Assembly (NCBI RefSeq): GCF_018476525.1
Contig: NZ_JAHCST010000009.1
Coordinates: forward strand, 124,001-188,000
Length of the DNA stretch: 64,000 nucleotides
Direction: 5' to 3'
DNA from: Acrocarpospora catenulata
Lineage (GTDB): Bacteria; Actinomycetota; Actinomycetes; Streptosporangiales; Streptosporangiaceae
This document shows, one piece after another, positions 1 to 64,000 of this stretch (within the stretch, counting starts at the first letter, position 1; the number at the start of each line of letters is the position of its first letter). A model generated the notes under the pieces. That model did no database searches and was not told the origin of the DNA. It saw nothing but the letters and a program-made list of their open reading frames with translations. A program made the translations under genes and the position numbers.

Positions 1-2
1 AG

Positions 3-3000
3 CGGGCGTACGACGCCCGGTTCAGCGCGGCCAGCGCCAAGGTGCTCGCCGACCTCGACCGGCTGGACGCCTACCCGAGCCGCCGTTTCATTCCCCTCGA
101 CAAGGTCGCGCAGGCCATCGCCGCCGAAGTCCTCCTGGCCACGCCGCCGGGCGGAACCGTCCAGCACGTGACCGGGAATCTGCACGACTTCGTCACCGAC
201 ATCGGCGCGCTGGAACTGCCGTTCTTTCCCAACCCCCGGTACGACGACTCCGACGAGTTCGCCGCACTGCGCGCCACCGCGGACGGCGTGGTCGGCGGCC
301 ACCTCGACGAGGTGCTCGACCCCGCCCACTGGCGCAACCGTTCCGCCGGGTACGGCGGAGCCACCCCCCACGCCCGGCCAGGCTGTTTCACCGGCCGCTC
401 ACGCCAGCGCCGGGAACTGGTCCGCTGGCTGGACACCCCGGCGGGCAACCCCGCGCTGCGGGTGGTGACCGGCGCGCCCGGTTCGGGGAAATCCGCCCTG
501 CTCGGCATCCTCGTCTGCGCCGCCCACCCACAACTGTCCCAGCAGACCACGGACCTGTGGAGCACCGTCTTCCTGTCCCGCGCGCCGTCGGTCAACCACG
601 ATCTGGCCGCGCTGCACGTACGCCGGCACGACCTGTCCACCGTCCTGCTCTCCCTGATCAGGCAACTCGACCTGGACCTGGGTGACAGGACCGAACTCGG
701 CTCTTCCGCCCAGCAGGCGGCCAGGGTCCGCGCCGCGATCAGGAATCGCGCGCAGCAGCCGGTGATCATCCTGGACGCCCTGGACGAGGCGTCCGATCCC
801 CAGACCCTGCTCGACGCCCTGCTCCTGCCGCTCCTGGCAGCCCGCCGTCCCGACGGCCTGCCCGCCGCCCGCCTGCTGATCGGCGTACGCCATGGGACCC
901 TCGCCCAGCCGCTCGTGGACCACGCGCGCGGCGGGGGCGGACTGCTCGATCTGGACGAGGTCCCGATCAAGGAGCTCAGAAAAGATCTCCGGGAGTACGT
1001 CGGCTCGTTGTTGCGGCTCAGCGGCCGTTATCAGGACGTCGCCCACCAAGCGGCACGGGCGGCGTTCGCCAGAGCCCTCGCCCATACGCTGACGCTGCCG
1101 GCGTCCCAGGAATGGGGCGCGTTCCTCGTCGCGGCCGTCTACAGTCATCACTTCATCTCCGGACAGAACACCGCGATCACCAACCCGGCGGAGGCGGCCC
1201 TGATCGGGCGCGCCATTCCCCGCACGCTGGCCGAGGTGCTGGATCTGGACCTCGGCCATCACCAAACCCAGCCGTGGCTGCGGCCTGTTCTGGTGGCACT
1301 CGCCCACGCCCAAGGTCAGGGCATGCCGCTCTCGGTACTTGAACGGCTGGCCCCGTTGTGGCGCCCCAACCGTGGCGGCGTCGGGTCGCGGGACATGCGG
1401 CAGGCGTTGGACGCGGCCAGGTTCTATCTGCGGCAGGTACCGGACCGGGATGGCACGACCCTTTATCGCGTGTTCCATCAGGGGCTCGCCGACCACCTGC
1501 GCGACCTGCCGGGCGACGGTCCCGCCGATCCCGCCGCGGCCGTCTTCGAGGCTCTGCTCGATCCGATCAGCTGGCCGGGCGGGCGCTCATGGGTGAGCGC
1601 GGTGCCGTACCTGCTGCGGCACGCGGCCGAGCACGCACCGGACCTTGACCAGCTCACCGAGCTGATCACCGATCCGGGTCTTCTGGTCCACGCCGACCCA
1701 CAGCCGCTGTCGGCCGCCCTCCGCCGCCTCGACCACGTGGCCCCGGTCACGGCCGAGCTTCAGCGGGCGGTCTACCGGACCTCCGCCCACCTGCATCGAA
1801 CGCTCGGACCGGCCGCGCGCCGCGACATCCTCACCGTTGACGCGGCCCGATGGGGGGCTGGCGAGCTGGCGCGGGACGTCCAGAGTGTCCCGGTCTCATA
1901 TGATTCGCAACCCGCGTGGTGGCCCGCCTGGGCAACCGGCTCTGCGGTCAGCGTCGCCCATCGTGGAACGATTCCCGGCCTGGGCTCCCGGGTGAACGCC
2001 TTGGCCGTGTCCGAGGAGATCGCGTTCACCGGCGACGACGACGGCCTGATTCGTCTGTGGGACCTGCTCGACCAGGTGGCCGTGGGCGATCCGCTCGTCG
2101 GGCACCATGGACCGGTGCTGGGTCTGGCGATCTCGGAGCTGGCCAGGCGTCCTACGCTGATCAGTGGCGGTGCCGACGGAACCATCCGGCTGTGGGACAT
2201 CCAGGACCGTGTGCCGGTCGGGCCGCCCATCGTGACGTACGACGAGAACTCCCGCATTCGAGCGGCGATCCACGGCCTGGCCTGCACGATCGTGGACGGC
2301 ACCCGCATCGCGGTGGCCTCCTGCGACGACGGTGTGGCCCGAATCGTGGACCTCGACGCGAAAACCGTCATCCGGAAGCTCGAGAGTGGCAGGCCCGGCG
2401 GTCTGCGTGAGGTCAGGGCAGCCGAGGTGGGCGGCGTCCCGATGGCGGTCACCACGGCGGCGGAGGGGACGGTGACGGCCTGGGACCTCACCACCTACGC
2501 CGTGGCGCGGGAGCTTCCCGGCGGGTTCGGCGGCAGGGTACGGGCGATGGCGACGCTCAAGCTGGCCGGCACGCCCCACACCGTCATCGCCACCCGCGAC
2601 GAGGTCAGGCTGTGGGACCTCATGGACGGCCAGGTGACGGACTTCCCGGCGGGCGACCCCGGCGTCCTCCGCGGACTCACCGCCATCGATCTGCCCGGAA
2701 ATCGGGCCGTCGTGGCCGGAACAGGCGACGACGGAGTCGTGTGGGCCGCGACCCCGGGTGACACGCCTCGGTCACTGGGAGTTCATCCGGTGGGGGCGGT
2801 GGCCGTGGAGGCCACCCGTGTCGCCGGGAGATCGGTCGCCGTCACCGTTGACGGGAACGCCACGATTCGCCTGTGGGACCTGGCCGAATCCGGTCCGGTC
2901 GGCACGCCCGTCCACGGCCACGCCGAAGCCGTGACCGCCGTCTCCGTCGGCCCGGATGTCGTGACGGCGGACACGAGCGGCGGCATCCGCCGGTGGAATC

Positions 3001-3842
3001 CGGTGGACGGAGCCCCGAAAACTCCGCTGCTTGCCGGCCATGGCCGGCCCGTCTCGGGCGTGGACGGCGTCATGATCGGAGGCCGTCACGTCACCGTGAC
3101 CGCGGGGGAGGACGGCGTACTCGGCCTGTGGGCAGAGGACGACCGCGATACGTCGTGGTGGTCCTCCGGGACGTCCCCGCTCACCGCCCTGTCCTGCACG
3201 CTCGTGGGCAACCGCCCGGCGGCCGTCACCGGCGGCGCCGACGGCGCCGTCCGCCTCTGGTTTCTGGACGACCCCTTCGTCGTCGGCACCCGCATCGGCC
3301 GCCACACCGGCCCTGTCCGTGCCGTACGCTGCGTCGACGTGAACCGGAGGCCCATGGCCGTGACGACAGGGGACGACGGTCACATCCAGCTGTGGGACCT
3401 GGCCACCGCCTCTCTCCGCGGGGGTCGTATGACCGGCCATTCGGCCTCCGTACGAGCCGTGACCTGCGCCAACGTGGATACCCGCCCAATCGCGGTGACC
3501 ACCTCCGACGACGGTACCGCCCAGGCGTGGGACCTCACCCAGCTGACCGAGATCGCCCCACTCCGGCACCTGTCCCGAAGCCCGTTACGAGCCGTCTGCG
3601 CCACCACGATCGGCGTACGCCCCCATCTCATCGCCGCGATCGACGGCAACGTGGTGAGCATGTACGACCTGACCGACTGGATTGACGGGGCGAGATCGGA
3701 CTCGTCCTCGCTGAGTTCGTTCCACCTGCCCGAAGAGGTGACCGCCATGGCCACCGACGACACCGGTCGGCTGGGCGTGGCCTTCGGGCGCGACGTGGCC
3801 CTGCTCCGGATCACCGACCCTAGGATGGCCGGTCATGGATGA
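3..3842 (+). CDS. STAND-type NTPase with C-terminal WD40 propellers (5' end outside window)
   Basis: The frame is open to the left edge, so the true start and any N-terminal effector domain lie outside the window. Counting from the GTG at 42 there are 1,266 residues. A Walker A loop (GAPGSGKS) is at about 144-151 and a Walker B strand (VIILDALDE) at about 241-249, followed by a helical region to about 640. From about 645 to the end are roughly 14 WD40-like repeats, many ending in D-G-x-x-x-L-W-D, enough for two seven-bladed propellers. This is the STAND plan: nucleotide switch plus repeat-based sensor. In bacteria such proteins act as regulators or anti-phage sensors. The gene overlaps the downstream SIR2-like gene by 8 bases, so the two are probably translated together. 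The NTPase-WD40 assignment is firm; the missing N-terminus could be a protease, a death-like adaptor or something else. Confidence 0.88.
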   Translation, partial: RAYDARFSAASAKVLADLDRLDAYPSRRFIPLDKVAQAIAAEVLLATPPGGTVQHVTGNLHDFVTDIGALELPFFPNPRYDDSDEFAALRATADGVVGGHLDEVLDPAHWRNRSAGYGGATPHARPGCFTGRSRQRRELVRWLDTPAGNPALRVVTGAPGSGKSALLGILVCAAHPQLSQQTTDLWSTVFLSRAPSVNHDLAALHVRRHDLSTVLLSLIRQLDLDLGDRTELGSSAQQAARVRAAIRNRAQQPVIILDALDEASDPQTLLDALLLPLLAARRPDGLPAARLLIGVRHGTLAQPLVDHARGGGGLLDLDEVPIKELRKDLREYVGSLLRLSGRYQDVAHQAARAAFARALAHTLTLPASQEWGAFLVAAVYSHHFISGQNTAITNPAEAALIGRAIPRTLAEVLDLDLGHHQTQPWLRPVLVALAHAQGQGMPLSVLERLAPLWRPNRGGVGSRDMRQALDAARFYLRQVPDRDGTTLYRVFHQGLADHLRDLPGDGPADPAAAVFEALLDPISWPGGRSWVSAVPYLLRHAAEHAPDLDQLTELITDPGLLVHADPQPLSAALRRLDHVAPVTAELQRAVYRTSAHLHRTLGPAARRDILTVDAARWGAGELARDVQSVPVSYDSQPAWWPAWATGSAVSVAHRGTIPGLGSRVNALAVSEEIAFTGDDDGLIRLWDLLDQVAVGDPLVGHHGPVLGLAISELARRPTLISGGADGTIRLWDIQDRVPVGPPIVTYDENSRIRAAIHGLACTIVDGTRIAVASCDDGVARIVDLDAKTVIRKLESGRPGGLREVRAAEVGGVPMAVTTAAEGTVTAWDLTTYAVARELPGGFGGRVRAMATLKLAGTPHTVIATRDEVRLWDLMDGQVTDFPAGDPGVLRGLTAIDLPGNRAVVAGTGDDGVVWAATPGDTPRSLGVHPVGAVAVEATRVAGRSVAVTVDGNATIRLWDLAESGPVGTPVHGHAEAVTAVSVGPDVVTADTSGGIRRWNPVDGAPKTPLLAGHGRPVSGVDGVMIGGRHVTVTAGEDGVLGLWAEDDRDTSWWSSGTSPLTALSCTLVGNRPAAVTGGADGAVRLWFLDDPFVVGTRIGRHTGPVRAVRCVDVNRRPMAVTTGDDGHIQLWDLATASLRGGRMTGHSASVRAVTCANVDTRPIAVTTSDDGTAQAWDLTQLTEIAPLRHLSRSPLRAVCATTIGVRPHLIAAIDGNVVSMYDLTDWIDGARSDSSSLSSFHLPEEVTAMATDDTGRLGVAFGRDVALLRITDPRMAGHG

Positions 3843-4710
3843 GCCGGATTGGGAGCGCCTCGTCTGGCAGCTTCGCAACGGTCAATGCACTCCGTTTGTG
3901 GGCGGCGGAGCGGCGGCGGGCCTGCTCCCGACAGGAGCAGAGCTGAGCCACCTCTTCGCCGAGCGCTACGATTACCCCTTCAGCGACCGCCACGATTTAC
4001 CACGAGTAATCGAATACGCGGAATCGGTGGTGCGCGACCGGGTCTACTTGCGGGAAGAGATCAGCAGGCTGTTCAGCTCCTCCCTGGTGCTGCAGAACGA
4101 CGCCTCGCGAGTCCATGGAACAATCGCACGCCTGCCCGTTCCCGTTTACATCACCACCAACTTCGACGATCTGCTGGCCAGGGCATTGCGTGAGCAGGGC
4201 AAGTCGCCACGGGTGTTGACGTTCACCTGGTGGGCAGGACCGAACGAACGCCAGCCGGACCTGCTCAGCGACTGGGTGCCCAGCGTGGATGAGCCCATCG
4301 TCTACCACCTGCATGGCCACGTGGCCGATCCCGGCTCGCTTGTACTGACCGAGAACGACTACCTGACGTACCTGATCAACCTCACGGAGCAGGCGGCGGC
4401 GAACGGCCGCCCATCGTTACCGATCCCGGTGCTCAACGCCATAACGAGGCAACCCCTCATGTTCATCGGCTACAGCCTGCAGGACTGGACGTTCCGGGTG
4501 CTGTTCCAGGGCCTGCTCCGGTCGGTCCCTGATGTCAACCGTCGGCGGCACGTGGCCTGCATGCTTTTCCCGTACCTCGCGGACACCGGGAAAATAGAGG
4601 AGGCCGCCCGTTATCTGCGCCACTCGCTCGAGAGCTGGCTCATCTCCGTCTACTTCGGAACAACCTCCGAATTCTGTGACGAACTGCGACGCAGGCTGGA
4701 AATGGGATGA
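3835..4710 (+). CDS. SIR2-like domain protein (putative NADase effector)
   Basis: This 291-residue protein has the layout of SIR2-like proteins of bacterial defence systems: a glycine-rich nucleotide loop (FVGGGAAAG, 21-29), a T-T-N-F-D-D motif (107-112), an H-L-H-G motif with the candidate catalytic histidine at 160, and a late F-I-G-Y-S-L-Q-D stretch. The loop lacks the serine of the classical GAGxS motif. Known relatives degrade or bind NAD when triggered by a sensor; that role is inferred here. Its ATG lies inside the end of the STAND gene, suggesting translational coupling. No second effector follows: the next gene is on the other strand and unrelated. Its base composition is visibly less GC-rich than its neighbours and it contains two rare TTA leucine codons, which hints at acquisition by transfer. 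Confidence 0.85.
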   Translation: MDEPDWERLVWQLRNGQCTPFVGGGAAAGLLPTGAELSHLFAERYDYPFSDRHDLPRVIEYAESVVRDRVYLREEISRLFSSSLVLQNDASRVHGTIARLPVPVYITTNFDDLLARALREQGKSPRVLTFTWWAGPNERQPDLLSDWVPSVDEPIVYHLHGHVADPGSLVLTENDYLTYLINLTEQAAANGRPSLPIPVLNAITRQPLMFIGYSLQDWTFRVLFQGLLRSVPDVNRRRHVACMLFPYLADTGKIEEAARYLRHSLESWLISVYFGTTSEFCDELRRRLEMG

Positions 4711-4786
4711 GATCAGCGAGGTGACCTTGAACGACATTGTGCCGCTGGGCGATAGATCGTAGACCCCCGTGCCGGCAGGTCCATGG

Positions 4787-5896
4787 TTATGGAATGGCCC
4801 GGCGGATGGTCTGAAGGGCCGAGGTCAGGATGTCGGGCGGCTGGGTGAGGGAGATTCGGAAGTGGCCGGGGGTGGTGGTCGAGTAGACCTCGCCGGCGGA
4901 GACGAGGATCTTGTGTTGGCGGAGGTGGTCGGTTAGTTGGAGGCCGGTCAGGCCGGTGGTGGAGGCGTTTACCCAGGCGTAGAAGCCGCCGAGTTGTCCG
5001 GGGGTGAGCGGGGGGATGAGGTCACCGAGGATGTGGCGGGCCAGGGCGTAGCGTTCGGCGTAGGTCGTGGAGTGGTGGGTGGGGGTGGGGCCACGGCCGT
5101 CGAGGGCGGCGATGGCGGCGTGCTGGGCGATGGCGGGGGCGCATCCGGCGGTCGTTCCGTGCAGGGCCGCGACGGGGGTGCGAAACGCGGGTGGGGCGAT
5201 CAGGGCGCCGACCCGCCAGCCGGTCATCGCGTGGCTCTTGGAGAAGGTACGGCAGGCGAAGGTGACGTCGGGGCCGGTGGTCAGCGGGGAGGGGGCCCGG
5301 CCACCGCCGAAGACGACGGCCTCGTAGGCCTCGTCGCTGAGGATGGCGGCGCCGTGCGATCTGACCAGGTCGACGAGGGCGGCCAGCAGGTCGGGTGAGG
5401 CGACGGCGCCGGTCGGGTTGGCCGGGGAGTTGACGACGACCAGCCGGGCGCCGGCGGTGAGGCCTCGATCGATCTCCTCCAGGTCGAGGAAGTCGGCGCC
5501 GCCCGGGCCCTGGCGGTAGGTCAGCACGGGGATGCCGAGGGACGCGGCAAGCACCCGGTAGTTGGGCCAGGCGGGGTCAGGGGCGAGCAGGGGGCGGTCG
5601 CGGGAGCAGACGGCCGCCAGGGTCACCGCGACGGCGCCGGTGCCGCCGATCGTGATGACCACGTCCTCGGGGGACGGGCGGTGGCCGGTCGCGGTGCCGA
5701 TGTCCTCGGCCATCAGGGTACGGAGTTCGGCCAGGCCGAGCTTGGGCGTGTAGCCGGTCCGCCCTTCGGCGATGGCCGCGATGCCGGCCTGGCGGATCTC
5801 GGGGGCCACCTCCTGGTCCGGTTGGCCGACGCTCAGGTCGATCTCGTCGGCGAGCGGTGCGGCGGCCATCATCCTGGTCACTGCCGAGTCAGGCAA
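4787..5896 (-). CDS. Class I/II PLP-dependent aminotransferase
   Basis: A fold-type I aminotransferase of about 369 residues. It shows the substrate-site N-S-P-A-N-P-T-G motif and the PLP lysine in F-S-K-S-H-A-M-T-G-W-R-V-G. The reading frame runs further upstream, but a TTG codon at 5896 follows a GGGGGAG ribosome site and places the family's usual N-terminus (asking for a SVGQPD motif near residue 25) correctly, so I chose it. It is transcribed away from the amino-acid ABC operon and shares a 190-base regulatory region with it, so it may process the amino acid that the importer brings in. The exact substrate cannot be read from sequence. Confidence 0.85.
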   Translation of the reverse strand: MPDSAVTRMMAAAPLADEIDLSVGQPDQEVAPEIRQAGIAAIAEGRTGYTPKLGLAELRTLMAEDIGTATGHRPSPEDVVITIGGTGAVAVTLAAVCSRDRPLLAPDPAWPNYRVLAASLGIPVLTYRQGPGGADFLDLEEIDRGLTAGARLVVVNSPANPTGAVASPDLLAALVDLVRSHGAAILSDEAYEAVVFGGGRAPSPLTTGPDVTFACRTFSKSHAMTGWRVGALIAPPAFRTPVAALHGTTAGCAPAIAQHAAIAALDGRGPTPTHHSTTYAERYALARHILGDLIPPLTPGQLGGFYAWVNASTTGLTGLQLTDHLRQHKILVSAGEVYSTTTPGHFRISLTQPPDILTSALQTIRRAIP

Positions 5897-5941
5897 CGGT
5901 CTCCCCCAATCGTTTCGACCGACAACGTATAAGCCCAAACC

Positions 5942-5959
5942 TGTCGAAAACATGTCGAT
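5942..5959. promoter_or_regulatory. Direct-repeat operator candidate (TGTCGAW-N4-TGTCGAW)
   Basis: In the AT-richer divergent region 5897-6084 two heptamers, TGTCGAA and TGTCGAT, lie in direct orientation with a 4-base spacer, an 11-base period. OmpR-type winged-helix regulators typically bind such one-turn direct repeats, and the regulator gene at 8650 in the downstream operon is of that type. Further TCGAC elements lie nearby at about 5916 and 5988. The link to the regulator is inference. Confidence 0.4.
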
Positions 5960-6084
5960 CTGGGCGGAAGAAACATCAAAGGTACGTATCGACAACTTTG
6001 GCGAAACACTCCGGGCCTCGAATGCCTCTCGGAGGGGCGGAGCTGCCCCGGCGAGCAATCCCTACCAGCCAGGAGGACCGCCCC

Positions 6085-6945
6085 ATGACCATTGCCCGTG
6101 CCCGTCGATCGGTGATCGTCGCCGCTGTTTCGGCGGCCCTGACCCTCGGCGTGACGTCCTGTTCTTCGTCCTCGGACGCCGCGGATGTGGCGGCGTCCTC
6201 CCCCGCCACCTCCCCGGACGCGCTGGTCGCGGCGGCCGATCCGTCGCTGGTGCCGTACAACTTCCTCGACGACGACGGCGCGACCTGGAAGGGGCTCAAC
6301 GTCGAGCTGGCCGCGGCGCTCGGGGAGAAGCTGGGCAGGACCATCACCTTCGAGAACGTCGCGTTCGACTCGATCATCCCGGGGCTGACGTCCGGCCGGT
6401 ACGACCTCGCGCTGACCGGCATGTTCGACACCAAGGAGCGGGAGAAGCAGGTCGACTTCGTCGACTACATCACCTCCAAGAACAACTTCCTGATGAAGTC
6501 GTCCTTCACCAAGGACGTCCAGGGGTTCGACGACCTGTGCGGGGTCACGGTGGGCATCCCCAGCGGGGCGCTGGAGGGGCAGTACCTGGACGAGGCCTCC
6601 AAGAAGTGCGTCTCCGGCGGGCAGCAGAAGATCACCGTCAACGAGTACAAGGATCTGAGCGCGACCCTGCTGGCGCTGACCAGTGACCGGATCGAGGTCA
6701 CCCCGAACGACTCGGCCGCCAACGCGTACGCGATGACCCAGCAGCAGGGGCTCAAGGTCACCGGCGGCTACGCCACCGACGGCTACTTCGCCGCCGCGTT
6801 CCCCAAGAACAGCGCGCTCACGCAGGAGGTCAGGGATGCCTTCGCCGCGATCATCAAGGACGGGACCTACCGCCGGATCCTGGAGACCTGGGGCGTCGCC
6901 GACCGCGGGCTCGACGAGCCGCTCATCAACTCCGCGAACTTCTGA
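6085..6945 (+). CDS. Polar amino-acid ABC transporter substrate-binding lipoprotein
   Basis: This 286-residue protein starts at an ATG preceded by AGGAGG. It has a lipoprotein signal ending in G-V-T-S-C, a low-complexity Ser/Ala spacer, then a family 3 (GlnH/HisJ-type) binding fold: L-V-P-Y-N-F near the start, the strand D-L-A-L-T-G-M-F-D-T, and a hinge region G-V-T-V-G-I-P. It should be anchored outside the membrane and deliver a polar amino acid or a cyclic relative to the permease encoded 7 bases downstream. The adjacent hydantoinase-type enzymes suggest that the ligand could be an amide-ring compound, but this is inference. Confidence 0.9.
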   Translation: MTIARARRSVIVAAVSAALTLGVTSCSSSSDAADVAASSPATSPDALVAAADPSLVPYNFLDDDGATWKGLNVELAAALGEKLGRTITFENVAFDSIIPGLTSGRYDLALTGMFDTKEREKQVDFVDYITSKNNFLMKSSFTKDVQGFDDLCGVTVGIPSGALEGQYLDEASKKCVSGGQQKITVNEYKDLSATLLALTSDRIEVTPNDSAANAYAMTQQQGLKVTGGYATDGYFAAAFPKNSALTQEVRDAFAAIIKDGTYRRILETWGVADRGLDEPLINSANF

Positions 6946-6952
6946 CACGCCC

Positions 6953-7888
6953 ATGGTTCAACAGCAGGCAGCACCTGACACCCGGGTCGCCGACGCCGAT
7001 GACGATCACGACATCGTCCCGAGGTCCAGGCCGTGGCGCTGGGTGGGGGTCGCAGTGGTTCTCGTGGTGGCCGCCGAGGTGGTCTCCTCGGTGCTGACCA
7101 ACCCCAACTACCAATGGGACATCGTCGGGAAGTACCTGTTCGACAGCCGGATCCTGGCCGGTCTCGGCACCACGCTGCTGCTGACCACGGTGGCGATGGC
7201 GCTGGCCTGCCTGCTCGGCCTGGTGCTGGCGTTGATGCGCCGGGCCGACAGCAGGCTGCTGCGCGCGACCGCCGGCGGCTACGTCTGGCTGTTCCGCGGC
7301 ACGCCCGTGCTGGTCCAACTGATCATCTGGTACAACCTGGCGATCCTGGTCCCGGTGGTCTCCATCGGGATCCCGTTCGGCCCGCAGCTCTGGACCGCCC
7401 AGACCAACGACCTGATCTCGCCGTGGACGGCCGCCATCCTGGGGCTGGCCCTGAACGAGGCGGCCTACCTCTGCGAGATCATCCGGTCCGGGATCAACGC
7501 CGTCGACTACGGCCAGACCGAGGCGGCCCAGGCGCTCGGCATGAGCCGCAGGCACAGTTTCCGCAGGATCGTGCTGCCGCAGGCGCTGCGGGTGATCGTC
7601 CCCCCGGCCTCCAACGAGGCGATCGGACTGCTCAAGTACTCCTCGGTGGTCAGTGTGATCGCGCTGCCCGAACTGCTCTACGCGGGGCAGCTCATCTACG
7701 GCCGCACCTACGAGACCATCCCGGTGCTGATCGTGGTCAGCATCTGGTACCTGGTCATCGTCACCCTGCTGACCTGGCTCGAACATCGGCTGGAGCGGCG
7801 CCTCGGGGCCGGTTTCGCCGCACGGCACGGCTCGGCCGCGCCGTCCCGCGCGGGGAGGTGGAGCCGATGGCTGACCCCGGCGCGATGA
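6953..7888 (+). CDS. Polar amino-acid ABC transporter permease
   Basis: About 311 residues. A short acidic N-terminal tail precedes five or more hydrophobic segments typical of the HisM/GlnP permease family. The EAA loop that contacts the ATPase is visible as [11 protein letters not shown], followed by I-V-L-P-Q-A-L-R. The start at 6953 lies seven bases after the binding-protein stop, and the stop overlaps the ATPase gene. It forms the membrane channel of the importer encoded at 6085-8649; a homodimer is likely because there is no second permease gene. Confidence 0.92.
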
Positions 7889-8649
7889 CCGGCCCGCTGG
7901 TCCGGCTGACCGGCGTCCGCAAGCGGTTCGGCGACCACCGGGTCCTGCACGGCGTCGACCTGGAGGTGGCGCGCGGCGACGTGCTCTGCCTGATCGGCGC
8001 CTCGGGGTCCGGCAAGTCCACCCTGCTCCGGTGCGTCAACCACCTGGAGCGCCCCAACGCGGGACGGGTGTACGTCGGCGGCGAGCTGATCGGCTACCAG
8101 GAGCGCGACGGGCGCCTGCACGAACTGCCCGAACGCCGGATCCGCGCACAGCGGGCCCGGATCGGCATGGTCTTCCAGCATTTCAACCTGTTCCCGCACC
8201 TGACCGTCCTGGAGAACGTCATCGAGGCTCCCACCCGGGTGAACCGGGAGCCCCGGGAGTCGGCGGCGCGTGCCGCCCGTACCCTGCTCGACCGGGTCGG
8301 TCTCGGCGACAAGGTGAACGCCTACCCGCGGAGCCTGTCCGGCGGGCAGCAGCAGCGGGTCGCCATCGCCCGCGGGCTGGCCATGCGGCCCGAGCTGATG
8401 CTCTTCGACGAGCCGACCTCCGCGCTCGACCCGGAGCTGGTCGGCGAGGTCCTCGACGTGATGCGCGACCTCGCGGCCGGCGGCATGACCATGATCGTGG
8501 TGACCCACGAGATGGGCTTCGCCCGCGAGGTGGCCACCCGGGTGGCCTTCATGGACGGCGGCCGGATCGTCGAGGAGGGCACCCCGCACCAGGTGCTCGC
8601 CGATCCCCGGCACGAACGCACCCGATCCTTCCTGTCCAAGGTGCTCTAG
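7867..8649 (+). CDS. Polar amino-acid ABC transporter ATP-binding protein
   Basis: About 260 residues with a complete ABC ATPase set: Walker A (G-A-S-G-S-G-K-S-T), Q-loop ([10 protein letters not shown]), signature (L-S-G-G-Q-Q-Q-R), Walker B ([12 protein letters not shown]) and switch histidine (V-T-H-E-M-G). This is the GlnQ/HisP class. I chose the ATG at 7867 because it follows GGGGAGGTGGAG; an ATG at 7885 forms an ATGA junction with the permease stop and is an alternative. The next gene begins directly after its stop codon. Confidence 0.92.
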
Positions 8650-9987
8650 ATGACCGCACCCGCGTACGGCCGGATCATGACCCGCCGCGAGGCGGCCCTG
8701 CTCTCCCCCGCCGTGCTCTGCGGCGAACCGGACCGCCCGGCGTTCCCGCCCGTGGCGGCCCTCCAGGCGCAACGCGACTGGGCGGTCAGCGCGTTCGAGG
8801 ACGTCCAGCGCGCCGCGCACCAGGCCTCGGTACGGGAGACCAGGCTGGTGCTGATCACCGGAGCGAACCCGGGCTGGCTGCTCAGAGCGACCAAGTCGCT
8901 CCGCGCGGCCTGCGCCTCCCCCATCGCCGTGGTGGCGGGGCCGCTCGACCAGGACCAGGTGCTCGCGCTGCTCGGCGCGGGCGCGAACCTGCTGATCGAC
9001 CGGCTCTGCGGCCCCCGGGAGGCGCTCGCCCGGCTGACCGCGCTCTGCCGGGGCGCGCGACGCGACGAGACACTGCGGATCCGCTGGCTCCAGGCCGGAG
9101 AGCTCCGGGTCGACCTGGGAGCCCGCCGGTGCGTGCTCGGCGCGGACCGGGTCCAGCTCAGCCAGAACGAGTTCGACCTGCTCGTCTACCTGATGCGCCG
9201 GTCGCAGCAGACGGTGCCGCCGCACGAGATCGTGCACGAGGTGTGGCGGTGGAAGCACGGGGACGGGCTGAACACCCTGCGCATCCACGTGGGACGGCTG
9301 CGCCGCAAGCTGGGCGACACCCCGTCCGGATCCCGGTGGATCGCCTCCGTACGCGGGGTGGGTTACCAGTTCGTCCCGCCGGTGGCCGAGATCGGCGACG
9401 ACCGGAGCGAGGAGCGGCTCCGCGAAACGGTGGCGACGCTCAACGCCCAGAACGACGCCCTGTACTCGATCGTCGACAACCTGCTCGCCGTGTCGGACGT
9501 GACCGCGCTCGCCGACACCGTGGTGCGCTGGGCGGTGGACCGCAACTTCTGTGACGCGGCCACCGTGTTCCGGCTGGGAAGGGACGGCCGGGGCGCGGAC
9601 ATCTCCACCCTGGTGGCCTCGGCGGGGATGTCGTCCCGCTGGACGCAGTCGCTGGCCGCCGGGCACCCGGTGGAACCGGGGTTCATGGGCGCGCACGCCT
9701 ACCGGAGCGGCAAGGTCGTGCAACTGTCGGACGTGAGCCGGCTGTCCGGCCGCTTCCCGGTGACCGCCCGGATGTCCTCGGCCGAGGACCTGCACGCCTG
9801 CGTGCTCTTCCCGCTCTTCCTCGGCGGGCGGATCTGGGGGGACCTGGCCTTCGTCAGCCGTACCGTCCGCGCGTTCGACCCGGCCCGCACCGCCTATCTG
9901 CGGGCCGTCGCCGGCATGGTCTCGCTGGCGCTGGCCGCGCTGCACGGCAACCCGGACGGGGGTGACGGCGGTGCGCAGGATGACTGA
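8650..9987 (+). CDS. OmpR-type winged-helix regulator with C-terminal GAF-like domain
   Basis: This 445-residue protein begins directly after the ATPase stop. Residues about 50-135 resemble a receiver-like fold that lacks an obvious phospho-acceptor aspartate. Residues about 150-240 are an OmpR/PhoB winged helix, with L-S-Q-N-E-F-D-L-L-V-Y-L, then R-I-H-V-G-R-L-R-R-K-L and R-G-V-G-Y-Q-F. After a short helical linker, residues about 270-435 look like a GAF sensor. No partner histidine kinase is nearby, so a small ligand sensed by the GAF domain may replace phosphorylation. It probably controls this operon through the direct repeat near 5950. The arrangement is unusual: response regulators normally end with the winged helix. 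Confidence 0.8.
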   Translation: MTAPAYGRIMTRREAALLSPAVLCGEPDRPAFPPVAALQAQRDWAVSAFEDVQRAAHQASVRETRLVLITGANPGWLLRATKSLRAACASPIAVVAGPLDQDQVLALLGAGANLLIDRLCGPREALARLTALCRGARRDETLRIRWLQAGELRVDLGARRCVLGADRVQLSQNEFDLLVYLMRRSQQTVPPHEIVHEVWRWKHGDGLNTLRIHVGRLRRKLGDTPSGSRWIASVRGVGYQFVPPVAEIGDDRSEERLRETVATLNAQNDALYSIVDNLLAVSDVTALADTVVRWAVDRNFCDAATVFRLGRDGRGADISTLVASAGMSSRWTQSLAAGHPVEPGFMGAHAYRSGKVVQLSDVSRLSGRFPVTARMSSAEDLHACVLFPLFLGGRIWGDLAFVSRTVRAFDPARTAYLRAVAGMVSLALAALHGNPDGGDGGAQDD

Positions 9988-10873
9988 CGCCGACGTGGCG
10001 GCGGCGTGCGTCGAGCCGCGGACGCTCACTGCGGCGGTGGCCGCCGCGCTCACCGACCTCGGGGCGGGACTGGCCACCCAGCTGCCCAAGCAGACCCTGC
10101 CCACCGGCGACGGCGGCTTCTTCCTCACCGTGGCCGGCGCGGTGCCCGCACTCGACCTGGCCACCAGCAAGTGGGCCTCCTACCGGCCAGGACGCGCCGG
10201 GTCCCCGGGGGTGTCCACCTCGGCCATCCTGGTCACCCGGTACGGCGACGCCGCGAACCTGGCGTTCGTCGAGGGGATGCTGGCCACCTGGCTGCGTACC
10301 GCCGCCACGGCGGCCGCGGCCGCCCGCGCCCTGTGCGCGGAACCGCCCGCCCGGCTGGCCCTGGTCGGCTTCGGGCCGACCAACCAGTGGACGCTCCGCT
10401 ACCTGGCGGCCGTGCTGCCCCCGCGCGAGGTCCGGGTGGCCGTACGGTCCGCCGCCTCGGCGGCCCGGGCGGAGGCGGCACGCGGAATGCTGCCGGAAGG
10501 CTGCGCGCTCTTCGTCACCACCGACGTGGCGGCGGCGGTACGCGGCGCCGACCTCGCCGTGTCGGCGACCGGCGCGCGGACGGCGCTGGCCGATCTCGGC
10601 ACGCTGGCCGAGCGCGGGGTCGCGGTGAGCCTGGACGGCAGCCTGACCTGGCGCACCGGCGCGCGGGACCTGGTGGTGACCGACCGGGCCGCCGACGCCG
10701 GCACCGGACGCGACGCGACGGCGATCTTCAGGCCGGGTCAGGGGAAGGACCGCCGGGTGCTGGCCGACCTCGCCGGCTCGGCGGTGACGGACGTGGCGCT
10801 GGCCGCCGTCTTGCTGGGGGTCGCGCGTAAGGGCGCGCCACCGCAGGTCGTCCGAGGGGAGGCACGCCCGTGA
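9980..10873 (+). CDS. Ornithine cyclodeaminase/mu-crystallin family protein
   Basis: About 297 residues, overlapping the regulator by eight bases. The Rossmann motif L-V-G-F-G-P-T-N-Q-W lies in the middle and T-S-K-W-A-S-Y upstream carries the lysine usually involved in substrate binding. Members of this family reduce or deaminate amino acids or imines (ornithine cyclodeaminase, alanine dehydrogenase, ketimine reductase) with NAD(P). The glycine loop is G-F-G-P-T-N rather than the common GxGxQA, so its chemistry may differ. An NAD(P)-dependent step on a transported amino acid or on a product of the hydantoinase is a reasonable inference. A GTG 18 bases upstream is an alternative start. Confidence 0.78.
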   Translation: MTDADVAAACVEPRTLTAAVAAALTDLGAGLATQLPKQTLPTGDGGFFLTVAGAVPALDLATSKWASYRPGRAGSPGVSTSAILVTRYGDAANLAFVEGMLATWLRTAATAAAAARALCAEPPARLALVGFGPTNQWTLRYLAAVLPPREVRVAVRSAASAARAEAARGMLPEGCALFVTTDVAAAVRGADLAVSATGARTALADLGTLAERGVAVSLDGSLTWRTGARDLVVTDRAADAGTGRDATAIFRPGQGKDRRVLADLAGSAVTDVALAAVLLGVARKGAPPQVVRGEARP

Positions 10874-11967
10874 TCGCCGTACCCGCCGCCGAAAGGTCTC
10901 ACCAGGTCGGTCCCGCCGCGGCACTGGCCGTGGCCGCCGCGTTCAGCGCCTTCCCCAGCCCCTTCTACCGGGACTACGCGGCGCTGCTCGGCGGTGGGGC
11001 GTGGCCGACCGCACTACTGTTCAGCGTGCACGGCGCGACGGTCGCCGGGGTGATGGGCCTGGTCGGGACGGGACGGCTCGGCAGCTTCATCGCCCGCGCC
11101 GCGCCTGGGCGGGTACTCGCCGTGGCACTGGTCCTCGACGCCGCCGCCGGGCTGCTCTACCTGGCCCCGCCTGACCTGGCCGTGCTCGTGACGGCACGGA
11201 TCGGGACGGGGATCGCCCTCGGCGTCGTCTCCCCCGTGGCCACCTCGGCGCTCACCGCGCAAGCTCGCGGCGCGTCGATCGCCACGGCCTGCCTGCTGGG
11301 CGGGGTTGGAGCCGGCGCGTGCTGCGCCGGGCTGGCCGCGAGCCTCGGGGACCGGAGCGCGGCGTTCGGCACCGGGATCGCGCTGCTCGTGACCACCGCA
11401 CTGGTGGTGGGCCGCGACCGCCCCGCCGCGCGGGCGCCGCTGCCACCTCCCGGCGAAAGCGGACGCCACCAGGACGCGCGACGGAGAAGCAGCCTGGACA
11501 CGTCGTCGGCACGCGACCCCGGCGCGACTCCGCTCGCGGCCTGCGTGGTGGCGTTCGTCGCCAACGGTGTGCTCGGCCTGTTCACCTCGGTGCTCCCCGG
11601 GGAGGTCGCCGCGGTCTCCGGCCGAGGCGACGACCCGCTGATCACCGGCGCCGTCGTGGCGCTGGTGCTGCTGAGCGCCACGGCCTGCCGGCTGCCGGCC
11701 CGGCCGGTGGGCCCGCTGCCGACCGGCGCGCTGGTCGTGGCAGGCGTCGGCGGGCTGGCGGCCGGATGGACCGCAGGCGTGCTCTGGCTCGCCCTGCTCG
11801 GCGCGGCACTGCTGGGCGCCGCCGCCGGGCTGGGCTACGCGGGGGCGGTCCGGGCCGCCTCGACCGGCCGGACCGGGGCGGCGCGGCTGACCGCGCTGGC
11901 CAGGGTCCAGTTGGGCGGGCAACTCGGCCTGGTCCTGCCCGTGCTGATCTACGCATCCGTCAGATAA
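10870..11967 (+). CDS. MFS-type membrane transporter
   Basis: 365 residues in about ten to twelve hydrophobic segments rich in Ala, Leu, Val and Gly, with a positively charged central loop (about 195-215, rich in Arg and His) as expected between the two halves of a major facilitator. The GTG start overlaps the previous stop (GTGA). Coming after an ABC importer in the same operon, it may export a product or take up a second substrate. No substrate motif is recognisable. Confidence 0.75.
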   Translation: MIAVPAAERSHQVGPAAALAVAAAFSAFPSPFYRDYAALLGGGAWPTALLFSVHGATVAGVMGLVGTGRLGSFIARAAPGRVLAVALVLDAAAGLLYLAPPDLAVLVTARIGTGIALGVVSPVATSALTAQARGASIATACLLGGVGAGACCAGLAASLGDRSAAFGTGIALLVTTALVVGRDRPAARAPLPPPGESGRHQDARRRSSLDTSSARDPGATPLAACVVAFVANGVLGLFTSVLPGEVAAVSGRGDDPLITGAVVALVLLSATACRLPARPVGPLPTGALVVAGVGGLAAGWTAGVLWLALLGAALLGAAAGLGYAGAVRAASTGRTGAARLTALARVQLGGQLGLVLPVLIYASVR

Positions 11968-11979
11968 AGGAAATCGATC

Positions 11980-12039
11980 ATGATCAACCCACCGGCCACG
12001 GCCGGGCATCGCGGAGGAGGCCGGCAGGCGTGCGCGTGA
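11980..12039 (+). CDS. Possible 19-residue leader ORF before the hydantoinase A gene
   Basis: An ATG at 11980, preceded by AAAGGA, opens a 19-codon frame that ends with TGA overlapping a GTG of the next gene (GTGA at 12036). It could be a coupling peptide that brings ribosomes to the hydantoinase start. The strong GGAGGAGG at 12013-12020 lies inside it and fits the GTG at 12030 better, so the small ORF may be chance. Confidence 0.22.
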   Translation: MINPPATAGHRGGGRQACA

Positions 12040-14132
12040 GCTTCGACATCGGAGGCACCTTCACCGACCTGGTGCTGCTCGACGAGCGGACCGGCCTGGC
12101 CTGGCTGGGCAAGTGCCTGACCACCTACGACGACTTCTCCCGCGCCATCGAACAGGGCGTCGGGGAGGTGCTGGCCGCCGCGGGCGCGACGGCCAGCGAC
12201 ATCGACCGGCCCGCGGTCGGCGCGACCACCCTGGTCACCAACGCGCTGATCGAACGGCGCGGCGCCCGGACCGCGCTGGTCACCACCCGCGGCTTCCGCG
12301 ACGTGCTCGACATCGGCCGGGAGTGGCGCTACGACCTCTACGACCAGCGGCTGGTCATGCCCGACCCGCTGGTCCCCGGCGAACTCCGGCTGGAGATCGC
12401 CGAACGGCTCCGCGCGGACGGCACGGTCGAGACCGCCCCCGACCCTGCCGACCTCGCGGCGGTGGCCGACCGGCTGGCGGAGCTGGGCGTGGAGTCGGTC
12501 GCGGTCTGCCTGATCAACGCGTACGTGGACGCCGCGCACGAGCAGGCGGTGGCCGCCGCGCTCGCCGAGCGGCTGCCGGGCGTCCCGGTGACCCTCTCCG
12601 CCGACCTGGCGCCGATCATCAGGGAGTACGAGCGCACGGTGACCACGGTCGCCAACGCGTACGTCCGTCCGGTGGCCGGCGAGCACTTCCAGGACATCGA
12701 ACGTGCGCTGACCCGCCTGGGCCTGGCCGTACCGCTGGTGCTGATGCAGTCCAACGGCGGCGTCGTCACCACCGGGACCGCGCGCCGCCACCCGCTGCGG
12801 CTGCTGGAGTCCGGACCGGCGGCGGGCGCGATCGGCGCCGCGCACGTCGGGAAGCTGCTCGGGGTGAGCGACCTGATCGCCTTCGACATGGGCGGCACCA
12901 CCGCCAAGGTCTGCGTCATCACGGGCGGCGAGCCGGGCGTGCTGCCGGGCTTCGAGGTCGGCCGGGTGCACCGGCTCAAGGCCGGCAGCGGCCTGCCGGT
13001 GACCATGCCGGTGGTCGACATGCTGGAGATCGGCGCCGGCGGCGGCTCCATCGCCGCCCTCGACGACCTCGGCCTGCTCAAGGTGGGCCCGCACAGCGCG
13101 GGATCCCGCCCCGGCCCCGCCGCGTACGGCCTCGGCGGCGACCTGCCGACGGTCACCGACGCCGACACCGTGCTCGGCTACCTGGACCCGGACTACTTCC
13201 TCGGCGGCCGGATGCCCCTGGACGTGACAGCCGCCCGGCAGGCGATGACCGAGCACCTCGGCGCCGCCTTCGACGGGGATGCGCTGGCCGCCGCGGCCGG
13301 CGTGGTCCGGGTGGTGGACGAGCACATGGCGCTGGCCATGCGGGTCCACGCCACCGAACGCGGCCACGACCCCCGGGATTTCACCATGGTGGCCTTCGGC
13401 GGCGCCGCCCCGGTGCACGCCGCCCGGGTCGCCCGCATCCTCGGCCTGCGCCGGGTGGTGGTGCCCAGCGCGGCGGGCGTGCTGTCGGCGACGGGACTGC
13501 TGGTGGCGCCGCCGCTGGTCGAGGTGTCCCGCACCCAGCTCACCCGGCTGTCGGCCTGGCACGCGGACGCGGTCGAGCAGGTCTTCGGCGACCTGCGCCG
13601 GCAGGCCGAGGCGGAACTGGCCGAGCCCGCCGTCCGGTTCGAGCACTCGGCGGACATGCGCTTCGCCGGGCAGGGCTTCGAGATCGCGGTGCGGGTCGAG
13701 GCGGGCGACGGCCCGGCCGAGTACGCGGCCCGGTTCGCCGCCGAGTACACCCGGATCTACGGCGTGCCGGCCGAGCACGGCGACGCCGAGGTGGTGACCT
13801 GGCGGATCCGCGCCTACGGCCGCTTCGACCGGCCCGAGTTGGTGCGGACGGTGCCTGCGGCGACCACGCACGAGGCCGCGGGCCGGACCAGGCAGGTGTG
13901 GTTCCCCGAGACCGGCCTGGTCGAGGCGCCCGTGCTGCGCCTGCTGGAGGAGCCGCCCGGCACCCGGGTGGTCGGTCCTGCCGTGTTCCAGATGCCGGAG
14001 AGCACCGCCGTGGTCGGCCCCGGCGACCTGGCCGAGATCGACGAGCACGGCAACCTGCACATCGCGGTCGCCGGCTCCCCCAGCCGGGCCGCCGACCGGA
14101 GCGCGGCCGAGCGGAGCGAGGCGACGGCATGA
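12030..14132 (+). CDS. Hydantoinase/oxoprolinase family, subunit A (ATPase)
   Basis: About 700 residues. The N-terminus V-S-F-D-I-G-G-T-F-T-D-L and the second phosphate-binding loop F-D-M-G-G-T-T-A-K-V identify the HyuA/5-oxoprolinase ATPase fold; A-I-G-A-A-H and G-A-G-G-G-S-I-A are further family motifs. HyuA proteins couple ATP hydrolysis to opening of a cyclic amide (hydantoin, 5-oxoproline, N-methylhydantoin) or act in acetone/acetophenone carboxylases, always with a HyuB partner, encoded here at 15041. I chose GTG 12030 because GGAGGAGG lies nine bases upstream; GTG 12036 is also possible. Its end overlaps the next gene by four bases (ATGA). Confidence 0.92.
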   Translation: MRVSFDIGGTFTDLVLLDERTGLAWLGKCLTTYDDFSRAIEQGVGEVLAAAGATASDIDRPAVGATTLVTNALIERRGARTALVTTRGFRDVLDIGREWRYDLYDQRLVMPDPLVPGELRLEIAERLRADGTVETAPDPADLAAVADRLAELGVESVAVCLINAYVDAAHEQAVAAALAERLPGVPVTLSADLAPIIREYERTVTTVANAYVRPVAGEHFQDIERALTRLGLAVPLVLMQSNGGVVTTGTARRHPLRLLESGPAAGAIGAAHVGKLLGVSDLIAFDMGGTTAKVCVITGGEPGVLPGFEVGRVHRLKAGSGLPVTMPVVDMLEIGAGGGSIAALDDLGLLKVGPHSAGSRPGPAAYGLGGDLPTVTDADTVLGYLDPDYFLGGRMPLDVTAARQAMTEHLGAAFDGDALAAAAGVVRVVDEHMALAMRVHATERGHDPRDFTMVAFGGAAPVHAARVARILGLRRVVVPSAAGVLSATGLLVAPPLVEVSRTQLTRLSAWHADAVEQVFGDLRRQAEAELAEPAVRFEHSADMRFAGQGFEIAVRVEAGDGPAEYAARFAAEYTRIYGVPAEHGDAEVVTWRIRAYGRFDRPELVRTVPAATTHEAAGRTRQVWFPETGLVEAPVLRLLEEPPGTRVVGPAVFQMPESTAVVGPGDLAEIDEHGNLHIAVAGSPSRAADRSAAERSEATA

Positions 14133-15031
14133 CCTTCGACGAGATCCGCCGCTACCTGGCCGCCGCCGGGCTGCCCGACCGGGACCCGGACACCCCGGCG
14201 ACCAGCACGGGACGGTTCGCCGACGGCGGCTGGTACAAGTGGGAGGTCGCCGGGGCCCTGCTCGGGCCGACCGTGCGTGCGCTGGCCGAGCGGCTCCGGC
14301 CGTACGGGATCAGGCTCCACCAGGTGACCAACACGGTCGGCACCATGCGGCTGCTCGACGCCGAACTGGCCGACCTGGTGGCGGCCTGCGCCGAGCACGA
14401 CGCGCAGTTGCGGGTCGCGATCGGGCCGCGCGGCATGTTCGACATCGGCGGCCAGCCGCTCGCCGCCGCGGGGGTGGCCGCGGCCAGCGCGTACCGGCTG
14501 CGCGGCATGGAGCAGGTGGTGCGCGCCGCCGACGACGCGCTGCACGCCGTCGAGCTCGGGGTCCGCGGCTTCCTGGTCTTCGACGAAGGCGTGCTCTGGC
14601 TGCTGAACCGGATGCGGGCCGACGGGCTGCTGCCGGACACCGTACGGCTCAAGGCGTCCTCCAACATGGGCGCCAACAATCCCCTGCACGCCCGCCTTCT
14701 GGCCGGTCTCGGCGCCGACTCCGTCAACCTCCAGCGTGACCTGGACCTCCGCATGATCGCCGCGGTCCGGCAGGCCACCCCGGCCGCGCTGGACCTGCAC
14801 ACCGACAACCCTCGCGCCACCGGCGGCTTCGTCCGCGGCTACGACGTGCCGGAGATGGTACGGGTGGCCGCGCCCGTCTACCTGAAGTCCGGCAACGCCG
14901 CCCAGGACTTCGCCGACGAGGCCCCCGGCGAAGAGGTGGTGGGCAGGATCACCCGGCAGCTCGCCCTGGACGCGCAGCTCCTCGCCCGGCTGTTCCCGGA
15001 GGCCACCCCGTCCGACACCAGAGAGTTCTAG
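14129..15031 (+). CDS. Conserved protein, possibly U32-peptidase/TIM-barrel-like, between hydantoinase subunits
   Basis: A 300-residue soluble protein with no signal or membrane segment, coupled to the HyuA gene by an ATGA junction. The alternating strand/helix pattern (L-H-Q-V-T-N-T, F-L-V-F-D-E-G-V-L-W-L-L-N-R-M, V-R-L-K-A-S-S-N-M-G-A-N-N-P, L-D-L-H-T-D-N-P, V-Y-L-K-S-G-N-A) suggests a TIM barrel and recalls U32-family proteins, but I do not recognise it with confidence. Conserved-looking D, E, H, K and N residues cluster in these strands, as in an active site. Its position between the A and B subunits implies a step in the same pathway. It could hydrolyse or rearrange the ring-opened product. 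Confidence 0.6.
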   Translation: MTFDEIRRYLAAAGLPDRDPDTPATSTGRFADGGWYKWEVAGALLGPTVRALAERLRPYGIRLHQVTNTVGTMRLLDAELADLVAACAEHDAQLRVAIGPRGMFDIGGQPLAAAGVAAASAYRLRGMEQVVRAADDALHAVELGVRGFLVFDEGVLWLLNRMRADGLLPDTVRLKASSNMGANNPLHARLLAGLGADSVNLQRDLDLRMIAAVRQATPAALDLHTDNPRATGGFVRGYDVPEMVRVAAPVYLKSGNAAQDFADEAPGEEVVGRITRQLALDAQLLARLFPEATPSDTREF

Positions 15032-15040
15032 GAGACCCCC

Positions 15041-16579
15041 ATGATGACCTGGGATGCCGCGACGCTGCAGATCGTCTGGCAGCGGCTGATCTCGGTCGCG
15101 GACGAGATGGCGGCCGTGCTGCTGAGGACGGCGTTCAGCTCCGTCGTCCGCGAGTCCAACGACCTGGCCTGCGCGGTGCTCACCGCCGACCTGGACCTGC
15201 TGGTCGAGTACGGCAGGTCGGTCCCGGTCTTCACCGGGACGGTGGCCGGCACGGTCCGGACCATGGTCGAGGAGATCGGCCGGGACCGGCTGGAGCCCGG
15301 CGACGTGCTCGCCACCAACGACCCATGGGCCGGCAACACCCACCTGCCCGACCTGACGGCCGCCACCCCGGTCTTCCACAACGGGGAGATCGTGGCGTTC
15401 GTCGCCAGCATCTGCCACCTCTCCGACATCGGCGGCGCCTCCGAGGGCGCCTTCGCCCAGGACATCTTCGAGGAGGGGTTCTGCCTCCCGCCGGTGAAAC
15501 TGGTCGAACGCGGAACCCCGAACCCGCTGATCCGGCGGATCCTGGCCCGCAACGTACGGGTGCCCCGGCAGGTGCTCGGCGACGTGGACGCGCTGGTCGC
15601 CGCCAACGCCCTCGGCGTGCGGCGGATCACCGCGATGCTGGCCGACGACCCCGACCTGGACCTGACCGAGGCGGGCCGCCGGATCTGCGCCGCGACCGAG
15701 TCGGCGGTGCGCGCCGCCATCCTCAACATCCCCGACGGCTCCTACCACGCCACGGTCGCACTGGACGGATTCGAGGAGCCCAAGCAGATCACCGTGACCG
15801 TCGAGGTCGCCGGGGACGCGATGGTGGTGGACTACGCCGGCACCTCCACCCAGAGCAGGTACGGCATCAACTCCGGCTCGCCGACCCTCGGCTACACCCG
15901 GTACGGCCTGGCCTGCCTGCTCGCACCCGACCTGCCCAACAACGAGGGCGCGCTCCGCCCGATCACGATCAGGATCCCGGACGGCTCCCTGCTCAAGCCG
16001 GACAAACCCGCGGCGCTCAGCGCCAACTTCCCGGCGCACGCCATCCCGGCCGTACTCTCCCGGGCCCTGCTCGGCCCGCTGCCGACCCGGGTCGCGGCGG
16101 CGGCCGGCACCCCGTTCTGGGTGGTCGGCGTCCGGGGCCGGGACGAGGCCGGCCCGTTCGCCTCGCTGCTGTGCTTCAACGGCGGGCAGGGCGCGTGCCA
16201 GGGCCAGGACGGACATCCCACGCTCAGCACGCCGAGCAACGTCTCCAACACCCCGGTCGAGGTGATCGAGGCCCAGACGCCGCTGCTGGTGGAACGGAAG
16301 ACGATCGTGCGGGGCTCCGGCGGCGCGGGAGCCTGGCGCGGCGGCGACGGCCAGGAGGTCGTGCTGCGCAGCCTGCACGACGAACCGCTGGACATCATCT
16401 TCCTCACCGAACGAATCGACCATCCGGCACCCGGGCTGGCGGGCGGAGCCGACGGCCTGCCCGGCGCGCTGGCCATCGACGAGGTGCCGGTCGCCGAGCC
16501 CAAGAGCCGGACGGCCCTGGCCCCCGGGTCCCGCATCCTGCTCCGCACCCCCGGCGGCGGCGGATTCGGCACACCGTGA
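15041..16579 (+). CDS. Hydantoinase/oxoprolinase family, subunit B
   Basis: 512 residues with the typical HyuB N-terminus (T-W-D-A-A-T-L-Q-I-V-W-Q-R-L), S-N-D-L-A-C-A-V-L, A-T-N-D-P-W-A-G-N-T-H-L-P-D-L, and a glycine-rich C-terminus ending in P-G-G-G-G-F-G. HyuB supplies the second half of the ATP-dependent cyclic-amidase active site with HyuA (12030). Two adjacent ATG codons follow GGAGACC; I used the first. The family also includes acetone-carboxylase-like enzymes, so the ring-opening role is likely but not certain. Confidence 0.92.
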   Translation: MMTWDAATLQIVWQRLISVADEMAAVLLRTAFSSVVRESNDLACAVLTADLDLLVEYGRSVPVFTGTVAGTVRTMVEEIGRDRLEPGDVLATNDPWAGNTHLPDLTAATPVFHNGEIVAFVASICHLSDIGGASEGAFAQDIFEEGFCLPPVKLVERGTPNPLIRRILARNVRVPRQVLGDVDALVAANALGVRRITAMLADDPDLDLTEAGRRICAATESAVRAAILNIPDGSYHATVALDGFEEPKQITVTVEVAGDAMVVDYAGTSTQSRYGINSGSPTLGYTRYGLACLLAPDLPNNEGALRPITIRIPDGSLLKPDKPAALSANFPAHAIPAVLSRALLGPLPTRVAAAAGTPFWVVGVRGRDEAGPFASLLCFNGGQGACQGQDGHPTLSTPSNVSNTPVEVIEAQTPLLVERKTIVRGSGGAGAWRGGDGQEVVLRSLHDEPLDIIFLTERIDHPAPGLAGGADGLPGALAIDEVPVAEPKSRTALAPGSRILLRTPGGGGFGTP

Positions 16580-16622
16580 CCCTCTTTCCTCTCGCCTATC
16601 GAGTCCTTTGGGAGACCCCGCA

Positions 16623-17285
16623 ATGACCGACATCGTGACCACCGAGCGCACCGGCTGGACCCCCGCGGGCACCACGTTGGTTCCCCCGCGTGGCAGGCTG
16701 GCGCTCAAACTGCGCGCCGGACAGACCCTGACCGTCGTCGACGTACGCGGCCAGCAGGTGATGGACCTGATCGCCGCCATGGTGGACGACCCGGACGAGC
16801 GCCTGTCCTGCATGTTCTCCCGAGTGAGTTCCGGCAGATGGGACCTGAGGGAGGGCCACAAGGTCTACTCGACCAAGTGCGCCCCCATGTTCCGGGTGGT
16901 CCACGACGACAACGGCATCCACAACATGACCGGCGGTTACTGCTCGCAGTGGTCCAACGCCATCCGGTACGGCACCGGCCAGACCTTCACCTGCTACGAC
17001 AACCTGACCGCCGACTGGACGGACCTCGGACTCGACGTCCAGAAGATCTCCCCCGACATGTGCATCTCCCTGTTCATGAACATCGCCCACCACCCGGACG
17101 GGCGCATGGAGATCAAGGAGCCGACCACCTCACCCGGCGACCGAATCGTGCTGGAGGCCCTCGCCGACGTCTACGTCGGCCTGTCCAACTGCCCCGAGGA
17201 GCACAATCCGTGCAATGCCTACCAGCTGACGGAGATGGAGGTGACCGTGGGCTCGGAACCACCGGCGGGCGCCTTTACAAAGTAG
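16623..17285 (+). CDS. DUF1989 (urea carboxylase-associated) family protein
   Basis: 220 residues. P-P-R-G-R, G-Q-Q-V-M-D-L-I-A, S-T-K-C-A-P-M, Y-C-S-Q-W-S-N-A-I-R-Y-G and C-P-E-E-H-N-P-C-N are typical of the DUF1989 family, found beside urea carboxylases and in nitrogen-scavenging operons. Members are thought to act on small guanidine or urea-like compounds, but the biochemistry is mostly unsettled. It is the last gene of the operon; the 43-base gap after HyuB contains a GGGAGACC ribosome site. It strengthens the view that the operon handles a nitrogen-rich cyclic compound. Confidence 0.85.
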   Translation: MTDIVTTERTGWTPAGTTLVPPRGRLALKLRAGQTLTVVDVRGQQVMDLIAAMVDDPDERLSCMFSRVSSGRWDLREGHKVYSTKCAPMFRVVHDDNGIHNMTGGYCSQWSNAIRYGTGQTFTCYDNLTADWTDLGLDVQKISPDMCISLFMNIAHHPDGRMEIKEPTTSPGDRIVLEALADVYVGLSNCPEEHNPCNAYQLTEMEVTVGSEPPAGAFTK

Positions 17286-17727
17286 ATCATCCTGACGACA
17301 GCGCCCATCGCCAGGATGGCCTCACATCGCGAGACCAGCGGCAACACCGTCCCGGTGATGTACTACTGCTGCGGGCCGTTCCTCAGCCCTGGGAAGTGGC
17401 GTCTGCGTGAACCTGGGCTGTCTCGAACAATTGGCGGCGCGAGCGGTCAGCGGGTCCGTCGCCGGAGGCCGCGAGCTGGCGCGGGCGCATAACTCGACCA
17501 GGGGCGCTGTCGGTGGGCTTCTCCCCGCGATCAGTTTGCCGTGCTCGAAATGCCCTTCGGCGCGGACCAGGGCGGCCAGGCGGGGTCCGTTCACGGCGCT
17601 CCAGCGGGTCCGGGGGCGTTGATGATGGTCCTCAACTTCAAGCTCAGCCAGCGGTGCGAGTAGTGGGCATGCGCGACACCTGCGACCTCATCAAGCCGAC
17701 CTCGGCCTCGCCATCACAAGGCCTCCG
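17286..17727. other. Intergenic region without a convincing gene
   Basis: A weak inverted repeat (CATCCTG at 17288-17294, CAGGATG at 17312-17318) after the DUF1989 gene may end the operon. Frames of 70-90 codons exist on both strands, but none has coding-like composition throughout or a good ribosome site. A short run on the + strand near 17335-17400 (M-Y-Y-C-C-G-P-F-L-S) looks protein-like and may be a gene remnant that I cannot identify. Confidence 0.4.
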
Positions 17728-18183
17728 TCAGGGACACTCCTCGGTGATCCGCTTGATGTGCTGGTTGCGCAGCATAATGAGCTTGACCATGTAGCGGCGG
17801 AGCACCAGCAGTTCGGCGAGCCGGCCCAGCGGCCCGAAAGGGGCCTCGAACTCGACGGTGTCCCGCATCAGGGTGCCCTCGCCGGACGCCTCGAAGTAGT
17901 GGGCGTGGTGCCAGCGGCGGAACGGCCCGGCCACCTGCTCGTCCACGAACGAGTACGGCCGGTCGAGGGCACTGATCGTCGAGGTCAGCCGCCAGGGCAG
18001 CCCGAAGTGCCGGGCCTCCCAGGTCACCTGGTCACCCAAGGCCAGCCGGCCCGAGGTGACCCCGGCGACCGCCCGCTCCCGGGACGCGCGCATGGAGGAC
18101 GTATGGGTCTCCACCGACAACGAGATGTCGAACACGACCTCGACCGGAGCCTTGATCAGGGTGGCGAGCTCGAAGCGCGGCAT
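17728..18183 (-). CDS. SRPBCC (START/polyketide cyclase-like) family protein
   Basis: 151 residues. The N-terminus F-E-L-A-T-L-I-K-A-P-V-E-V-V-F-D and the strand pattern ending in D-T-V-E-F-E-A-P-F-G-P-L-G-R-L-A-E show the helix-grip fold of SRPBCC ligand-binding proteins. The ATG at 18183 begins exactly at the fold; the frame continues 12 codons upstream without a good ribosome site. The ligand is unknown. It stands alone, followed by nothing on its strand. Confidence 0.75.
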   Translation of the reverse strand: MPRFELATLIKAPVEVVFDISLSVETHTSSMRASRERAVAGVTSGRLALGDQVTWEARHFGLPWRLTSTISALDRPYSFVDEQVAGPFRRWHHAHYFEASGEGTLMRDTVEFEAPFGPLGRLAELLVLRRYMVKLIMLRNQHIKRITEECP

Positions 18184-18329
18184 GGGCCTGACCCTAGCTG
18201 GTGATGATTCCGGGGTCACTTCGGCTGGACCTCGTCAACGAATGATCTTGAGCGCTACCTCGACACCTCCCCCGTCGCCGCAACAGCCGTCACAGGATCT
18301 GACAGGTCGTCCCCACAAGTGATTGGGCC

Positions 18330-18386
18330 TTGCGTAATGATGCGTGGCCGTTTACGCTTCCGGCTCAAGTTAGGAAACCTTCCTAA
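18330..18386 (+). promoter_or_regulatory. Cellulase promoter with palindromic operator TTAGGAA-N3-TTCCTAA
   Basis: A -35-like TTGCGT (18330-18335) and a -10-like TACGCT (18353-18358) are 17 bases apart. A perfect palindrome with spacer ACC (18370-18386) follows 11 bases after the -10 element, where a bound repressor would block transcription. The same palindrome with spacer GCT, in the same place relative to its promoter, precedes the ABC importer at 24751. The promoter calls are by eye. Confidence 0.6.
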
Positions 18387-18420
18387 TAATTATCGGCCTC
18401 TACCCTCGTCAGGAGCGCCA

Positions 18421-20184
18421 ATGTTACGTGTGGAGCGCCCGCAGCCCCCCACGCAAGATCGCCCCAGACGCCGCCGCTCGCTCGTGGCGGCCGCTGTGCT
18501 CATGTTCGCCGTACCGTCCCTGACCGGTCTGACCTCCCAGACCGCGACCGCCAGAACCGCGCCCGTCCAGCTCATCTCCGGAGGAAAGCCGGCCACGGCG
18601 TCGTCGATCGAGGGGACGGGGTTCGAGGCCGGGCGGGCGGTGGATGGGAACACCGCCACCCGATGGGCCTCGGCCGAGGGTAGTGACCCGCAGTGGATCC
18701 GGATCGACCTGGGCGGCTCGTACGCCGTGTCCCGGGTGCGGTTGAACTGGGAGGTCGCCTACGGCAAGGCCTACCGGATCGAAGTCTCCCCCGACGGCAG
18801 CAACTGGACGAGCATCTACTCCACGAGCACGTCCGACGGCGGCATCGACGACCTGACCGCCTCGGGCACCGGTCGCTACGTCCGCATGTACGGCACCGCG
18901 CGCGGCACCCAGTGGGGCTACTCGCTGTGGGAGTTCGAGGTCTACGGCACGCCGGCCGCAGGCGGCGACACCACTCCCCCAAGCGTGCCAGGCAACCTGC
19001 GCTCGACGGGCACAACCTCCAGCAGTGTGTCACTGGCCTGGAACGCCAGCACCGACAACGTCGGCGTCACCGGCTACGAGGTCTACCGGGGTAGCACCCA
19101 GGTGGCCACGGTGACCGGCACCAGCCACACCGACACCGGCCTGGCCGCCGCGACCTCCTACACCTACACCGTCCGCGCCCGCGACGCCGCCGGCAACCGC
19201 TCTGCGGCCAGCACGGCGATCACCGTCCAGACCGCCAGCGGTGGCGGCACCCCGGTCGCGGCCAACGGACAGCTCCGGGTGTGCGGCACCAAACTGTGCA
19301 ACGAGGCCGGCAAGCAGATCCAGCTCCGCGGCATGAGCAGCCACGGCATCCAGTGGTACAACCAGTGCCTCAACACCGCCTCGCTCGACGCGCTGGCCAA
19401 CGACTGGAAGGCCGACATCCTCCGGATCTCGATGTACATCCAGGAAGGCGGGTACGAGACCAACCCCCGGATGTTCACCGACCGGGTCCACCAGCTGATC
19501 GACATGGCCACCGCGCGCGGGATGTACGCCCTGGTGGACTGGCACATGCTCACCCCCGGTGACCCGAACTACAACCTCAGCCGGGCGCAGACGTTCTTCA
19601 CCGAGATCGCCCAGCGGCACAACGCCAAGAAGAACGTGCTCTACGAGATCGCCAACGAGCCGAACGGCGACTCCGTCACCTGGTCGGTCATCCGCAACTA
19701 CGCCAACCAGCTCGTCCCGGTGATCCGCCAGTACGACCCCGACGCCCCGATCCTGGTCGGCACTCCCGCCTGGTCCTCGCTCGGCGTCTCCGGTCCCGGC
19801 GACCAGACCGACACCATCCGCAACAACCCGGTCAGCGGGACGAACATCATGTACACCTTCCACTTCTACGCGGCCTCGCACGGCACCGCGTACCTGAACG
19901 CGCTGTCCCGCGCGGCCGACCTCCTGCCGATGTTCGTGAGCGAGTTCGGCACCCAGACCGCCTCCGGCGACGGCGCCAACAACTTCAGCAGGTCCCAGCA
20001 GTACCTCGATCTGATGGCGCAGAAGAAGATCAGCTGGGTGAACTGGAACTACTCCGACGACTTCCGCACCGGCGCGGTCTTCACCACCGGCACCTGTCCG
20101 AACGGCCCCTTCGCGGGGACGAGCAGGTTGAAGGAGGCCGGCGTCTGGGTCCGCGACCGGATCCGCACCGCCGACGACTTCTGA
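18421..20184 (+). CDS. Secreted GH5 endoglucanase (cellulase) with discoidin/CBM32-like and Fn3 domains
   Basis: 587 residues. An arginine-rich n-region and hydrophobic stretch form a signal peptide (possible Tat type, R-R-R-R-S-L-V). Next come an F5/8 type C (CBM32-like) domain at about 45-180, a fibronectin type III domain at about 187-275 (T-P-P-S-V-P-G-N-L) and a GH5 barrel at about 285-587. The acid/base glutamate lies in E-I-A-N-E-P-N-G-D and the nucleophile in F-V-S-E-F-G-T-Q. It should cut internal beta-1,4-glucan bonds outside the cell. The second codon is TTA, the rare leucine codon read by the bldA tRNA in streptomycetes. Its operator is shared with the ABC importer at 24751, which probably imports the products. 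Confidence 0.9.
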   Translation: MLRVERPQPPTQDRPRRRRSLVAAAVLMFAVPSLTGLTSQTATARTAPVQLISGGKPATASSIEGTGFEAGRAVDGNTATRWASAEGSDPQWIRIDLGGSYAVSRVRLNWEVAYGKAYRIEVSPDGSNWTSIYSTSTSDGGIDDLTASGTGRYVRMYGTARGTQWGYSLWEFEVYGTPAAGGDTTPPSVPGNLRSTGTTSSSVSLAWNASTDNVGVTGYEVYRGSTQVATVTGTSHTDTGLAAATSYTYTVRARDAAGNRSAASTAITVQTASGGGTPVAANGQLRVCGTKLCNEAGKQIQLRGMSSHGIQWYNQCLNTASLDALANDWKADILRISMYIQEGGYETNPRMFTDRVHQLIDMATARGMYALVDWHMLTPGDPNYNLSRAQTFFTEIAQRHNAKKNVLYEIANEPNGDSVTWSVIRNYANQLVPVIRQYDPDAPILVGTPAWSSLGVSGPGDQTDTIRNNPVSGTNIMYTFHFYAASHGTAYLNALSRAADLLPMFVSEFGTQTASGDGANNFSRSQQYLDLMAQKKISWVNWNYSDDFRTGAVFTTGTCPNGPFAGTSRLKEAGVWVRDRIRTADDF

Positions 20185-20194
20185 TCAAGGACAA

Positions 20195-20230
20195 CGCGCG
20201 GGTGTATTCCTTGGCGGATACACCCGCGCG
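20195..20230. terminator. Bidirectional terminator between convergent genes
   Basis: A perfect 13-base stem (CGCGCGGGTGTAT at 20195-20207 with its complement at 20218-20230) and a 10-base loop lies just after the cellulase stop and before the end of the convergent gene at 20273. No T-run follows, which is common in high-GC actinomycetes. Confidence 0.8.
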
Positions 20231-20272
20231 AACCACCCGTTCGGCCTTCAGAAGATCCAGATTCGCCGGAGC

Positions 20273-21028
20273 CTAAGCGGCCAGGCTGTCGATCAGCACG
20301 TCTGGTGCTTGGGCCAGCGACGGCCCGTACCAGGTGAGATGCCGACCGCTCACCAGGGCCGACGGCAGGCCAGGGAAGCTTTCGGGTCCGTCGTCCGCGG
20401 TGAAGCGGTAGGGCTCGTCGGGCAGTACCACCAGATCGGGTCCGGCCTGCCGGATTTCCTGTGGCGTGGTGCGCGGGTAGCGCTCGGTGTGCTCGACGAA
20501 CACGTTGTCCACGCCGAGGCGGGCCAGCACGTCGCCGGTGAAGGTATCGCGGCCGACGGCCATCCACGGGCGCCGCCACACCAGGATCGCCGCGCGCCGC
20601 CGGCGTGGCGGCTCGGGACGGTCCCAGGCGCGGGCCGCATCGTCCAGCCAGCTGGGGCGGGACACGCGGCAGGCCTCGGTCAGCATACGGTGCAGCGAGG
20701 TCAGCGCCTCGGGCACGGTACGCACGACGGTCGTCCACACCGCGATCCCGGACGCGCGCAGCGCCTCCAGGTCGGGCTCGCGATTCTCCTCGAAGTTGGC
20801 CAGCACCACGTCGGGCCGCAGGTCCCGGATCCGGTCCAGATCGGGGTTCTTGGTCCCCCTGACACGGACGACCGGCAGACCGGCAGGCTGGACGCACCAG
20901 TCGGTGGCACCGACCAGAAGTCGCGGATCGGTCGCGGCCACGGCTTCGGTCAGCGACGGCACCAGCGAGACGACCCGCCGTACCTCTGGGGGGACGGCCA
21001 CGTCACGGCCCTCATCGTCGTACGCCAT
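20273..21028 (-). CDS. Helical-backbone metal receptor/cobalamin-binding protein (BtuF/TroA-like)
   Basis: 251 residues. R-R-V-V-S-L-V-P-S-L-T-E-A-V, L-V-G-A-T-D-W-C-V-Q-P and L-R-P-D-V-V-L-A-N-F-E-E-N are typical of the BtuF-like periplasmic binding fold, as is the C-terminal A-P-D-V-L-I-D-S-L. There is no signal peptide in the chosen start, as in many actinobacterial cytosolic or misannotated members. The C-D-W-C histidine/cysteine region may bind a corrinoid. No transporter gene is adjacent. The ATG at 21028 follows an AAAGGGGAA ribosome site; longer versions of the frame lack one. Confidence 0.8.
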   Translation of the reverse strand: MAYDDEGRDVAVPPEVRRVVSLVPSLTEAVAATDPRLLVGATDWCVQPAGLPVVRVRGTKNPDLDRIRDLRPDVVLANFEENREPDLEALRASGIAVWTTVVRTVPEALTSLHRMLTEACRVSRPSWLDDAARAWDRPEPPRRRRAAILVWRRPWMAVGRDTFTGDVLARLGVDNVFVEHTERYPRTTPQEIRQAGPDLVVLPDEPYRFTADDGPESFPGLPSALVSGRHLTWYGPSLAQAPDVLIDSLAA

Positions 21029-21170
21029 GGGGCATATGTTCCCCTTTCCGCCAACTCCCGCCAACCAGGGATAGCTGCGGAGGAGTTTTCGGGAGGCAGC
21101 TGCCTGAAACGGGTGTGGTGATCGGGGCGGATTGGGAGGCGGGCGGTTCCCGTGTAATGATGACGGCGCC

Positions 21171-21737
21171 ATGACAAGCGCCACCTCTGCCACGACGCCC
21201 TTCCGCGTCGTCCGGGCCGTCGTCTTCGCGACGGTCTCGGTCGTGCTGAGCGTCGGCGCGCACGCGTACGCCGGCGGGTCCGTCTCGGCGGGTTCCCTGC
21301 TGCTGGCGCTGGCGCTCTCGTTAGTCGTCGGCCTGGCGCTGGCCGGGCGGGAACGCTCGATGCGGGCGATCTTCCCGGCGCTGGCCGGGTGCCAGGCCGT
21401 GCTGCACCTGCTTTTCTCGTACGCCCACACCATCGAGCCGGTGGCCGGCCACCACCATGCCACCACGTTGCTCCCCAGCCTGAGCATGCTGATCGCCCAC
21501 GCCTGGGCGGCCGGGTTGACGGCCCTGTGGCTGGCCCGGGGCGAGGCGCTCCTGTGGGGGCTGTTACGCCGCCTCGAATTCCGGCTCCTGCTGCTGCTCC
21601 GGGTGGTCCTCGACCCCGGCCACGCGCAGCCGTCCGTTCCTCCCGCCGAGTGCGTCATCGTGCCGCGTTCGGCGTTGTTCGGCCATGAGATGGGCCGCCG
21701 GGGTCCTCCCGGCATCGTCAGCCTCGTCGCCGCCTGA
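21171..21737 (+). CDS. Membrane protein upstream of the copper chaperone
   Basis: 188 residues with about four hydrophobic helices (about 12-35, 40-60, 65-90 and 105-135), a cluster of histidines (G-H-H-H-A-T, about 98) between the third and fourth helix, and a polar C-terminal tail. The histidine cluster and the following PCuAC and DyP genes suggest a role in copper handling at the membrane, as these three genes are often neighbours in actinobacteria. No enzymatic motif is seen. It contains two TTA codons. Confidence 0.7.
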   Translation: MTSATSATTPFRVVRAVVFATVSVVLSVGAHAYAGGSVSAGSLLLALALSLVVGLALAGRERSMRAIFPALAGCQAVLHLLFSYAHTIEPVAGHHHATTLLPSLSMLIAHAWAAGLTALWLARGEALLWGLLRRLEFRLLLLLRVVLDPGHAQPSVPPAECVIVPRSALFGHEMGRRGPPGIVSLVAA

Positions 21738-21828
21738 CCCAGCGGTCAGCGCGGCATCTCCGTGATCACCGGATTCGATCCGGCCCTCTGACGTCGCTGC
21801 CGTTTCCCCTCGAAAGGGTCTGTTTCTC

Positions 21829-22404
21829 ATGTCCTCGCGCCTTGCGCTGTCCGCGTTCGCCGTCGCCGCCGTACTCGCGATCTCCTCCTGTGGATCCCAG
21901 GAGACCCCCACCGCCGCCGCGCCCGCTTCCTCCGCGCCCGTTTCCTCTGCGCCCGCTCCCTCGCCCACCGGTCCGGCCCTGTCCATCACCGACCCGTGGA
22001 TCAAGACCACCGAGAAAGGCATGACCGCCGCCTTCGGCACCCTGGTCAACAACTCCGGCTCCGACATCACGGTCGTGTCCGGAGCCACCCCGCTGTCGTC
22101 CATGGTCGAACTCCACGAGGTCGTCGAGAACGACGGCAAGATGGTGATGCAGCCCAAGGAGGGCGGGTTCGTCATCCCCGCGAACGGCTCGCACGAACTG
22201 AAGCCCGGCGGCGACCACATCATGCTCATGAGCGTCTCGGAGGCCGTGAAGCCCGGCGCCGAGATCGAGTTCACCCTGACGCTCAAGGACGGCGGAACCT
22301 TCACCTTCACCGCCCTCGGCAAGGACTTCGCCGGAGCCAAGGAGGACTACCAGCCCGGCGGCGACATGAACATGGGCGAGGAGACGGACGCCGACAATGG
22401 CTGA
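21829..22404 (+). CDS. PCuAC-type periplasmic copper chaperone lipoprotein
   Basis: 191 residues with a lipoprotein signal (A-I-S-S-C), a Pro/Ala/Ser linker and a PCuAC cupredoxin-like domain. The copper ligands fit H(M)X10MX21HXM: His in E-L-H-E-V, Met in K-M-V-M-Q, and the closing D-H-I-M-L-M. It holds Cu(I) outside the membrane and in known systems supplies cytochrome oxidase assembly or copper enzymes. The C-terminus has a further Met-rich stretch (D-M-N-M-G-E-E). The stop overlaps an ATG that begins the remains of the peroxidase's Tat signal. Confidence 0.9.
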   Translation: MSSRLALSAFAVAAVLAISSCGSQETPTAAAPASSAPVSSAPAPSPTGPALSITDPWIKTTEKGMTAAFGTLVNNSGSDITVVSGATPLSSMVELHEVVENDGKMVMQPKEGGFVIPANGSHELKPGGDHIMLMSVSEAVKPGAEIEFTLTLKDGGTFTFTALGKDFAGAKEDYQPGGDMNMGEETDADNG

Positions 22405-22430
22405 GTCCCAGCTGACCCGCCGAGGCCATC
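22397..22430 (+). pseudogene. Remnant of the Tat signal n-region of the DyP peroxidase, out of frame
   Basis: The ATG at 22397 overlaps the PCuAC stop and encodes M-A-E-S-Q-L-T-R-R-G, a typical twin-arginine n-region. Its frame then differs from the peroxidase frame, and the hydrophobic h-region that should follow is missing. A TGA at 22413 in the peroxidase frame confirms that the two parts are not joined. Confidence 0.6.
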
Positions 22431-23462
22431 GTGCCGTTCCATGGCCCCCGTCAGGCGGGCATCGCCACCGAGCCGCAGGCACACGCCGTCTTCATCGCAT
22501 TCGACCTGCGCGAGAACACCGATCGGGACGCTCTCGGCCGCATGATGCGCCTGCTCACCGACGACGCGAGGCGGCTCACCCAGGGCCGTCCCGCGCTGGC
22601 CGACACCGAGCCGGAACTGGCCTCCCCACCCGCCCGGCTGACCGTCACCTTCGGCTTCGGCCCCGGCCTGTACGCCAAGGCGAAAACCCGCTCCCCGATC
22701 AAGCCCCTCCCGGCGTTCACCATCGACAAGCTGGAGAAACGCTGGTCCGGCGGAGACCTGCTGGTGCAGATCTGCGCCGACGACCCGCTGACCGTGACGC
22801 ACGCGCTCCGAATGATCGTCAAGGACGCCCGCTCGTTCGCCACCGTCCGCTGGACCCAGCGGGGTTTCCGTCGCGCGGCGGGGACCCAGCCCGCCGGGCA
22901 GACCCAGCGCAACGTGATGGGCCAGCTCGACGGCACCGCCAACCCCGTGCCCGGCACCCCTGACTTCGACCTGGCGGTGTGGCGCCCCGACGGAACGACC
23001 ACACTCGTCGTACGCCGGATCCGTGCCGAGATGGAGACCTGGGACGCCGCCGACGTGGTGGCCAAGGAGTTCACCATCGGCCGCCGCCTGTCGACGGGAG
23101 CCCCACTGACCGGCACCAGGGAGCAGGACCCACCGGACTTCGCGGCGACCGGCCCCCGCGGCTTCCCGATCATCTCCGAGTACGCCCACATCCGCCGTGC
23201 CCACGTCGGCGACCCCTCGTTGCGCATCCTGCGCCGCGTCTACAACTACGACGAAGGGGTCACCAAGCAGGGTCACGCCGACTCCGGGCTGGTGTTCGCC
23301 TCCTACCAGGCCGACATCGAGCGACAGTTCGTCCCTATCCAGCGCCAACTGGCCGAAGCCGACCTGCTCAACGAGTGGACGACCCCGATCGGCTCGGCCG
23401 TCTTCGCCATCCCGAAGGGCTGCGGCCCGGAGGGCTGGATCGGGCAGGAAGTCCTGTCATGA
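22431..23462 (+). CDS. DyP-type heme peroxidase lacking its secretion signal
   Basis: 343 residues from a GTG with only a weak ribosome site. The mature-domain start V-P-F-H-G-P-R-Q-A-G-I is that of secreted Tat-dependent DyPs. The distal-side motif G-Q-L-D-G-T-A-N-P contains the conserved GxxDG, a candidate proximal histidine lies in H-I-R-R-A-H-V-G-D, and R-R-V-Y-N-Y-D-E-G and F-A-S-Y-Q complete the family pattern. DyPs use peroxide to oxidise dyes or phenols, or take part in heme/iron handling. In this form it would stay in the cytoplasm or not be made at all. The catalytic domain itself appears intact. Confidence 0.75.
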   Translation: MPFHGPRQAGIATEPQAHAVFIAFDLRENTDRDALGRMMRLLTDDARRLTQGRPALADTEPELASPPARLTVTFGFGPGLYAKAKTRSPIKPLPAFTIDKLEKRWSGGDLLVQICADDPLTVTHALRMIVKDARSFATVRWTQRGFRRAAGTQPAGQTQRNVMGQLDGTANPVPGTPDFDLAVWRPDGTTTLVVRRIRAEMETWDAADVVAKEFTIGRRLSTGAPLTGTREQDPPDFAATGPRGFPIISEYAHIRRAHVGDPSLRILRRVYNYDEGVTKQGHADSGLVFASYQADIERQFVPIQRQLAEADLLNEWTTPIGSAVFAIPKGCGPEGWIGQEVLS

Positions 23463-23503
23463 GGACGCTCCCGCTCACGACAGCCTCCCGGAGGACGTCC
23501 GCT

Positions 23504-24448
23504 CTACCGCGCCTGGGCGAACCGGGCCATGTGGTCGTCGCTCAGTTCGATGTCCTCAGCCCCGAACGCCTCGTCCAACTGCTCCACCCGGCTGACACCA
23601 ACGATCGGGTCGATCCCCTGGCGCATCATCCACGCGAGCACGACCTGGTTGCGGGTCGCGTCCAGATCACGCGCGACGTCGTCGAGGACCGCAAGCACGC
23701 GAGCCGTTCCCGGGTGATCGTACGCTTCGGAGAACGGCTTGTCGGGGCGGGTGTACCCGCCTTGCATGAGTGGCGTGTAGCACCAGACGGCCAGCTTCTC
23801 GTGGCGGGCGAAATCGAGATCGTCCGCCGTCAGTAACTTGTGCCCTGCCTCCGGTAGCGCGCCATAAGGACGCGGCTGGACCAGAGAATGCCGCAACTGC
23901 AGGGCCGACCATGGCGTCAGGCCCTGCTCGCGGGCAATCGATCGGGCTTGCTCAACCCGCCACCCTGCGTGGTTGGCAGCGCCAATCCGGTGCGCCACAC
24001 CACGCGACACGAGCTCACCGAAGGCTTCCACCGTCTCCTGGAGAGACACCGCGCGGTCCTCCGCGTGCGCCCACAGCATGTCGACACAGTCGATGCCCAG
24101 CCGTTCCAGACTGCCGTCGATGCCCGCCATGATCGCGCCGCGAGAAAGACCTTCCGCGCTCTCAGGCCAGGAATGCGGAATCAGAGGATTGTGCCGCACC
24201 TTCGTAGCGATCCTGACACTCTCACGCCCCCCAGGATTGAGGCGGAACCACTCCCCCAGGACCCGCTCACTCGCCCCTCCGACACCGCTGGAGTCGTTCC
24301 AGAACGAGTAGCAGTTGGCGGTGTCCAGCCACACCCCACCGGCCTCGACGAAACGGTCGAGAATGACGAACGCGTCCTTGGTGTCGATCAAAGTGCCGTA
24401 GTCCATCGTTCCCAGCACGATGCGCCCGGGGGCAATTGTCGTGTTCAT
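23504..24448 (-). CDS. Aldo/keto reductase
   Basis: About 314 residues. R-I-V-L-G-T-M-D-Y-G starts the barrel; the catalytic set can be traced as Asp in W-L-D-T-A-N-C-Y, Tyr in the same motif, Lys in R-I-A-T-K-V-R and His in M-L-W-A-H-A-E-D. An NADPH-dependent reductase of the yeast GCY/YghZ-like group is likely; the substrate is unknown. The ATG at 24448 has a poor ribosome site and a TTG at 24463 is possible. It is divergent from the sugar ABC importer and could be linked to sugar metabolism. Confidence 0.82.
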   Translation of the reverse strand: MNTTIAPGRIVLGTMDYGTLIDTKDAFVILDRFVEAGGVWLDTANCYSFWNDSSGVGGASERVLGEWFRLNPGGRESVRIATKVRHNPLIPHSWPESAEGLSRGAIMAGIDGSLERLGIDCVDMLWAHAEDRAVSLQETVEAFGELVSRGVAHRIGAANHAGWRVEQARSIAREQGLTPWSALQLRHSLVQPRPYGALPEAGHKLLTADDLDFARHEKLAVWCYTPLMQGGYTRPDKPFSEAYDHPGTARVLAVLDDVARDLDATRNQVVLAWMMRQGIDPIVGVSRVEQLDEAFGAEDIELSDDHMARFAQAR

Positions 24449-24675
24449 GTGATCATCAAACAACCTGGAGTGCGCGCCAGGTCAAGGACGACATCCCTTC
24501 CGACCCGGGTCGCCGGGCTGCCCGCCGCCGCTCAGCGGGCCACCGTCTCGAAGAAGAAGCCCTCGAAGCCGACCCCTCGCCCAAACCACAGCCCCTCCGG
24601 CTCGGGCCCCTCACAACCGCTGCCCTACCCGGTGGCTTCCGTGGTCACGAGTCGGTTGCGAGAGGTTTCTCGCGC

Positions 24676-24730
24676 TTGACGAGTTCGGAAAGTTTACTTA
24701 CTTTCTAGATTCGTTAGGAAGCTTTCCTAA
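24676..24730 (+). promoter_or_regulatory. ABC importer promoter with palindromic operator TTAGGAA-N3-TTCCTAA
   Basis: TTGACG (24676-24681) and TACTTT (24699-24704) are 17 bases apart. The perfect palindrome (24714-24730, spacer GCT) begins nine bases after the -10 element and ends 20 bases before the start codon. Same motif and geometry as before the cellulase gene. The rest of the gap from 24449 to 24675 shows no gene. Confidence 0.65.
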
Positions 24731-24750
24731 TGTGGGCGTTGGGAGGACCC

Positions 24751-26079
24751 GTGCACAGAATCGTTCTCGCCGTGGCCGCGCTGGCCGTCTCCACCGCCTG
24801 TACGGCGGGTACCGACGCCCCCGCCCTCGGCTCCCAGCCCAGACCGTCGGGGTCGGCGACCCTCCCGGCGGCCACCATCGAGCTGTGGCACGGCTTCGCG
24901 GCCGACTCGGAGGTGAAGGCGTTCACCGACGCCATCGCCGGATTCAACAAGAAGTTCCCGCAGATCACCGTGAAGCTGGTCAAGGGCGTACAGGACGAAC
25001 ACATCACCCAGGCGGTACGCGGCGGCAACGCGCCGGACGTGGCATCCTCCTTCACCACCGACAACGTGGCGCAGTGGTGCCGCAGCGGGGTCTTCCAGGA
25101 CCTCACCACGGTGATCAAGCAGGACGGCATCGACCTGTCGGTGCTCCCGGCGGCGGCCCGCGCCTACACCGAGTTCGAGGGCAAACGCTGCACCATGCCG
25201 CTGCTGGCCGACGCCTACGGCCTCTACTACAACAAGGCCCTGATGAAGGGCAACGAGCCGCCCAGGACGCTGTCGGAGCTGACCAGGCTGGCCAAGGAAC
25301 TCACCGTCCGGGACGCCAACGGCAAGATCAAGGTGGCCGGGTTCATTCCGAGCACCCGGTACTACGAGAACTCGCTGTCCCACCTCGGCCCGATGGTCGG
25401 CGGCAAGTGGTACAACCCGGACGGCACCTCCGCGATCGGCTCCGACCCCGCCTGGAAGCAACTGCTGACCTGGCAGAAGGAACTCATCGACTGGTACGGC
25501 TTCGAGAACCTGGAGACCTTCCGCAAGGGCCTGGGCGACGAATGGGGCTCCGAGCACCCGTTCTTCAAGGGCAAGGTCGCCATGGTCCTGGACGGCGAGT
25601 GGCGGAACGCCATGATCGCCGCCGATGACGACGCCAAGTCCATGGACTACGGCACCGCCCCACTCCCGGTCGCCGACGACAAACCCGACCTGTACGGCTC
25701 CGGCTTCGTCGCGGGCACCGTGATCGGCGTGCCCAAGGGCGCCAAGAACCCGCAGGCCGCCTGGGAACTGGTGAAGTACCTGACCACCGACACCGACGGC
25801 CTGGTCACCCTCTCCAACGCGCTGCGCAACGTGCCCACCACCAAGGCGGCGATGGATTCCCCGGCGCTGGCCAAGGACGCCAATTTCGCCACCTTCCTGG
25901 AGATCTTCAACCACCCGAAGACGACCACCCTGCCCTCCAACGTCAACAGCGTCTTCAACCAGGAGGCGTTCACCACCTTCGTGGCGGAGTGGGAAGCCGG
26001 CCGGATCAAGGACCTGGACGCGGGCCTGGCCAACGTGGACAAGCAGATCGACGACAAGCGCAAGCTGTCCGGGGGCTGA
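24751..26079 (+). CDS. Sugar ABC transporter substrate-binding lipoprotein
   Basis: About 442 residues from a GTG preceded by GGAGG. The lipobox is V-S-T-A-C. I-E-L-W-H-G-F, the domain F-N-K-K-F-P-Q-I-T-V and the aromatic stretches (Y-G-L-Y-Y-N, W-Y-N-P-D-G, W-R-N-A-M) mark a family 1 carbohydrate-binding protein, UgpB/MalE-like. It would capture an oligosaccharide outside the membrane and pass it to the two permeases downstream. The shared operator with the GH5 cellulase suggests cello-oligosaccharides. No ATPase is encoded here, so a shared MsiK-type ATPase is probably used, as is usual in actinomycetes. Confidence 0.9.
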   Translation: MHRIVLAVAALAVSTACTAGTDAPALGSQPRPSGSATLPAATIELWHGFAADSEVKAFTDAIAGFNKKFPQITVKLVKGVQDEHITQAVRGGNAPDVASSFTTDNVAQWCRSGVFQDLTTVIKQDGIDLSVLPAAARAYTEFEGKRCTMPLLADAYGLYYNKALMKGNEPPRTLSELTRLAKELTVRDANGKIKVAGFIPSTRYYENSLSHLGPMVGGKWYNPDGTSAIGSDPAWKQLLTWQKELIDWYGFENLETFRKGLGDEWGSEHPFFKGKVAMVLDGEWRNAMIAADDDAKSMDYGTAPLPVADDKPDLYGSGFVAGTVIGVPKGAKNPQAAWELVKYLTTDTDGLVTLSNALRNVPTTKAAMDSPALAKDANFATFLEIFNHPKTTTLPSNVNSVFNQEAFTTFVAEWEAGRIKDLDAGLANVDKQIDDKRKLSGG

Positions 26080-26083
26080 GCGG

Positions 26084-27013
26084 ATGAGCATCCGGTGGCG
26101 GCGCCGTGAGGGCCTGCACGCCCTCCTCTGGCTGTCGCCGTGGCTGGCCGGTTTCGCGGTGTTCTTCCTCTATCCGCTGCTGGCCACGGTCTACTTCTCC
26201 TTCCACCGCTACGACATGTTCACGCTGGAGTTCATCGGCCTGGACAACTACCGGTACCTGCTGCACGATCCGCGCGCCCTGGTCGCGATCAAGAACACGC
26301 TCTGGCTGGTGGCCTTCATGGTCCCGGTCCAGCTGGTCTTCGCGCTGGGGCTGGCCCAGCTGGTCACCCGGCTGAAGACGGGCGCCGGGCTCTTCCGTAC
26401 CGTCTTCTACCTGCCCTCGCTGGTGCCGCTGGTGGCCGGGACGGTCTCCTTCGTCTTCCTGCTCAACCCGGCCACCGGGCCGCTCAACGAGGCGCTCCGG
26501 GTGATCGGCGTCTCGGGGCCCGACTGGTTCGGCGACCCCGCCTGGTCCAAGCCGAGCCTGACCCTGCTGGGCATGTGGGGGATCGGCAACGTCATGGTGA
26601 TCTTCCTGGCCGCCCTGCTGGACGTGCCCCGCCACCTGTACGAGGCGGCCGAGATCGACGGTGCGGGCGCGTGGCGGCGCTTCCGCAGCATCACGCTGCC
26701 GATGATCTCGCCGGTGCTGATGTTCTCCGCGGTCACCGGGGTGATCTACGCCCTGCAGTACTTCACCCAGGCGATGATCGCCGCCCGGGTGGCCTCCGGC
26801 ACCACCGACTCGCCCGGGACCACCTTCGTGCCCGGTTATCCGGAGATGTCCACGCTCACCCTGCCGCAGTGGCTCTTCTACGCGGGCTTCCGCGACTACT
26901 CCATGGGCTACGCCTGCGTGCTCGCGCTGGTGCTGTTCGCCGCGTCCATGGTGTTCACGCTGGTCCTGCTGCGCCGCTTCCGCGGCCTGGACGAGGAAGC
27001 GGGCGTCCGGTGA
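26084..27013 (+). CDS. Sugar ABC transporter permease (first subunit)
   Basis: 309 residues with six hydrophobic segments and the EAA loop Y-E-A-A-E-I-D-G-A-G-A-W-R-R-F followed by I-T-L-P. This is the MalF/UgpA type (CUT1). It begins four bases after the binding-protein stop and its stop overlaps the next GTG. Together with the 27010 product it forms the membrane channel. Confidence 0.92.
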   Translation: MSIRWRRREGLHALLWLSPWLAGFAVFFLYPLLATVYFSFHRYDMFTLEFIGLDNYRYLLHDPRALVAIKNTLWLVAFMVPVQLVFALGLAQLVTRLKTGAGLFRTVFYLPSLVPLVAGTVSFVFLLNPATGPLNEALRVIGVSGPDWFGDPAWSKPSLTLLGMWGIGNVMVIFLAALLDVPRHLYEAAEIDGAGAWRRFRSITLPMISPVLMFSAVTGVIYALQYFTQAMIAARVASGTTDSPGTTFVPGYPEMSTLTLPQWLFYAGFRDYSMGYACVLALVLFAASMVFTLVLLRRFRGLDEEAGVR

Positions 27014-27846
27014 GGGGCACGCGCGCCCGCAGGGCGCTGTACTGGATCGCCACCCACGCGCTGGCCCTGGCGCTGGCGGCGATGTTCCTGGCTCCGCTGG
27101 TGTTCGTCGGCCTGACCTCGCTGATGACCGATCAGCAGGCGCTGACCAGCCAACTCTGGCCGCACAGCTGGAACTGGGACAACTTCGCCGAGGTGTTCGA
27201 ACGCTCGCCGCTGCTGCGCTGGCTGGCCAACACCCTGCTGTACGCGGTGCTCGGCACCGCCGCCATGCTGCTGTCGTCGATCCCGGTGGCGTACGCGCTG
27301 GCCCGGTTCCGCTTCCCCGGGCGCCGGCTGGCCTTCCTGCTGGTCATCACGATGATGATGTTGCCGCCGCAGGTGGTCGCCGTACCGGTCTACCTGATCT
27401 GGGCCAGGGCCGGGCTGACCGGCACGCTGTGGCCGCTGATCCTGCCGATGCTGCTCGGCGACGCCTTCTCGATCTTCCTGCTCAGGCAGTTCCTGCTGAC
27501 CATCCCCAAAGAGTACGTCGAGGCGGCCCGGGTGGACGGCTGCTCGGACCTGCGGACGCTGATCCGGGTGATCCTGCCGATGGCCCGCCCGGCGGTCGCC
27601 GCGGTGGCCCTGTTCCAGTTCTTCTACTGCTGGAACGACTATTACGGGCCGCTGCTGTACGCCTCCACGAATCTCGACAACTGGACTCTGTCTCTCGGAT
27701 TGGCCTCGTTCAAGGCGCTGCACAGCGTGCAGTGGAATCTCACCATGGCGGCCACCCTGCTGGTCATGGCACCGGTCATCATCGTGTTCTTCCTCGCCCA
27801 GCGGGTCTTCATCGAAGGCGTCACCCTGACAGGAGTGAAAGGCTGA
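27010..27846 (+). CDS. Sugar ABC transporter permease (second subunit)
   Basis: 278 residues, six hydrophobic segments, EAA loop E-Y-V-E-A-A-R-V-D-G-C-S-D-L-R-T-L followed by I-L-P-M. MalG/UgpE type. The GTG start overlaps the previous stop (GTGA). No cognate glycosidase or ATPase gene follows directly; the next gene is a membrane-anchored protein of unknown role. Confidence 0.92.
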   Translation: MRGTRARRALYWIATHALALALAAMFLAPLVFVGLTSLMTDQQALTSQLWPHSWNWDNFAEVFERSPLLRWLANTLLYAVLGTAAMLLSSIPVAYALARFRFPGRRLAFLLVITMMMLPPQVVAVPVYLIWARAGLTGTLWPLILPMLLGDAFSIFLLRQFLLTIPKEYVEAARVDGCSDLRTLIRVILPMARPAVAAVALFQFFYCWNDYYGPLLYASTNLDNWTLSLGLASFKALHSVQWNLTMAATLLVMAPVIIVFFLAQRVFIEGVTLTGVKG

Positions 27847-27934
27847 TTTACGGATTCGTACGGCTGCAGTCCGCCTCTCGACAGAGGTGCCCTCACGTTT
27901 CACGATGAAAATCGCGAACAACTTGGGGGGTGCC

Positions 27935-29119
27935 GTGGCACGGAAATCCTGGGCTGACCTCGCGTTCAGTGGATTTCTCGTCCTTACTCTGGCGGGTGTG
28001 ACCGCGCTCCTGATCCGCCCGTCCGCCACACCTCGGCCGCCGCGCCCGCCGGTCGAGCCCGGTTTCCCGGCCGAGCCGGCCGCCTTCCCGTCCGCGCGGG
28101 CGGTCTGGCCCGAGGCCGTCGTCAAGATCCCGGCCTGGTCGTTCCGTGACTGGCCGCTGCGCCCGCTGGCCCGCATGGACGCGACACAGGTGCTCATGGA
28201 GGAGGTGGCCGAACCGGGCCAGGAGTCCTGGCTGGTCGCCTTCAACCTCCAGATGGGCGTAGGCCGGCCCCTGGTGTCCCTGCCCAACGACAAGGACCGC
28301 GACGAGCACCAGATCACCGCGGCCGCCGCCACGGACGGCGCGGTCGCCTGGTACCGCACGGTCCAGGAGAAGTCCGGCACGGTCGGCGAACTCTGGACGA
28401 AGACGGCCGCGGGCAAGGCCGTGCTCCTGGCCACCATCCCCGGGGTCACCGCCGGCCGCGATCCCGAACTGGCCATCATCGGCCAGGACCTGCTCTGGTC
28501 GTTCCCCCAGGGCGGTGTCGACCGTATCCCGCTCGCGGGCGGGGAACGGCAGCGTGTGCCGGACACGGACGGCATGCGGATCAAGGACTGGCCGTGGATC
28601 GGGAACGAACACCGCCTGATCAACACGGCCACCGGCGAGCGCATCACCATCCGCGCCCCCGCCCAGGCCGACATCGACTGCGGCCCCGACTGGTGCGTGG
28701 GCACCCAGACCGTCGCCACGGCCACCGAACGGGTCTTCATCCAGCGCCCCGACGGCTCCCGGCGTACCGAACTCCCGCCCTGGGTGGTCTCCCCGCTCGG
28801 CCTGCTCGGCCAGCGTTACCTGCTCCTGCGGACCGTCCCCCAGCGCGGCGCCCCCGCCAACGGCAACATCCCCGGCTCCGTCGTGTACGACGTCGAGACC
28901 GGCGTCACCGCCACCCTGACCAGCCGCTACGGCCCCGAACCCGTGCACGGCCCCGTCGGCGTGGCTAATTCCCTCATCTACTGGGCCACCAGCGACAAGG
29001 CCACCGAACCCCCCAAGAGCGACATCAAACGCAATTTGGTCAGCTCGGCCTCGGCCTATCAGGGCGCGGACATCCCTGAGAAGTACTGGCTCCTGGACAG
29101 CTCCGCCATGAACAGCTGA
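27935..29119 (+). CDS. Membrane-anchored protein of unknown function, probable extracytoplasmic beta-propeller
   Basis: About 394 residues from a GTG preceded by TTGGGGGG. One hydrophobic segment (about 9-26) and a proline-rich linker (P-R-P-P-R-P-P) place the rest outside the membrane. The body is strand-rich with repeated short motifs (A-V-A-W-Y-R-T, D-L-L-W-S-F, L-I-Y-W-A-T) like propeller blades of actinobacterial sensor-like proteins. I do not recognise a catalytic site. It lies 88 bases after the permease gene and might be read through from it. Confidence 0.65.
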   Translation: MARKSWADLAFSGFLVLTLAGVTALLIRPSATPRPPRPPVEPGFPAEPAAFPSARAVWPEAVVKIPAWSFRDWPLRPLARMDATQVLMEEVAEPGQESWLVAFNLQMGVGRPLVSLPNDKDRDEHQITAAAATDGAVAWYRTVQEKSGTVGELWTKTAAGKAVLLATIPGVTAGRDPELAIIGQDLLWSFPQGGVDRIPLAGGERQRVPDTDGMRIKDWPWIGNEHRLINTATGERITIRAPAQADIDCGPDWCVGTQTVATATERVFIQRPDGSRRTELPPWVVSPLGLLGQRYLLLRTVPQRGAPANGNIPGSVVYDVETGVTATLTSRYGPEPVHGPVGVANSLIYWATSDKATEPPKSDIKRNLVSSASAYQGADIPEKYWLLDSSAMNS

Positions 29120-29154
29120 ACCGGCGACGGCCCTATGCAGGCAAGGAGAGGTCG

Positions 29155-29805
29155 GTGCGGCGCTTCACCCCCCAGTTCCAGGGCCGGCCGTGGCCGGACG
29201 GTGCCCGGGTCCTGCACGTCTATGCCCTGCCCGACCCGGGCGTCGACGCCGGTGTGCTGGCGCTGGCCTCCGCGTGCCGTCCGGCCATGATCGGCTACCC
29301 GCTCGCCATGGTGGCCGATGACCGGCTGCACATGACCATCGAGATGATCACCGACGTCACCGCTGACGCCATCACCCCCCAGGAGCGTGCCGAACTCGCC
29401 GCCGCGCTCAGCCGGCAGCTGGCCGACCTCGCCCCGGTCACGGTGCTGTGCGGGTCGCCGCTCGCGGGGCAGGCGGGCGTACTGCTGGACGCCCACCCCG
29501 ACGACGGCGTGACCGCCCTGCGCGAGCGCGTGCGCGCCGCCGTACGGGAGACGCGGGGCCCGGCGGCGGTGCAGAACGATGAGGGCCGGCCGCACATGTC
29601 GCTGGCCTACGCCTACGCCGAGGCCGACTCCGGCGCGTTGCAGTCCACACTGCGCCGGGTGTCCCCCAGCCACGCGCCGCTCACGATCTCCGCCGTGCAC
29701 CTGCTGGACGTGGCCTTCCATCAGCGCGCGCAGCAGGACGGCCAGACGGGGTGGGAGCTGTCCTGGACCGACGTCGCCCGCATCCCACTCAGGCTCGGTC
29801 AGTAA
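29155..29805 (+). CDS. 2H phosphoesterase (2'-5' RNA ligase-like family)
   Basis: 216 residues with the two H-x-[S/T] motifs that define the 2H superfamily: L-H-M-T-I-E near residue 60 and P-H-M-S-L-A-Y near residue 145. These enzymes cut cyclic phosphodiesters or join 2'-5' RNA ends. The GTG start is preceded by AAGGAGAGG. The physiological substrate cannot be told. It is followed by a strong terminator. Confidence 0.85.
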   Translation: MRRFTPQFQGRPWPDGARVLHVYALPDPGVDAGVLALASACRPAMIGYPLAMVADDRLHMTIEMITDVTADAITPQERAELAAALSRQLADLAPVTVLCGSPLAGQAGVLLDAHPDDGVTALRERVRAAVRETRGPAAVQNDEGRPHMSLAYAYAEADSGALQSTLRRVSPSHAPLTISAVHLLDVAFHQRAQQDGQTGWELSWTDVARIPLRLGQ

Positions 29806-29835
29806 CCCCCGGATCACACGAAAGTGATCCGGGGG
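29806..29835. terminator. Terminator after the 2H phosphoesterase gene
   Basis: A perfect 12-base stem (CCCCCGGATCAC at 29806-29817 and its complement at 29824-29835) with loop ACGAAA begins right at the stop codon of the preceding gene. Confidence 0.85.
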
Positions 29836-29853
29836 TCGGCGGCTCAGCCTTGG

Positions 29854-30098
29854 TCAGCAGGTGACCGGGTCCCATGGACGGGCGACGGCGCCCGCCTTAA
29901 CCCAGCCGGTCCTGCCGTTGGCCGAATCCCAGAGGTAGAACCAGCGCTCCCCGGCGCCATTGATCACTTGGCAGTGCAGGAACACGACGTCCCGACACGG
30001 CGTACGGCTGGATGCTGAGCACCGAGCCGGGCTGTGTCTACATCGAGGCGTACGTCCAGACTCCGACAGGAAACGGCCCAACCGCCCGCACCCAGTGT
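29854..30098 (-). pseudogene. Remnant of an SH3-like domain protein
   Basis: On the minus strand the frame ending at 29854 encodes a C-terminus like a bacterial SH3b domain (V-F-L-H-C-Q-V, W-F-Y-L-W-D-S, G-R-T-G-W-V-K-A-G-A-V). The matching upstream part (T-Q-P-G-S-V-L-S-I-Q-P-Y-A) is in another frame and follows a stop codon, and no signal peptide remains. This looks like a decayed secreted protein gene. The assignment is tentative. Confidence 0.35.
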
Positions 30099-31016
30099 CT
30101 ATGACCCGGCGCGCAGGGCGACCGCCTGGAGGAGGGCATCCCGGCATGCTCGGATGGCAGGGTGCCTGCTGCGGCCGCGCCGTACGGCGGTGAAGAGGCG
30201 TCGTGCGCGCTGACCCCGAGGCAGTTGCCGCAGGGTGACGGTCGGGGGCTGTCCGCACCAGACGAGGTCGGGAAGGAAGGCTGCGGCGTGTCCGTGCTGG
30301 ACGAGGCGAAGGTGGAGCAGCAGGTCGGTGGTCTCGAACCGTACGTCGGGTTCGAAACCGGCGTTGCGGCACAAGGTCATGGCCCAGTGCCGCGCGGTCG
30401 TGCCTTCGGGTTCCATCACCCAGGGGTGGTCCGCGAGTGAGCGCAGCGCCGCCATCGGGCCGTCGGCGTCCAGACCGTGGGCCGGTTCGGGCAGCGCGAG
30501 GTGAAGGGGGTCGTCAAGCAGGTCCTCCTGATCGAGCCCGGCGGGCCGCGGGTTGGGGTTACCGGGGTATTCCTCGGCGAGAACCAGGTCGAAGTCACGG
30601 GCCTGCAGGGCGGGCAGCGCCTTTTCCGGTTCCATGTGCGTGACGTGGACGCGCAGGTGCGGGTGGAGGTCACGCAGCAGGCTGAGCGCGGTCGGGACCA
30701 GGGCCAGGGCGGCCGTCTGGAACGAGGCGATGCGCAGTGTGCCGGTCAGCTCGGTCAGGGAGGCGGAGATCTCCGCCTCCGCGCGTTCGAGGCGTTCGAG
30801 AACCGCTTCGGTGTGGGCGACGAGGATCTCGGCCTGCTCGGTCAGCCGCACCCGCCGCCCCACCGGTTCCAGCAGGCGGACTCCCACCTCCGTTTCCAGC
30901 TGCGAGAGCTGCTGGGAGACGGAGGAAGGAGCGTAGGACAGGGCGGCGGCGACGGCCGCCAGCGTGCCGCGGTGCTTGAGTTCGCGCAGCAGGCGCAGCC
31001 GGTGCAGGTCGAACAT
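30099..31016 (-). CDS. LysR-type transcriptional regulator
   Basis: 305 residues. The N-terminal helix-turn-helix is clear (L-H-R-L-R-L-L-R-E-L-K-H-R-G-T-L-A-A-V-A-A-A-L, S-S-V-S-Q-Q-L-S-Q-L-E), followed by the two-lobed effector domain (L-R-I-A-S-F-Q-T-A-A). The ATG at 31016 starts 2 residues before the first helix; the frame extends 19 codons further without need. It is divergent from the fused lyase-hydrolase gene at 31114 and probably controls it in response to an amino-acid-like effector. A T-N11-A palindrome lies between the two genes. Confidence 0.9.
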   Translation of the reverse strand: MFDLHRLRLLRELKHRGTLAAVAAALSYAPSSVSQQLSQLETEVGVRLLEPVGRRVRLTEQAEILVAHTEAVLERLERAEAEISASLTELTGTLRIASFQTAALALVPTALSLLRDLHPHLRVHVTHMEPEKALPALQARDFDLVLAEEYPGNPNPRPAGLDQEDLLDDPLHLALPEPAHGLDADGPMAALRSLADHPWVMEPEGTTARHWAMTLCRNAGFEPDVRFETTDLLLHLRLVQHGHAAAFLPDLVWCGQPPTVTLRQLPRGQRARRLFTAVRRGRSRHPAIRACRDALLQAVALRAGS

Positions 31017-31039
31017 CAGCAGATCGCCGCCCCCTAATA

Positions 31040-31054
31040 ATCGGATTTTCCGAT
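31040..31054. promoter_or_regulatory. Candidate LysR binding site ATCGGA-TTT-TCCGAT
   Basis: A perfect 15-base palindrome in the 97-base divergent region between the LysR gene and the lyase-hydrolase gene. It contains the T-N11-A pattern of LysR-type operators (T31041, A31053). Confidence 0.5.
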
Positions 31055-31113
31055 GACTATAGGTCGAAAACATCCGCTGGACCGATCGTAGGGCGGTATC
31101 GCACCCTGAACGT

Positions 31114-33453
31114 GTGTCCGAGAACGTGTCCTCTCTCCTTTTTGCGCGGCCCGGCGCCCGTACCTGGAGATGTGCCTCCGCGCCCGTCGAGGTGCGGGCC
31201 TTCCACGCCGCCCTGCCCGGCTACTCCCCCACACCGCTGACCGAACTCCCGGCGCTGGCTGCGGAGTTGGGGGTCGGCCGGGTCTTCGTCAAGGACGAGT
31301 CGTGCCGTCTGGAGCTGCCCGCGTTCAAGGCGCTGGGCGCGTCCTGGGCGGTCCACCGCGCACTGTCCGAGCGGGCCGCGACCGGCCAAGTCACCCTGGT
31401 GACCGCCACCGACGGCAACCACGGCCGGGCGGTGGCCCGCATGGCGCGCCTGCTCGGGCAGCAGGCCCACGTTTTCGTTCCGCAGGGCGTACATCCGCAG
31501 GCCGTGGCGGCCATCCTGGCCGAGCAGGCGCGGGTCACCGAGGTCGCGGGGTCGTACGACGAGGCCGTACGCTTGGCGGCCAAGGAGGCGGCCACGCCGG
31601 ACACGGTCCTGGTCCAGGACACCGCCTGGCCCGGCTACGAGGAGATCCCGGGGTGGATCGTCGAGGGCTATTCCACCCTCTGCGCCGAGATCGATGAGCA
31701 GCTGACCGCCGAAGGAGTCACCGAAGGACCTGACCTCGTCTCCATACCGGTGGGCGTGGGGTCACTGGCCCAGGCCGTCGTCACCCACTACCGCAGCCGC
31801 CCGTCCGGACGGGCTCCGGCGCTGTTGTCGGTGGAGCCGGAGGCCGCGGCCTGCGTCCTCGAAAGCCTCACCCTCGGTGAACCCGTCGCCATCACCACCG
31901 GCGAAACCATCATGGCCGGGCTGAACTGCGGCACCCCGTCCAGCATCGCCTGGCCCTTCCTGCACGGCGGGCTGGACGCCGCCGTCGCCGTCCCCGACGA
32001 CGACAGCACCCGCGCCGCCGCCGACCTCGCCGCGCTCGGCGTCTCCTCGGGTCCCTGCGGGGCCGCGTCGCTCGCCGGTCTCCGCGCGGTGCTCACCGGC
32101 ACGGGCGCCGAAGAACGCCGTACGGCGCTCGGGCTCGACCCCACCTCGGTGGTCGTGCTGCTGAGCACCGAGGGCCCGGCCGCCAACCCGCAGACCCCCG
32201 CCGCGGACAAGATCACCATCAATGGCGACCGCCTGTGGCAGTCCCTGATGGACCTCGCCGAAATCGGCGCGTACGACGACGAGCGCACCGGCCTGCGCGG
32301 CGTCAACCGCCTCGCCCTCACCGACGCCGACGCGGCCGGCCGCCGCCAGGTCATCGCGTGGATGCGGCAGGCCGGCCTGGCCGTCCGCATCGACCGGATG
32401 GGCAACATCTACGGCCGGCGCGAGGGCGGCGACCCCACCGCGGCCCCGGTCCTGACCGGCTCGCACATCGACAGCGTCGCCACCGCCGGCGCCTTCGACG
32501 GCTGCCTCGGCGTCCTGGGCGGCCTCGAAGTCGTCCGCACCCTCAACGAACGCGGCATCACCACCCGCCGCCCCATCGAGGTGGCCGTCTTCACCGAGGA
32601 GGAAGGCGTCCGTTTCGGCACCGACATGCTCGGCAGCGCCGTCGCCGCCGGTCGCCTCACCCAGGAGTACGCCCACGCCCTGACCGACCGTGACGGCCGC
32701 ACCCTCGGCGGCGAACTCGCCCGCACCGGCTTCGACGGCGCCGCCGAGGTCCGCCTCGCCCCGCCGTACGCCTACGTCGAATGCCACATCGAACAGGGCC
32801 CGGTCCTCGCCGAGAACGGCGTCGAAATCGGCGTCGTCACCGGCGTTCAGGGCATCTCCTGGCAGGAGATCACCATCCACGGCCGCGCCGCCCACGCCGG
32901 CACCACCCCCACCCACCTGCGCGCCGACGCGGGGCTCGCGGCCGCGCAGATCATCGTCCACCTGCGGACCATGGTCGACTCCGGCGCCTACGGCGACCTG
33001 CGCGCCACCGTCGGCCACCTCAGCGTCCACCCTGATCTGACCAACATCGTCCCGGCCCGCGCCGAACTGACCGTCGACCTGCGCAACCCCGACGACGTCC
33101 AGATGGCCCGCGCCGAGGAGGCCCTCGCCACGTTCCTGCACGGGCTGGAGGGCAGCTTCTCGCTGACCACCCGGCGGATGGCCAAGACCGCCTACGTCCC
33201 CTTCGACGAAGGGGTGCAGAGAGTCATCGCGCAGGCTGCCGACGACCACGGCCTGGCGCATCTCTCCCTGCTCTCCGGCGCCGGCCACGACGCCCAGGAA
33301 ATCGCCGCGCTCTGCCCCACCGCCATGATCTTCGTACGCGGCGAGTACGACGGCATCAGCCACAACCCCCGCGAATACTCCACCCCCGAAGCGTGCGCCC
33401 ACGGCGTCGACGTCCTGGCCACCACCCTCCTACGCCTCGCCAACCAGGACTGA
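31114..33453 (+). CDS. Fusion: diaminopropionate ammonia-lyase-like domain + M20 amidohydrolase
   Basis: A single 779-codon frame encodes two complete enzymes. Residues 1 to about 355 are a fold-type II PLP enzyme of the diaminopropionate ammonia-lyase type: the PLP lysine is in P-A-F-K-A-L-G-A, with T-D-G-N-H-G-R-A-V-A and I-P-V-G-V-G-S-L downstream. Residues about 370-779 are an M20 N-carbamoyl-amino-acid/allantoate amidohydrolase with all metal ligands visible: G-S-H-I-D-S-V, E-E-E-G-V-R-F, H-I-E-Q-G-P-V-L and I-S-H-N-P-R-E-Y-S. The M20 part begins with I-T-I-N-G-D-R-L-W where a free enzyme would start, so a stop and start were lost. The GTG start is divergent from LysR. A role in degrading a ureido or diamino acid is inferred. 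Confidence 0.85.
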   Translation: MSENVSSLLFARPGARTWRCASAPVEVRAFHAALPGYSPTPLTELPALAAELGVGRVFVKDESCRLELPAFKALGASWAVHRALSERAATGQVTLVTATDGNHGRAVARMARLLGQQAHVFVPQGVHPQAVAAILAEQARVTEVAGSYDEAVRLAAKEAATPDTVLVQDTAWPGYEEIPGWIVEGYSTLCAEIDEQLTAEGVTEGPDLVSIPVGVGSLAQAVVTHYRSRPSGRAPALLSVEPEAAACVLESLTLGEPVAITTGETIMAGLNCGTPSSIAWPFLHGGLDAAVAVPDDDSTRAAADLAALGVSSGPCGAASLAGLRAVLTGTGAEERRTALGLDPTSVVVLLSTEGPAANPQTPAADKITINGDRLWQSLMDLAEIGAYDDERTGLRGVNRLALTDADAAGRRQVIAWMRQAGLAVRIDRMGNIYGRREGGDPTAAPVLTGSHIDSVATAGAFDGCLGVLGGLEVVRTLNERGITTRRPIEVAVFTEEEGVRFGTDMLGSAVAAGRLTQEYAHALTDRDGRTLGGELARTGFDGAAEVRLAPPYAYVECHIEQGPVLAENGVEIGVVTGVQGISWQEITIHGRAAHAGTTPTHLRADAGLAAAQIIVHLRTMVDSGAYGDLRATVGHLSVHPDLTNIVPARAELTVDLRNPDDVQMARAEEALATFLHGLEGSFSLTTRRMAKTAYVPFDEGVQRVIAQAADDHGLAHLSLLSGAGHDAQEIAALCPTAMIFVRGEYDGISHNPREYSTPEACAHGVDVLATTLLRLANQD

Positions 33454-33502
33454 CCGCTCCTCAACCAGTACTGACCGCTCCTCACCAGTACTGACCGCTC
33501 CT
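33442..33502. repeat. Three-copy 20-21 base tandem repeat across the stop codon of the fusion gene
   Basis: The unit A-A-C-C-A-G-T-A-C-T-G-A-C-C-G-C-T-C-C-T-C starts at 33442, 33463 and (minus one base) 33484. The first copy contains the last codons and the stop of the fusion gene, so the extra copies carry further in-line stop codons. It probably arose by slippage. Confidence 0.85.
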
Positions 33503-33535
33503 GTCGGTGGCAGTGTCCGAACTTCGGAAGGTTCC

Positions 33536-34744
33536 ATGCTCCCCGAAACCCCCTCGACTCCAGCGGCCCTCGAGCCCTTCGACGCCAACCCCGGCCACCT
33601 GCTGGCCCGGCTGATCGCCATCGACTCCGTCAACCCGGACCTCGTGGCCGGCGGCGCCGGTGAGACCGTCATCGCCGACTTCTGCGGCGAATGGCTGGCC
33701 GCCCGCGGCTTCGAGGTACACCGGCTGGAGAAGCGCCCCGGCCGCCCCTCGCTCGTCGCGATCGCCCGCGGCACCGGCGGCGGCCGGTCACTCATGCTCA
33801 ACGGCCACCTCGACACCGTGGGCCTGGCCGGCTACGACGGCGACCCGCTCGAACCGCGGATCCACGACGGCAGGATGTTCGGCCGCGGAGCCTTCGACAT
33901 GAAAGGCGGCATCGCGGCCATGATGGTCGCCGCCGCCCGCGCCACCGCCCGCGCCACCGCCCGCGCCACCGCCCGCGGCCCGCTGCGCGGCGATGTCATC
34001 CTCGCCTGCGTCGCCGACGAGGAGCACGGCAGCTCCGGCACCGAGGAGGTACTGGAGTCCTTCACCGCCGACGCGGCGATCGTCACCGAGCCCAGCCATC
34101 TCGAAGTCACCCTCGCCCACAAGGGCTTCGCCTGGTTCGAGGTGGAGATCGAAGGCCGCGCGGCCCACGGTTCGCGCCCCGAACTCGGCATCGACGCCAT
34201 CGCCAAGGCCGGCCACTTCCTGGTCGCCCTGGAGGAACTGGGACAGCGCCTCGCCCAGGGCCCGGCACACCCCCTCCTGGGCACCGGAACCGTGCACGCC
34301 TCCCTCATCCACGGCGGCCAGGAGCCCTCCACCTACCCTGCCCGCTGCCACATCACCCTCGAACGCCGAACCGTCCCCGGCGAGACCGCCGACACCGTCG
34401 AACAGGAACTGACCGCCATACTCGACAACCTCGCCACCACGGTCCCCGACTTCCGCTACCGCCTGACCCGCGGCCTACACCGCGAGCCCTTCGAGGCCGA
34501 CCCGCAGGCACCCATCGTCCGCACCCTGACCCACCACGCGCAGCAGGCCCTCGGGCACCCGCCCGTCGTACGCGCCGAATCCTTCTGGACCGACTGCGCC
34601 CTCCTCGACCGCGCGGGCATCCCCTGCCTGCTCTTCGGCGTCGACGGCGCAGGCGCCCACGCGTCCACCGAATACGTCGACCTCACCTCACTGGACCACC
34701 TCACCGCCATCCTCACCAGCACCATCGCGGACTTCTGCTCCTGA
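33536..34744 (+). CDS. M20 family deacetylase/peptidase (ArgE/DapE-like)
   Basis: 402 residues. Metal ligands and catalytic acid can be followed: N-G-H-L-D-T-V, G-R-G-A-F-D-M-K-G-G, A-D-E-E-H-G-S-S-G-T-E, V-T-E-P-S-H-L and the late A-G-A-H-A-S-T-E. The dimerisation domain (R-A-A-H-G-S-R-P) is present. It probably removes an acyl group from an amino acid, in the same pathway as the fused enzyme upstream. Between residues 135 and 148 is a threefold A-T-A-R repeat, a recent expansion in a surface helix. The start follows GGAAGG. Confidence 0.88.
   Translation: MLPETPSTPAALEPFDANPGHLLARLIAIDSVNPDLVAGGAGETVIADFCGEWLAARGFEVHRLEKRPGRPSLVAIARGTGGGRSLMLNGHLDTVGLAGYDGDPLEPRIHDGRMFGRGAFDMKGGIAAMMVAAARATARATARATARGPLRGDVILACVADEEHGSSGTEEVLESFTADAAIVTEPSHLEVTLAHKGFAWFEVEIEGRAAHGSRPELGIDAIAKAGHFLVALEELGQRLAQGPAHPLLGTGTVHASLIHGGQEPSTYPARCHITLERRTVPGETADTVEQELTAILDNLATTVPDFRYRLTRGLHREPFEADPQAPIVRTLTHHAQQALGHPPVVRAESFWTDCALLDRAGIPCLLFGVDGAGAHASTEYVDLTSLDHLTAILTSTIADFCS
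33941..33976. repeat. In-frame 12-base tandem repeat (three copies)
   Basis: GCCACCGCCCGC occurs three times in a row and encodes A-T-A-R three times within the M20 enzyme, between the metal-binding strand and G-D-V-I-L-A-C-V. The copies are identical, so it is a recent slippage event that preserves the frame. Confidence 0.9.
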
Positions 34745-34831
34745 TCCCCCGCGAAAAGCGCATCACCAAGACCAGCCAGGTAGACCACACCCACCGCACC
34801 GAGCCGATGCCGTAGGCCCTCGGGCGCGTGA

Positions 34832-35035
34832 CTACGGCTTCCTGGCCGCCACCGCGCCCGGCCAGTCCCTCCGGAGGACGTGCGCGCGAGCAGCAATTGG
34901 AGGCTTCCTGAACCGCCGCCCGAACGGCGAAGTCTCGTCGATGTTGGGCGAACCCTTGCCATGTAGCTGTCTCACCACGCGGCCGCTCAGGGAGTAGAGG
35001 TCCGTGGAAGGCACAACAGTCGCTTCGTCGGTCAT
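34832..35035 (-). CDS. Small ORF coupled to the GntR gene (67 residues, unknown)
   Basis: The ATG overlaps the GntR stop as ATGA, a junction used for real gene pairs throughout this window. The product has no recognisable motif, a basic C-terminal half and no membrane segment. It could be the truncated start of a third gene of the GntR operon (such operons often continue with an ABC ATPase), or a chance frame. Confidence 0.3.
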   Translation of the reverse strand: MTDEATVVPSTDLYSLSGRVVRQLHGKGSPNIDETSPFGRRFRKPPIAARAHVLRRDWPGAVAARKP

Positions 35036-35409
35036 GACGAGGCCGGTGCTGCCGCGCCGGACGTCAGAGCCGCCTGGACGATGCGGAGCGCTTCGGCCGC
35101 GTCGATGCCGACGCTGGCGATCACGGCGGCGTAGTCGGCGGCGGCCCGGCGGGCCCGCTCCCGGCCCTCCTCGCCGGCGGCCGATACGAACGAGCCCGCC
35201 CGCCCGCGCGTCTCGATCAGCCCCGCCTCCTCCAGCTCCCGGTAGGCCCGGCCGACCGTGTTGACGGCCAGGCCGAGGTCGGCCGCCAGGTGGCGGATGG
35301 TCGGCAGCCGCGTGCCCACGGCCAGCGTGCGGTCCTGGATCTGCCGGGCGAGCTGGCCCCGCAGCTGCTCGAACGGCGGTACCGGCGAGGCCGCATCGAT
35401 GACGATCAT
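35032..35409 (-). CDS. GntR family regulator, YtrA-like short form
   Basis: 125 residues: a GntR winged helix (P-P-F-E-Q-L-R-G-Q-L-A-R-Q-I, L-P-T-I-R-H-L-A-A-D-L-G-L-A-V-N-T-V-G-R-A-Y-R-E-L-E) with only a short helical tail and no large effector domain. This is the YtrA class, which usually represses its own operon with membrane transport genes. The ATG overlaps the end of the membrane protein gene upstream (TGATG). The long inverted repeat before that gene is its likely operator. Confidence 0.9.
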   Translation of the reverse strand: MIVIDAASPVPPFEQLRGQLARQIQDRTLAVGTRLPTIRHLAADLGLAVNTVGRAYRELEEAGLIETRGRAGSFVSAAGEEGRERARRAAADYAAVIASVGIDAAEALRIVQAALTSGAAAPASS

Positions 35410-36218
35410 CAGACGCTCATGACCCGCCGGGCCACCGTCGCGCACGACGGCGTCCTGGCATAGAGCGCGACGCACGCGGCCAGGCTCAGGACCAGGTAGG
35501 CGACCGCGGCGGCATTCCACCAGCCGGGCGCGGTGCCGAACAGCACCACCGGCAGCGACCACTGCACGTTCGGCATGGTGAGCTCGCGGGCGTCTTCGAC
35601 GCGCATGATGACGTCGGCGGTCAGCGACTCCTCGTCCTCCGCCACGACCGGGAAGCTGAGCAGGTGGCGCAGCTGCATGGCGGTGATGGCCGTCGCGCCG
35701 AGCAGGCCGATCAGCACGACGACGGCCAGCTGCCGCACGGTGGGCTCGGGAACGGCCAGGGCACTTGCGGCCAGCACCATCGCGCCGGCGAACGTGACGA
35801 CGGCGAAAATGGCGAACGGCCGGCCGAGCACGGTCCGCCAGCCGGGCTGGATCGGATGGGCGGCCCTGCGCGACAGCGTCGCGCCCGCCCGCTGGTCGAC
35901 GCGTCGCACCCACCGGTCGAGCAGGAACTGTGCCAGCAGTAGCCCGGCCACCGACGCGGCCAGGGCCAGCAGCGGCAGCGGGTGATCCGGCGGGAGGCCG
36001 CCGAAAGCGGAAGTGGCGGCGAGGGCGCTCACGATGATCAGCGCGGCCAGGATGACGTAAGTGGCCAGGCGGGCGCGTCTGCGAACCGCCAGCCGGCTGG
36101 CGAGCAGCGGGGTCGGGTGGGTGTCGGCCAGGTCGTGCCGGGCCAGCCACTCGCCCGCCATGCGCAGATCGGTCGTGCGCGTCGGCGGGTCGGTGTCCGG
36201 TAGCGGTTCGCGGGTCAT
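35409..36218 (-). CDS. Membrane protein of unknown function in a GntR operon
   Basis: 269 residues with a polar N-terminal 50 residues, then two hydrophobic pairs (about 52-75 and 80-100; about 135-160 and 165-185) and a last pair near the C-terminus. It has no ATP-binding or known transport motif. The ATG at 36218 follows a perfect AAAGGAGG. Its coupling with a YtrA-type regulator recalls antibiotic- or stress-responsive membrane proteins, but function is unknown. Confidence 0.72.
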   Translation of the reverse strand: MTREPLPDTDPPTRTTDLRMAGEWLARHDLADTHPTPLLASRLAVRRRARLATYVILAALIIVSALAATSAFGGLPPDHPLPLLALAASVAGLLLAQFLLDRWVRRVDQRAGATLSRRAAHPIQPGWRTVLGRPFAIFAVVTFAGAMVLAASALAVPEPTVRQLAVVVLIGLLGATAITAMQLRHLLSFPVVAEDEESLTADVIMRVEDARELTMPNVQWSLPVVLFGTAPGWWNAAAVAYLVLSLAACVALYARTPSCATVARRVMSV

Positions 36219-36228
36219 AGCGCCTCCT

Positions 36229-36274
36229 TTGTCGCAAGCTTTGTAGCAACATGATGCGTCATAGCTTGCGACAA
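36229..36274. promoter_or_regulatory. Long inverted repeat, likely GntR operator
   Basis: TTGTCGCAAGCT at 36229-36240 and its exact complement at 36263-36274 are separated by 22 bases. Inside, TTGTAGCAAC repeats the left arm in direct orientation 12 bases on. It covers the region just upstream of the membrane protein's ribosome site, so a bound regulator would repress the operon. Confidence 0.65.
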
Positions 36275-36594
36275 AATCAACACCCCATGGGCTTCCTTCG
36301 CCCCGGCGGCGCGGGCCCCGGCTCAGCGGCGGCCGTCGCCGCGGACCACCAAGTGGACGGCGGCCAGCCCCGGCCACGCCCCCTCCCCGGGGTACAGGGC
36401 CGAACACAATCCCTACCCCCGACAGATCCAACCCGCCGTCGTTCCCCAGGCACCGGCCACCGGCAACGTGCTGACCAGATTCCAACGAACAGACCAGACC
36501 GATTTTCGCGGGTACGCGAAATGGACCTGGTCTTACTGCCTGCGGCTATCCAGTCATCAGCAGCGGACGGCGTGACTCACGCCGCCCCTGTCGG
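36275..36594. other. Intergenic region with a nested hairpin
   Basis: No gene is convincing here. At 36491-36533 two inverted repeats are nested: outer arms AGACCAG (36491-36497) and CTGGTCT (36527-36533), inner arms TTTCGCG (36504-36510) and CGCGAAA (36515-36521) with loop GGTA. It could be a terminator for the metalloprotease gene, which ends at 36595 on the minus strand. Confidence 0.45.
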
Positions 36595-37695
36595 TCAGGA
36601 GAGGAAGGTGCCGTAGCGGCCGTTGAGGATGCTGGTCTTCTGGGACTGGCTGAAGTTGCAGTTCGGGTAGGCGTAGAGGGAGGCCGACATGCATGTTCCG
36701 TCGGTGGACGTGGCGTCGGGCAGGCCGAAGGCGTGGCCCAGTTCGTGGACCATGCCGCCGTACCAGCGGTTCATCGCGCCGTTGATGCCTGCGGCGCCGT
36801 CGGCGTCGTGGCCGCTGAGGATCACCCATCCGTTGCCGCCGCCACCGCCGGCGCCGTCACCTTCGGCGCTGATCTCGCCGACGTTGATCCATCGGCTGTC
36901 CGGTGCGCCGAGGCCGAACTTGCGGCGCAGCTCGGCCTGCATGTTGCACACCGACCACCAGTACTTCTCACCGCAGTTCGGCGTGTTCTCGTACCAGCTT
37001 CGCAGTTGGTCGCCGTTGACGACCTCGACAATCGGGTTGTTCAGCGTGAACGTCTTGCCCAGCTGCTGCTTGAAGAAGCGCTGCGCCTCCTGCATGACCC
37101 GGGCTATGCCGTCCGGGTAGCGCTGGTCGTAGGCCACGTCCGACGGCTTGAGCCAGAAGACCCGCACCGTCCGCACCGGCGGGGTGCCCGACGACGGTGA
37201 CGGCGAGGGTGATGCCGATGGCGACGGGGACGGTGACCTGGACGGGCTCGGGGTCGGGGTTGGGGAGGCGGTTACGCTGCCCGTGCAGGTGACGCCGTTG
37301 AGGGTGAAGCTGGTCGGTACGGGATTGCTGGAGTTGTTCCACGTGCCGTTGAACCCGAACGAGGTGCCGTCGCCCGTTGCCAGGGAGCCGTTCCAGCTCG
37401 CGTTGGAGGCGGTCACCGCGCTGCCGCTCTGCGTCACGGTGGCGTTCCAGGCCTGGCTGATCGTCTGCCCGGCGCCGAAGGTCCAGCGCAGGGTCCAGCT
37501 TGCGAGCGGATCACCGAGATTCTTGATCTCGACGTTGGCGCCGAAGCCGCCGGCCCACTGCGTGCCGACGGTGTAGGTGACCTGACAGCCGGCCGCGGCG
37601 GCGTGCGCCGTGACCGTGGCGGCCATCCCTGCGCCGGCCAGGAAGGCGGCTAAGGCCCCGGCGACAAGGCCCCTGCGTAGTACTCGTTGGTGCAT
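36595..37695 (-). CDS. Secreted CBM2-linked metalloprotease
   Basis: 366 residues. Signal peptide about 1-34; CBM2-type cellulose-binding domain about 36-128 (C-Q-V-T-Y-T-V-G-T-Q-W-A-G-G-F, paired cysteines, exposed tryptophans W-T-L-R-W and W-N-G-S-L); a Pro/Ser/Thr linker about 130-165; then a peptidase domain with H-E-L-G-H-A-F-G-L-P-D near 310. That is HExxHxxGxxD, the zinc site of snapalysin-like enzymes, where an aspartate is the third ligand. Four cysteines in the domain may form disulfides. The start follows a perfect AAAGGAGG. It would place a protease on cellulose fibres. The gene stands alone. Confidence 0.85.
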   Translation of the reverse strand: MHQRVLRRGLVAGALAAFLAGAGMAATVTAHAAAAGCQVTYTVGTQWAGGFGANVEIKNLGDPLASWTLRWTFGAGQTISQAWNATVTQSGSAVTASNASWNGSLATGDGTSFGFNGTWNNSSNPVPTSFTLNGVTCTGSVTASPTPTPSPSRSPSPSPSASPSPSPSSGTPPVRTVRVFWLKPSDVAYDQRYPDGIARVMQEAQRFFKQQLGKTFTLNNPIVEVVNGDQLRSWYENTPNCGEKYWWSVCNMQAELRRKFGLGAPDSRWINVGEISAEGDGAGGGGGNGWVILSGHDADGAAGINGAMNRWYGGMVHELGHAFGLPDATSTDGTCMSASLYAYPNCNFSQSQKTSILNGRYGTFLS

Positions 37696-37900
37696 GTGAT
37701 CCTCCTTTGCAGCTCGAACCGTGCCCGAATGTGAGCGTTAACAACTGGCACCGTCCCGAACTGTGGCAGCCATGTCAACACGCGCTGGAGGAAGCCCGCG
37801 CCGTCGTGGGAAAACCTTTTCGGGGATCAGAAAGTTTCAGGCGGACACGCCGAGGGCGACCGTGCCACAACGGAACGGTCGCCCTGTCGAGTGCGAGGTC

Positions 37901-38695
37901 CTACGCCTTCCGCGCCACCGCGCCTTCGACGACGAGGCGGCTGGTGATGGAGTCCATGGTGGGCCGCCACCGCTGGACCGGGACCAGGCCCGGCGACTCG
38001 ATCTCCAGGCCCTCGAAGAAGCCGAGGATCTCGTCGTGGGAGCGGAAGGTGGACTGGGCCGGACTGCCCGCCGTGGACGCCTTGAGCTGGGTGAGCACCT
38101 CGGGGTCGCTGTCGGAGCTGCTGTGGGAGAGCACCACGTAGCTGCCGGAGACGATCTTGTCCCGCAGGCCTGCCACGATCTGGTAGGCCCCCTCCTCGTC
38201 GGACACGAAGTGCAGCACGGTGACCAGGAGCACGCCGACCGGCTTGTCGAAGTCGATGAGCGCCCGCACGTCCGGGTGCTCGACGATCTCGTCGGGCCGC
38301 CGGATGTCGGCCCGCAGCGTGATCACCCGATCGTCGGTAGCGAGCAGCGCGTCGTTGTGCACCTTGACCAGGGGGTCGTTGTCCACGTACACGACCCTGG
38401 CCTCGGGATGGGTCTCCCTGGCGACCTCGTGCACGCTCGGCGAGGTGGGGATGCCGGTGCCGAGATCGATGAACTGCGTGATGCCCTGCTCGCAGAGGAA
38501 CCGTACGGCCCGCGCGAGAAAGGCCCGGTTCGCCCGCGCGACCGAACGGGTGTCCGGCGCGACCGACAGCAGCCGCTCCGCGATCGCCCGGTCCACGGCG
38601 TAGTTGTCCTTACCTCCGAGCAGGTAGTCGTAGACCCGAGCCGAACTCGGCACCGCCGGGTCGACCCCGTCAGGAACCCGATCAAGGTCACCCAT
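37901..38695 (-). CDS. DUF574-type SAM-dependent methyltransferase
   Basis: 264 residues. The opening P-S-S-A-R-V-Y-D-Y-L-L-G-G-K-D-N-Y and I-D-L-G-T-G-I-P-T-S-P-S-V-H-E-V identify the actinobacterial DUF574 (Methyltransf_19) family; the SAM-binding acidic residue follows in V-Y-V-D-N-D-P-L-V. These are abundant in filamentous actinomycetes and have no settled substrate. The gene is divergent from the Rrf2 gene. Confidence 0.92.
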   Translation of the reverse strand: MGDLDRVPDGVDPAVPSSARVYDYLLGGKDNYAVDRAIAERLLSVAPDTRSVARANRAFLARAVRFLCEQGITQFIDLGTGIPTSPSVHEVARETHPEARVVYVDNDPLVKVHNDALLATDDRVITLRADIRRPDEIVEHPDVRALIDFDKPVGVLLVTVLHFVSDEEGAYQIVAGLRDKIVSGSYVVLSHSSSDSDPEVLTQLKASTAGSPAQSTFRSHDEILGFFEGLEIESPGLVPVQRWRPTMDSITSRLVVEGAVARKA

Positions 38696-38799
38696 GGCCG
38701 CCTCCGATTTAATCGCAGCAAAGTGGTACAGCGGTGATCATAGGGGTTCCGCGCCCCTGACAACGCGGCCTGACCGGCAGCAGCGGGCCGTCCGCAACG

Positions 38800-38838
38800 T
38801 TGACATGAAATATCCTGGATATCTACTATCCGGGATAT
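38800..38838 (+). promoter_or_regulatory. Rrf2 promoter with two tandem palindromes; probable leaderless transcript
   Basis: TTGACA (38800-38805) and TACTAT (38824-38829) are 18 bases apart, and the ATG of the Rrf2 gene is only seven bases after the -10 element, so the mRNA should start at or next to the start codon. Two near-identical 12-base palindromes, TATCCTGGATAT (38811-38822) and TATCCGGGATAT (38827-38838), 16 bases apart, cover the spacer, the -10 element and the start codon. They are the likely autoregulatory operator. Confidence 0.65.
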
Positions 38839-39322
38839 GAAGATGGGCGAGCGGGTCGAATGGGCTCTGCACTGTTGTCTCAACCTCGCCTTCCTCGGGC
38901 CCGATGACGCGGTGCCGGCCGCCCGGCTGGCCGCGTTCCACGAACTTCCCACGGCCTATCTGACCAAGCAGTTGCAGGCCCTGGTGCGTGCCGGGATCGC
39001 GGCGTCTGTGCCGGGGCCGCGCGGCGGGTTCCGGCTGGCCCGCTCCCCCGAGCAGATCACCCTGCTGGACGTGGTCGTCGCGATCGAAGGCCCCGAGTAC
39101 GCGTTCCGGTGCGAGGAGATCCGCCAGCGCGGCCCGGCGAGCGGCTCCTCCGGTCGCACGCAGGTGGCCTGCACCATCGACGTGGCCATGCGGAAGGCCG
39201 AGCTGGCGTGGCGGCAGGCGCTCGCCGCGCAGACGCTCGCCGAGATCGCGGCCACGGTCGAGCACCGTTACCCGAACATGCCGGTCCGCGCCCGGGACTG
39301 GCTTGTGGTCACGGGTTCCTGA
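38837..39322 (+). CDS. Rrf2 family transcriptional regulator
   Basis: 161 residues. Winged helix near the N-terminus (V-E-W-A-L-H-C-C-L-N-L-A, L-P-T-A-Y-L-T-K-Q-L-Q-A-L-V, G-P-R-G-G-F-R-L-A-R). Cysteines at F-R-C-E-E-I and V-A-C-T-I-D could be cluster or redox ligands, but the classical three-cysteine Fe-S set is not complete. No ribosome site is present, in line with the leaderless promoter. It probably represses itself and the oxidoreductase gene 45 bases downstream. Confidence 0.88.
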   Translation: MKMGERVEWALHCCLNLAFLGPDDAVPAARLAAFHELPTAYLTKQLQALVRAGIAASVPGPRGGFRLARSPEQITLLDVVVAIEGPEYAFRCEEIRQRGPASGSSGRTQVACTIDVAMRKAELAWRQALAAQTLAEIAATVEHRYPNMPVRARDWLVVTGS

Positions 39323-39367
39323 TCGATCCCACTCCCCCGACCGGGGACAGGCAGGAGGTAATTCAGG

Positions 39368-40555
39368 ATGTCTGATGTCCTGATTGTCGGCGGCGGGTTC
39401 GCCGGTGTCTGGAGCGCCCTGGCCGCCGCCCGGCTCAGGGCCGAGCACAACGCCGACCTGGAGATCACCCTGGTCGCCCCCAACGACGATCTGGTGATCC
39501 GCCCCCGCCTGTACGAGGCCGACCCCGGCCGCCTGCGGGTCCCGCTGGACCGGATCCTGGGCCCGGTCGGCGTCGAACGCCTGCCGGGCACGGTCACGGC
39601 CATCGACACCGGACGCCGATCGGTGTCGGTCGCCCGACGTGGCGACCGGGCCTACCGGCGCCTGATCCTGGCCAGCGGCAGCGCGCTGCGGCGGCCCGAC
39701 CTGCCAGGCGGCGCGCACCTGTTCGACGTGGACACCCTCCCCGGCGCGGTCGCCCTGGACCACCACCTGCGGACGCTCCCGGACAGGCCACCGGGATCCG
39801 GCCGGTTCACGGCGGTGGTCGTCGGCGCGGGCTTCACCGGCATCGAGGTGGCGACCGAACTCGCGGGACGGCTGCGCACGCTCGCCGGGCCGTACGGGCA
39901 TGAGGTGCGCGTGGTGCTGGTGGAGCGAGCAGGCGTGCTGGGCCCGGAGCTGGGACCGGGACCGCGCCCGGTGATCAGTGCCGCGTTGGACGAGGTGGGC
40001 GTCGAGGTCCGCCTCAATATGACCGTCACCGCGCTGGACGCCGGCCAAGTCCGGTTCGGCGACGGCACCGAGGTTCCCGCGTACACGACGGTCTGGACGG
40101 CGGGAATGACGGCCAGCCTGCTCACCGGGCAGATCCCCGGCCGGCGGGACGGCCTGAACCGGCTGCTGGTCGACAAGCACCTGCGGGCCCCCGAGGCGCC
40201 GGAGGTGTTCGTGGCAGGGGACGCCGCCGCGGCCGCCGCCGACGACAGCCACCTCACCCTGCAGAGCTGCCAGCACGCGATCCCGCTCGGCCGGTACGCC
40301 GGCCACAACGCCGTGGCCGACCTGCTGGGACGGCCTCCCCTGGAGTTCGTCCCCGAGCCCTACGTGACCTGCCTCGACCTCGGCGCGGCGGGCGCCGTGC
40401 TCACCACCGGCTGGGACCGATCCGTCAAGCTCACCGGAGCCCCGGCCAAGGACGTCAAGCGGGCCATCATGGAGCGGCGCATCCACCCGCCGGTGGACGA
40501 CATCGCGGCGCTCCTGGAGGCAGGAGACCCCGGGCGTACCTGGACCCCTCGTTGA
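39368..40555 (+). CDS. FAD-dependent oxidoreductase, type II NADH dehydrogenase-like
   Basis: 395 residues. FAD-binding V-L-I-V-G-G-G-F-A-G-V, NAD-binding V-V-V-G-A-G-F-T-G-I-E-V-A-T-E-L-A and the C-terminal FAD contact V-F-V-A-G-D-A-A-A-A identify the NDH-2/pyridine nucleotide-disulfide family. It may transfer electrons from NADH to quinones or a small acceptor. An AGGAGG site lies nine bases upstream. It is paired with an Rrf2 regulator, so redox control is likely. Confidence 0.88.
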   Translation: MSDVLIVGGGFAGVWSALAAARLRAEHNADLEITLVAPNDDLVIRPRLYEADPGRLRVPLDRILGPVGVERLPGTVTAIDTGRRSVSVARRGDRAYRRLILASGSALRRPDLPGGAHLFDVDTLPGAVALDHHLRTLPDRPPGSGRFTAVVVGAGFTGIEVATELAGRLRTLAGPYGHEVRVVLVERAGVLGPELGPGPRPVISAALDEVGVEVRLNMTVTALDAGQVRFGDGTEVPAYTTVWTAGMTASLLTGQIPGRRDGLNRLLVDKHLRAPEAPEVFVAGDAAAAAADDSHLTLQSCQHAIPLGRYAGHNAVADLLGRPPLEFVPEPYVTCLDLGAAGAVLTTGWDRSVKLTGAPAKDVKRAIMERRIHPPVDDIAALLEAGDPGRTWTPR

Positions 40556-40573
40556 CACGGGGTCAACGAGGGG
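40545..40573. terminator. Bidirectional terminator between convergent genes
   Basis: A perfect 12-base stem (CCCCTCGTTGAC at 40545-40556, complement at 40562-40573) with a five-base loop overlaps the oxidoreductase stop and lies just before the end of the convergent gene at 40590. Confidence 0.85.
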
Positions 40574-40589
40574 CGGCGGCCGGCTGCGG

Positions 40590-40913
40590 CTACCTTTCGC
40601 AGGTCAGGGAGACCTCGGCGAAGAAGACGTGGCCGAAGTACGGGTCGGTGAACGTTTCGAAGATCTGTGGCTCGCCGACCACGGTGCACGCGCCGAAGTA
40701 GCCCATCGACTGCGCGGTGATCTGCGCGTCGTCGAACGCGCCCTGGATCGCGGTCTCCGGGGTGATTCCACGCGAGCCACCGACGAACAGCGGGCTCGCC
40801 AGCGCCGGCGAGGCGGCGAACATGACCAGTGCGGCGGCGGATGCCGCCATGGCGAGACCGAAACCGGTGCGACGGCTCCGGCGTGCTGGGGCCGACAAGG
40901 ACTGCTTGGTCAA
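40590..40913 (-). CDS. Small secreted protein of unknown function
   Basis: 107 residues with a clear signal peptide (basic start, hydrophobic M-A-A-S-A-A-A-L-V-M-F-A-A, cleavage near A-L-A-S). The mature 65 residues contain two cysteines (G-A-C-T-V-V and S-L-T-C-E-R) that may pair. The start is a TTG preceded by GAGGAGG. It resembles other small actinobacterial secreted proteins with a T-A-I-Q-G-A-F-D-D-A stretch. Function unknown. Confidence 0.7.
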   Translation of the reverse strand: MTKQSLSAPARRSRRTGFGLAMAASAAALVMFAASPALASPLFVGGSRGITPETAIQGAFDDAQITAQSMGYFGACTVVGEPQIFETFTDPYFGHVFFAEVSLTCER

Positions 40914-41214
40914 AGGAGCCTCCTCAATCGAGGGATCCGAGTAAACCTCCGACAGTCTGCGCGGATGCGTCCAGGCTGAATAGATCAGCCAGACTGACCA
41001 AGCCCGCGGGTCGACTAACCAAATGGCCGGATATCGACGTAGTCAGGTCGTCTGGAAGACCAGAACGGAGGTGGACTCGACCCGCCGGACCCCGAGCTCG
41101 ACCTGGTCGCCGATGCGGGGGTCCTCGTCAGGCGAGGCGGCGAGCGCGAGCCCTACCTCTTCCTCCAGGGGACTCCCACCCCCAAGCGATCGCCCATGCC
41201 GGGCGGACGCACGA
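40914..41214. other. Intergenic region with a possible gene remnant
   Basis: On the minus strand a frame that ends at 41043 encodes about 50 coding-like residues (L-E-E-E-V-G-L-A-L-A-A-S-P-D-E-D-P-R, then V-E-S-T-S-V-L-V-F-Q-T-T) without a start, so it may be the tail of a deleted gene. Nothing else is recognisable. Confidence 0.3.
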
Positions 41215-41247
41215 AAGCCCAGGTCATCACGGTGATGACCTGGGCTT
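41215..41247. terminator. Strong rho-independent terminator with T-run
   Basis: A nearly perfect stem of 14-16 bases built on AAGCCCAGGTCATC and its complement, followed on the + strand by CGGTTTTT. It lies after the GH26 gene that ends at 41292 on the minus strand. Confidence 0.85.
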
Positions 41248-41267
41248 CGGTTTTTGCGCGGGAGGAC

Positions 41268-41693
41268 GCTCGCCCGATGGTCCCCGGCCGGTCAGGCGGG
41301 CAGGGTCCACCTCTGCCAGGCGTTGCTGTTGGCGTCCCAGATCTGCAGGCGGGTGCCGTTGGCGGTGCTGCCGCCGGGGACGTCCAGGACGCGGCCCGAC
41401 TGCGGGTTGCGGAGCTGGCCGTTGCCGACGCTCTGCCACTGCTGGGCGCCGGATCCGTTGCAATCCCAGATCTGGATCTGGGTGCCGTTCGCGGTGCCCT
41501 GGCCGACCACGTCCATACACTTGCCCAGCGCCCGGATCGTGCCGTCGGTGCCGATCGTCCAGCGCTGCGCGGCCGTGCCGTTGCAGTCGTAGAGCCCAAC
41601 GGCCGTGCCGTTCGCGGTGCCCGCCCCCGCCACGTCGACACACTTGCCGCCCACGCCGGTGATCGGACCCGTACGCGCCGGCTGCGAGCCCGT
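41268..41693 (-). repeat. CBM13 module repeat, copy 1 (inverted relative to copy 2)
   Basis: This segment covers the C-terminal CBM13 of the first mannanase, its stop codon and about 25 bases beyond. It matches 52655-53080 on the other strand. By eye I find only four substitutions in the coding part, all silent, and one single-base gap after the stop. Confidence 0.9.
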
Positions 41694-42698
41694 CGTCAGG
41701 TTGACTTCGCCCTGGTTGAGGGTACGCGGGTGGAAGTAGCCGGCCTGGATCTCGGCGTTGGTGTTGTTGCCGACCAACTGCTCGGACCAGACCATGAAGT
41801 AGGTCCAGCGCGTCTGGCTGTCCAGCAGGGACGCGTTGGGCACCTTGCCCATCTCCGCGATCGCGATGGGCTTGCCTGCGGCGATGTTCTGAATCTGCTG
41901 GTAGTCACTGGCGGACGGGTAACCCTTGTACCAGACGTCCAGGCTGACGACATCGACGTATGACGAGCCCGGATAGTAGCTTGCCCAGCCGCCGGCCGGA
42001 TTGTCCTGCACGTTCCACACCCAGATCAGATTGCTCAGGCCCTTGCCGACGAGGTAGTCGCGGGTGATCTGGTAAAGCCGGGCGCCGCCGGAGGGACCGG
42101 GACGGTTGCCCCACCAGTTCCACGACTCGTTCATCTCGTGCAGCGGGCGGAACAACACCGGCACCCCGGCGTCCTTGAGCTGCTGCAGGTAGGGAACGAC
42201 CTCGTCAAGGCGCCGTTTCCACGTGGTGTTGAGCGCGGTGCCGTCCTGGATGATCTGGCTGAACTGGGTCGCCGAGATGTTCGTCTTCACGCCGCCTTCG
42301 AACTCGCATGTGCTCGGCCCGGTCGGAGTGCACATGTGCCAGGTCAGGGCGACCAGTGAGCCGTTGGCCCACTCCTGTTTGGCCTGGTCGACCACACGCT
42401 GGCGGTTGGCGGCGTCCACGGCGCGGAACATCAGGTCGCCGCCCCACAGGCCCGGCCACTGGCCGGTGACGTTGTAGACCTGCTGGGTGTACTGACCCGG
42501 CAGGCTGGCAGGTTCCTTGTTGTGCTGGCCGCTGACGATGTTGCGGCCGGTGATGGATGCCAGGTAGTTCAGGACGTCCTGCCTGGACGCCGCCGGGAAG
42601 GCCTGCGCCGGAGAGGTGAGCGTGGCCGCCGTCATGAGGGCGGCTAAGCAGACGGCGAGGGTGCGGCGGATACGGGAGCGGGGTTGGGACTGGTGCAT
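41292..42698 (-). CDS. Secreted GH26 beta-mannanase with C-terminal CBM13 (ricin-type)
   Basis: 468 residues. Signal peptide 1-31; GH26 barrel about 32-330 starting R-Q-D-V-L-N-Y-L-A-S-I-T-G-R-N-I-V-S-G-Q-H; acid/base glutamate in F-R-P-L-H-E-M-N-E-S-W-N-W-W-G and nucleophile in I-A-I-A-E-M-G-K. Residues about 345-468 are a three-repeat ricin-type CBM13 (Q-x-W motifs A-A-Q-R-W, A-Q-Q-W, A-W-Q-R-W). It cuts mannan outside the cell. The ATG follows GAAGGAGAACGAGTA. It is the last gene of the minus-strand mannan operon, 113 bases after the beta-mannosidase. The CBM13 is identical in protein sequence to that of the second mannanase. Confidence 0.92.
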   Translation of the reverse strand: MHQSQPRSRIRRTLAVCLAALMTAATLTSPAQAFPAASRQDVLNYLASITGRNIVSGQHNKEPASLPGQYTQQVYNVTGQWPGLWGGDLMFRAVDAANRQRVVDQAKQEWANGSLVALTWHMCTPTGPSTCEFEGGVKTNISATQFSQIIQDGTALNTTWKRRLDEVVPYLQQLKDAGVPVLFRPLHEMNESWNWWGNRPGPSGGARLYQITRDYLVGKGLSNLIWVWNVQDNPAGGWASYYPGSSYVDVVSLDVWYKGYPSASDYQQIQNIAAGKPIAIAEMGKVPNASLLDSQTRWTYFMVWSEQLVGNNTNAEIQAGYFHPRTLNQGEVNLTTGSQPARTGPITGVGGKCVDVAGAGTANGTAVGLYDCNGTAAQRWTIGTDGTIRALGKCMDVVGQGTANGTQIQIWDCNGSGAQQWQSVGNGQLRNPQSGRVLDVPGGSTANGTRLQIWDANSNAWQRWTLPA

Positions 42699-42810
42699 TA
42701 CTCGTTCTCCTTCTCTGGAGTGGGGGACGGCCGGAGGCGTACGCCGACGGCCTGAAGAGCGAGGGCGAGGGTCGTGGTGACGAGCGCCCCGCATGGGAAG
42801 GCCAGGACGG

Positions 42811-45285
42811 TCATGTCCGCAGCGCGCCTTCGAGCGTCGGCTGCGCCGCGTTGACGCTGAATATGGCCGCGCGCAGCCGCTCGACGTCCACGGCGCCAAC
42901 GCCGGTGATCCGGATCGTGCGCGTCTCACCGGGCAGCAGCGTGACCAGGCCGGTGTCGGCGACGGCGGCCGGGGACAGGCGGTCGGCCTGAAGCAGCAGG
43001 TCGCGGACGAAGTTGTGGGCCGTGATCACCACGTCGAGGCCGCCTGGCACCGGTTGGGCATCCAGGTCGAACTCGGCCGGCGGGTAGCCGAACACGGCGT
43101 CGGCGCAGCCCAACATTACGTCGCGCAGCCGGTCGGCGTCCGCGACCAGGAACTCCACGAGTACGTCGCCGAACTCGGCCAGCCCTTCCGGCAGAGGCAG
43201 CACGGCGACGCTCCGTGGTCCGGCCGAGAACGGCACCACCTGCTTTGCGAGCACGGTGCCGTCGGCGCGCATCCGGCGCACCGCGGCAACCCCCTGCCAC
43301 AGGTCGGCGGACTGGTTGTCCACGGCCAGGACGCGTACACCGCCGTGCGTCTGGAACGTGAGAAGGCGGTCGGCGTACAGGCGGCGCAGTTCGTGGTAGA
43401 GCGGTTTGGGCCGTCCGGCGCCGTCGATGGCGGCCCACGAGGTGACCGGCCAGCAGTCGTTGAGCTGCCACACGACCGTCCCCGCGCACACCGGCCAGCG
43501 CGACCGCCAGTAGGCGACGGCCGTCGCGACCGCGCGGGCCTGGTTGACCTGCGTCAAATAGTGCCAGTCGTCGAACGTGACCGGGGTCGTGAAGTGGTGC
43601 GCAAGGCCACGCCGCAGCTTGCCGTTGCCGTCCTCGGCCTTCTGATGGTGCAGCATCCCGGCCGAGTCGGGGCTCAGGTCCTCACCCGGCAGGGCCGCCG
43701 TCAAGGTCGCGTACGCGGGCGGGGCCTGCCACCCGAACTCGGCCGCGAAGCGCGGCACCTCGTTGAGGTAATCGGTATAGTCACGGCGATTCCACACCTC
43801 CCAGAAATGCGACGGGCCGTGCGCGGGGTCGTTGGGGTGCCGGTCCCACGAGCCCGACCACGGACTGCCCGGCACATAGGGCCTGGTCGAGTCCAGCTCG
43901 GCGACGATCCTCGGCAGCAGGCCCAGGTAGTAGCCCTCGCCCCAGCTCTCCCCGGCGAGTGCGTCCTCCCAGTCCCAGTCGCGGAACCCCCACAGGTTCT
44001 CGTTATTGCCGTTCCACAGCACCAGGCTCGGGTGCGGCATCAGACGCACGACGTTTTCACGCGCCTCGGCGTCGACCTCGCCGCGCAGCGGCTGCTCCTC
44101 GGGGTAGGCGGCGCACGCGAACAGGAAGTCCTGCCAGACCATCAGCCCCAGTTCATCGCACTCCGTGTAAAAGGCGGCGTCCTCGTAGATGCCGCCGCCC
44201 CACACACGGACCAGATTCACGCCGATCGCCGCCGCCTGCTCCAGCCGCGCGCGGTATCGCTCGGGGGTGACGCGGACGGGCAGCGCGTCGTCAGGGATCC
44301 AGTTGACGCCGCGTGCGAAGACCGGGACACCGTTGACCCGCAGGGTGAAGGCCGTGCCGTGGGCGTCGGGGGACTGGTCAAGTTCGACCGTGCGGAAGCC
44401 GATGCGGCGTTCCCATACATCCAGTTCCGCGCCGGTCTCCGCGTCGGTCAGGAGGACGCGGACCGGGTACAGCGGCTGGGCGCCGTGGCCGCGCGGCCAC
44501 CAGAGGGCGACGTCGGGCACCTCGACGGCGACCGCACCCCGGTCACCGGTGATCGTCGTAGTGGCGGTGTGGCCGCCGACCGTCACCGAGGCGTGTACCT
44601 CGCGTCCCGGGGCCGTCCGTTCCAGCTCGAGGTGGGCCACCACGCGGCCCCGGCCGCCGGTGACCGTGACCACCGGACGCACCTGGGCCAGCCGTGCCGT
44701 GTTCCAGCACTCCAACCGCGCCGGCCGCCAGATCCCGGCCGTGACCAGCGTCGGCCCCCAGTCCCAGCCGAAACTTGCGGCCATCTTGCGCACGTAGTTG
44801 AAGGGCTCCGGGTAGGCGTTCGGCCGCGGTCCCAGCCGGTCCCGCAACGCCTCGGCCTCGGTGTACGCCGAGGTGAACCGCACCGAGAGGGCGGCGCCTT
44901 CCCGGGCACGGCCGGTGACGTCGAATCGGTAGGAGCGGTGCATGTTACGCGTCTCGCCCAGGACGCGGCCGTCCAGGCTTACCTGAGCCACCGTGTCCAG
45001 CCCGTCGAAGACGAGGTCCACACGTTCCCAGTCGCCCGTGACCTCGGGCAGCCGGGTGTCGTAGCGCCAGTCCGCGCGCCCGACCCAGGCGACCTCGAGT
45101 TCGTTGCGCCCTACGTAAGGGTCGGCGATCAGCCCGGCGGCCAGCAGGTCTGCGTGGCTGCACCCGGGCACCGTGGCCGGGATCGGTGTTCCCCGCAGCC
45201 CCTCAGGACCTCCGCCACTTTCGAGTGTGACCGTCCAGCCCGAGGTCAGGGGCGTGGTGTACGTGCTCAATGCGCGACTCCTCAC
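42811..45285 (-). CDS. GH2 beta-mannosidase
   Basis: 824 residues without a signal peptide, hence cytoplasmic. Jelly-roll and Ig-like domains precede a barrel with L-V-R-V-W-G-G-G-I-Y-E, acid/base in L-W-N-G-N-N-E-N and nucleophile in F-A-A-E-F-G-W-Q. The G-G-G-I-Y-E and N-G-N-N-E pattern is that of beta-mannosidases rather than beta-galactosidases. It should release mannose from imported manno-oligosaccharides. The GTG at 45285 overlaps the permease stop; a TTG at 45270 has the better spaced GAGGAG and is an alternative start. Confidence 0.9.
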   Translation of the reverse strand: MRSRALSTYTTPLTSGWTVTLESGGGPEGLRGTPIPATVPGCSHADLLAAGLIADPYVGRNELEVAWVGRADWRYDTRLPEVTGDWERVDLVFDGLDTVAQVSLDGRVLGETRNMHRSYRFDVTGRAREGAALSVRFTSAYTEAEALRDRLGPRPNAYPEPFNYVRKMAASFGWDWGPTLVTAGIWRPARLECWNTARLAQVRPVVTVTGGRGRVVAHLELERTAPGREVHASVTVGGHTATTTITGDRGAVAVEVPDVALWWPRGHGAQPLYPVRVLLTDAETGAELDVWERRIGFRTVELDQSPDAHGTAFTLRVNGVPVFARGVNWIPDDALPVRVTPERYRARLEQAAAIGVNLVRVWGGGIYEDAAFYTECDELGLMVWQDFLFACAAYPEEQPLRGEVDAEARENVVRLMPHPSLVLWNGNNENLWGFRDWDWEDALAGESWGEGYYLGLLPRIVAELDSTRPYVPGSPWSGSWDRHPNDPAHGPSHFWEVWNRRDYTDYLNEVPRFAAEFGWQAPPAYATLTAALPGEDLSPDSAGMLHHQKAEDGNGKLRRGLAHHFTTPVTFDDWHYLTQVNQARAVATAVAYWRSRWPVCAGTVVWQLNDCWPVTSWAAIDGAGRPKPLYHELRRLYADRLLTFQTHGGVRVLAVDNQSADLWQGVAAVRRMRADGTVLAKQVVPFSAGPRSVAVLPLPEGLAEFGDVLVEFLVADADRLRDVMLGCADAVFGYPPAEFDLDAQPVPGGLDVVITAHNFVRDLLLQADRLSPAAVADTGLVTLLPGETRTIRITGVGAVDVERLRAAIFSVNAAQPTLEGALRT

Positions 45286-46142
45286 TTGGTGGCACCGGCC
45301 GCGAAGCCGTTGTAGATGAACCGCTGCAGCGCGAGGAACACGACGAGGCTGGGCAGGATGACCAGCGCCGCCCCGGCGGAGATGACCTCCCAGTGCGCTC
45401 CGAACGGCCCCTTGAACCGGAACAGCGCGGTGGAGATCGTGCCGAGCCCCTCGGACGGCATGTACAGGAACGGGATGTAGAAGTCGTTGTAGATGGCGAC
45501 GCCCTTGACGATGACGACGGTCGCGATGGCGGGCCGCAGCAGCGGCAGGATGATCCGCCAGTAGACCGTCAGCGATCTGGCACCATCCATCCGAGCCGCC
45601 TCGTCGAGCGAGATCGGGATCGATCGGATGAACTGCAGGAAGATGTAGATCGACACGATGTCGGTGCCCATGTACAGCAGCACCGGCGCCCAGAGCGTGT
45701 TCATCACGCCCAGCCCGTTGACCACCTGGTAGGTCGCGACCTGCGTCGTGACCCCCGGCACCAGCGCGGCCACCAGGAAGAGCGTCATCACGACTTTCTT
45801 GGCGCGGAACTGGAACCGATCCACCGCATACGCGGTCATCGAGCCGATGAACACGGTGCCCAGCAGCGAGAAGAACAGGATGAAGGTCGTGTTCCCGAGC
45901 GCCCTGAGCATGTGACCCTCAGTGAAGGCGATCTGGAAGTTCTCCCAGTTGAACCAGTTCGCGGGGGCCGACAGAGGGCTCGGATCGGTGGTCATCTCGC
46001 CCGGCGTGCGGAGCGAGGTCAGGATGATCGCCAGTAGTGGGATGACCACGACCGCCGAGGCCAGCAGGAGGGAGGCGTATTTCAGGACGGTGAGGAGACC
46101 GTGGCCGGACGACGGCGGATGCCTACGGTGCGCAGCCGTCAT
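45282..46142 (-). CDS. Sugar ABC transporter permease (MalG-like), mannan operon
   Basis: 286 residues, six hydrophobic segments, EAA loop I-S-L-D-E-A-A-R-M-D-G-A-R-S followed by I-I-L-P-L-L. The ATG overlaps the stop of the first permease (ATGA) and the stop overlaps the beta-mannosidase GTG. CUT1 family; probably imports manno-oligosaccharides. Confidence 0.92.
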   Translation of the reverse strand: MTAAHRRHPPSSGHGLLTVLKYASLLLASAVVVIPLLAIILTSLRTPGEMTTDPSPLSAPANWFNWENFQIAFTEGHMLRALGNTTFILFFSLLGTVFIGSMTAYAVDRFQFRAKKVVMTLFLVAALVPGVTTQVATYQVVNGLGVMNTLWAPVLLYMGTDIVSIYIFLQFIRSIPISLDEAARMDGARSLTVYWRIILPLLRPAIATVVIVKGVAIYNDFYIPFLYMPSEGLGTISTALFRFKGPFGAHWEVISAGAALVILPSLVVFLALQRFIYNGFAAGATK

Positions 46143-47086
46143 GACAGTTCCACCCGCTCCTCCGGGATGAGCCGTCGCTGCACCCAGGTGACCAGCAGCA
46201 CCACCGCGAGCAGCACGAACGCGGCGGCCGACGCCAGGCCGACTTTGTTGAAGTTGAACGCGAGCTTGATCGTCTGGATCACGAACGTCTCGCTGTTGTT
46301 CGAGCCGCCGGTCATGATGAACGGGATCTCGAACACCGACAGCGCCCCTGAGATCGCGAGGATCGCGCTCAGGCTGATGATCGGCTTGATGCCGGGGGCG
46401 ATGATATGGCGGAACTGCTGCCAGCGGTTGGCTCCGTCGAGCGAGGCCGCCTCGTACAACTGAGGCGGGATCGACTGGATCGCGCCCAAGAACAGCACCA
46501 TGTTCAGGCCCATGAACCGCCACACCGACACCCCGGCCAGCGAGGTGTTCACCAGGTCGGGATCGCCCAGCCACAGGTGCGGCTCCAGGCCGAACAGGCG
46601 CACCACCGTGTCGAGCGTGCCGCCCGGCTGGAAGAAGTAGAGGAACACGAATCCGATGGCCACGCCGTTGATCAGGTAGGGAAAGAACAGGACGCCCTTG
46701 AATACGTTCCTGAATCTGGTGTTGAAGCTCAGGATCGTCGCGAAGTAGAGCGCCACCACGATCTGCATCGCCGCGCCCGCGAGGTAGAACAGGCTGACCA
46801 CGAACACTTGGAGCATCTTCGGGCGGGTGAACAGGTCCAGGTAATTGCCGACGCCCACGAAGTTCCGCGTCGGGCTCAGGCCGTCCCAGTCCGTCAGGCT
46901 ATAGACGAACATGCTCACGGCCGGGACGTGCGTGAAGGCCACCAGCAGCACCAGCGGGACCGCCAGGTAGACCCATGGCGTCCACCACCGCCTCTTGTCA
47001 GGCCGTCGCCGCTGCTCCGCCCCTGCCCGTGGGCGTAGGGGCGGGGGCGCGGCCGGGCGGGGGCGCGCCACATGAGATGCCGACAT
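46139..47086 (-). CDS. Sugar ABC transporter permease (MalF-like), mannan operon
   Basis: 315 residues with an arginine/proline-rich cytoplasmic N-terminus (about 40 residues) and six hydrophobic segments. EAA loop Y-E-A-A-S-L-D-G-A-N-R-W-Q-Q-F followed by I-I-A-P. The ATG follows AAGGAG. No ATPase is encoded in the operon, so a shared ATPase is expected. Confidence 0.92.
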   Translation of the reverse strand: MSASHVARPRPAAPPPLRPRAGAEQRRRPDKRRWWTPWVYLAVPLVLLVAFTHVPAVSMFVYSLTDWDGLSPTRNFVGVGNYLDLFTRPKMLQVFVVSLFYLAGAAMQIVVALYFATILSFNTRFRNVFKGVLFFPYLINGVAIGFVFLYFFQPGGTLDTVVRLFGLEPHLWLGDPDLVNTSLAGVSVWRFMGLNMVLFLGAIQSIPPQLYEAASLDGANRWQQFRHIIAPGIKPIISLSAILAISGALSVFEIPFIMTGGSNNSETFVIQTIKLAFNFNKVGLASAAAFVLLAVVLLVTWVQRRLIPEERVELS

Positions 47087-47166
47087 GCGCTCCTTCTTTC
47101 CTCGCGATTTCCGGGGGGCGCTCGGGCGTTTCGGTGACGCCGGCCGTCGCGCCGCCCCGGAGCAGG

Positions 47167-48486
47167 TCAGCCGCCGATGGTCGCCTGGGCCTCGGACCAC
47201 TTCTTGTTGAGGTCGGCGAAGATGCCCGGCAGGTCGCCCTTGGCCGCGCCGCGTGCGACGTCGACCAGGCGCTGGCGGTAGTCAGGCGCGCCCAGACCCA
47301 CCTCTGATGCCTTGTCGATGTCCAAGACCGTCGTGTTCTTCGCCCAGCTCAGGCTGACGAACTTGACGCCCGCGTCCTGGAAGGGCTGCAGGCTGCTGGG
47401 CAGCGGAGCCCCCTTGACCGACGAGATCGACAGTGCCTTCTGCGCGTCACCGGACTTGGTGATGAACCACTCGATCCACGCCCGCGCCGCCGGCTTGTTC
47501 TTGCTGTGCGCATTGATCGCGTACTGGTAGTCGGGGCGAACAGCGGTGCAGAAATGGCCGTCGACCTGCGTCGGGAACGGCATGAAGCCGATGTCGTCGG
47601 GGTTGTTGCCCGCCTTCTTGGCCGCGTCCCGCATCTGCACGACCGCCCACGAGCCGAGCCACATCGTGGCGATCTTGCCGGTGGCGATCAGGTTCTTGGA
47701 GTTCTCCCAGTTCGTCGTGTTCGGGTCGGCCTCCGACAGGCCGTTCTTCACGATGTCGAACAGGAGCGTGTCGATGACGTTGAGCTCCTGCCCGGCGGCC
47801 CACGGCTCCTTCGTCGTGGCGAGCGCGTCGTTGGCGGACGGGTCACAACTCGCCGAGCCGACCGCGTTGCCCCAGTTCGTCAGCGGCCAGGCGTCCTTGT
47901 AGTTCGTGTAGTACGGGGTCGCGCCGGTCTTCTCCTTGATCGCCTTCAGCGCGGCGATGAACTCGGCGGGCGTCTTCGGCCATCCGGTCACCCCGGCCTG
48001 CCGCCAGACGGCCTTGTTGTAGACGAAGCCGTTGGCGACCCCGATGTTGGCGATTCCGTACACCTGACCGTTGACGGTGCCACGCTCGGTGAAGTCGTAC
48101 TTCTGCGAGATCTCGGCGGCCGAGCCGAGCGGGGCGAAGAACGTGGGGTACTGGCTGGTCGGCACCGAGTTCGGAATCGACAGGACGTCGCCGTAGTCCT
48201 CACTGTTCATGCGGATCCTGACGTCGCCCTCATAGTCGGTGAGCCCTTGGAACTCGACCTCCACGTTCGGGTAGAGCTTGTTGAACTCGGCGGCGTACGC
48301 CTCGGCGGTGCCGTCCTGCACCTGGTCGGTCCGGTTGGTCAGAACGGTGATCGTCCCGGACACCTGTCCGGGGTCGGACGGTACCGTTACAGCGCCCTCA
48401 TTCTGGGCTGCTCCGCCACCGCCACCGCAGGCGGTCAGGCCGATCATCAGGGCGATGCCGGCCGCCATCACGCGTGTTCCTCGCAC
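47167..48486 (-). CDS. Sugar ABC transporter substrate-binding lipoprotein, mannan operon
   Basis: About 439 residues. Lipobox L-T-A-C followed by a glycine stretch; the mature protein is a family 1 binding protein (S-G-T-I-T-V-L-T-N-R-T-D, F-N-K-L-Y-P-N-V-E-V, W-P-K-T-P-A-E-F). I chose the GTG at 48486 because GAGGAG lies nine bases upstream; the ATG at 48495 directly abuts that site. It is the first gene of the operon and has a LacI-type operator about 120 bases upstream. Mannan oligosaccharides are the likely ligand. Confidence 0.9.
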   Translation of the reverse strand: MRGTRVMAAGIALMIGLTACGGGGGAAQNEGAVTVPSDPGQVSGTITVLTNRTDQVQDGTAEAYAAEFNKLYPNVEVEFQGLTDYEGDVRIRMNSEDYGDVLSIPNSVPTSQYPTFFAPLGSAAEISQKYDFTERGTVNGQVYGIANIGVANGFVYNKAVWRQAGVTGWPKTPAEFIAALKAIKEKTGATPYYTNYKDAWPLTNWGNAVGSASCDPSANDALATTKEPWAAGQELNVIDTLLFDIVKNGLSEADPNTTNWENSKNLIATGKIATMWLGSWAVVQMRDAAKKAGNNPDDIGFMPFPTQVDGHFCTAVRPDYQYAINAHSKNKPAARAWIEWFITKSGDAQKALSISSVKGAPLPSSLQPFQDAGVKFVSLSWAKNTTVLDIDKASEVGLGAPDYRQRLVDVARGAAKGDLPGIFADLNKKWSEAQATIGG

Positions 48487-48607
48487 GTCGCACATCTCCT
48501 CGTTCTGTGTGAACTGCCGTGCTGTACCGCACTGAGCCCGACGACGGACGTCTCGCCCTGGGCCCCAAGTGGCTGATGGCTGCTTAACCTAGACGCAACA
48601 TTTCAAA

Positions 48608-48627
48608 GTGTCCATAGAGCGTTTTAG
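48608..48627. promoter_or_regulatory. LacI-type operator B, upstream of the mannan operon
   Basis: GTGTCCATAGAGCGTTTTAG matches operator C at 16 of 20 positions. Its reverse complement contains CTAAAACG, also found in operator A. A central CG within an imperfect dyad is typical of LacI-family sites. It lies in the 248-base gap between the ABC binding-protein gene and the GH1 gene; nothing else is seen there. Confidence 0.6.
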
Positions 48628-48734
48628 TAACGTTCACGCCCTTCTGGAGCGAGTTGCAGGCATGCTCACGCAGACCTACCACTCCAACAGCCCAAATGAG
48701 TATCTTTAGGTAGGCTTGCATCGTGTAGGCGCTA

Positions 48735-50102
48735 CTAAATCGATATATGGCCCATGATCATGTCGCGGTACCAGTGTGCGCTGCGCTTCAGCGTGCGCCG
48801 CTGGACGGTCCGGTCGACCGAGACGAGACCAAACGTGGGGCCGTATCCGTGGGCCCATTCGAAGTTGTCGAACAGTGTCCAGACGAAGTATCCGCGCACG
48901 TCACAGCCCTGGTAGCGGGCCTGGGCCACGGCGTCGATGTGCTCGCGCAGGAAGGCGATCCGGTCCGCGTCGTCGATCGTGGCGTCGGCCGCGGTCCCGC
49001 GGGCCGTGCTCGTGGGGGTGGTGATCGTGTCGGCTGGTTTCTCGTCCGGAAAGGCACCGCCGTTCTCGGTGATGACGATCGGGATCGGCGGGTACTCGCG
49101 GTGCAGGCGGACCAGCAGGTCGGTCAGCCCCGCGGGCGTGATCGGCCAGCCGAGCGCGGTCGTCGGCCCGGTCCGAACGGCCGCGCCGTCGGCCCGTACG
49201 GTCTCGGTGAAGTAGTAGTTCACGCCGAGTACGTCCAGTGGCGTGGCGATGGCGGCCAGGTCGCCCGGTTCCACTGGCAGCGTGATGCCCTCTTCGGCCA
49301 GGTCGGCGAGGGTGTCGGACGGGTAGTGGCCGCGCAGCAGCGGGTCCAGGTACATGCGGACGCCGAAGCCGTCGGCGCGGCGGGCGGTCTCGACGTCGGC
49401 CTCGGTCTACGGGATCGCCGGGGTCAGGTTGAGGGTGATGCCGAAGCGGTGGTCTCCGGCGGCGCTACGCATGCGGTCGACGGCTGTGCCGTGGGCGAGC
49501 AGCAGGTGGTGGACGGCGTGCATGGCGGCGGCGCGGTCACGGCGTCCGGGGGCGTGTATGCCGTCGGAGTAGCCGTACATGGCCACACACCACGGTTCGT
49601 TGAGTGTGGTCCACGATGCGACGCGGTCCTGGAGGCGGGCGAACACCAGTTCGGCGTAGTCGGCGAACCGCCAGGCCGTGTCGCGCTCTGGCCAGCCGCC
49701 GGCGTCCTCCAGTTCCTGGGGCAGATCCCAGTGGTAGAGCGTCACCCACGGGTCGACGCCCCTGGCCAGCAGTTCGTCGACGAGGCGATCGTAGAAGTCC
49801 AGCCCTTTCTCGTTCGCCGGGCCCTTCCCGCCCGGTTGCACGCGCGGCCACGAGATCGAGAACCGGTAGGTGCCCACACCGAGTCCCGCCAGCAGCGCGA
49901 CGTCCTCGAGCATGCGATGGTAGTGATCGCAGGCCACGTCGCCGGTGTCGCCGTTGGTGACCGCTCCCGGTACCCGGCAGAAGGTGTCCCAGATGGAGTC
50001 GGTCCTGCCGTCTTCGCGGGCTGCGCCCTCGATCTGGTACGCCGAGGTCGCCACTCCCCAGCGGAAGTACGCGGGAAAGGTCCTTGTGGGGTCGTGAGGC
50101 AT
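48735..50102 (-). pseudogene. GH1 beta-glycosidase interrupted by one in-frame amber codon
   Basis: The full frame is 455 codons, normal for GH1. Codon 232 is TAG (49407-49409); both sides are in the same frame and no residues appear to be missing around it (L-T-P-A-I-P, stop, T-E-A-D-V-E-T-A-R-R-A-D-G-F). The acid/base motif T-L-N-E-P-W lies before it and the nucleophile I-T-E-N-G-G after it, so neither half could work alone. The rest is well preserved ([14 protein letters not shown] at the start). It would have cleaved short beta-mannosides or glucosides. The ATG follows GAAGGGA. Recent mutation, sequencing error and amber readthrough are all possible. Confidence 0.85.
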
Positions 50103-50172
50103 GGGCTTCCCTTCGTGTGGTCACCAGTCCAGGGGGAGGCGCGCCGCCTCACCATAGGTTCGATATTTCGGT

Positions 50173-50192
50173 CTGTCCATAGATCGTTACAG
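50173..50192. promoter_or_regulatory. LacI-type operator C, between GH1 and lacI-family genes
   Basis: CTGTCCATAGATCGTTACAG lies in the divergent region 50103-50364. It matches operator B over most of its length and shares CGTTACAG with operator A. It sits 71 bases from the GH1 start and about 170 bases from the LacI-family start. Confidence 0.6.
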
Positions 50193-50364
50193 TGCACCCG
50201 CTTGGGAGCGGCTGGGCCTCTTGGCCGGGCTGTTCGGCTGCGAGCGTCGGCCGGACGTACGCCATTGGATGGCCATCCACTCGCACCTTGCAGTCGGCAA
50301 GCGGGTAAATTGACCTCGATCGGGGCCGAACGCGACCCTGCTCTGTTGTCAGAAGGCGGTCGTT

Positions 50365-51402
50365 GTGACGGAGATGGGTGCGGCCCGCAGGGATCGCAGA
50401 GCGACGATCAAGGACGTTGCCGCGCTGGCCGGGGTGTCGCCATCGGCGGTGACGATCGCATTGCACGATCGGCCCGGTGTGTCGGCGGCCACAAAGGAAC
50501 GCATCCTGAAAGCCGCCCGCGACCTGGGCTGGCGTCCGAACCTGGCCGCCGCCGCACTGTCCGGGCACGCGGTGCACACGGTCGGTCTCGCCATCGCGCG
50601 ACCGGCCCGGCTGCTCGGGCTCGAGCCGTTCTACATGGAGTTCATCTCCGGGATCGAGAGCGTGCTCGGCAAGCGCGGGTGCTCGCTGCTGCTGCGGGTG
50701 ATCGAGGCGGGCGAGGAGGTCGAGGTCCACCGCGAGTGGTGGCAGGGTGGACGGGTCAACGGCAGCATCCTGGTCGACCTGAAAGTCGATGATCCTCGCA
50801 TTCCGGCGCTCGCGGAGATCGGATTGCCGGCAGTCGTCGTCGGGCACCCGTCGCTGGCCGGACCGTTCACCTCCGTCTGGACCGACGATGACGCCGCGAT
50901 CCGGGAGGCCGTGCGCTACCTTGCCGCGCTGGGCCATCGCCGCATCGGACGGGTCTCCGGCATGGCCGAACTCGGTCACTCGGTGATCCGGACCACGGCG
51001 TTCGAGGAAGTAGTGGGTGAACTGGGCATCGAAGGCCAAACCGTGGTCGCCGACTTCTCTGCCGGACAGGGAAGCAGGGCGGTCCGCCGGTTGTTGCTCG
51101 AGCCCAGACGGCCCACCGCGATCATCTTCGACAACGACCTCATGGCGGTCGCCGCGCTGAACGTCGTGGACGAGTTCGGTCTGTCGGTTCCCGAGGACGT
51201 GTCCTTACTGGCCTGGGACGACTCGCAGTTGTGCCAGCTCACGCGTCCGGCGCTGTCGGCGATGAGCCACGACATCCACGCGTTCGGCGCCGAGGTCACC
51301 AATGCCCTGTTCGACGTGATGAACGGCGTCGAGCACGAGTCCCATGCCACGCAACCACCTAGCCTGGTCCCGCGCCGGTCGACGGCACCACCTCGCGCCT
51401 GA
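50365..51402 (+). CDS. LacI family transcriptional regulator of the mannan locus
   Basis: 345 residues. The helix-turn-helix is A-T-I-K-D-V-A-A-L-A-G-V-S-P-S-A-V-T-I-A-L, with T-I-A-L-H-D in place of the usual S-x-V-L-N-G, which may alter operator preference. The hinge helix and the sugar-binding domain follow (F-M-E-F-I-S-G-I, D-N-D-L-M-A-V-A-A-L, P-E-D-V-S-L-L-A-W-D-D). It is divergent from the GH1 gene and lies among the three operators it probably binds; a manno-oligosaccharide inducer is inferred. A TTA codon occurs late in the gene. Confidence 0.92.
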   Translation: MTEMGAARRDRRATIKDVAALAGVSPSAVTIALHDRPGVSAATKERILKAARDLGWRPNLAAAALSGHAVHTVGLAIARPARLLGLEPFYMEFISGIESVLGKRGCSLLLRVIEAGEEVEVHREWWQGGRVNGSILVDLKVDDPRIPALAEIGLPAVVVGHPSLAGPFTSVWTDDDAAIREAVRYLAALGHRRIGRVSGMAELGHSVIRTTAFEEVVGELGIEGQTVVADFSAGQGSRAVRRLLLEPRRPTAIIFDNDLMAVAALNVVDEFGLSVPEDVSLLAWDDSQLCQLTRPALSAMSHDIHAFGAEVTNALFDVMNGVEHESHATQPPSLVPRRSTAPPRA

Positions 51403-51519
51403 GAAGCGGCTCCCCCGTTCTCACCTGCGGGCCCGTTTCGCCGCTTTCACCTGCGTGAACACCGGGTCTCACCCTCCGTGCGCGACGCTCACAAGCCCGT
51501 CCATCTTCAGTTAGGACTC

Positions 51520-51579
51520 TTGACAGTGGCGCGGGTCCCTTTTAACGTCCCGACGCAAGGATGAACTAAAACGTTACAG
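51520..51579 (+). promoter_or_regulatory. Promoter and LacI-type operator A of the second mannanase
   Basis: TTGACA (51520-51525) and TAACGT (51543-51548) are 17 bases apart. CTAAAACGTTACAG (51566-51579), an imperfect dyad around AACGTT, lies 17 bases after the -10 element and 43 bases before the GH26 start. It combines the CTAAAACG half of operator B with the CGTTACAG half of operator C. Confidence 0.6.
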
Positions 51580-51622
51580 TTACTCGACGGTATCCATCCC
51601 CACCGAAAGGGGACACCGGTCC

Positions 51623-53056
51623 ATGTCCAGACACTTTCACGTCCGATTCCTGAGGGCCTTATCGGCCATCGTCCTGGCCACCACGGTGGCGCTCGGCGGT
51701 ACCTCTCCGGCCGCGGCGGCGCCTCCGGCCCCTCCGGGGGTGACGCGTACTGACGTGATCAACTACTTCGCCGGCCTGACCGGCCGCAACTGGCTGTCCG
51801 GTCAGCAGGACGGGCCCAACAGCAACCCGACGCAGTGGACGAACAAGGTCCGCGACATCACCGGGCTCTTCCCGGGCGTCTGGGGTGGCGACTTCGGCTT
51901 CAGCCAGAATGACATCGACAACCGGCAGCGCGTGTTCGACCAGGCCAAGGCGGCCTGGGCGGCGGGCTCGATCCCGGCGATCACCTGGCACGCATGCGTA
52001 CCGCTCGTCGCGACCTGCGACTTCGAGGGCGGCTCCTGGCCCGTGAAGGGCAGTTGGCTGTCCGATTCCCAGTGGAACGAACTCGTCACCGACGGCACAC
52101 CGCTCAACACCTCGTGGAAGCGGCGCCTGGACCAGACGGTGCTCTACTTCCAGCAGCTCAAGAACGCCGGAATCCCTGTCCTGTTCCGGCCGCAGCACGA
52201 GATTAACGAAGCGTGGTCGTGGTGGGGCGGGCGTCCAGGCGCGAACGGAAGTCGCAAACTGTTCCAGATCACACATGATTACCTGGTCGGGAAGGGCTTC
52301 GACAACATTGTCTGGGTCTGGAACGTCAAGGACCTCGCGGGCAAAGCCGGCAGCGTCGGCGACTACTACCCGGGTGACAACTACGTCGACCTCGTGACGC
52401 TCGACGTGTGGGTGCAGTACTTCCCCTCGAACGACTGGTACCAGGCGATGCAGAACATCTCCCGCGGAAAACCGATCGCCCTGGCAGAGGTCGGCCGCAC
52501 ACCCACCCCGGCTCAGATGGCCGCGCAGCCGAAATGGACGTACTTCAGTGTGTGGATGGACTGGCTGATCAAGCCCGAGTACAACACCGACGACGGCGTG
52601 AAGGCCACCTATTACGACGGCCGCGTCCTCAATCGCGGTGAGATCAGCATCCTGACGGGCTCGCAGCCGGCGCGTACGGGTCCGATCACGGGCGTGGGCG
52701 GCAAGTGTGTCGACGTGGCGGGGGCGGGCACCGCGAACGGCACGGCCGTTGGGCTCTACGACTGCAACGGCACAGCCGCGCAGCGCTGGACGATCGGCAC
52801 CGATGGCACGATCCGGGCGCTGGGCAAGTGTATGGACGTGGTCGGCCAGGGCACCGCGAACGGCACCCAGATCCAGATCTGGGATTGCAACGGATCCGGC
52901 GCCCAGCAGTGGCAGAGCGTCGGCAACGGCCAGCTCCGCAACCCTCAGTCGGGCCGCGTCCTGGACGTCCCCGGCGGCAGCACCGCCAACGGCACCCGCC
53001 TGCAGATCTGGGACGCCAACAGCAACGCCTGGCAGAGGTGGACCCTGCCCGCCTGA
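51623..53056 (+). CDS. Secreted GH26 beta-mannanase with C-terminal CBM13 (second copy)
   Basis: 477 residues. Signal peptide 1-32 (ending S-P-A-A-A-A), GH26 barrel from V-T-R-T-D-V-I-N-Y-F-A-G-L-T-G-R-N-W-L, acid/base in F-R-P-Q-H-E-I-N-E-A-W-S-W-W-G, nucleophile in I-A-L-A-E-V-G-R-T, and a CBM13 at about 350-477. The catalytic domain is clearly diverged from the first mannanase (41292) while the CBM13 is identical in protein sequence. It may prefer a different mannan. Codon 13 is TTA. The ATG follows GAAAGGGGA. It is a single-gene unit under operator A. Confidence 0.92.
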   Translation: MSRHFHVRFLRALSAIVLATTVALGGTSPAAAAPPAPPGVTRTDVINYFAGLTGRNWLSGQQDGPNSNPTQWTNKVRDITGLFPGVWGGDFGFSQNDIDNRQRVFDQAKAAWAAGSIPAITWHACVPLVATCDFEGGSWPVKGSWLSDSQWNELVTDGTPLNTSWKRRLDQTVLYFQQLKNAGIPVLFRPQHEINEAWSWWGGRPGANGSRKLFQITHDYLVGKGFDNIVWVWNVKDLAGKAGSVGDYYPGDNYVDLVTLDVWVQYFPSNDWYQAMQNISRGKPIALAEVGRTPTPAQMAAQPKWTYFSVWMDWLIKPEYNTDDGVKATYYDGRVLNRGEISILTGSQPARTGPITGVGGKCVDVAGAGTANGTAVGLYDCNGTAAQRWTIGTDGTIRALGKCMDVVGQGTANGTQIQIWDCNGSGAQQWQSVGNGQLRNPQSGRVLDVPGGSTANGTRLQIWDANSNAWQRWTLPA

Positions 53057-53080
53057 CCGGCCGGGACCATCGGGCGAGCG
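52655..53080 (+). repeat. CBM13 module repeat, copy 2 (inverted relative to copy 1)
   Basis: Matches 41268-41693 in inverted orientation, about 11 kb away. The match begins sharply at the domain boundary (A-C-G-G-G-C-T-C-G-C-A-G) and continues about 25 bases past the stop codon, which points to DNA exchange between the genes rather than selection on protein alone. Confidence 0.9.
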
Positions 53081-53115
53081 GGCCGTGCCTCGCGGCGGAG
53101 GTACCATGCAGTCGC

Positions 53116-53133
53116 GTCAACGCTGTCGTTGAC
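53116..53133. promoter_or_regulatory. TetR-type operator 1 (GTCAAC-N6-GTTGAC)
   Basis: Perfect palindrome arms GTCAACG and CGTTGAC. The right arm supplies TTGACA (53129-53134), with TACCGT (53152-53157) 17 bases on, so the operator covers the -35 element of the acyl-CoA dehydrogenase operon starting at 53258. Confidence 0.75.
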
Positions 53134-53257
53134 ACACTCCGTTGGGGCCGTTACCGTCACTTACGCGGGGCACCGGGCCGGGTGCCCCGCATTCCTGTGC
53201 CACCGGCGCCCGCAGAGACGTCCGGTGGGACGAGCGGCACATCGAAGGGTGCGGCGG

Positions 53258-54421
53258 ATGACCATGTCGACCAGGCCGGTCGGTGAGACGCTCGACCACC
53301 CGTCGTCGTCCAAGGGGCCCGGCGAGTCAGAGCTAAGGGCGGACGTGCGGGCATTTCTGGCGCATAGGCGCGACCGCCACGGTTTTCGGCCTCACTGCGA
53401 CTCGTGGATGACCTCCCCCTCCCCGGAGTTCAGCCGGGCCCTGGCGGAACGGGGCTGGATCGGCATGACCTGGCCCGAGGAGTACGGCGGGCGCGGGCGG
53501 CCGGAGCGTGAACGTCTGGTGGTGATCGAGGAGCTTCTGGCGGCCGGGGCGCCGGTGGCCGCGCACTGGTTCGCCGACCGGCAGGTCGGGCCGGCCCTGC
53601 TCAAGCTGGGGACGCCCGCGCAGCGGCGTCTCCACCTGCCGGCGATCGCCCGGGGGGAGCGCTTCTTCGCTATCGGTATGTCGGAGCCCGACACCGGTTC
53701 CGACCTCGCGTCCATCCGGACCCGCGCCAGGCGCGTCACCGGCGGCTGGACGCTGCGTGGCACCAAGATCTGGACGAGCCACGCGCACCTCGCCCACTAC
53801 ATGATCGCTCTCGTCCGGACCTCGCCTCCGGACTCCGGCCGCCGGCACGAGGGGATGTCGCAGTTCATCGTCGATCTGTCGGCTCCGGGCGTCACCGTAC
53901 GCCCCATCGTCACGCTCGACGGCGCACACCACTTCAACGAGGTCGTGCTCGACGACGTCGCCATTCCGGACGACGGGCTGCTGGGCCGGGAGGGCGAGGG
54001 CTGGGCACAGGTCATGGCGGAGCTGGCCTACGAGCGGAGCGGCCCGGAGCGGTTCATGTCCACGGCCCCGCTGCTGTTCGCGCTCGCCCGCCGGGTCGGG
54101 GTCCCGCACCCCGCGCTGGGGGAGCTCCTGGCCGAGCTGCGGACACTGCGCCGCCTCTCCCGGGAGGTGGCCGACTCCCTGGAGCGGGGCGAGCCGCCGT
54201 CCGTGCGGGCGGCGCTGGTCAAGGACCTCGGCAGCCGCTTCGAGGGCAGGGTCGTCTCGACGGCGCGGGCCCTCGCCCCGGTGGAGCCCGACGCCGGCTC
54301 CGAGGACGACTACACCCGTCTGCTCGCGGAGGCGGTGCTGCACGCCCCGGACGCGACGCTGCGGGGCGGCACCAATGAGATCCTGCGCGGGATCGTCGGC
54401 CGAGAGCTGGTGTCGCGATGA
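53258..54421 (+). CDS. Acyl-CoA dehydrogenase (larger partner of a pair)
   Basis: 387 residues. Typical features: W-P-E-E-Y-G-G-R-G near residue 70, the FAD/substrate motif F-A-I-G-M-S-E-P-D-T-G-S-D-L-A, W-T-L-R-G-T-K-I-W-T-S, and R-G-G-T-N-E-I-L-R-G-I-V-G at the C-terminus. It oxidises an acyl-CoA to the 2,3-enoyl form. The stop overlaps a second, shorter acyl-CoA dehydrogenase gene by four bases, as in heteromeric FadE pairs of mycobacterial sterol degradation, so a mixed complex is likely. The ATG is preceded by AAGGG; ATG 53264 is an alternative. Substrate unknown. Confidence 0.9.
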   Translation: MTMSTRPVGETLDHPSSSKGPGESELRADVRAFLAHRRDRHGFRPHCDSWMTSPSPEFSRALAERGWIGMTWPEEYGGRGRPERERLVVIEELLAAGAPVAAHWFADRQVGPALLKLGTPAQRRLHLPAIARGERFFAIGMSEPDTGSDLASIRTRARRVTGGWTLRGTKIWTSHAHLAHYMIALVRTSPPDSGRRHEGMSQFIVDLSAPGVTVRPIVTLDGAHHFNEVVLDDVAIPDDGLLGREGEGWAQVMAELAYERSGPERFMSTAPLLFALARRVGVPHPALGELLAELRTLRRLSREVADSLERGEPPSVRAALVKDLGSRFEGRVVSTARALAPVEPDAGSEDDYTRLLAEAVLHAPDATLRGGTNEILRGIVGRELVSR

Positions 54422-55458
54422 GCTCCGAGGTCAGGATCGCGGTGGAGGAACTGCTCGCCGAGGAGCTGTCGCGCGGACCCGGCGGAGCCTGGACCGAGGA
54501 GACGCGCCACACCGCCCTCGCCGGCCTCGTCGCGCAGGGCTGGACGAAGGTCGGGCTCCCCGAGGAGCTCGGCGGCGAGGGCGGGACGCTCCAGGACGCG
54601 TGCGAGGTGGTTGCGGCCTCCGCGGCCCTGGCACTGCCGTCGCCCCTGGCGGACGTCGTCCTCGTCACCAACCGGCTGATGACCGGCGCCGGTCTCCCGC
54701 TTCCCCCCGGAGCCACGTGCGTCGTCCCGGTCGACGCCCGCGCCGCCCGGATCCTGGACGGCGCGGTGAGGTTCTCAGCCGCCCGGGTGCCCTGGGCCCG
54801 GCACGCCTCGCACCTGCTCGCGGTCGTGCCGGCCGCAGAGACGGCCTACGAGCTCGTGATCGTCGACCGCGCGGACGCCGAGATCACCCCCGGCGCCAAC
54901 CTGGCCGGAGAGGCGCGCGACGACGTCGAGGTCGTGGACGCCACCCCGCTCGCCCGCAGCCGGCCCCTCCCCTGGCCCGCCCCATCGGCCGTCGGCGAGC
55001 TGGGAGCGCTCGCCCGGAGCGTGCAGATCGCCGCCGCGCTCGAGCGGGCGCTCGAGCTGAGCGTCGCCTACTGCTCGCAGCGCGTGCAGTTCGGCAGACC
55101 GCTGTCCCGCCTGGCCACGGTGCAGCACGAGCTGGCCGCCCTGGCCGGGGAGGTGGCGGCGGCACGGGCGGCGGTGTCCGTGGCCGCCGAAACCCAGTCG
55201 GCCGCTCCCTCTCCGGCCGACCTGCGCTCCACGGCCACCGCGAAGATCCGCACCGCGAGCGCCGCGTCGGCCGGGTCGCGCATCGCCCATCAGCTGCACG
55301 GCGCCATCGGCATCACCCAGGAGTACGAGCTCTCCCGGCTCACGGTGGCGATGTGGTCCTGGCGCGAGGAGTACGGCTCAGCGAGCGCGTGGGCCGAACG
55401 GCTCGCGGCGGACGCACTGGCGGCGGAGACCGGCGTATGGGACTGGGTGACCGTATGA
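54418..55458 (+). CDS. Acyl-CoA dehydrogenase-like protein (smaller partner)
   Basis: 346 residues. G-L-P-E-E-L-G-G-E-G-G-T near residue 50 and the C-terminal Q-R-V-Q-F-G-R-P-L-S-R-L-A-T-V-Q-H-E-L-A and H-Q-L-H-G-A-I-G-I-T show the acyl-CoA dehydrogenase fold. The middle FAD motif M-S-E-P-x-x-G-S-D is missing, so it probably does not hold FAD on its own and works with the 53258 product. ATGA junctions join it to both neighbours. Confidence 0.85.
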   Translation: MSSEVRIAVEELLAEELSRGPGGAWTEETRHTALAGLVAQGWTKVGLPEELGGEGGTLQDACEVVAASAALALPSPLADVVLVTNRLMTGAGLPLPPGATCVVPVDARAARILDGAVRFSAARVPWARHASHLLAVVPAAETAYELVIVDRADAEITPGANLAGEARDDVEVVDATPLARSRPLPWPAPSAVGELGALARSVQIAAALERALELSVAYCSQRVQFGRPLSRLATVQHELAALAGEVAAARAAVSVAAETQSAAPSPADLRSTATAKIRTASAASAGSRIAHQLHGAIGITQEYELSRLTVAMWSWREEYGSASAWAERLAADALAAETGVWDWVTV

Positions 55459-56285
55459 CGGCGGCGACCGGAGGAGCAGGCGAGGGCCGCGCCGACGTCC
55501 TCGTGGAGCGTCACGGCGGTGTCGCCGTCCTCACGCTGAACGATCCGGAGCGTCGCAACGTCCTGTCGGCGCCGCTGGTCACCGCGATGTCCGCGGCGTT
55601 CGACGAGATCGAGTCGGATCCGGCTGCCCGGTGCGTGATCGTGACCGGGACCGGTCCCGCCTTCTGCGCGGGGGCGGATCTGAGCACGCTCCAGGCCGCC
55701 GCGGCGGGCGACTTCCATCTGGTACGGCAGGTCTATGACGGATTTCTCCGGGTCAGGGAGTCGCCGCTGGCCACGATCGCGGCGGTAAACGGACCGGCCG
55801 TCGGCGCGGGGTTCAACCTGGCGCTCGCCTGCGACGTGCGGCTGGGAAGCGATCGAGCGCTGTTCGACACCCGGTTCGCCCAGCTGCGCATCCATCCGGG
55901 CGGTGGGCACGCCTGGATGCTGACCCGCACCGTGGGCCTGCAACAGGCCACCCTGGCGTCGCTGTTCGGCGAGGTGTGGGACGCCGAACAGGCCGTGTCC
56001 GTGGGCCTGCTCGCGCGCCGCCTGCCCGCCGACGAGCTGCTGCCGGCCGCGATCGAGCTCGGCCGCCGGCTCGACGGGCAGGAGGCCGCCTACACCCGTC
56101 GGCTGGTGGCCACCCTGCGGAGCTCCGTCACCACCCTGGACCACGGCACCGCGCTCGCGGAGGAGGCGGAGGCGCAGGAGTGGTCCACCCGCCGCCCGGC
56201 CTTCGCCGAAGGGGTCCGCCGAATCCTTTCCCGAATCGCGAACCGCTCCGGGAAAGGAGCCGAGCACATCCAGCGGCCCCGCTGA
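55455..56285 (+). CDS. Crotonase (enoyl-CoA hydratase/isomerase) family protein
   Basis: 276 residues. The oxyanion-hole motifs A-F-C-A-G-A-D-L-S and G-P-A-V-G-A-G-F-N-L-A-L-A-C-D are clear. At the position of the first catalytic glutamate of enoyl-CoA hydratases there is an asparagine (F-N-L-A-L), and the second is also absent (F-A-Q-L-R-I-H-P-G-G-G). It therefore binds an acyl-CoA but is unlikely to be a plain hydratase; isomerase, hydrolase or C-C lyase chemistry are options. The ATG overlaps the end of the previous gene. Confidence 0.85.
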   Translation: MTAATGGAGEGRADVLVERHGGVAVLTLNDPERRNVLSAPLVTAMSAAFDEIESDPAARCVIVTGTGPAFCAGADLSTLQAAAAGDFHLVRQVYDGFLRVRESPLATIAAVNGPAVGAGFNLALACDVRLGSDRALFDTRFAQLRIHPGGGHAWMLTRTVGLQQATLASLFGEVWDAEQAVSVGLLARRLPADELLPAAIELGRRLDGQEAAYTRRLVATLRSSVTTLDHGTALAEEAEAQEWSTRRPAFAEGVRRILSRIANRSGKGAEHIQRPR

Positions 56286-56380
56286 CCGGGAACGACCGGC
56301 CTGACCTGGCCAGTGACATGCCAATCTCACCGCCACTCCCTGCACGTGGGCACAGAGCACACCGCCTTCCTCTCCAGACG

Positions 56381-56398
56381 GTCAACGGCGTGGTTGAT
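56381..56398. promoter_or_regulatory. TetR-type operator 2 (GTCAAC-N6-GTTGAT)
   Basis: Second copy of the palindrome, 74 bases before the TetR gene itself, implying autoregulation. GATAAG, a possible -10 element, overlaps its right end. Confidence 0.7.
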
Positions 56399-56471
56399 AA
56401 GGTTCGGGTCTGAGACGGTCATTGGGCGCGTGCGGTGGCGCGCTGTCGCGGATATCAGGAGGTGCGTTCGG

Positions 56472-57143
56472 GTGCCACGGCCGGTGAACGAGGGGTCCAG
56501 CGGGATCGGGCGCCGCCGGGCGCTGGCCCGCCGGGAGCAGAACGCGAGCTGGGTGGAGCGGCGCAACGCGGTGCTGGCCGCGGCCGCGGACGCACTCCGG
56601 GCGCGGGGCTACCAGGCGTTGAGCATCAACGACATCGCCCAGCGGCTGGGCAGCGACCGGGCGAGCGTGTACTACTACTTCGCGAGCAAGCAGGAGATCT
56701 TCCTCGGCCTGGTCGAACAGGCCGTGCAGGCGAACGTCGAGCTGATCGAGAAGGTCGCCGCCTCCGACGAGCCGGCCACCGTGCGCCTGCGCACGATCAT
56801 CGAGTCGCTGGCCGAGTCCTACGAACGGCACTATCCCTACCTTCATCTGTACGTCCAGGAGGACATGCGCAGGCTGTCGGAGTCGGAGTCCCCCGACGAG
56901 CGCCACCTGCTGGAGCTCGCGCGGCGATACGACGAGGCGGTGCTCCGCATCGCCCGCGACGGCGTCGAGTCAGGGGAGTTCCGCCGGAACGCCGACCCGC
57001 ACATCATCAAGTTCGCGGTGCTCGGCGCGGTCAACTGGACCCACCGTTGGTTCGTCCCGGGAGGGCGGCTGAGCGGCGCACAGGTCGGGCGGGAAATGGC
57101 CGACATCTTCCTACGCGGCGTACTGGCGGCGCCTGAGGCGTGA
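56472..57143 (+). CDS. TetR family transcriptional regulator of the catabolic cluster
   Basis: About 223 residues from a GTG preceded by AGGAGG. The DNA-binding helices are R-N-A-V-L-A-A-A-A-D-A-L-R-A-R-G-Y-Q-A-L-S-I and I-A-Q-R-L-G-S-D-R-A-S-V-Y-Y-Y-F-A-S-K-Q-E-I-F. The C-terminal domain resembles those that bind acyl-CoA compounds (KstR-like), with Y-E-R-H-Y-P-Y-L and W-T-H-R-W-F. It lies in the middle of six matching palindromes at 53.1-63.7 kb and is the obvious candidate to bind them, with a pathway CoA-thioester as the likely inducer (inference). Confidence 0.92.
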   Translation: MPRPVNEGSSGIGRRRALARREQNASWVERRNAVLAAAADALRARGYQALSINDIAQRLGSDRASVYYYFASKQEIFLGLVEQAVQANVELIEKVAASDEPATVRLRTIIESLAESYERHYPYLHLYVQEDMRRLSESESPDERHLLELARRYDEAVLRIARDGVESGEFRRNADPHIIKFAVLGAVNWTHRWFVPGGRLSGAQVGREMADIFLRGVLAAPEA

Positions 57144-57431
57144 GCGCGAAGGCGTCTGGCGCCGGCATATCGAGACACCGGCACACGTGAACGCCTTGTT
57201 GCCCAGCGTGCGTACCCGCCTGTGGTACGGCTGGTCCTTCCACACGAAGATCTTGGACAGGGACGCGGTCCACCATTTGCCGTCTCTCCTCCGAACGCGC
57301 ACGAGCCCATCGGGATCGTCATGTCCGGCCGTGCGCGGGCACCTCGGCTGCCATCCGGGAAGCCGCTCACACGTCCTCGGCGGTACGCCGCCGAGTCGGA
57401 CACGTTGAGCTTAGAACCGCATCAATAAGTT
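57144..57431. other. Intergenic region without a recognised gene
   Basis: Between the TetR gene and operator 3. On the minus strand a frame at about 57111-57302 contains a protein-like run (K-W-W-T-A-S-L-S-K-I-F-V-W-K-D-Q-P-Y) that I cannot assign and that partly overlaps the TetR gene end. It may be a remnant. No other signal is seen. Confidence 0.35.
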
Positions 57432-57449
57432 ATCAACGGTTTCGTTGAC
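57432..57449. promoter_or_regulatory. TetR-type operator 3 (ATCAAC-N6-GTTGAC)
   Basis: Third copy, 88 bases before the acyl-CoA ligase start. Its right arm forms TTGACA (57445-57450), a possible -35 element. Confidence 0.72.
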
Positions 57450-57536
57450 AGATCGCCGATGGCGCGTTTCGATGCCGTTCAGACATTCACCCCCCCTCCC
57501 GGGTGGTGGCACCACAACAGCAAGGAGGTGAGCGTC

Positions 57537-59072
57537 GTGCTGGACGTCAGGACCGCCATGCGTCGCTCCGCACAGTTCCACTGGGACCGCCCCGCCATCG
57601 CCAGCGACGGCCGTCAGTTGACGTTCGGTGAGGTCTGGCGGCGCGGGACGCGGCTGGCCAACGCGCTCCTCGCGGCCGGCCTCGAACCCGGCGACCGCGT
57701 GGCGGTCCTCGAGGACAACTGCGTCGAGGCGGCCGACTTCTACATCGGCTCCGCCGTCGCGAACCTCATCCGCGTGCCGCTCTACCGGCGCAACTCGTCC
57801 GTCGCGCACCGCTACATGCTCTCGGGCACCGGGTGCAAGGTCGCCGTCGTGGCCGAGGAGTACGCCCACGAGATCAAGGACATCGTGGACGAGCTCGGCA
57901 TCACGCTGATCGTCCGCGACTCAGGCTATGAGGACTGGCTCGCTTCGTTCCCCGACACCGACCCCGACCCGCGCGTCGAACTCGACGACGCCTTCATCAT
58001 CCGCCACTCGGCGGGGACCACCGGCAGGGCCAAGGGCATCGCCTACACCCACCGGGCCTGGATGAACACCACCCGCGACTGGTTCTTCATGCTGCCTCCG
58101 ATCGAGCCTGGGGACAGGTGCCTGCACGTGGGTCCGATCAGCCACGGATCGGGGTACCTGTTCCTGCCCGTGTGGCTGGCGGGCGGGTGCAACGTGCTGG
58201 ACCGCAGATTCCAGGCCGACGGCTTCGTCGAGCGCGTCGCACGGGACGAGATCGGCTGGTTCTTCGCGGTCCCCACCATGATCGCCGACATCGTGGCCGC
58301 GGTCGACCGCCGAAGGCAGGACCTGCCGTCCCTCAAGGCCGTGATGATCTCCGGTGCACCGATCAGCGTCCGCACCGCGCGGGCCGGGCACGAGGTGTTC
58401 GGGGACAGGCTGTTCCAGATGTACGGCCAGACCGAGGCCGTGCCGGTCTCCTTCATGGGATCCAAGGAGTGGTTCTCTGAGGTCTCCGGGTCCGAGCCGA
58501 TCGTCTCCGCCGGCCGCGTGATGCCGTTCGCCGAGCTGGAGATCCGGGACCCGGACAACAACTCCCTGCCCATTGGCGAGGAGGGCGAGATCGCCATCCG
58601 CTGCGACGGACAGATGACCGGCATCTGGGGCGACCCCGAGCTGAGCGACCGCCGGCTGCGGGACGGCTGGGTGCTCACCGGCGACATCGGCCGGCTCGAC
58701 CGGAACGGCTACCTCTACGTCGTCGACCGTGTCGATGACATGATCGTCTCCGGCGGCTTCAACATCTGGCCCGCCGAGCTGGAACAGGCGATCCAGACGC
58801 TCCCGGACGTACGGGAGGTCGTCGTCTTCGGCGTGCCGCATGACAAGTGGGGCGAGGCGCCGATGGCCGTGGTCGTGAAGCCCGCGGACGCGAACCTGGA
58901 CGAGGGCACGGTCATCGAGACCTGCACGCGCCTGCTGGGCTCCTACAAGAAGCCCCATACGGTCGTGTTCCGGGACAGCCCGCTGCCGCGCAGCCCGGTC
59001 GGCAAGATCCAGCGCAAGGTGTTGCGGGAGCCGTACTGGGCGGGGGAACAGCGCCGCGTGCGCGGTTCCTGA
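57537..59072 (+). CDS. Acyl-CoA synthetase (AMP-forming, ANL family)
   Basis: About 511 residues from a GTG preceded by AAGGAGGTG, preferred over earlier in-frame starts. P-loop H-S-A-G-T-T-G-R-A-K-G, A5 region Q-M-Y-G-Q-T-E, A7 T-G-D-I-G-R-L-D and A10 lysine in P-R-S-P-V-G-K-I-Q-R-K identify an ANL ligase; it resembles the long-chain/aromatic acid group. It activates the pathway's carboxylic acid as a CoA thioester, the first step before the acyl-CoA dehydrogenases. Monocistronic under operator 3. Confidence 0.9.
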   Translation: MLDVRTAMRRSAQFHWDRPAIASDGRQLTFGEVWRRGTRLANALLAAGLEPGDRVAVLEDNCVEAADFYIGSAVANLIRVPLYRRNSSVAHRYMLSGTGCKVAVVAEEYAHEIKDIVDELGITLIVRDSGYEDWLASFPDTDPDPRVELDDAFIIRHSAGTTGRAKGIAYTHRAWMNTTRDWFFMLPPIEPGDRCLHVGPISHGSGYLFLPVWLAGGCNVLDRRFQADGFVERVARDEIGWFFAVPTMIADIVAAVDRRRQDLPSLKAVMISGAPISVRTARAGHEVFGDRLFQMYGQTEAVPVSFMGSKEWFSEVSGSEPIVSAGRVMPFAELEIRDPDNNSLPIGEEGEIAIRCDGQMTGIWGDPELSDRRLRDGWVLTGDIGRLDRNGYLYVVDRVDDMIVSGGFNIWPAELEQAIQTLPDVREVVVFGVPHDKWGEAPMAVVVKPADANLDEGTVIETCTRLLGSYKKPHTVVFRDSPLPRSPVGKIQRKVLREPYWAGEQRRVRGS

Positions 59073-59149
59073 GGTCGTCGCCGTTCCCCGTTCATGACGG
59101 CGCCGGGCCGGTTCCGGCCCGTGAGTTCCTCGATGGCCTCCAGGCAACT

Positions 59150-59167
59150 GTCAACGCATGTGTTGAC
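59150..59167. promoter_or_regulatory. TetR-type operator 4 (GTCAAC-N6-GTTGAC)
   Basis: Fourth copy. The right arm forms TTGACA (59163-59168), and TATCAA (59187-59192) lies 18 bases on as a -10 element, so the operator covers the -35 element of the monooxygenase operon at 59251. Confidence 0.75.
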
Positions 59168-59176
59168 ACGGACGGG

Positions 59177-59204
59177 CCGTGAGGCCTATCAATAGGCCTC
59201 ACGG
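59177..59204. promoter_or_regulatory. Perfect 28-base palindrome at the monooxygenase promoter
   Basis: Arms CCGTGAGGCCTAT and ATAGGCCTCACGG (13 bases each, perfect) are separated by CA. It overlaps the proposed -10 element. It could be a second operator or, as a hairpin (stem CCGTGAGGCCT, loop ATCAAT), a terminator for the ligase gene ending at 59072. Confidence 0.7.
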
Positions 59205-59250
59205 GCGCCGAGAACGGCAGCGCGCCAGGAGACGATGAAGGAGTTCGGCG

Positions 59251-61104
59251 ATGACCATGGTGGACGAGACCGCACCCGTTGTGGCGGAGGAAGTGTTCTC
59301 CTCCTGGTTGCGGGAGTTCGAGACGGCCTCCTGGACCGGCGATCCGGAGCGCCTGGCGGCCTGTTTCCTCGACGACGCCTACTGGCGGGACATCCTCTCC
59401 TTCACCTGGGAGTACCGGACCTTCGCCGGCCGGGACGCGATCGTCACCGCGCTGCGCGCGGCCCTGCCCGAGGTCCGTCCGGGCGAGTTCCGCCAGGCGC
59501 CCGGCCGATCGCTGCCCCGGCTGGTGAAGCGCTCCGGCAGGCGCGTCGTCGAAGCGTTCTTCGAGTTCGAGACCGCTGTCGGGCGCGGGCACGGCTTCGT
59601 CCGCCTGCCCGTCGAGGGCGCGCCCCCCGGCGGCCCGCGCGCCTGGATCCTGCTGACCACCCTGCACGAGCTGCGCGGGTTCGAGGAGCAGATCGGCGAG
59701 CGGCGTCCGACGGGGCTGGAGTACTCCTCGAACTTCAGCGGCGACAACTGGGCGGACCAGCGCCGCAAGGAACAGGAGTACGCCGACCGGGACCCCGAGG
59801 TGCTGGTCGTCGGCGGAGGCCAGGCGGGGCTCATCCTCGGCGCCCGGCTGCGCCAGATCGGCGTTGACGCGCTGATCGTGGAGAAGCTGGATCGGATCGG
59901 CGACAACTGGCGGCAGCGCTACCACTCGCTGACCCTCCACAACGAGGTGTGGGCCAACAGCCTGCCGTACGTCCCCTTCCCGCCGACCTGGCCCACCTTC
60001 GTGCCGAAGGACAAGCTCGCCGGCTTCCTTGAGGCGTACGCCGAGTTCATGGAGCTGAACGTCTGGACGGGCACGGAGTTCCGGGGAGCCACCTACGACG
60101 AGGGATCCCGGCTGTGGACGGCGCACCTGGGGAGGGCCGGCGGGACGGAGCGGGTCGTGCGGTGCCCGCACATCGTCCTCGCCACCGGCAGTGTGAGCGG
60201 GACGCCCACCATCCCGTCGATGCCCGGGCTCGACGACTTCGCCGGGGAGGTCGTGCATTCGAGCCGGTTCACCAGCGGAATCGAGTACCGAGGCCGCAGG
60301 GCGATCGTCGTCGGCACCGGCAACAGCGGCCACGACGTGGCCCAGGAACTGCACGAGAACGGCGCGGCCCAGGTCACGATGGTCCAGCGCGGCCCCACGT
60401 GCGTGGTCAGCCTGATCCCCAGCGGCACGCTGGTGTACTCGCTCTTCTCCGAGGGCCCGCCCGTCGAGGACATCGACCTCATCACAGCGTCGATCCCCTA
60501 TCCGGTGCTCAAGGAGTCCTACCAGCGGATCACGCGGCGCACGACCGAGATAGACGGGGAGCTGCTGCGGCGGCTCCAGGCCGCTGGATTCGAGGTCGAC
60601 CAGGGCCCGGACGGCACCGGCTTCCACATGAAGTACCTGCGCACGGGAGGTGGCTACTACATCAACGTCGGATGCTCCGACCTCATCGCCGACGGACGGA
60701 TCCGGGTCGTCCAGGCGCGTGACATCGTCCGCTTCACCCGGGACGGCGCACTCCTCGCCGACGGGACGACGATCGAGAGCGACCTGGTCGTGCTGGCGAC
60801 CGGCTACGAGAACCAGCAGGAGGCCGTACGCCGCATGTTCGGCGACGAGTTGGCCGACCGGATCGGCCCGATCTGGGACTTCGACGAGGACGGCTTCATG
60901 CGCAACATGTGGCGGCGCCTCGACCAGGACGGGTTCTGGCTGATGGGGGGCTCGCTCATCGAGTGTCGCACCTTCTCGCGCTACCTCGCGCTGGCCATCA
61001 AGGCCGACCTCGAGGGCCTGCTTCCTCCGCGCCCAGGACGTACCGCGCTCCCTCCCGCCGCGTCCCCCGCGGACCTCGCGAGGGGCGAGGAGAGCGTCCG
61101 GTGA
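59251..61104 (+). CDS. Flavin-containing monooxygenase with N-terminal NTF2-like domain
   Basis: 617 residues. Residues about 15-150 form an NTF2/SnoaL-like cone (W-L-R-E-F-E-T-A-S-W-T-G-D-P-E-R-L-A); residues about 180-600 form a two-Rossmann flavoprotein with V-L-V-V-G-G-G-Q-A-G-L (FAD), the FMO-type F-A-G-E-V-V-H-S-S-R-F, and V-V-G-T-G-N-S-G-H-D-V-A (NADPH). It likely inserts oxygen into a small lipophilic substrate (hydroxylation or Baeyer-Villiger). The NTF2 domain may bind substrate. The ATG follows AAGGAG; the stop overlaps the next gene (GTGA). Confidence 0.88.
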   Translation: MTMVDETAPVVAEEVFSSWLREFETASWTGDPERLAACFLDDAYWRDILSFTWEYRTFAGRDAIVTALRAALPEVRPGEFRQAPGRSLPRLVKRSGRRVVEAFFEFETAVGRGHGFVRLPVEGAPPGGPRAWILLTTLHELRGFEEQIGERRPTGLEYSSNFSGDNWADQRRKEQEYADRDPEVLVVGGGQAGLILGARLRQIGVDALIVEKLDRIGDNWRQRYHSLTLHNEVWANSLPYVPFPPTWPTFVPKDKLAGFLEAYAEFMELNVWTGTEFRGATYDEGSRLWTAHLGRAGGTERVVRCPHIVLATGSVSGTPTIPSMPGLDDFAGEVVHSSRFTSGIEYRGRRAIVVGTGNSGHDVAQELHENGAAQVTMVQRGPTCVVSLIPSGTLVYSLFSEGPPVEDIDLITASIPYPVLKESYQRITRRTTEIDGELLRRLQAAGFEVDQGPDGTGFHMKYLRTGGGYYINVGCSDLIADGRIRVVQARDIVRFTRDGALLADGTTIESDLVVLATGYENQQEAVRRMFGDELADRIGPIWDFDEDGFMRNMWRRLDQDGFWLMGGSLIECRTFSRYLALAIKADLEGLLPPRPGRTALPPAASPADLARGEESVR

Positions 61105-61940
61105 CCCGCCATCTGGACAAAGCCGTCCTCGTCACCGGGGCCGCGAGGGGGATCGGGCGCGCCGTGGCCGAGACCTTCGCCGCGGAGGGTGCCGACGTCG
61201 TCGCGTGCGACGTCGGCGCCCCCGTCCGGGGAGCCCAGTCCACGACCGCCTGGCGGGACGACCTCGACGGGACCGCCAGTGCAGTACGCGCCCTGGGCCG
61301 GCGCTGCCTCGCCGTCCCCGTCGACGTGCGGAGCCAGGCGTCGCTGGACGAGGCGGTCGCCCGCGGTCTCGAGGAGTTCGGGCGCCTGGACGTCGTGGTC
61401 GCCAACGCCGGGATCATGCAGTCGGCGGAGTTCTGGGAGATCGCCGAGGAGACGTGGCAGGCGGTCCTCGATGTCAACCTCGGTGGAGTCTGGCGGACCG
61501 CCAAGGCGGTCGCGCCGCACATGATCGAGCGCCGCTCGGGAGTGATCCTCGCCACCGCGTCGGTCCAGGCCCGCAGCGCGCGCAAGGGGCTGGCGGCCTA
61601 CACGGCGTCGAAGCACGGGCTGCTGGGCCTGATGAAGTGCCTCGCGCTGGAACTCGGCGACCACGACGTCCGGGTCAACACCGTCCTGCCCGGTGCCGTG
61701 CACACACCGATGATCGACAACGAGGAGACGGGCCGGCTCGGCGGGGACTCACCTCGAACCGCGTTCTTCCGGAAGATGGCGGCGCTGCGCAACCGCTCCG
61801 CTCTTCCGCCGTCCGCTGTCGCGGCGGCGATGTCGTGGCTGGCCTCGGACGAGGCCGGGCACGTCACGGGCGCGGAGCTGCAGGTCGACGCGGGATCGCT
61901 GGTCCTCCCTGGGCTGAACCACGCACCCGTGATCGACTGA
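61101..61940 (+). CDS. Short-chain dehydrogenase, mycofactocin-coupled-like insertion
   Basis: 279 residues. T-G-A-A-R-G-I-G (NAD), N-A-G-I, catalytic serine in A-T-A-S-V-Q, and Y-T-A-S-K-H-G. After the second strand (V-V-A-C-D-V-G-A-P) there is an extra segment of about 20 residues before L-G-R-R-C-L-A-V-P-V-D-V-R, as in SDRs whose NAD is tightly bound and recycled by mycofactocin. If so, a mycofactocin system should exist elsewhere in the genome. It probably oxidises the alcohol or reduces a ketone made by the monooxygenase upstream. The GTG overlaps the previous stop. Confidence 0.85.
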   Translation: MTRHLDKAVLVTGAARGIGRAVAETFAAEGADVVACDVGAPVRGAQSTTAWRDDLDGTASAVRALGRRCLAVPVDVRSQASLDEAVARGLEEFGRLDVVVANAGIMQSAEFWEIAEETWQAVLDVNLGGVWRTAKAVAPHMIERRSGVILATASVQARSARKGLAAYTASKHGLLGLMKCLALELGDHDVRVNTVLPGAVHTPMIDNEETGRLGGDSPRTAFFRKMAALRNRSALPPSAVAAAMSWLASDEAGHVTGAELQVDAGSLVLPGLNHAPVID

Positions 61941-62023
61941 ACCGTCACAGGCGGCCGGGCGGGTCCCCAGCCGGCCGCCGGTGCGGGGCCGTCTCATGGG
62001 GCGGAACCTGGCCGCGTTGACCT

Positions 62024-62041
62024 GTCAACAACTCCGTTGAT
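62024..62041. promoter_or_regulatory. TetR-type operator 5, between -35 and -10 elements
   Basis: GTCAAC-N6-GTTGAT lies exactly between TTGACC (62017-62022) and GATAAT (62039-62044), 16 bases apart. A bound repressor would occlude RNA polymerase directly. The gene served is the cyclase at 62085. Confidence 0.8.
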
Positions 62042-62084
62042 AATCTCCTTGAGGCAGGTGAGCCGTCGTTCTTGGGAGGTTGCC

Positions 62085-62957
62085 ATGCGGTATCGGTTCG
62101 AGGTTGGCGACGAACGCGGAGCCCTCAACCTGGTCGACGAACGGGCGGTCCGGCGCGGGCTGGACAGCGCGAGCCACGGCACGGTCATCCCGCTGGCCCA
62201 GCCGATCCGGGCCGGGGCGGCGCCGATCGCCGCCATGCGGACCCCACCGGTGCACTTCATGAGCCGGGACGGAGGCGACTACGCCGCCGGCCTGCCCGAG
62301 CGGCCCGGCTTCGGCTTCGCCGACGACTCCATCCTGCTCGCCTGCCATGGCGCCACGCACCTCGACGCCCTCGCGCACGTCTGGCAGGACGGCGTCATGT
62401 ACGGCGGGTTCAGCTCGGACGAGGTCACCAGCCGCGGGGCCAAACGCTGCGGCATCGACAAGGCCGGCCCGTTCGTCTGCCGGGGGCTGCTCGTCGACGC
62501 GGTGCCCGAGGGCGCCGACGGCCTCGAACCCGGCACCCCGGTGCCCGTCGACGTCCTCCGCGCGGCCCTCGACGGCTGCGACCCCCGCCCCGGCGACGCG
62601 CTGCTCGTACGGACCGGCTGGCCGGCGCTGTGGCGCGCGGACCCGTCGATCGGCACCGAGTCCTGGCCGGGGCTGGACGTGGACAGCGTCGAGTGGATCC
62701 TGGAGGCGGGCTTCGCGCTGGTCGGCGCCGACACGATCGGCGTGGAGGTCTCCCCGTCGAGCGACCCGTCCTGCGCCTCGCCCCTGCACATCGCGCTGAT
62801 CCGCGACCACGGAGTCTACTTCCTCGAACTGCTCGCGCTGGACGCGCTCGCCCAGGCCCTGGCCGCGGCCGGCCGCCGCGACTTCCTCCTCGTCGTCGCC
62901 CCGCTGCCGATACACCAAGCGGTCGGCAGCCCGGTGGCGCCCGTGGCGGTACTGTAG
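62085..62957 (+). CDS. Cyclase-family (kynurenine formamidase-like) metal hydrolase
   Basis: 290 residues. The metal-site signature is present as H-G-A-T-H-L-D-A-L-A-H, together with L-L-V-R-T-G-W and a late H-I-A-L-I-R-D-H-G-V. This family hydrolyses formyl amides, cyclic amides or lactones. In this cluster it could open a lactone made by a Baeyer-Villiger reaction of the monooxygenase (inference). The ATG follows GGGAGGT. Confidence 0.88.
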   Translation: MRYRFEVGDERGALNLVDERAVRRGLDSASHGTVIPLAQPIRAGAAPIAAMRTPPVHFMSRDGGDYAAGLPERPGFGFADDSILLACHGATHLDALAHVWQDGVMYGGFSSDEVTSRGAKRCGIDKAGPFVCRGLLVDAVPEGADGLEPGTPVPVDVLRAALDGCDPRPGDALLVRTGWPALWRADPSIGTESWPGLDVDSVEWILEAGFALVGADTIGVEVSPSSDPSCASPLHIALIRDHGVYFLELLALDALAQALAAAGRRDFLLVVAPLPIHQAVGSPVAPVAVL

Positions 62958-63551
62958 ATGGCCGGCCGCTCCTTCGCGCCGCGCGGCGCCCGGCGCGAGA
63001 AGCACCTCGACGTCCTACCCGTCTCCGACACCGAGATGCGGGTCGTCGCCACGCTGCGGGACACCAGCACGGCCATCGACGATCCCGCCGACATCGAGGT
63101 GATCCACGACCTCCGCCTGGATGCGACGATCACGATCCCAGACCTGACGATCCGGGAGATCTCCGCCCACTCCGCACAGCAGCCCTATGACCAGTGCGCC
63201 GTTACGGTCGCGCCGGTCTCCCGGCTGCGCGGCCTCAGCATCCGGCGCGGCTACCGGCGGCAGGTCCTCGAGGTGCTCGGCGGCACTCTGGGGTGCAGCC
63301 ACTTCCTCACCCTCGCCCTCGACCTGTCCGCGGCCAACGTCCTGTCCATCTACCTGCGGATGCGCGCCGAGGTGGACAACACCCCGGGCAACCGCGCCGA
63401 CGGCACCTGGACGCGTGCCGGCATGCGGATCGAGCCCAGGCTGCTGAACGCCTGCGCCGCGCTCGCCGCCGACTCGCCCGTCCAGCGCCGCGCCAAGCGT
63501 CCACAGCCACCGGTCACGAGCACGACCGGGCGCACAGACGACGAGGAGTGA
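62958..63551 (+). CDS. DUF2889 domain protein
   Basis: 197 residues. The features D-A-T-I-T-I-P-D-L-T-I, L-G-G-T-L-G-C-S-H-F-L-T-L-A-L-D and the invariant-looking cysteine-histidine pair are those of DUF2889 proteins, which occur in steroid and aromatic degradation clusters of actinobacteria and proteobacteria without a settled role. The ATG directly follows the cyclase stop, so the two are co-translated. A poorly conserved, basic tail follows residue 170. Confidence 0.8.
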   Translation: MAGRSFAPRGARREKHLDVLPVSDTEMRVVATLRDTSTAIDDPADIEVIHDLRLDATITIPDLTIREISAHSAQQPYDQCAVTVAPVSRLRGLSIRRGYRRQVLEVLGGTLGCSHFLTLALDLSAANVLSIYLRMRAEVDNTPGNRADGTWTRAGMRIEPRLLNACAALAADSPVQRRAKRPQPPVTSTTGRTDDEE

Positions 63552-63704
63552 CGCACCGAAGGCGTTGACGGAGGAGGGCATCATCGCGGGCCCTGAGCGG
63601 GCAGGTCCACCGGTGGGACGCCAGGGCGGGCACACTCGTCACGATCGTTCTCACCTCTCGTCGAGCTTGGGTCGCGACCGATGCTCGTCCGTGCGGGCCG
63701 AAAT

Positions 63705-63722
63705 GTCAACGGAGTCGTTGAT
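63705..63722. promoter_or_regulatory. TetR-type operator 6, with a further half-site and promoter
   Basis: GTCAACGGAGTCGTTGAT lies 124 bases before the last gene. A further GTTGACA half-site at 63760 forms a -35 element with AATTATCG at 63781 as a possible -10 region. The gap 63552-63845 holds no gene. Confidence 0.7.
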
Positions 63723-63845
63723 ATTGCGTTCTCGGGACACGGAAGCTGTAAACAGGTGCGTTGACAACCCTGCGACCGGTAATTATCGTTCCGGGTCACA
63801 TGTCCGGATCGCACTGGTTCCGGCCCTGAGACATCGGAGAACGAC

Positions 63846-64000
63846 ATGGTCGTCTTATGGCTTCGCCATGCCCGGATAGTGGCCGCCACCGCGGTGATGC
63901 TCGCGGTGGCAGCGTGCGGCGATGACGGCGGGACATCGTCGAACACCTCGGAGAGCACCCTGAAGGTGGGCGTCTGCGTGCCCAACGGTCCTGGCCTTGC
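63846..64000 (+). CDS. Substrate-binding lipoprotein, N-terminus only (runs off the window)
   Basis: 51 residues are visible. A basic start, hydrophobic core (I-V-A-A-T-A-V-M-L-A-V-A-A) and lipobox ending in A-A-C are followed by G-D-D-G-G-T-S-S and then T-L-K-V-G-V-C-V-P-N, the first strand of an ABC or TRAP-like solute-binding protein. It is probably the first gene of an importer for the pathway substrate, under operator 6. Codon 4 is TTA. Confidence 0.7.
   Translation, partial: MVVLWLRHARIVAATAVMLAVAACGDDGGTSSNTSESTLKVGVCVPNGPGL

What the first reader, a model, noticed from the sequence alone, without database searches (positions are those of the whole stretch)
3..4710. STAND-WD40 giant paired with a separate SIR2-like gene: candidate conflict/defence system
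Seen directly: a P-loop, a Walker B strand, about 14 WD40 repeats in one frame, and an 8-base overlap with a gene carrying a glycine loop, T-T-N-F-D-D and H-L-H-G motifs. Known: SIR2 domains deplete NAD in anti-phage systems and are often fused to STAND sensors. Here the effector is a separate, translationally coupled polypeptide, and the sensor is WD40-based with another domain upstream. Inferred: the WD40 propellers sense an infection signal and the NTPase activates the SIR2 protein. The SIR2 gene's lower GC content and TTA codons suggest transfer. Interest lies in the architecture and coupling, since sensor-effector split pairs of this type appear poorly described.
Basis: partly seen in the sequence, partly recalled or inferred. 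Interest (0 to 1): 0.8.

Follow-up and report, generated by a model that had tools for sequence, protein, structure and literature searches.

The report
Caspase–STAND–WD40 operon with added SIR2
A soil actinomycete carries an apoptosome-like bacterial protein (caspase-type protease, molecular switch and WD40 sensor) flanked by a lipase-like gene and a predicted NAD-destroying SIR2 gene; the first two are a recurrent pair, and the third looks like an effector borrowed from a different conflict-type system.

Summary
The giant is 1432 aa and starts 456 bases before the window: caspase-fold domain (His78/Cys122), STAND NTPase and about 14 WD40 repeats. Three bases upstream is a lipase-fold α/β-hydrolase (ABH). 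The SIR2 gene overlaps the giant's stop by 8 nt and keeps the ThsA/KomC-type Asn and His.

The conserved partner is ABH, not SIR2. Of 93 caspase–STAND loci, 78 have ABH and 2 have SIR2. The SIR2 family normally sits in FxSxx-COOH peptide loci, next to a different STAND protein: 64 of 68 genes in 60 loci. Yet it recurs in a second genus, with the same ATGGATGA overlap and the nearest STAND relative. I read it as a rare lineage-specific recruitment.

Best mechanism (inferred): WD40 sensing oligomerises the STAND hub, the caspase unlocks the lipase, SIR2 adds NAD depletion. Metacaspase–NACHT–WD40 and caspase+ABH pairs are in print (PMC3501461, PMC7159879). The SIR2 recruitment was not found in my searches.

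The parts
3..3842 (+). In-window part of the caspase-STAND-WD40 hub gene (full gene C171:123544-127842, 1432 aa, starting 456 bases left of the window). Directly before it, also outside the window at C171:122668-123540, lies the 290-aa ABH gene, first gene of the operon.
   Evidence: Hub. ABH: ORF L005:10668-11540; Abhydrolase_6 weak, 0.0073, below cut-off; candidate triad S176 88/88, D236 86/88, H269 87/88; fold of a family member: B. subtilis lipase Z 13.9.
3..263 (+). In-window end (residues 154-240) of the caspase-fold domain, residues 1-240; catalytic His78 and Cys122 lie left of the window
   Evidence: Peptidase_C14 0.002, below cut-off. H and DxC invariant in 43 relatives. Predicted fold of relative L136: MALT1 Z 20.7, 199 aligned, rmsd 2.9.
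462..503 (+). Walker A / P-loop VVTGAPGSGKSALL, residues 307-320
   Evidence: position; near-invariant in alignments
759..791 (+). Walker B PVIILDALDEA, residues 406-416
   Evidence: position; near-invariant in alignments
1992..3815 (+). about 14 WD40 repeats (residues 817-1424, marked by eye), consistent with two seven-bladed propellers
3835..3842 (+). 8-nt overlap ATGGATGA: SIR2 start / hub's stop
   Evidence: identical in L091, second genus
3835..4710 (+). SIR2-type predicted NADase, 291 aa; Asn109 at 4159-4161 and His160 at 4312-4314
   Evidence: SIR2_2 4.3e-27; aligned with ThsA and KomC segments; N109 69/70, H160 69/70

Best explanation
This is a three-gene operon: lipase-like ABH, caspase-STAND-WD40 hub, SIR2 NADase. 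It is most likely a suicide (abortive-infection or programmed-death) system. Shown: the domains, intact catalytic residues, gene order, coupling, the recurrent ABH-caspase pairing, and SIR2's kinship with SIR2 proteins of FxSxx-COOH loci. Inferred: (1) the WD40 propellers bind an infection or damage signal; (2) the STAND domain oligomerises with ATP, as in APAF-1; (3) clustered caspase domains become active and cut after a basic residue, a target being the ABH cap segment that carries an Arg motif found in caspase-linked ABHs; (4) the freed lipase attacks membrane lipids; (5) SIR2, made in tandem with the hub and perhaps docked on it, is switched on and destroys NAD. SIR2 is an add-on taken from the FxSxx/nSTAND1 system and kept in one lineage.
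For: Full gene and ABH. Caspase fold and dyad. ABH triad and lipase fold. ABH in 78 of 93 unique caspase-STAND loci (77 within 6 kb of the caspase part, 60 on the same strand), against 0 of 20 control loci of 20 kb; the three proteobacterial loci in the set also have ABH, within 14, 35 and 240 bases. SIR2 residues aligned with ThsA/KomC. SIR2 home operon: 64 of 68 genes beside nSTAND1-TPR, 59 of 60 loci with FxSxx-TPR (names). Recurrence in G121 (L091): caspase-STAND-WD40 then SIR2, ABH convergent, same overlap letters. Nearest relatives in the hub tree. All three genes have lower GC3 than their neighbours. The left block shared with four other genomes of the genus stops at L005:10524-10529, and the right block, found in one of them, starts at 16784, i.e. 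just outside the trio. Arg116 of the window ABH: 59 of 65 linked ABHs against 5 of 20 unlinked; the QG before it 53/65 and 49/65 against 1/20 and 1/20. Caspase-activated effectors have a tested precedent, canu (PMC12799240, passages).
Against: No functional data: oligomerisation, cleavage, activation of SIR2 and phage specificity are all untested. SIR2 is absent from 91 of 93 relatives, so the hub does not need it. The SIR2 tree does not group the two caspase-linked SIR2s (9% of bootstrap trees); one origin is not rejected either (p-AU 0.31). The hub sister pairing has support of only 76. G121, the second case, is listed with contamination 8. 15 of 93 loci have no ABH in the DNA held, some of them on short contigs. 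The Arg motif may be shared ancestry of the linked ABHs rather than a cut site, and in the model the conserved Arg lies in a helix. The window copy sits among metabolic, regulatory and transport genes, and none of the 6 flanking genes read in frame hits PADLOC, so no defence island was seen next to it. PADLOC has no model that hits the hub or ABH at E<=1.
Confidence: 0.5

Rival explanations
1. The functional unit is only ABH plus caspase-STAND-WD40; SIR2 is a hitchhiker, a remnant of an FxSxx locus, with no role in this operon.
For: SIR2 in only 2 of 93 loci; its family lives in FxSxx loci; long end branches of both caspase-linked SIR2s.
Against: Catalytic residues intact in the window copy, and the TTN and HLHG segments are present in the L091 sequence; identical 8-nt overlap in two genera; no FxSxx profile hit at either locus; nearest hubs in the tree.
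Confidence: 0.25
2. SIR2 is the main effector and the caspase acts as its regulator (cuts or trims it, or is mainly a scaffold), as the first reader's sensor/effector view would have it.
For: Translational coupling; this SIR2 family is nearly always beside a STAND gene.
Against: The caspase-linked SIR2s are no longer than the FxSxx ones (about 290 aa), so no obvious gating insertion; 91 of 93 hubs do without SIR2.
Confidence: 0.12
3. The system is a developmental cell-death or stress switch of a filamentous actinomycete, not an anti-phage one; the lipase and NADase serve lysis or nutrient recycling.
For: 77 of the 80 best rows of a capped scan are actinomycetes; the locus stands among metabolic, regulatory and transport genes; PMC7159879 ties such systems to multicellular habit (passages).
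Against: Patchy distribution (17 of 341 family genomes and 6 of 394 class genomes at E<=1e-20), compositional difference, matches in 10 plasmid-collection records, two of which are over 5 Mb, and three proteobacterial loci with the same ABH pair fit a mobile conflict system better than a core developmental one.
Confidence: 0.2

Closest known systems
Metacaspase-NACHT-WD40 proteins (PMC3501461)
   Same: Same domain order; called 'widely distributed' in the passages read.
   Different: Those passages do not treat ABH or SIR2 neighbours; here both are coupled genes.
Caspase plus alpha/beta-hydrolase pairing of VMAP ternary systems (PMC7159879)
   Different: The hub here is a STAND-WD40 NTPase. 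A Streptomyces relative has a MoxR-like AAA gene nearby, with a bpMoxR hit below cut-off (L161).
canu caspase-nuclease and Avs/Hachiman protease-nuclease systems (PMC12799240)
   Same: A protease on the sensor side activates a separate pro-effector (passages).
   Different: The candidate effectors are a lipase-like ABH and a SIR2, not a metallo-beta-lactamase nuclease.
ThsA (Thoeris) and KomC (Kongming) SIR2 NADases
   Same: Among the best sequence matches of the window SIR2 in solved structures (1.9e-11 and 6.7e-8); KomC too is a stand-alone SIR2, activated through KomB (PMC12948488, passages).
   Different: No SLOG domain in the 291-aa protein; the neighbour is a STAND NTPase.
SIR2 + nSTAND1-TPR gene pair of FxSxx-COOH loci
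   Same: Same SIR2 family, also coupled in trans to a STAND gene.
   Different: There SIR2 lies upstream of an nSTAND1-TPR gene, with FxSxx-TPR and mostly FxsB; here it lies downstream of a caspase-STAND-WD40 gene.
Avs5 and DSR1/2 (architectures recalled, not fetched)
   Same: Large sensor protein with a SIR2 effector.
   Different: SIR2 is fused there, separate here. The window SIR2 hits the Dsr1 and Dsr2 models only weakly (0.025 and 0.064).

Membership tests
Caspase-like (C14) peptidase | caspase fold with His-Cys dyad | tested here: met
   H75, D121, C123 invariant in 43 relatives; predicted fold of relative L136, Z 20.7 to MALT1. The window's own domain: Pfam 0.002, below the curated cut-off; its H78 and C122 align with these columns.
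STAND / NACHT NTPase | Walker A, Walker B and STAND-type profile match | tested here: met
   NACHT 27.2 bits against cut-off 26.7, AAA_16, NPHP3_N; motifs. In a shorter cut nSTAND1 also passes (29.6 against 27.1).
SIR2-type NADase (ThsA/KomC-like) | SIR2_2 profile with catalytic Asn and His | tested here: met
   SIR2_2 4.3e-27; N109 and H160 aligned with ThsA/KomC and 69/70 conserved. NAD cleavage itself not tested.
Thoeris | ThsA with SLOG or other C-terminal sensor, plus ThsB | tested here: not met
   The 291-aa protein matches only the SIR2 part of the ThsA models and SIR2_2 is its only Pfam hit. ThsB was not searched for.
Avs (AVAST) | match of the STAND protein to a PADLOC Avs model | tested here: inconclusive
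   No PADLOC family at E<=1 for the 1432-aa protein; absence of a model hit does not exclude kinship.
Caspase+ABH conflict pairing (Kaur et al. 2020) | caspase-bearing core gene with a neighbouring ABH gene | tested here: met
   ABH 3 bp upstream; 78 of 93 loci.
VMAP / MoxR-vWA ternary system | VMAP-C, MoxR and vWA components | tested here: inconclusive
   No such Pfam family in the hub, SIR2, ABH or the 10 other neighbouring genes of the window copy that were scanned (2, 8; hub and SIR2); the rest of the window was not scanned.
FxSxx-COOH system | FxSxx-TPR and FxsB genes at the locus | tested here: not met
   No hit of either profile within L005 (19.5 kb) or L091 (20 kb); the SIR2 gene alone belongs to that set.
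EACC1-caspase two-gene system | NCBIfam caspase_w_EACC1 above cut-off, EACC1 gene 5' | tested here: not met
   No NCBIfam hit at E<=0.01 for the window protein; the L091 relative 30.8 bits against cut-off 140. An EACC1 gene was not searched for.

The most novel reading that the evidence does not exclude
A bacterial apoptosome with a layered kill: the WD40-sensed STAND wheel activates an Arg/Lys-specific caspase that unlocks a partner lipase by cutting its cap at the QG..T....R segment, and in one lineage the wheel has also taken over a SIR2 NADase from the FxSxx peptide system. SIR2 would then be an interchangeable cassette that different STAND wheels can dock in trans, moved between a peptide-linked and a WD40-sensed system.
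Probability: 0.25. Interest if true: 0.78.

Novelty: new variant of a known kind. Interest (0 to 1): 0.5.

Why it matters
Caspase-NACHT-WD40 proteins of bacteria have been known for years as possible relatives of the apoptosome's parts, but what their caspase cuts is mostly unknown. The frequent ABH gene (78 of 93 loci) names a concrete candidate substrate, with a candidate segment, that can be tested in a laboratory host. The SIR2 gene is a natural experiment: the same effector family is coupled in trans to two different STAND architectures, so comparing them could show what part of a STAND hub is needed to switch a SIR2 on.

Tried and rejected

SIR2 as a deacetylase sirtuin: the protein has only three cysteines (18, 242, 281), so no four-cysteine zinc site; its matches are ThsA/KomC.

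Recent transfer of SIR2 alone: not favoured, since all three genes share the odd GC3.

Clean empty site: not shown. In the four other genomes of the genus the conserved left block ends at the same place, but each continues with different genes, and the right block (one genome, L309) stands elsewhere. So it is a variable site, not a proven insertion.

Single origin of the two caspase-linked SIR2s: neither shown nor rejected.

ABH elsewhere: ABH matches 124 of 250 family genomes, far more than the hub. I looked at 20 ABH loci away from the hubs; many share neighbours of similar sizes, which suggests a chromosomal paralogue with its own surroundings, but those neighbours were not identified. One (L249) carries the linked-type motif without a hub beside it.

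More SIR2-hub pairs in the class: two scans of 394 genomes each; 6 have the hub and 20 have SIR2 at E<=1e-20, and only G000 has both. SIR2 was scanned in 250 of the family's 341 genomes, the hub in 341; the five hub loci new have no SIR2 by profile.

The SIR2 protein was not folded.

Papers: PMC7159879, PMC8195603, PMC12799240, PMC3501461, PMC12948488 and PMC13373217 were seen as passages only; the last gave nothing of use. All other papers were seen as listings with abstract starts. PMC8195603 does mention SIR2, caspase and alpha/beta-hydrolase as effector domains of related conflict systems, in other architectures. 'Not found in print' rests on listings in an open-access library; one search was swamped by yeast Sir2 (20 of 6,154 listed), one search listed 20 of 29, 12 of 25. 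Recalled, from no call: the MALT1 S1-pocket Asp two residues before the catalytic Cys (basis for 'Arg/Lys-specific'), ThsA catalytic numbering, APAF-1 analogy details, Avs5 and DSR architecture.

Counts and dropped rows: one search was given 106 caspase loci; 12 were dropped as duplicates, by equal contig lengths, leaving 94, of which 93 have the caspase profile and 94 the STAND profile. L139 and L165 overlap on one contig and were both kept. One search left out L213 (cut) and L247 (fused) and has 68 rows; one search counts all 68 SIR2 genes of 60 loci, those two included; its four misses are L125, L213, L227, L239. One search left out L089 (same gene as L136) and ABHs under 230 aa. Profiles were built here from loci that include the window's own genes. 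In one search one of ten proteins (window:7033-7888) was given in a wrong frame and does not count. G121 was taken as a Spongiactinospora, and the window's genus as Acrocarpospora, from equal contig lengths; this is inference.
Full report
WHAT IS THERE. The window is C171:124001-188000 of a 10.3-Mb genome. Its N-terminus, off the window, reads HVLSHGE and LLDLCYAG, the His and Cys segments of caspases. Pfam Peptidase_C14 matches this part at 0.002, under its cut-off, and 9 of 18 aligned members match at E<=0.01, best 1.6e-6. In 43 relatives the His and the Asp and Cys of DxC are invariant. The predicted fold of relative L136 (mean pLDDT 95) matches MALT1 (Z 20.7, 199 aligned, rmsd 2.9), with other caspases and metacaspases within about 1.3 of that. 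Next come the STAND NTPase and about 14 WD40 repeats.

THE OPERON. A 290-aa alpha/beta-hydrolase gene (ABH) ends 3 bases before the hub gene. Its Ser, Asp and His are conserved (88, 86 and 87 of 88 rows). A relative (mean pLDDT 91) folds like B. subtilis lipase (Z 13.9), with lysosomal phospholipase A2, LCAT and the Nir2 DDHD domain within 1 of it, so these are tied. The SIR2 gene starts inside the hub's stop (ATGGATGA). Its Asn109 and His160 align with the matching segments of ThsA and KomC and are kept in 69 of 70 rows. All three genes have GC3 0.80-0.85 against 0.91-0.98 for the other 13 genes called around them. The left block shared with four other genomes of the genus and the right block shared with one of them end just outside the trio. 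The flanking genes scanned are metabolic, regulatory or transport genes; the 6 of them read in frame against PADLOC have no hit.

WHO GOES WITH WHOM. In 341 genomes of the family 17 have the hub at E<=1e-20. The family loci and the best 80 loci of a capped scan of named genomes give 94 unique loci, 93 with caspase and STAND profiles. ABH is in 78 of the 93, within 6 kb in 77, on the same strand in 60; a Band 7 gene is in 4; SIR2 is in 2. None of 20 control loci has ABH. Three of the loci are from Proteobacteria (Pseudomonas, a Dongia MAG, Nitrosospira); all three have ABH within 240 bases. The order varies: ABH before the hub, after it, convergent, or between a split hub and its WD40 part. A partnership kept through such shuffling argues for joint function, and Kaur et al. 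2020 report the same pairing for caspases of VMAP systems (PMC7159879, passages).

WHERE SIR2 COMES FROM. Of 250 family genomes 56 have a SIR2 match. I examined 60 loci besides the window and L091: 59 carry the FxSxx-COOH system TPR gene and 46 the FxsB profile. Of 68 SIR2 genes, 64 are followed on the same strand by an nSTAND1-TPR gene, 51 with overlap or no gap (names). So this SIR2 family is a habitual partner, in trans, of a STAND protein, in another system. The window and L091 (G121, another genus) are the only two found with the caspase hub. Their hubs are nearest neighbours in the tree with support 76, their overlaps are letter-identical, and their SIR2s are not resolved as one clade though one origin is not rejected. 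Recruitment once, then drift, is the simplest reading. Near the L091 trio lie a kinase-like gene and a gene that matches PADLOC's candidate model SWIM_XIII at 5.6e-47, so that copy has a defence-candidate neighbour, which I did not see beside the window's.

MECHANISM. Inferred as in Best explanation. The one new lead is in ABH: caspase-linked copies share QG..T....R in the variable cap (Arg116: 59 of 65; QG 53/65 and 49/65), while 20 copies away from hubs mostly read GE.LTG (Arg in 5 of 20). Para- and metacaspases cut after Arg or Lys (recalled) and the DxC Asp is invariant here, so Arg116 is a testable cut site. Shared ancestry of linked ABHs explains the motif equally well without cleavage.

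VERDICT. The core (metacaspase-NACHT-WD40, PMC3501461; caspase with ABH, PMC7159879) is a known kind; the STAND-based caspase-ABH-SIR2 combination is a new variant. Interest 0.5.

Noticed in passing
L108-L127, L208-L247: SIR2 + nSTAND1-TPR, mostly overlapping, is an almost constant part of the FxSxx-COOH radical-SAM peptide loci examined in this family (64 of 68 SIR2 genes; 59 of 60 loci with FxSxx-TPR). A conflict-type module beside a peptide-modifying system; not found in the papers searched.
   Followed up: partly
L104, L105 (=L184), L158, L160, L163: The hub is split into a caspase-STAND gene and a WD40 gene with ABH between them, in Acrocarpospora, Streptomyces and Amycolatopsis.
   Followed up: no
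L139 and L165 (Actinoplanes sp. DH11, one contig): At least four caspase-STAND genes in tandem, each overlapping the next by 4 nt, with no ABH in those two loci.
   Followed up: no
L088, L096, L098, L295: A Band 7 (SPFH) family gene directly before the caspase-STAND gene; L096 and L295 have ABH in the locus as well.
   Followed up: partly
L138, L161: Other coupled neighbours of the hub: a DUF4407 protein (1.4e-77) and a MoxR-like AAA gene with a 983-aa protein that hits no Pfam family.
   Followed up: no
G000:C6 (L093), G000:C177 (L088), G000:C160 (L126): The window's genome has two more caspase-STAND loci, one with ABH overlapping its end, one with a Band 7 gene before it, and a typical FxSxx/SIR2 locus.
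   Followed up: partly
L091:11932-13620 and 10372-11355: Beside the second trio: a SWIM-domain protein matching PADLOC model SWIM_XIII (5.6e-47) and a kinase-like protein overlapping the hub's start.
   Followed up: no

Follow-up and report, generated by a model that had tools for sequence, protein, structure and literature searches.

A conserved actinobacterial gene unit around a type II FMO and a candidate heteromeric acyl-CoA dehydrogenase, with a possible role in the catabolism of alicyclic compounds

Introduction

Type II FMOs serve as biocatalysts, and we know of no natural pathway that has been assigned to one of them; nor, to our knowledge, are natural substrates known for JsFMO, FMO-E/F/G of Rhodococcus jostii RHA1 or PsFMO A-C. 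JsFMO is a type II FMO with proven Baeyer-Villiger (BV) activity towards ketones, norcamphor among them; it is also active on sulfides and does not accept camphor, fenchone or the monocyclic ketones tested, and the same work ascribes BV oxidation to every type II FMO with an N-terminal extension that it covers (PMC10028610). BV chemistry is part of the limonene/carveol pathway of Rhodococcus erythropolis DCL14, which comprises the carveol dehydrogenase LimC, a Baeyer-Villiger monooxygenase (BVMO), the lactone hydrolase MlhB and CoA beta-oxidation (PMC7794910). In the heteromeric alpha2beta2 acyl-CoA dehydrogenases (ACADs) FadE26-27 (ChsE4-5) and Tcur3483/3481, the catalytic Glu sits in the alpha chain (PMC11153573), and Sal is a thiolase-fold bile-acid aldolase with a Gly at the position of the nucleophilic Cys and a DUF35 partner (PMC12329534). 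Here we compare these systems with a locus at the end of a 64,000-nucleotide stretch of actinobacterial DNA, hereafter the window.

Results

All nine genes named in the original prediction are present (Table 1), each with a family match. They share one strand, and several neighbouring genes overlap at their start and stop codons, with 4-base overlaps between ACAD-A and ACAD-B, between ACAD-B and the crotonase gene, and between the FMO and SDR genes. The predicted uptake function is borne out in part: a lipoprotein gene does begin in the window, but only its first 51 codons lie inside, and the permease and ATPase of the branched-chain-amino-acid-type ABC transporter come next, beyond the window end. 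We lean, with moderate confidence, towards the reading that these genes make up most of a conserved cluster for the catabolism of a bulky alicyclic compound, terpenoid- or steroid-like in character.

Table 1. Features of the locus, with positions in the window
Feature	Position	Strand	Family evidence
ACAD-A, putative alpha (catalytic) subunit of a heteromeric acyl-CoA dehydrogenase	53258..54421	+	Pfam N, middle and C domains
ACAD-B, putative beta subunit	54418..55458	+	Pfam recognises C-terminal domain only
Crotonase-family protein without both hydratase glutamates	55455..56285	+	PF00378
TetR-family regulator	about 56484..57143	+	TetR_N and TetR_C_24
AMP-forming acyl-CoA ligase	57459..59072	+	PF00501/PF13193
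Type II FMO with N-terminal SnoaL/NTF2-like extension, probable Baeyer-Villiger monooxygenase	59251..61104	+	8acs match
SDR, mycofactocin-coupled subfamily	61101..61940	+	TIGR03971
Cyclase-family metal-dependent hydrolase, proposed lactone hydrolase	62085..62957	+	PF04199
DUF2889 protein	62958..63551	+	Pfam family match
Lipoprotein substrate-binding gene start, branched-chain-amino-acid-type ABC transporter	63846..64000	+	continues past window

Orthologues of the ligase (68-78%) occur in six related clusters and their alignments begin at residue 26; because of these alignments, the true start of the gene is probably the GTG at 57528-57537. TetR orthologues (45-74%) are likewise found in related clusters, and the protein is likely to be the cluster's regulator. 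The altered crotonase of the original prediction was confirmed: compared with a canonical homologue, Asn and Phe replace the catalytic Glu at both positions (rat ECH E144 and E164 columns), so that the glutamate pair of enoyl-CoA hydratases is absent. Its nearest NCBIfam model is PRK05870, with a score under the cut-off, and close orthologues are present in two related clusters only.

The best solved matches of ACAD-A include 4x28_A (FadE26) and 6wy9_A (Tcur3483), and the Glu of its AYERSG motif aligns to NHER of 4x28_A. For ACAD-B, a profile of 12 relatives gave 6wy8_A (Tcur3481) and 4x28_D (FadE27) as the top solved matches, which are beta subunits of alpha2beta2 ACADs and support the predicted heteromeric dehydrogenase. 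The locus has the gene arrangement expected of such an enzyme, an adjacent pair with a candidate catalytic Glu in the alpha chain and a divergent beta chain. As in FadE26-27 and Tcur3483/3481, the putative alpha subunit is full-length, the putative beta subunit is recognised only C-terminally, and the two genes are adjacent and overlapping; unlike in those systems, it is BVMO or FMO genes that recur next to the pair. ACAD-A and ACAD-B match the alpha2beta2 steroid-side-chain dehydrogenases, at distant identity.

Of 20 windows with ACAD-A homologues from elsewhere (about 45-63%), 6 have a type I BVMO gene near the homologue, whereas the BVMO density obtained by protein search predicts 0.33 (about 18-fold; Poisson P about 1.5e-6, with some windows not independent). 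These are genuine type I enzymes with the full FxGxxxHxxxW fingerprint. The association is independent of the window's own FMO.

The conserved unit also takes in a P450, a ferredoxin, two thiolase homologues and a DUF35 protein, all of them off-window, so the gene set originally proposed for the pathway stands for the genes listed and is incomplete. The genome that holds the window has its P450/thiolase/DUF35 block 16-21 kb further on (C171:204273-208565), counted from the window end, and other genes interrupt the cluster there. One of the thiolase homologues, thiolase2, lacks the nucleophilic Cys, the second Cys (of HDCF) and the His (of GHP) of thiolases, which have become Gly, Pro and Asn, respectively, and are so conserved across 10 orthologues. 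Its motif, HAPF, is neither the YDHF of Ltp2 nor the YDCY of Sal, and the catalytic Tyr of these aldolases is missing, with one orthologue only having a Tyr at the first position. Both the crotonase and the thiolases are without their usual catalytic residues. As in Ltp2, Sal and BbsAB (benzoylsuccinyl-CoA thiolase), a thiolase fold is combined with a DUF35 protein (zinc ribbon and OB fold), and thiolase2 shares with Sal the Gly in place of the nucleophilic Cys. Unlike in these systems, there are two thiolase homologues, one highly degenerate, HAPF stands in place of YDHF, YDCY or HDCF, and Asn replaces the His of GHP. From this comparison we infer that the thiolase homologues may be aldolase-like rather than thiolytic.

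The same parts could belong to a steroid or triterpenoid side-chain pathway for a sterol-like acid, in which the ligase, ACAD, crotonase and thiolase/DUF35 proteins would shorten an acid side chain attached to a polycyclic nucleus. The P450 would oxidise the chain end, and a ring ketone would be the target of the FMO and cyclase. Among solved structures, cholesterol side-chain enzymes come closest to the ACAD pair, the DUF35 protein has a ChsH2-type zinc ribbon and OB fold, and one of the many matches of the P450 is a reconstructed CYP125 ancestor. However, the identities are distant, no window protein reaches a steroid-specific NCBIfam cut-off, and a MaoC-type hydratase was not recognised in the cluster, which leaves this explanation unlikely. 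The earlier statement that no sterol-specific enzyme is present holds only in part, because steroid side-chain pathways supply the closest counterparts of the ACAD pair and of the DUF35/thiolase set, although at distant identity. Similarly, the window is free of a ring dioxygenase as had been stated, but a VOC (extradiol-dioxygenase-like) gene, together with a ring hydroxylase and an FAH hydrolase, lies about 7-11 kb past the window end.

The nearest solved relative of the FMO is JsFMO (8acs; E=1e-125), a distant one, and the alignment spans residues 22-597 of 617, with the FAD motif at residue 188. A SnoaL/NTF2-like extension, some 160 residues long, is fused N-terminally to the FMO domain, a layout shared with JsFMO (8ACS), FMO-E/F/G of R. 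jostii RHA1 and PsFMO A-C of Pimelobacter (PMC10028610). The FMO also retains most of the FxGxxxHxxx[YF][KR] motif of these N-extended enzymes: in FAGEVVHSSRFT the first part is kept and the last position is Thr rather than Lys or Arg. The equivalents of the JsFMO active-site residues His-216 and Tyr-458 are invariant in the window FMO and 10 relatives, whereas the position of Asp-217 is Asn in all of them. We regard the FMO as a probable BVMO. The predicted BV step is further supported by the type I BVMOs that adjoin homologues of the ACAD pair and of the cyclase elsewhere.

PF04199 proteins include formamidases and others besides lactonases. The metal motif of the cyclase, HGATHLDALAH, is intact and of the HxGTHxDxxxH type of this family; it is nearly intact in relatives, one of which has Gln for the first His. 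The closest solved relative is the uncharacterised 5ibz. A homologue in a genome of the same genus adjoins another type I BVMO. The prediction of a hydrolase after the BV step is supported, with this metallo-hydrolase as a putative lactone hydrolase. For the ketone-forming step we propose the SDR, which scores 303.8 bits against TIGR03971 (cut-off 300) and is absent from most related clusters. No match above cut-off to the mycofactocin maturase MftC or to MftD (TIGR03962, TIGR03966) was found in this genome, which is 98.4% complete; both are matched in another genome of the genus.

The FMO might instead catalyse N or S oxidation or the oxidative decarboxylation of a keto acid, with the cyclase acting on an amide or imide of an N- or S-containing substrate. 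Its motif FAGEVVHSSRF is of the FxGxxxHxxx[YF] type and deviates from the type I BVMO fingerprint FxGxxxHxxxW, with Phe where Trp is expected; JsFMO oxidises sulfides as well; and the cyclase weakly matches arylformamidase (TIGR03035). On the other hand, the N-extended type II FMOs of PMC10028610 are all BV-active, and homologues of the ACAD pair and cyclase recurrently adjoin genuine type I BVMOs, making non-BV chemistry rather improbable.

Orthologues of the window FMO (61-71%) were found in 7 of 120 related genomes. In all seven, the contig with the FMO gene also encodes thiolase2 (53-83%) and the cyclase (54-84%), the three genes spanning no more than about 20 kb, and most also have the ligase, DUF2889, P450, ferredoxin, thiolase3, DUF35 and TetR genes. 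ACAD-A and ACAD-B are present in five of the seven, and in five genomes (G044, G087, G088, G015 and G003) a stretch of about 20 kb takes in both the ACAD set and the FMO set, in differing gene orders. The neighbourhood search that had been suggested as a check, for the ACAD pair with DUF2889 and the NTF2-monooxygenase, shows them recurring together. The grouping exceeds chance, since these sets are found again in several families of actinobacteria, and because both recur in five genomes with varied orders, selection for staying together is indicated. With about a dozen genes, the unit is conserved yet rare and patchily distributed, and larger than the window.

These data also bear on the idea that ACAD-A, ACAD-B, the crotonase and TetR are merely chance neighbours of an unrelated set of ligase, FMO, SDR, cyclase and DUF2889. 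The closest clusters (G075, a Pseudonocardiaceae MAG) have the FMO set with TetR on short contigs where no ACAD pair was seen, and ACAD-A/B occur in many genomes that lack a window-type FMO; the proximity of both sets in five other genomes nevertheless renders this very improbable. A biosynthetic cluster for secondary-metabolite tailoring is scarcely credible: P450, FMO and CoA ligase genes are known from such clusters too, and a long lantibiotic-dehydratase-like ORF, named from reading its sequence only, lies about 26-30 kb past the window end (L010:9232-12588), but the conserved genes include no synthase, NRPS or PKS, the content is catabolic (ABC uptake, ACAD, crotonase, thiolase/DUF35) and the distribution is patchy (7 of 120 relatives).

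The DUF2889 protein has invariant Asp35, His50, Cys80, Cys113 and His115 in the alignment. Its AlphaFold model (pLDDT 93) resembles an IscU/SufU-like scaffold with a VIA Z of 6.9 and an rmsd of 2.6 over 92 residues, a level that may mean a common arrangement only, and no Foldseek match below E 0.001 was found for the model. Homology to IscU was not supported by profile-profile comparison with NifU_N (probability 0.1%, from shallow alignments).

Discussion

Taken as a catabolic cluster for an alicyclic compound, the unit can be arranged into a pathway. The compound would be taken up via the ABC transporter and hydroxylated by the P450/ferredoxin pair, and the SDR would convert the alcohol to a ketone. 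BV oxidation by the type II FMO would then give a lactone or ester, to be hydrolysed by the PF04199 metallo-hydrolase. The freed acid would be activated by the ligase, undergo alpha,beta-dehydrogenation by the putative alpha2beta2 ACAD and be hydrated or isomerised by the non-canonical crotonase. A thiolase-fold heteromer with DUF35 would then break a carbon-carbon bond, in a step that is probably retro-aldol-like and not thiolytic. The BV chemistry of the FMO, the order of steps and the substrate class are what we infer from the gene content. Weighing against the scheme are the distance of the FMO from JsFMO, the sulfide oxidation and narrow ketone range of the latter, the Asn in the FMO active site, the limited conservation of the SDR and crotonase, the missing mycofactocin matches, the motif of thiolase2, the breadth of PF04199 and the interruption of the cluster in this genome. 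The original prediction of a catabolic CoA pathway agrees with this scheme, as does, at the level of class, its alicyclic, terpenoid-like substrate. Its activation of an acid at the outset does not, the more economical order being hydroxylation, ketone formation, BV oxidation and hydrolysis, and then CoA activation.

The scheme resembles the DCL14 pathway in its succession of hydroxylation, cyclic ketone, BV oxidation, lactone hydrolysis, and CoA activation with beta-oxidation. Unlike in DCL14, a P450 probably acts as first oxygenase, a type II FMO would serve as BV enzyme and a PF04199 metallo-hydrolase would open the lactone, and the unit contains a putative heteromeric ACAD and a putative thiolase/DUF35 heteromer. 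MlhB belongs to a different hydrolase family from PF04199.

The original prediction matched the locus to no known pathway, and we likewise found no assigned orthologous cluster (by DUF2889, or by BV, P450, thiolase/DUF35, cyclase and ACAD genes together) in the open-access papers searched, which is weak evidence. It is conceivable, though doubtful, that the unit encodes a BV pathway not described before, for a bulky alicyclic natural product, in which a type II FMO and a heteromeric ACAD would act with a heteromeric thiolase-fold/DUF35 lyase that has lost all known catalytic residues of thiolases and aldolases and an IscU-like, metal-binding DUF2889 helper. The camphor, cineole and geosmin pathways were also considered, and nothing was found linking the cluster to any of them.

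A conserved unit around a type II FMO offers a concrete route to the substrate of the enzyme and gives DUF2889 a testable context, and the off-window thiolase-fold proteins retain a DUF35 partner without recognised catalytic residues. The link between the ACAD pair and BV enzymes may serve as a marker for other actinobacterial pathways of alicyclic degradation. Homologues of the FMO on proteobacterial plasmids have SDR, amidohydrolase and carboxymuconolactone-decarboxylase-like genes as neighbours and belong to a different unit.

Gene content and extent of the cluster

The nine genes on the plus strand at 53258-63551 were all found, and the ligase, paired dehydrogenases, crotonase, monooxygenase, SDR and cyclase of the original prediction carry Pfam and NCBIfam identities. 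Uptake, likewise foreseen, is represented by a substrate-binding gene followed past the window end by the permease and ATPase of a branched-chain-amino-acid-type ABC transporter. Four-base overlaps (ACAD-A/ACAD-B, ACAD-B/crotonase, FMO/SDR) and the abutting cyclase and DUF2889 genes would fit co-transcription.

Features of the window and its downstream flank
Feature	Position	Strand	Identified by
Acyl-CoA dehydrogenase chains ACAD-A, ACAD-B	within 53258-63551	+	Pfam, NCBIfam
Crotonase	within 53258-63551	+	Pfam, NCBIfam
TetR regulator	within 53258-63551	+	Pfam, NCBIfam
AMP-forming ligase	within 53258-63551	+	Pfam, NCBIfam
FMO (N-terminal domain fused to FAD monooxygenase)	within 53258-63551	+	Pfam, NCBIfam
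SDR	61101-61940	+	Pfam, NCBIfam
PF04199 cyclase-family protein	within 53258-63551	+	Pfam, NCBIfam
DUF2889	62958-63551	+	Pfam, NCBIfam
Lipoprotein substrate-binding gene	from 63846, past window end		
Ring hydroxylase, FAH-family hydrolase, VOC protein	beyond transporter	-	
SCPx-like/DUF35 protein, thiolase, ligase, TetR	beyond transporter	+	
Thiolase2, DUF35 protein, thiolase3, ferredoxin, P450	C171:204273-208565	-	
Thiolase2 of this block (DUF35 partner)	G000:C171:204270-205445		
Thiolase3 of this block (DUF35 partner)	L010:609-1709		

In its own genome (G000) the window occupies C171:124001-188000. The conserved unit extends past it: a tblastn map of related contigs places the thiolase2/DUF35/thiolase3/ferredoxin/P450 block, and not the intervening genes, with the window genes. 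The intervening genes (L009:9969-18733), in which the ring hydroxylase, FAH hydrolase and VOC genes face those for SCPx/DUF35, thiolase, ligase and TetR, are apparently a separate degradation cluster inserted within the conserved one. The closest relatives, genome G075 and a Pseudonocardiaceae MAG (FMO 70-71%, cyclase 84%), share the order thiolase2, DUF35, thiolase3, TetR, ferredoxin, P450, ligase, cyclase, DUF2889, FMO. In G044, G087, G088 and G015, P450, ACAD-A, ACAD-B, thiolase3, DUF35, thiolase2, cyclase and FMO are likewise grouped, in differing orders.

The FMO occurs at 60% or above in 7/120 related genomes, all seven of which carry thiolase2 (53-83%) and the cyclase (54-84%) on the same contig. 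Among 395 genomes sampled from the class, only six besides the window's own have it at E 1e-180 or better, and three of these also belong to the seven above. This patchy distribution suggests a catabolic island that was moved horizontally or often lost. ACAD-A/B are more widespread, with matches at E 1e-70 in 24 of the 120 relatives. In another phylum, a betaproteobacterial MAG (L035) groups FMO (55%), P450 (60%), ferredoxin, DUF2889 (42%) and a Liv-type transporter.

Evidence for a probable Baeyer-Villiger step

The nearest solved protein to the FMO is the type II enzyme JsFMO (8acs, E=1e-125), a relationship that makes Baeyer-Villiger chemistry probable. When the two are aligned, His-216 of JsFMO falls on His-230 and its Tyr-458 on the first Tyr of GGGYYINVG; the window protein and 10 relatives all keep both residues, and all have Asn (Asn-231) in place of Asp-217. 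As a second line of evidence, we considered neighbourhoods of ACAD-A homologues located away from the FMO. Among the 20 with known BVMO density, six (L112, L114, L116, L122, L123, L124) include a type I BVMO whose FxGxxxHxxxW fingerprint is complete, against 0.33 expected from BVMO counts per genome (Poisson P ~1.5e-6, or 2.6e-5 when the two most similar loci are counted once). In a same-genus genome, a 52% cyclase homologue adjoins another type I BVMO. The dehydrogenase pair and the cyclase hydrolase are thus both tied to Baeyer-Villiger enzymes independently of the window FMO. The FMO itself lacks the type I fingerprint, with Phe replacing Trp. Plasmids of Cupriavidus, Variovorax and Sphingobium (L054, L055, L056) carry type II FMO homologues (45-49%) within a different recurring set of FMO, SDR, amidohydrolase and a carboxymuconolactone-decarboxylase-like protein.

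Dehydrogenase, crotonase and thiolases

ACAD-A has three Pfam domains and ACAD-B only the C-terminal one. The profile of ACAD-B relatives first matches 6wy8_A (Tcur3481) and 4x28_D (FadE27), and the top matches of ACAD-A include the partner chains 4x28_A and 6wy9_A, which supports the anticipated heteromeric dehydrogenase. Such enzymes have the catalytic Glu on the alpha chain, a beta chain that binds part of the FAD, and a large substrate cavity (PMC11153573); by analogy, a bulky substrate is suggested. The window's own genome holds a second ACAD/SDR/crotonase/thiolase/DUF35 region (L011, G000:C138:108000-124000) that includes paralogues of ACAD-A (43%) and the crotonase (42%) and ends with a BVMO match (C138:123865-124491).

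The crotonase is indeed altered, with Asn and Phe at both hydratase glutamate positions, as in its two orthologues and one paralogue from this genome. In thiolase2 the catalytic Cys, Cys and His are replaced by Gly, Pro and Asn, a state shared by 10/10 orthologues aligned, and thiolase3 is even more degenerate. The bile-acid aldolase Sal, which works with a DUF35 partner, likewise carries Gly in place of the nucleophilic Cys, but it relies on the Tyr and Cys in a YDCY motif (PMC12329534) that is absent from thiolase2; a putative aldolase-like role is the nearest analogy.

Proposed pathway

The evidence best supports a pathway that degrades a bulky alicyclic compound by way of Baeyer-Villiger oxidation, in which the P450 would act first, followed by SDR, FMO, cyclase, ligase, ACAD, crotonase and finally thiolase/DUF35. 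The Rhodococcus limonene/carveol route (PMC7794910) works alike, but its enzymes differ at most steps, and the cluster is therefore not classed with that pathway. The open-access literature searched assigns a substrate to none of the orthologous clusters, which to that extent supports the original prediction of an unassigned pathway.

The SDR narrowly exceeds the score required for the mycofactocin-coupled subfamily. Neither the maturase MftC nor MftD reaches its cut-off in the whole genome; a same-genus genome carries both. Since the SDR is missing from most related clusters, other dehydrogenases may form the ketone.

DUF2889

Eight positions, including Asp35, His50, Cys80, Cys113 and His115, are invariant over 21 diverse DUF2889 members. 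VIA-align of the confident AlphaFold model (pLDDT 93) ranks IscU proteins first (rmsd 2.6 over 92 residues), with a Z of 6.9, in the range below 8 that may reflect merely a common arrangement. Cys80 and Cys113/His115 lie at helix starts in the model, as do the IscU ligands; profile comparison with NifU_N found no match. We treat the resemblance to this Fe-S scaffold as a lead rather than a result. One further genome has a DUF2889 protein (54%) near a ligase (52%) with the FMO absent, and the tie of DUF2889 may therefore be to the ligase.

Elsewhere in the window (48735-50102, minus strand), an in-frame stop near 49407-49409 splits a beta-glucosidase-like gene into two same-frame ORFs, representing either a pseudogene or a sequence error.
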